Shown: in pieces, positions 1 to 8,225 of the stretch
How positions within the stretch are numbered: the stretch's first letter is position 1
How the letters are laid out: every line of letters begins with the position of its first letter
Source: Peptococcaceae bacterium BRH_c23
GTDB lineage: Bacteria; Bacillota_B; Desulfitobacteriia; Desulfitobacteriales; Desulfitobacteriaceae
NCBI GenBank assembly: GCA_000961805.1
Contig: LADV01000050.1
Coordinates: 1-8,225, forward strand
Length of the DNA: 8,225 nt
Direction of reading: 5' to 3'
Notes under the pieces: generated by a model
Seen by the model: only the letters and a program-made list of their open reading frames with translations
The model's database searches: none
Told to the model about the DNA's origin: nothing
Translations under genes and position numbers: made by a program

Positions 1-347
1 TCACTGGAATAGTGATTCCCTATTTCTTATTTGTGATGCTTATTTTCCAAGCTACTACCATTGATTCCAATGCGTATATTATTTCCATGATTTCTAGCAA
101 AGAGATTAGGAATGATCAGGAATCTCCCCGCTGGACAAGACTTTTCTGGTGTGCACTCCTTGCTGTAATCGGGGTGGCTATCATGATGGTGGGCGGATTA
201 CCGGTAGTTCAGCTTTCATCTGTTGCCACCAGCGTACCCATTATATTTATTATCATCATCTTAGGGCTGTCCCTACGCAAGTGGCTCAAGGAGGATTTCG
301 GCCAAGAAACTAAAGAGCAAGTTGTCGATTATCCGGAAGAAGATTAA
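1..347 (+). CDS. BCCT-family (betaine/carnitine/choline) transporter, C-terminal end only
   Basis: This is the 3' end of a gene that starts before the window. The frame is open from base 3 to the TAA at 345-347, giving about 114 residues; full BCCT proteins are usually around 500 or more. It shows the C-terminal BCCT pattern: a membrane segment ending in QATTIDSNAYIISMISSK, a short polar loop with PRWTRLFW, then two hydrophobic stretches (LLAVIGVAIMMVGGL and VPIIFIIIILGLSL) and a charged cytoplasmic tail (RKWLKEDFG onward). The family moves quaternary ammonium compounds across the cytoplasmic membrane by ion coupling or antiport. The substrate-binding Trp segment lies outside the window, so the substrate is unknown. 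The nearby methylamine/betaine demethylation genes suggest a methylated amine (inference). The GTG at 12 is internal and is not the real start. Two hairpins follow the stop directly. Confidence 0.88.
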   Translation, partial: TGIVIPYFLFVMLIFQATTIDSNAYIISMISSKEIRNDQESPRWTRLFWCALLAVIGVAIMMVGGLPVVQLSSVATSVPIIFIIIILGLSLRKWLKEDFGQETKEQVVDYPEED

Positions 348-354
348 TGATATG

Positions 355-377
355 GGGCTGTCGCTGTAAGACAGCCC
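355..377 (+). terminator. Stem-loop just after the transporter gene
   Basis: GGGCTGTC (355-362) pairs perfectly with GACAGCCC (370-377) around a 7-nt loop, 7 nt after the transporter stop codon. No T-run follows, so it is more likely a 3'-end stabilising hairpin or the first half of a double terminator than a terminator by itself. Confidence 0.5.
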
Positions 378-385
378 AGAACATA

Positions 386-420
386 GCAAAAGGCGGCTTC
401 AGCCAGAAGCCGCCTTTTGC
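386..420 (+). terminator. Rho-independent terminator, probably bidirectional
   Basis: A perfect 15-bp stem: GCAAAAGGCGGCTTC (386-400) and its complement GAAGCCGCCTTTTGC (406-420) around the 5-nt loop AGCCA. The GC-rich core is flanked by AAAA on the left and TTTT on the right, the usual form of a terminator that works in both directions. It ends the transporter transcript from the left. It could also stop anything reading leftward past the LysR gene. Confidence 0.85.
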
Positions 421-681
421 CGTCAAATATAAGCCATGCCTGGCTGCACCTCTAATTATATCCCGTATAAGTGTTTAGTATATTACAGTTATCCCGGGAG
501 GCACAACAAAAAGTAGAATGAAAAGCTCATTGTCTATTTTATTGGGAATAACCTACCACAAAATATGATGAGGTTGATTGCACTAAATATGACCAAAAAA
601 ATAATTATTCAATCAGTATGTAATAAAAAAAGTATCCTACCCTTAACAGTTTAGTATAATTTAGGGCACAAGGATACGATT
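421..681. other. AT-rich intergenic stretch with no supported gene
   Basis: No convincing coding region is seen on either strand. The longest ATG frame with a GGGAGG upstream gives only a 16-residue peptide. There is a TATAAT at 655-660, but no matching -35 element 16-18 bp before it. GTATCC (632-637) and GGATAC (672-677) form a short inverted repeat spanning that TATAAT. The stretch may just be spacer between two converging transcription units. Confidence 0.5.
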
Positions 682-722
682 AAAACAGGTGATAACATGA
701 TGGAAATGTTATCACCTGTTTT
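682..722. terminator. 17-bp hairpin with A/T flanks, likely terminator of the leftward regulator unit
   Basis: Bases 682-698 (AAAACAGGTGATAACAT) pair perfectly with 706-722 (ATGTTATCACCTGTTTT) around a 7-nt loop. On the plus strand the stem ends in TTTTT (719-723); on the minus strand it ends in a run of four T. It lies 50 bp beyond the LysR stop codon, so it most plausibly terminates that leftward transcript. It could also end a short rightward RNA if the TATAAT at 655-660 is used. Confidence 0.7.
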
Positions 723-772
723 TATAAGGATTATTCCCTCTAGAGCGAGTCTCATTTTTCCAAGGCGGTTAT

Positions 773-1702
773 TTATCCACTAGCTTGAGAAGCTTTAGAG
801 ACAGAGAATCCATTTTCACAAATAGATTTAAGTTCTAGGATAAACTCTTTCTCTATTAAATTAACCGTTTGCCGATTTGATCGGATTAAACCGACGGTTA
901 TCCCTAATTTAACATCATGAATAGGGATTGGTTTTATTTCACCTGATTTCAAATAAATATCACCAATGGACATGAATTTTGGAAAGAATGAGATCGCCAT
1001 CCCTTGGGAGACAACTCGCTTAATGAGTTCAAAGTTACAAAACCTAAAGGCTACTTTAGGCTCACCATAATCTTTCAGAATGCTTGTAATACCACCATTA
1101 TTTTTTGTATATTCGTCATTGTAGGCAACAACAGGATACTCTAATGCTTCCTTTAAGGATACAGAGTCCTTAGCTGACAGGGGTGAATCTTTTCCCGCGT
1201 AAACCAAAAATTCATCTGAGAATAAAACTTCGCTGAAAATGTCTTTTCTGTTAATTTCTTCAGTCAAGAGAACGATGCCAAGGTCAAGTTTACCGGATAA
1301 AACGTTCTGTAAAATAATGATTGACTCTTCAACGGATAAATTTATATTAATATTAGGATGCCTATTTTTCAGGTGTGATAAAACGCTAGGTATGATTTTG
1401 TCGCCCATGCTGGGGATTATTCCAACAGACAAGCTACCTGATAATTCAGAGGTATTAGCAATTTGCTTAATCTCTTCCACTCGATCAAGAACATCCCGGG
1501 CCTTATCGATAATGATTTTGCCAATATCTGTCGGGTAAGCGCCAGAAGTAGTACGCTTAAATAATACGGCCCCTAATTCATCCTCAAGCTTGCTAATAGC
1601 GGAGCTGACAGCCGGTTGGGTGATAAAGGCATGTTCAGCTGCCATGGATATTGAGTTATATTTAGCTACTTCACAGAGAAGATATAATTGTGTTAATCTC
1701 AT
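773..1702 (-). CDS. LysR-family transcriptional regulator
   Basis: A 309-residue protein, the normal LysR length. Residues 1-60 form the N-terminal winged helix-turn-helix, with the typical pattern SISMAAEHAFITQPAVSSAI at 17-36 followed by KLEDELGAVLFKR. A linker helix follows. From about residue 88 (GSLSVGIIPSMG) the periplasmic-binding-protein-like effector domain runs to about 295. The ATG at 1700-1702 is preceded by GGAGG (complement of 1708-1712) at 5-nt spacing, which fixes the start. It lies 68 bp downstream of the sigma-54 activator on the same strand with no terminator between, so the two may be co-transcribed. Its effector is unknown. The setting suggests control of methylated-amine use, but regulation of another locus is equally possible. 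The stop is TAA. Confidence 0.93.
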   Translation of the reverse strand: MRLTQLYLLCEVAKYNSISMAAEHAFITQPAVSSAISKLEDELGAVLFKRTTSGAYPTDIGKIIIDKARDVLDRVEEIKQIANTSELSGSLSVGIIPSMGDKIIPSVLSHLKNRHPNININLSVEESIIILQNVLSGKLDLGIVLLTEEINRKDIFSEVLFSDEFLVYAGKDSPLSAKDSVSLKEALEYPVVAYNDEYTKNNGGITSILKDYGEPKVAFRFCNFELIKRVVSQGMAISFFPKFMSIGDIYLKSGEIKPIPIHDVKLGITVGLIRSNRQTVNLIEKEFILELKSICENGFSVSKASQASG

Positions 1703-1729
1703 AAATACCTCCGCTTGTCTTTAGGCAAT

Positions 1730-1744
1730 GCTAAAATTATTAGC
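1730..1744 (-). promoter_or_regulatory. Possible LysR operator (short dyad) upstream of the LysR gene
   Basis: GCTAA (1730-1734) and TTAGC (1740-1744) form a dyad with a 5-nt centre, about 28-42 bp upstream of the LysR start. The flanking GGCAATG and GCCAATG repeat each other. Position and A/T-rich dyad form suit the T-N11-A type of LysR site and autoregulation, but the arms are short and chance is quite possible. Confidence 0.25.
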
Positions 1745-1770
1745 CAATGTTCAATAAATTCGGATTAAAT

Positions 1771-3192
1771 TTAGATTTCAATTTTCTGCGTACTATTCTG
1801 CCTATAAGTGCGTATGATTCGGGTTACTTTACTTTGACTAATATTAAGAGTGTTTGCTACTTTATAGGAGCTTCTTAACTCATTATATAAGCGAATAATG
1901 ATAGCCTCCTCATCACTTACTTTCAAGAGATTCTTCCATTTCGATAGTTCATTATCCACAAGATTGTTATTGGAGGGGGGGGTCTGAATCTTGAAAATTT
2001 TGCTTGGCAAATGTTCGGGTAGTATTTTGCCTTCTGGGATGGTAACGACTAACCGTTCTGCTAGATGATCCATTTCACGGATATTACCAGGCCAGGAATA
2101 GTTTTTAAGAACATCAAGACATCGTGAATCAAATTGATGAGAGTATTTATATTGAGAATCATATTTTTCTAAAAAATAATGCAATAAAGGGATTATATCT
2201 TCATTTCTTTCTCGTAATGGAGGAGGATCGATCTCAACAACGCTTAACCTATAATACAGATCTTCACGAAACTTACCTTCTTGAATGAGTTGAGGTAAAT
2301 CACGATTGGTAGCAGCAATAATTCGAATGTCAATTGTTTTATGTTCTTTTCCACCAACTGGAAGGAAACGGTGTTCCTGGATAAGCTCTAATAATTTTGC
2401 CTGAACTCCTAAAGGAATCTCGCCAATTTCGTCGAGAAATAGAGTGCCACCATGGGCTAATTCCACTAAACCTACCTTTCCGTATTTGTCTGCACCCGTA
2501 AATGCACCTCGACAATAACCGAAAAGTTCAGATTCTAAAAGATGTTCTGGAATAGTGGCACCGTTAATGCAGATAAAGGGTCCTTCTTTGCGCGGGCTCA
2601 TTTTGTGAATGTCCAAGGCTAAGACGTTTTTTCCTATTCCGGACTCCCCAAGGATTAAGACCGTTGAATTGACTAAAGCCACTCTCTGAACCAAAGCGAG
2701 GCATGACTTCATTTTTTGGTTAGAAAAAGAGTAACCTTTAAAATAGCTGACTTGTTGAACTAATTCGTCAACTTTATCTTTATAATGGTTCACCAGTTTC
2801 TTAGTTTTATCTAAATCATGTTTTAATTGCTCGATTTGAGTGATATCCCTACTGTTCATGACAATAAAATCAATCTCGCCATCGCAATTAAAGACAGGAG
2901 TAGCGGTTACAACAAGATTAATCCCTGACCTAGTTTTTTGTTCTAAGGTAACAATTTTTTTTTCTAGGAAAACAACGGGGGCCAAAGCAGGTGAGTAATA
3001 TCCTTCGCTGATTAAATGATCGACGGTTTTCCCAATGACCTCAGAAGGATTTACTCCATAGTGTTTTACACAGGCTTCATTAACGTACGTGACAATGCTG
3101 TTGCGGTCTACGACAAAAATTTCATCAAAGGAGTTGTCTAATATCCTTTTTAAATCCTCCCGATTTAAAGTGCTTTCATTATAATCAGGCAA
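1771..3192 (-). CDS. Sigma-54-dependent transcriptional activator (PAS - AAA+ - HTH)
   Basis: A 473-residue enhancer-binding protein. Residues 16-118 form a PAS sensor domain ([19 protein letters not shown] near the start, RDITQ at its end). A likely coiled coil spans about 118-150. The AAA+ domain runs from about 155 to 385: Walker A GESGIGK at 182-188, sigma-54-contacting loop GAFTGA at 229-234 (intact), Walker B GGTLFLDE at 248-255, arginine-finger segment [11 protein letters not shown] at 308-318, and sensor II WPGNIRE at 367-373. A Fis-type helix-turn-helix lies at about 441-463 ([18 protein letters not shown]). No receiver domain is seen, so it probably senses a small ligand through PAS rather than phosphorylation. 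It is transcribed away from the methyltransferase genes, and a -24/-12 promoter lies in the gap between them, making that operon its likely target (inference). The start is TTG; see the ribosome binding site at 3201-3207. The stop is TAA. Confidence 0.95.
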
Positions 3193-3200
3193 ATTTTACG

Positions 3201-3207
3201 CCTCCTT
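3201..3207 (-). promoter_or_regulatory. Ribosome binding site fixing a TTG start for the sigma-54 activator
   Basis: On the minus strand AAGGAGG (complement of 3201-3207) stands 8 nt before the TTG at 3190-3192. The ATG further upstream (in GATATGGCC) leads to a stop codon (TAA) within seven codons, so TTG is the supported start. Confidence 0.8.
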
Positions 3208-3304
3208 TTTGGCCATATCAAAAAGATTAGTAAGGGATAAAGTTTCAGTATGATAGTATACATTATCTATTAAAGAAGAATATTCGATATAATATGAAAA
3301 AAAC

Positions 3305-3338
3305 CTGCAATTAATACGAAAAATGTAGTATATTGCAG
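3305..3338. promoter_or_regulatory. Candidate upstream activator sequence (inverted TTGCAG repeats)
   Basis: CTGCAAT (3305-3311) and ATTGCAG (3332-3338) are a perfect 7-bp inverted pair separated by 20 nt. TTGCAG occurs again at 3464-3469. The pair lies about 165-195 bp upstream of the -24/-12 promoter, the usual distance for enhancer sites of sigma-54 activators. Assigning them to the divergent activator is inference. Confidence 0.35.
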
Positions 3339-3500
3339 AACTTTACTTCGTTAGATTCAACTAGAGTATTATTTTGGAAAATGCCTTTTATATAAATTAT
3401 ATAGGAACCACTATAAATGTAAATAGTGTTGACTGTACAATTAGAATATTCGTTTTTTAGAGGTTGCAGAGTCTTCAAGTTCCAGCTAGTTTCTTGTTTA

Positions 3501-3516
3501 TGGCATAAGAATTGCA
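3501..3516 (+). promoter_or_regulatory. Sigma-54 (-24/-12) promoter for the methyltransferase operon
   Basis: The sequence TGGCATAAGAATTGCA matches the sigma-54 consensus TGGCAC-N5-TTGCA in all but one position. The essential GG (3502-3503) and GC (3514-3515) are separated by exactly 10 nt. Transcription would start near 3527, leaving a leader of about 245 nt before the first methyltransferase. The sigma-54 activator gene directly upstream strongly supports the assignment. Confidence 0.8.
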
Positions 3517-3694
3517 TTATACTTATGTATCCAATGACCTTCTTAAATGGGGTGGAGATCAATCCTAGTTCATTCAGCAAATACTGCGACAATTGACTAA
3601 TTTTAAGAACGTATTCGCGCGAAAAGAACCTTGGGGCCATTTTAGTTATACTTAATTAAATGGGTTAAGTGAGATGGTGCGAGTCGGGGGGACT

Positions 3695-3719
3695 TAGATG
3701 AGTCATAATGACTCATCTA
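3695..3719. repeat. 25-nt perfect palindrome in the operon leader
   Basis: TAGATGAGTCAT (3695-3706) and ATGACTCATCTA (3708-3719) are perfectly complementary around a single central A. No T-run follows on either strand, so it does not look like a terminator. It lies in the 5' leader, 41 nt before the ribosome binding site of the first methyltransferase. It could be a dimeric-protein operator or an RNA hairpin acting on the mRNA. Confidence 0.6.
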
Positions 3720-3772
3720 GGCTAAGAGTAAGCTGAAATTTACAGCAAACAAGATCAAATGGGGAGGTCGTT

Positions 3773-5203
3773 ATGAGAGGTCTAAAAACTAAACTTGAAG
3801 TACTGAGTAAAGATGATTTGTTAAGAGTTCATGAAGCCACCCTGAAAATTCTTCGAGAAACTGGTGTCGTGTTTCACAGTGAAGAAGCTCTTAGTATTTT
3901 CAAAAAACATGGGGCTAGAGTTGAAAACAAAACGGTATTTATTTCTCGTGAAATGGTCGATCAGGCCTTGAGCACTGCACCTAAAACCTTCCGGATGAGA
4001 GCCCGCAACGATAAATACTCCCTGACGGTTGGTGAAGGATTCTTAGTACAGCCTAATGTAGGTCCTGTCTATATTCAGGACCTAGATAGGGGACGGCGCG
4101 AGGCAACCCTAGAAGACTATGCCAATATCCAAAAATTGTGTCAAGCCAGTGATGTTGTCGACTTGGTGGGTACCATTCCAGTCGACCCAAGTGATGTTGA
4201 TACTAATGACAAATATCTGATGATGATGTATGAAGCCCTAAAAAACTCTGATAAACCAGTGATAGGTTTCTGTGCTAACACTCAACAAGTACGAGAACAG
4301 TTGGATATGGTTGAGCTTGCGATGGGCAAACCTGGTTTTCTGATGGAAAATCATTGTACCGCTGTGTTGGTTAATTCTCTGAGTCCCTTAGGATATGCTC
4401 CCGATACTTTAGAAACGATGATTGAATACGCAAAACACAATCAGGTGATCATGCTCGCACCTTGTATTATGGCCGGAGTAAGTGGACCAATCTCCCTCTT
4501 GGGGACCGCGGTCCTCCAAAACACAGAAACCATCGCCGGATTAGTTTTGGTTCAATTGATTAATCCAGGTGCTCCACTGGTCTATGCAACCGCATCCACC
4601 TCGGGATATATGAAGGAGGCTACCTTCGCTGCTGGGACGCCGGAAGCAATGTTGATCAATACTGCCAGCTTACAAATGGGTTTGGATTTTTACCACTTAC
4701 CCGTGAGAACAATGTCTGGAATTACTCATTCTAAAACGGTGGATTGCCAGGCAGGGTATGAAAGCATGCAGAGCTTAATGATGGGAATGTTGAGTGGAGC
4801 CCATATGTCTGTTCAGAGTCTTGGAGTTTTGGATGCCATCATGACGACTTCTTATGAGAAATTCGTTATTGATGAAGAACTCGTCAGAAGAGTGAGGCGG
4901 ATTTCACAGGGTATTGATACTTCTGATGAAGCTTTAGCCGTCGAGGTCATTCAAGAGGTAGGGCATACGGGCACCTACTTGTCCCACATGAGTACCTTTG
5001 AAAAGTTCCGAACCTTATGGACTCCATCTGTATCGGATTGGGGAAATTATAGTGATTGGAAAAGCGCCGGCTCAGAAGACGTGACAGTCAGGGCAAATCG
5101 AAAGTTTAAACAAATTCTTCAGAACGCCCCTGAAACTTTACTCGATCCTGATACCGATAAAGCACTCCAAGCCTATATTGCAAAGGCTAAATCGAGCCAT
5201 TAA
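3773..5203 (+). CDS. MttB-superfamily amine:corrinoid methyltransferase without pyrrolysine
   Basis: A 476-residue member of the trimethylamine methyltransferase (MttB, COG5598) superfamily. It aligns along its length with the Pyl-containing gene downstream: an N-terminal segment (LRVHEATLKILRETGV / EEALSIFKKHGA), a central TIM-barrel region, and the active-site stretch YHLPVRTMSGITHSKTVDCQ ending in AGYE. At the pyrrolysine position it has Ile317 (codon 4721-4723), so it is one of the non-Pyl members. Characterised ones such as MtgB demethylate glycine betaine, and others use related quaternary amines. It would transfer a methyl group to the Co(I) corrinoid of the protein encoded next. The exact substrate cannot be deduced; a quaternary amine is favoured by family knowledge and the nearby BCCT transporter. 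The ATG follows GGGGAGG (3761-3767) at 5-nt spacing. It is first in the operon behind the sigma-54 promoter. The stop is TAA. Confidence 0.93.
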   Translation: MRGLKTKLEVLSKDDLLRVHEATLKILRETGVVFHSEEALSIFKKHGARVENKTVFISREMVDQALSTAPKTFRMRARNDKYSLTVGEGFLVQPNVGPVYIQDLDRGRREATLEDYANIQKLCQASDVVDLVGTIPVDPSDVDTNDKYLMMMYEALKNSDKPVIGFCANTQQVREQLDMVELAMGKPGFLMENHCTAVLVNSLSPLGYAPDTLETMIEYAKHNQVIMLAPCIMAGVSGPISLLGTAVLQNTETIAGLVLVQLINPGAPLVYATASTSGYMKEATFAAGTPEAMLINTASLQMGLDFYHLPVRTMSGITHSKTVDCQAGYESMQSLMMGMLSGAHMSVQSLGVLDAIMTTSYEKFVIDEELVRRVRRISQGIDTSDEALAVEVIQEVGHTGTYLSHMSTFEKFRTLWTPSVSDWGNYSDWKSAGSEDVTVRANRKFKQILQNAPETLLDPDTDKALQAYIAKAKSSH

Positions 5204-5334
5204 ATTGAGTTTTAGACTGAGTTTTATAGATTTATACCCGGCATAAAAAGTCGGAATTATACAAAGAAATTGATTTAGACTAAGATTAATCTAAGATTAA
5301 TTTAGATCTATATATCTTTAAGGAGGATGTCAAA
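5204..5334 (+). other. 131-bp intergenic spacer with small tandem repeats
   Basis: Between the first methyltransferase and the corrinoid gene. It contains TGAGTTTTA twice (5206-5214, 5218-5226) and CTAAGATTAAT in immediate tandem (5280-5290, 5291-5301), then the palindrome TAGATCTA (5303-5310). There is no terminator-like hairpin and no good promoter, so read-through transcription into the corrinoid gene is likely. Confidence 0.5.
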
Positions 5335-5967
5335 ATGAGTGATTTTGATCAATTGGCCGATTATGTATTCAAAGGTAATGCTGCTGCCGTAAAAGATCTG
5401 ACCCAGAAAATGGTAGATGGTGGTGGTGATCCCATGGAAATCATCTCCAAGGGGTTGCTGATCGGTATGGATATTGTTACCCCAAAATTCAAAGCTGGTG
5501 ATATGTATGTACCTGAAGTCATGATGTCTGCCAAAGCATTATCGGAAGGCATGAAAATTGTAAAACCTCTTCTCACAGGGTCACAAATCGCTGTCACTAA
5601 GACCATCCTGATCGGGACTGTTGCTGGAGACCTTCACGACATTGGCAAGAATCTTGTTGTTATGATTATGGAAAGCGGTGGCTTTAATGTTGTCGATCTA
5701 GGAGTGGATGTATCGCCGGAAAAATTTGTGGCAGCGATTAAGGAGCATGATGCCAAGATTGTGGGTTTATCTGCTCTGTTAACGACAACGATGCTCAATA
5801 TGAAAGCAACCATCGAATTAATCACTGAAGAAGGACTGCGTGACAAGGTCAAGATTCTGGTTGGAGGCGCACCCGTTTCTCAAAGCTTTGCTGATGAGAT
5901 CGGTGCAGATGGTTATTGCGCAGATGCTATGGCTGCCAAAGAAATGGCTACAGCAATTTTGAATTAA
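5335..5967 (+). CDS. mttC: Corrinoid (cobalamin-binding) methyl carrier protein, MttC/MtgC type
   Basis: A 210-residue cytoplasmic corrinoid protein of the usual size for methylamine/betaine systems. Residues 1-88 form the helical cap domain (B12-binding_2). Residues 90-210 form the Rossmann-like cobalamin domain, with the base-off/His-on motif DLHDIG at 99-104, where His101 is the lower cobalt ligand. SALLTT (146-151) and VGGAPVS (176-182) line the nucleotide-tail pocket. It accepts methyl groups from MttB-type proteins as methyl-Co(III) and passes them to a second methyltransferase, not seen here. AAGGAGG (5320-5326) lies 8 nt before the ATG. It sits between two MttB-type genes and only 30 bp before mttB, so it is probably the partner of mttB and perhaps of both; the gene symbol reflects that placement. 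A RamA-type reactivating protein would be needed from elsewhere. The stop is TAA. Confidence 0.94.
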   Translation: MSDFDQLADYVFKGNAAAVKDLTQKMVDGGGDPMEIISKGLLIGMDIVTPKFKAGDMYVPEVMMSAKALSEGMKIVKPLLTGSQIAVTKTILIGTVAGDLHDIGKNLVVMIMESGGFNVVDLGVDVSPEKFVAAIKEHDAKIVGLSALLTTTMLNMKATIELITEEGLRDKVKILVGGAPVSQSFADEIGADGYCADAMAAKEMATAILN

Positions 5968-5984
5968 TTCATAATGCAACAAGT

Positions 5985-5992
5985 GGAGGTGA
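5985..5992 (+). promoter_or_regulatory. Ribosome binding site fixing a TTG start for mttB
   Basis: GGAGGTGA (5985-5992) lies 5 nt before the TTG at 5998-6000. The nearby ATG at 5973-5975 is out of frame, and the ribosome binding site sits beyond it, so TTG is the supported start. Confidence 0.8.
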
Positions 5993-5997
5993 AATAA

Positions 5998-7470
5998 TTG
6001 AGAAGTGAAGTTAAAGCAGGATTCGGAAAATTTGAAGGCTTCGGACTGAATATATTTTCAGATGATGAACTTTATGATATTCACAGTGGAACGTTAGAGG
6101 TCTTAGAGAAAACAGGCATTAAAGTTGAATCCAAAGAGGCTTTAGATATTTTCGCGGCGGGAGGAGCTCATGTCGATTTTCAAACTCGTGTTGTCAAGAT
6201 TCCTCCTCATATCGTAGAAGACGCCATTCGTACAGCCCCTAATACCGTGTTATTGGCCGGACGTAATCCCAAACATGACATTATCTTAGGTGGCAAGAGG
6301 GTTCATTTTATTAATTTTGGTGAAGGGGTTTCAATCATTGACCCTTATACCAAAGAGTATCGGAAGACGACTAAACAGGATGTCATAAATATATCCCGCT
6401 TCTGTGATGCTATGGATGAGATGGATGCAGTTTTACGTCCTGTAGCCCCCCAAGATGTTCCGGCAGAGGCTGCAGTGGTTCACAATGCAGAGGCTCTCTT
6501 CAACAATACTTCTAAGCATGTCTTCATCGGCACTGAAGGCGGTAAAAACTTTAAAAAGGTCTTAAGAATGGCTGCAGCTGTCGTTGGAGGGGAAGACAAG
6601 CTGCGGGAACGCCCTATCTTCTCTTGCAATGTCTGCCCTACAAGCCCTTTACAATTGGTTGGACATTGCACTGAAGTGATCATCGAAGGTGCACGCGCTG
6701 GTATTGCAGTCAATGTACTATCCATGGCCATGGCGGGGGCTACCTCACCGATTACCTTAGCCGGTAGTCTTGTTACGCACAATGCAGAAGTCCTAAGTGG
6801 TATCGTCTTGAGCCAGCTAACTTGCAAAGGGGCGCCTGTTATTTATGGTAGTTCCACCACCATCATGGATTTGCGGTTTGCTACTGCTCCCGTCGGTTCT
6901 CCAGAATTGGGCATGATCAATGCCGGCGTGGCAAAACTGGCCCAATTCTATTTACTGCCTAGCTGGGTAGCTGGTGGCTAGGTAGATAGCAAAGTTCCGG
7001 ACGCCCAAGCATCTCATGAGTTCACGATTACCGCTATGCTGACAGCGTTGGCAGGGTCCAACCTGATCTATGGAGCGGGCATGTTAGAACTCGGCATCAC
7101 CTACGATTACGCCCAAATGGTGATGGATAACGAGATGGCTAGGATGATCAAAAAAGCAGTATGTGGGATCAGTGTGTCGGATGAGACCTTAGCTATAGAT
7201 GTTATTAAGCAGGTAGGCACCGCTGGTAACTTTATTAGCGAAGAACACACCTTCAAACATATGCGTACCCAATCCAAGAGTAATGTTATCGACCGTCGCA
7301 TGAGAGATGTATGGCTGGCAGACGGTGGTAAAGATTTTTCGGAAAGAGCCTATGAAGTGGCGAGAACCATTTTAGAAACCTATAAACCTGAGGGTTTGCC
7401 AGAAAGTGTTCAAGCTGAACTTCGAGGGATTGTCGAAGAAACAGAAAAAGAGTACGGTGTCAATAGTTGA
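5998..7470 (+). CDS. mttB: Trimethylamine:corrinoid methyltransferase MttB, with in-frame UAG read as pyrrolysine
   Basis: A single frame of 490 residues when the TAG at 6979-6981 is read through; it ends at TGA 7468-7470. This matches the roughly 490-500 residues of known MttB. Residues 1-327 and 329-490 are two halves of one MttB fold. The join reads [10 protein letters not shown], then UAG (residue 328), then [13 protein letters not shown], the family's conserved active-site context. In MttB pyrrolysine at this place is thought to bind and orient the methylamine so that its methyl group can be attacked by Co(I) corrinoid. The enzyme would convert trimethylamine to dimethylamine, methylating the corrinoid protein encoded 30 bp upstream. 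A UAG-terminated product would lack the C-terminal third. The start is TTG. Reading this as two genes (5998-6981 and 7036-7470) would be an annotation error, since the ATG at 7036 is internal and the 54 bases between are in-frame coding. A true nonsense mutation is possible but unlikely. Confidence 0.93.
6979..6981 (+). other. Recoded UAG codon, pyrrolysine (residue 328 of MttB)
   Basis: An in-frame TAG between GGC and GTA, with no second stop close behind. Coding similarity to the MttB family continues without a frame change on both sides. The position matches the known pyrrolysine site of the family. The non-Pyl paralog has Ile317 at the aligned place. Decoding requires tRNA-Pyl and pyrrolysyl-tRNA synthetase, whose genes are outside this window. 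Confidence 0.9.
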
Positions 7471-7486
7471 GTTAACGACCGAATAA

Positions 7487-7621
7487 CTAAATATTAATGA
7501 TAGTAATGAGGAGAACGAGCTAAAAACTTTAGTTCTTCTCATTATCATCATTGGTGCGATCTTCCTGTTAGCAGCAATCTCCATTGGGTTCTGGGGGGAG
7601 AGGACTGCGGTCGTTCTCTGA
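7487..7621 (+). CDS. Possible small single-span membrane peptide without a standard start (doubtful)
   Basis: Between mttB and the phosphodiesterase gene, one frame is open for 44 codons up to the TGA at 7619-7621. Its translation has an acidic, polar beginning (NINDSNEENELK), a clear hydrophobic segment (VLLIIIIGAIFLLAAISIGF) and a short tail (WGERTAVVL). This has the form of a small membrane protein. There is no ATG, GTG or TTG in a suitable place; only ATT at 7493 could start it, and no ribosome binding site precedes it. It may be a decayed gene, a real gene with a very unusual start, or chance. I do not recognise a family. Confidence 0.25.
   Translation, partial: LNINDSNEENELKTLVLLIIIIGAIFLLAAISIGFWGERTAVVL
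7496..7552. repeat. Long imperfect stem-loop after mttB, possible transcript end
   Basis: Bases 7496-7516 pair with 7532-7552 over 21 positions, with two G-T pairs and one A-C mismatch. A smaller alternative hairpin (CTAAA 7520-7524 with TTTAG 7528-7532) lies in its loop region. It starts 26 nt after the mttB stop codon. No T-run follows on the plus strand, so a role as terminator or 3'-end stabiliser of the operon mRNA is only tentative. It overlaps a short hydrophobic open frame (7487-7621). Confidence 0.5.
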
Positions 7622-7695
7622 TGAAATTGAAGTAAAGATTTTGTATCTCAAGATATATCCTAAGCAAAACCATTTGAGGAGTTGTGATTTCAATA

Positions 7696-8225
7696 ATGAA
7701 AAGAGAAGCATTAACTCAGAAATTATTGGTATTAGGGGTAGACGGGATGGATCCCAAATTATCCCGGAAGTTCATGGACGAAGGAATAATGCCAAACTTA
7801 CAAAAACTTCTTGCAAAAGGCTCAGCAAGAGAAGACATGGGCCATTTAGGTGCCATGCCAACGATTACTCCTGCCTGTTGGACGACCTTAGCAACGGGTG
7901 CCTATCCTGGAACACACGGTATTACCTGCTTTTGGCGACAGTCACCACATAGCTTGGACGCAGTAGTATATAATATGGATTCCAGAAACTGTGAAGCTGA
8001 ACAGTTATGGAATATAACTGCTGAGGCCGGTCTGAAAACTTTAGTATGGCATTGGCCTGGTTCTGCTTGGCCTCCGACCAGTGACAACCCAAATTTAAGC
8101 GTTGTTGATGGAACACAGCCTGGTTCTGTTAACATGGGTGTGGCACAACTTGATTGGGAAAAAATTATCTTTGCTAGTGAGGAAATTAAAGAAATACAAT
8201 ATGCTCCAAAACTTGAACGTCCTGC
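7696..8225 (+). CDS. Type I phosphodiesterase/nucleotide pyrophosphatase family protein, N-terminal part
   Basis: Open from the ATG at 7696 to the window end: 176 complete codons and no stop, so the C-terminal part is missing. The N-terminus has the alkaline-phosphatase-superfamily pattern: LLVLGVDGMDP at 10-20, with Asp16 the expected first metal ligand, then MPNLQKLLAKGSA at 32-44, then PTITPACWTTLATGAYPGTHGI at 55-76, where Thr58 is the likely nucleophile and TG..P..HGI is the family signature. Such enzymes hydrolyse phosphodiester or pyrophosphate bonds using two metal ions. The substrate cannot be told, and no signal peptide is visible. GAGGAG at 7676-7681 is 14 nt before the ATG, which is rather far; GTG at 7684 is in frame but only 2 nt away. 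The start is therefore slightly uncertain. It lies 225 bp after mttB and may or may not share its transcript. Confidence 0.85.
   Translation, partial: MKREALTQKLLVLGVDGMDPKLSRKFMDEGIMPNLQKLLAKGSAREDMGHLGAMPTITPACWTTLATGAYPGTHGITCFWRQSPHSLDAVVYNMDSRNCEAEQLWNITAEAGLKTLVWHWPGSAWPPTSDNPNLSVVDGTQPGSVNMGVAQLDWEKIIFASEEIKEIQYAPKLERP

Follow-up and report, generated by a model that had tools for sequence, protein, structure and literature searches.

The mttB gene in this 8,225-nucleotide stretch of DNA from Peptococcaceae bacterium BRH_c23 (hereafter the window) raises the question of whether a TAG within it breaks the gene or is read as pyrrolysine, and of whether the message carries an element associated with that codon. 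A reading frame that begins with TTG at 5998 encodes 327 amino acids and is terminated by the TAG at 6979–6981; past it the unshifted frame remains open until the TGA at 7468–7470, for a total of 490 residues. The original prediction held that this is one gene with a UAG codon rather than two broken genes, and both the continuity of the frame and the flanking residues that it cited, SWVAGG before the codon and VDSKVPDAQ after it, are as described. When read through, the product scores 760 bits against TIGR02369, the trimethylamine (TMA) methyltransferase equivalog with a curated cut-off of 525; the N-terminal part alone scores 504 bits and the C-terminal part alone 235 bits, and their matches cover positions 1–313 and 316–469 respectively, adjacent and without overlap. 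Methanosarcina MttB had been named as a suitable comparison, and in the alignment to the M. barkeri chain (7xcl/7xcm) codon 328 falls on position 334, which is the pyrrolysine. Gly108, Met243, and Tyr358 of the window protein are the conserved counterparts of Gly110, Met249, and Tyr364 in M. barkeri, with Glu109 in place of Thr111 as a point of difference; active-site roles of the M. barkeri residues are described in the available portions of PMC9842639. The score above the cut-off, the UAG at the Pyl334 codon, and the active-site glycine and tyrosine are as expected of a pyrrolysine-containing member of TIGR02369, and the protein resembles the M. barkeri, D. hafniense, and other Desulfosporosinus genes over its whole length, with the UAG at the pyrrolysine codon.

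A scan of genome contigs yielded 23 mttB loci spread over 21 genomes, and in every one of the 23 the first in-frame stop is a TAG within a VAG(G/T)-stop motif; in all 14 genes of the window type (the window counted) the TAG occupies a single alignment column, a regularity that rules out chance. For the eight pairs in which it is computable, dN/dS relative to the window is 0.022–0.051 before the TAG and 0.029–0.115 after it (five pairs at greater distance had saturated dS values and were left out), and these low values after the TAG indicate that the downstream part is selected as a coding gene. A nonsense mutation or sequencing error at the TAG, splitting mttB into two dead pieces, is hardly credible and was rejected, because even though a plain gene caller stops the frame at 327 amino acids and many proteins of that length are found among the best 120 of 3260 database matches, the TAG is conserved within its motif throughout, purifying selection continues downstream of it, and pyl genes are present in relatives. 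We conclude that 5998–7470 is almost certainly a single selected mttB gene, with a UAG at the predicted catalytic pyrrolysine codon, of a Desulfosporosinus-like bacterium; the read-through score, the invariant TAG, and the low dN/dS all speak for the one gene originally proposed. Twelve of the 23 loci carry the Desulfosporosinus label; identity is 88–95% for nine of them and 80% for a tenth, and the other two, which are additional copies, stand at 53 and 69%. D. nitroreducens is nearest (95%), but the proportion of synonymous sites at which the window differs from it is 0.61 upstream of the TAG and 0.46 downstream, and for this reason we take the window to derive from another species.

A bacterium with a working pyrrolysine system, rare among bacteria, had also been anticipated. 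No pyl gene is present in the window, or in the 17–21-kb surroundings of this mttB in eight near relatives (L001–L005, L010–L012); at another locus (L008) mttB lies inside a pyl operon. All 11 near genomes and seven of ten further ones have a PylSc above its curated cut-off, which makes 18 of the 21 genomes with the 23 loci, the other three (G410, G411, and G412) all being metagenome-assembled records. Of the 15 short PylSc loci (L024–L038), 13 contain a tRNA-Pyl(CUA) according to ARAGORN, and for the remaining two the tRNA lies further off, in wider regions (L044, L046). PylB, PylC, PylD, and PylSn are above their cut-offs in both operons scanned (L044, L045). From these genes of its relatives a functional pyl system is expected for the window mttB as well, and rarity is a fair description, with UAG-mttB genes above the cut-off in 25 of 398, 5 of 395, and 2 of 396 genomes in samples of the phyla of G008, G413, and G417 respectively, each sample including its own centre genome. 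UAG is also an ordinary stop codon in the Desulfosporosinus loci, ending 51 of 258 open reading frames of at least 150 amino acids (counted in clusters of at least three frames, with each ortholog counted and clusters of pyrrolysine genes excluded). Two early assignments proved to be wrong: the PylSc clusters of L037 and L038 seemed to lack a tRNA-Pyl, which is found further away in the wider regions, and the TAG gene beside them, without an NCBIfam match, was taken for an unknown family, but is MtmB according to Pfam.

Pyrrolysine use in Desulfosporosinus is already known: the portions of PMC3639795 available to us include D. orientis, with a verified tRNA-Pyl, and D. meridiei among pyrrolysine organisms, and those of PMC7615293 report the use of PylRS and tRNA from Desulfosporosinus sp. 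I2. Because Desulfosporosinus with pyl genes has thus been published, the reading of this mttB and its pyrrolysine codon is correct but not new, and without the RNA hairpin described below the gene is an ordinary member of a known family; the hairpin is the newer part. The coordinates of the features are collected in Table 1.

Table 1. Features of the window in and around mttB.
Feature	Position	Strand	Basis
MttB-superfamily paralog without pyrrolysine, Ile at the aligned position	3773–5203	+	353 bits, under the 525 cut-off
Corrinoid protein (MttC-like), DLHDIG, presumed methyl acceptor of MttB	5335–5967	+	Below curated cut-offs of specific corrinoid families
Putative ribosome-binding site GGAGGTG, ahead of the TTG start	5985–5991	+	Read from the sequence
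mttB, read as one gene, 490 codons plus TGA, predicted pyrrolysine codon 328, TTG start	5998–7470	+	Reading frame, TIGR02369, alignment, dN/dS
In-frame UAG, aligned with Pyl334 of M. barkeri MttB	6979–6981	+	Frame, alignment, conservation in 23 loci
Match to Rfam RF02510 (PYLIS_3), 89.8 bits, gathering threshold 38	6979–7078	+	Rfam search
Predicted RNA hairpin GUUGG-CAGGGU-CCAAC, 5-bp form of the 6-bp RUURGC-AGGN-GCYAAY	7047–7062	+	Comparison
Further region of reduced synonymous divergence (codons +75 to +89)	7204–7248	+	Synonymous scan

The genes upstream of mttB include a paralog that, like MtgB and many of its relatives in the MttB superfamily, has a sense codon at the pyrrolysine position, and whose substrate is perhaps a quaternary amine. 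Further upstream are a divergent sigma-54 activator, a LysR regulator, and the end of a BCCT transporter gene, and both this transporter gene and the paralog are kept in all nine mapped Desulfosporosinus loci (L001–L006, L010–L012). The arrangement suggests an operon for quaternary amine and trimethylamine. By analogy with the families concerned, the UAG would be read by tRNA-Pyl(CUA) charged by the split PylSn/PylSc enzyme, with pyrrolysine supplied by PylBCD, and MttB would move a methyl group of trimethylamine via the pyrrolysine imine to the corrinoid of MttC (5335–5967). Downstream of mttB is a type I phosphodiesterase-like gene (7684–8225), kept in eight of the nine mapped Desulfosporosinus loci (not in L006) and followed by thioredoxin-like and reductase-like genes. 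We also note that in two relatives (L002, from 9308 onward, and L003, from 9278 onward) the stop codon of mttC is a UAG in frame with mttB, and that the interval between the genes contains neither TAA nor TGA (with one more UAG in L003), such that read-through would yield an MttC–MttB fusion; the mttC of the window has TAA as its stop codon.

The sequence behind the pyrrolysine codon is unusually constrained at synonymous sites. Over codons +15 to +29 after the UAG, synonymous divergence is 0.15 in nine window-type genes compared with a gene mean of 0.51, and 0.10 compared with a mean of 0.53 in the mttB paralog of the pyl operon (another nine genes). In the non-Pyl neighbour gene every 15-codon window is at 0.45 or above, pylB, pylC, and pylSc show dips near their ends only, and pylD never falls below 0.56; the mtmB set (n = 5, mean 0.13) consists of sequences too alike for a synonymous scan. 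Within mttB, divergence is also low at the gene start (0.27 in the window-type genes, 0.09 in the paralog) and over codons +75 to +89 (0.27 and 0.16 respectively). At codon +78, the valine codon GTA is strongly preferred in UAG genes (z 8.7), as opposed to non-UAG genes (z 0.5).

Codons +22 to +27, which encode Ala-Leu-Ala-Gly-Ala-Asn, contain the predicted hairpin. Its 6-bp form, RUURGC-AGGN-GCYAAY, spans 68–83 nt after the U of the UAG and is found in bacterial mttB genes of all three phylum samples (in the third, L225 has a perfect form and L226 is without it), with the group variants GUUGGC-AGGU-GCCAAC, GUUAGC-AGGC-GCUAAC, and AUUGGC-AGGN-GCCAAU. The window itself departs from the full form at +68 to +83 and has five pairs only, since codon +26 is a serine TCC and the sixth pair is therefore C-U. 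Alone, the window hairpin is predicted to fold at −3.6 kcal/mol (z −1.03), and four 6-bp forms at −5.8 to −7.8 (the L116 stretch is not homologous and was left out of the folding comparison); folds of the window RNA are not unusually stable (z 0.68, 0.04, and −0.66).

We compiled 172 distinct MttB-family sequences (209 before duplicates and short ones were dropped), 85 with a TAG and 87 without. The residues L-A-x-A-N, which allow the six pairs, are present in 60 of the 85 TAG genes, and 40 of these 60 form all six, whereas redrawing codons from each gene's own usage with the protein kept gives a mean of 2.90 (sd 1.63, maximum 9 in 2000 draws); thinned to less than 75% identity, 25 of 39 genes form the hairpin, against a null of 1.85 with a maximum of 8. 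Among 69 non-redundant UAG genes all six pairs are formed in 34, with gain or loss changing nine times on the tree, and the hairpin is thus not required for pyrrolysine insertion. Ten non-TAG genes have the L-A-x-A-N residues, and the three pairs that depend on codon choice are formed in none of them, although with 0.27 expected this is a small control, and the hairpin is absent from the five nearest non-TAG MttB genes, which have Ile, His, His, Gly, and Gln at the pyrrolysine position.

The hairpin was first spotted by eye and then tested, and a hold-out set and a scan of all positions serve as controls. In the hold-out, composed of genes fetched after the hairpin had been spotted and less than 80% identical to the earlier genes and to each other (40 rows of 47), 21 of the 33 genes with the required residues form the hairpin, compared with a null of 1.54 and a maximum of 7 in 5000 draws. 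When stems of 6 bp with loops of 3–8 nt were scored at all positions of 51 non-redundant TAG genes against codon draws, offset +68 with a loop of 4 ranked first (25 observed, 2.03 expected, z 16.5), and the runner-up was offset +95 (6 observed, 0.50 expected, z 7.6).

Because drift in G+C content makes all third positions covary slightly, we ranked the paired third positions against other third-position pairs. The pair formed by the third positions of codons +22 and +27 (22.3/27.3) ranks first of the 14,366 purine/pyrimidine pairs with enough rows and variation (GC 25, AT 14, GT 6, and AC 1), and in the hold-out it ranks 55 of 21,739 in the non-redundant set and 6 of 19,116 in the full set. 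On the tree the two positions change the same way 5.8 times and in opposite ways 0.1 times in seven independent pairs (median p 0.031). For pair 23.3/26.3 the rank is 294 of 14,366, but a weak 6254 of 21,739 in the hold-out, and its changes on the tree are not significant (3.0 and 1.4 of six independent pairs, median p 0.625). A basal extension of the stem through 21.3/30.3, at rank 145 of 14,366 and 662 of 21,739 in the non-redundant hold-out, is suggestive and we do not claim it, nor do we claim that the AGG loop forms a pseudoknot with a conserved ACC-U at codon +40, an idea considered from the codons. In the 69-row alignment 79.2% of the cells pair, compared with a shuffled mean of 76.5 (a value that none of 500 shuffles reaches), both sides are changed in 22 cells (matched in 1 of 500 shuffles), and the covariation score is reached in 4 of 500; two of the five shuffle measures are without excess, namely pairs changed on both sides (443 of 500) and further types (500 of 500), and RNAalifold gives no consensus structure over all 69 rows.

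The low synonymous divergence could also reflect codon bias, gene conversion, or G+C drift, with the hairpin simply following from the protein sequence ALAGAN, and it is true that the residues fix three of the six pairs and that third positions track genome G+C. This is a very improbable account, since codon-draw nulls that keep protein and usage give 1.5–2.9 where 21–40 are observed, the comparison with other third-position pairs takes G+C into account, and the paralog groups differ in their hairpin sequences (TTG..TCC/GCC as opposed to TTA..GCT) and are therefore not copies of one another.

Somewhat less remote, but still improbable, is that the sequence is a DNA palindrome, a protein-binding site inside the gene, and not an RNA structure. 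As a perfect inverted repeat, TTGGC-N4-GCCAA resembles the sites that DNA-binding dimers use. However, two positions switch jointly between G-C and A-T, and where the rest of the stem is formed (with the sixth-pair C-U allowed) G-U occurs six times and A-C not at all, a pattern that favors sense-strand RNA. A search with the pattern RTTRGCAGGNGCYAAY gave 58 matches in 36 of 398 genomes in the phylum of G008, with 21 for a reversed-pattern control, and genomes with a UAG-mttB carry up to eight matches. A TAG lies exactly 68 nt upstream in 41 of the 61 distinct pattern contexts, a fixed distance that also argues against a palindrome, and the 20 contexts without it lie away from mttB in loci fetched by the pattern itself; most of the 41 TAG-linked contexts come from loci fetched as mttB. 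The pattern search brought in 23 new contexts, with the TAG at 68 nt in three and not in 20, showing that the pattern alone occurs elsewhere too. Taken as a whole, the comparisons make it highly probable that the hairpin is a selected RNA structure.

What such a structure does is less clear. It may be a genuine RNA element that is unrelated to UAG decoding, acting in mRNA stability or in binding a regulator of methylamine genes, and we regard this as a serious contender. A ribosome at the UAG covers about 15 nt ahead, and a hairpin at 68 nt is beyond its reach; moreover, the full hairpin is missing from half of the UAG genes. Against this, among the MttB-family sequences compiled here only UAG genes carry the hairpin, albeit with small numbers for the non-UAG comparison (0 of 10, and 0 of the 5 nearest). 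The reading that we tentatively favor, from comparison of sequences, is that the hairpin acts in cis within the mRNA and is linked to the UAG. Since a ribosome stopped at the UAG covers only those 15 nt or so, the hairpin would be free to fold during the stop, and it would then melt on read-through. It might thereby promote productive decoding of the UAG or determine what becomes of the 3′ portion of the message that is left untranslated, and could plausibly constitute a UAG-linked RNA switch, fixed 68 nt behind the pyrrolysine codon, that couples recoding or message fate to pyrrolysine supply. In Acetohalobium, TMA in the medium is needed for pyrrolysine insertion, according to the portions of PMC11467909 available to us.

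The Rfam match to RF02510 covers the same 100-nt stretch behind the UAG, but the eight consensus pairs of PYLIS_3, an mttB model, share none with the hairpin. The accessible passages of PMC3639795 predict consensus structures for pyrrolysine genes and give none that is significant for mttB. The PYLIS element of archaeal mtmB is likewise a stem-loop after the UAG of a pyrrolysine methyltransferase, although of another gene; as described in the passages of PMC2933860 available to us, it has a modest effect, in that its replacement reduces but does not abolish pyrrolysine insertion, it shows limited covariance, and the earliest mttB genes, which were archaeal, reportedly contained it as well. We found no published hairpin of bacterial mttB in the titles, abstracts, and passages searched, a body of literature in which subscription papers are mostly not represented. 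If the proposed link to the UAG is correct, and as far as that literature shows, this would be the first covariation-supported bacterial cis element for pyrrolysine decoding. For the question of how bacteria in which UAG still serves as a stop come to decode one UAG as pyrrolysine, a short hairpin with synonymous covariation offers a discrete target, one that silent changes in a reporter can disrupt and repair. Such an element could further help to distinguish true pyrrolysine genes from damaged ones, and could be relevant to tools of genetic code expansion.

Several other observations concern these genes. In addition to the runner-up position at +95 noted above, TAG-mttB genes have a further rare hairpin position at −20 (7 observed, 1.28 expected). 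Four MttB proteins above the TIGR02369 cut-off have Ile, Gln, His, and His respectively at the pyrrolysine codon (L083, 8801–10207; L084, G006:C68:101096–102511; L109; and L137), and in a quick tree they form one clade amid the UAG genes, an apparent loss of pyrrolysine; tryptophan is present at this position in the database proteins P0006, P0016, P0018, P0022, and P0039. Some genomes have several PylSc genes above the cut-off, with three in D. nitroreducens (G008), three in Sporomusa (G414), and two each in G002, G005, and G009. A second tRNA-Pyl is present in G001 and G003 (L048 and L049), with one PylSc found in each genome, and a stretch of G009 (L023, 3760–7485) contains a tRNA-Pyl with genes of the pylB, pylC, pylD, and pylSn clusters, and no gene of the PylSc cluster in the part examined. 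The available portions of PMC9071458 describe two orthogonal pairs in one archaeon as unique to date and name a duplication in M. luminyensis. In G008 the three PylSc proteins are 51–72% identical, a tRNA-Pyl lies near each of them (L025/L040, L035/L041, and L042), the tRNAs share 55–63 of 72 positions, and the PylSc genes occur together with mttB or mtmB genes with a UAG.
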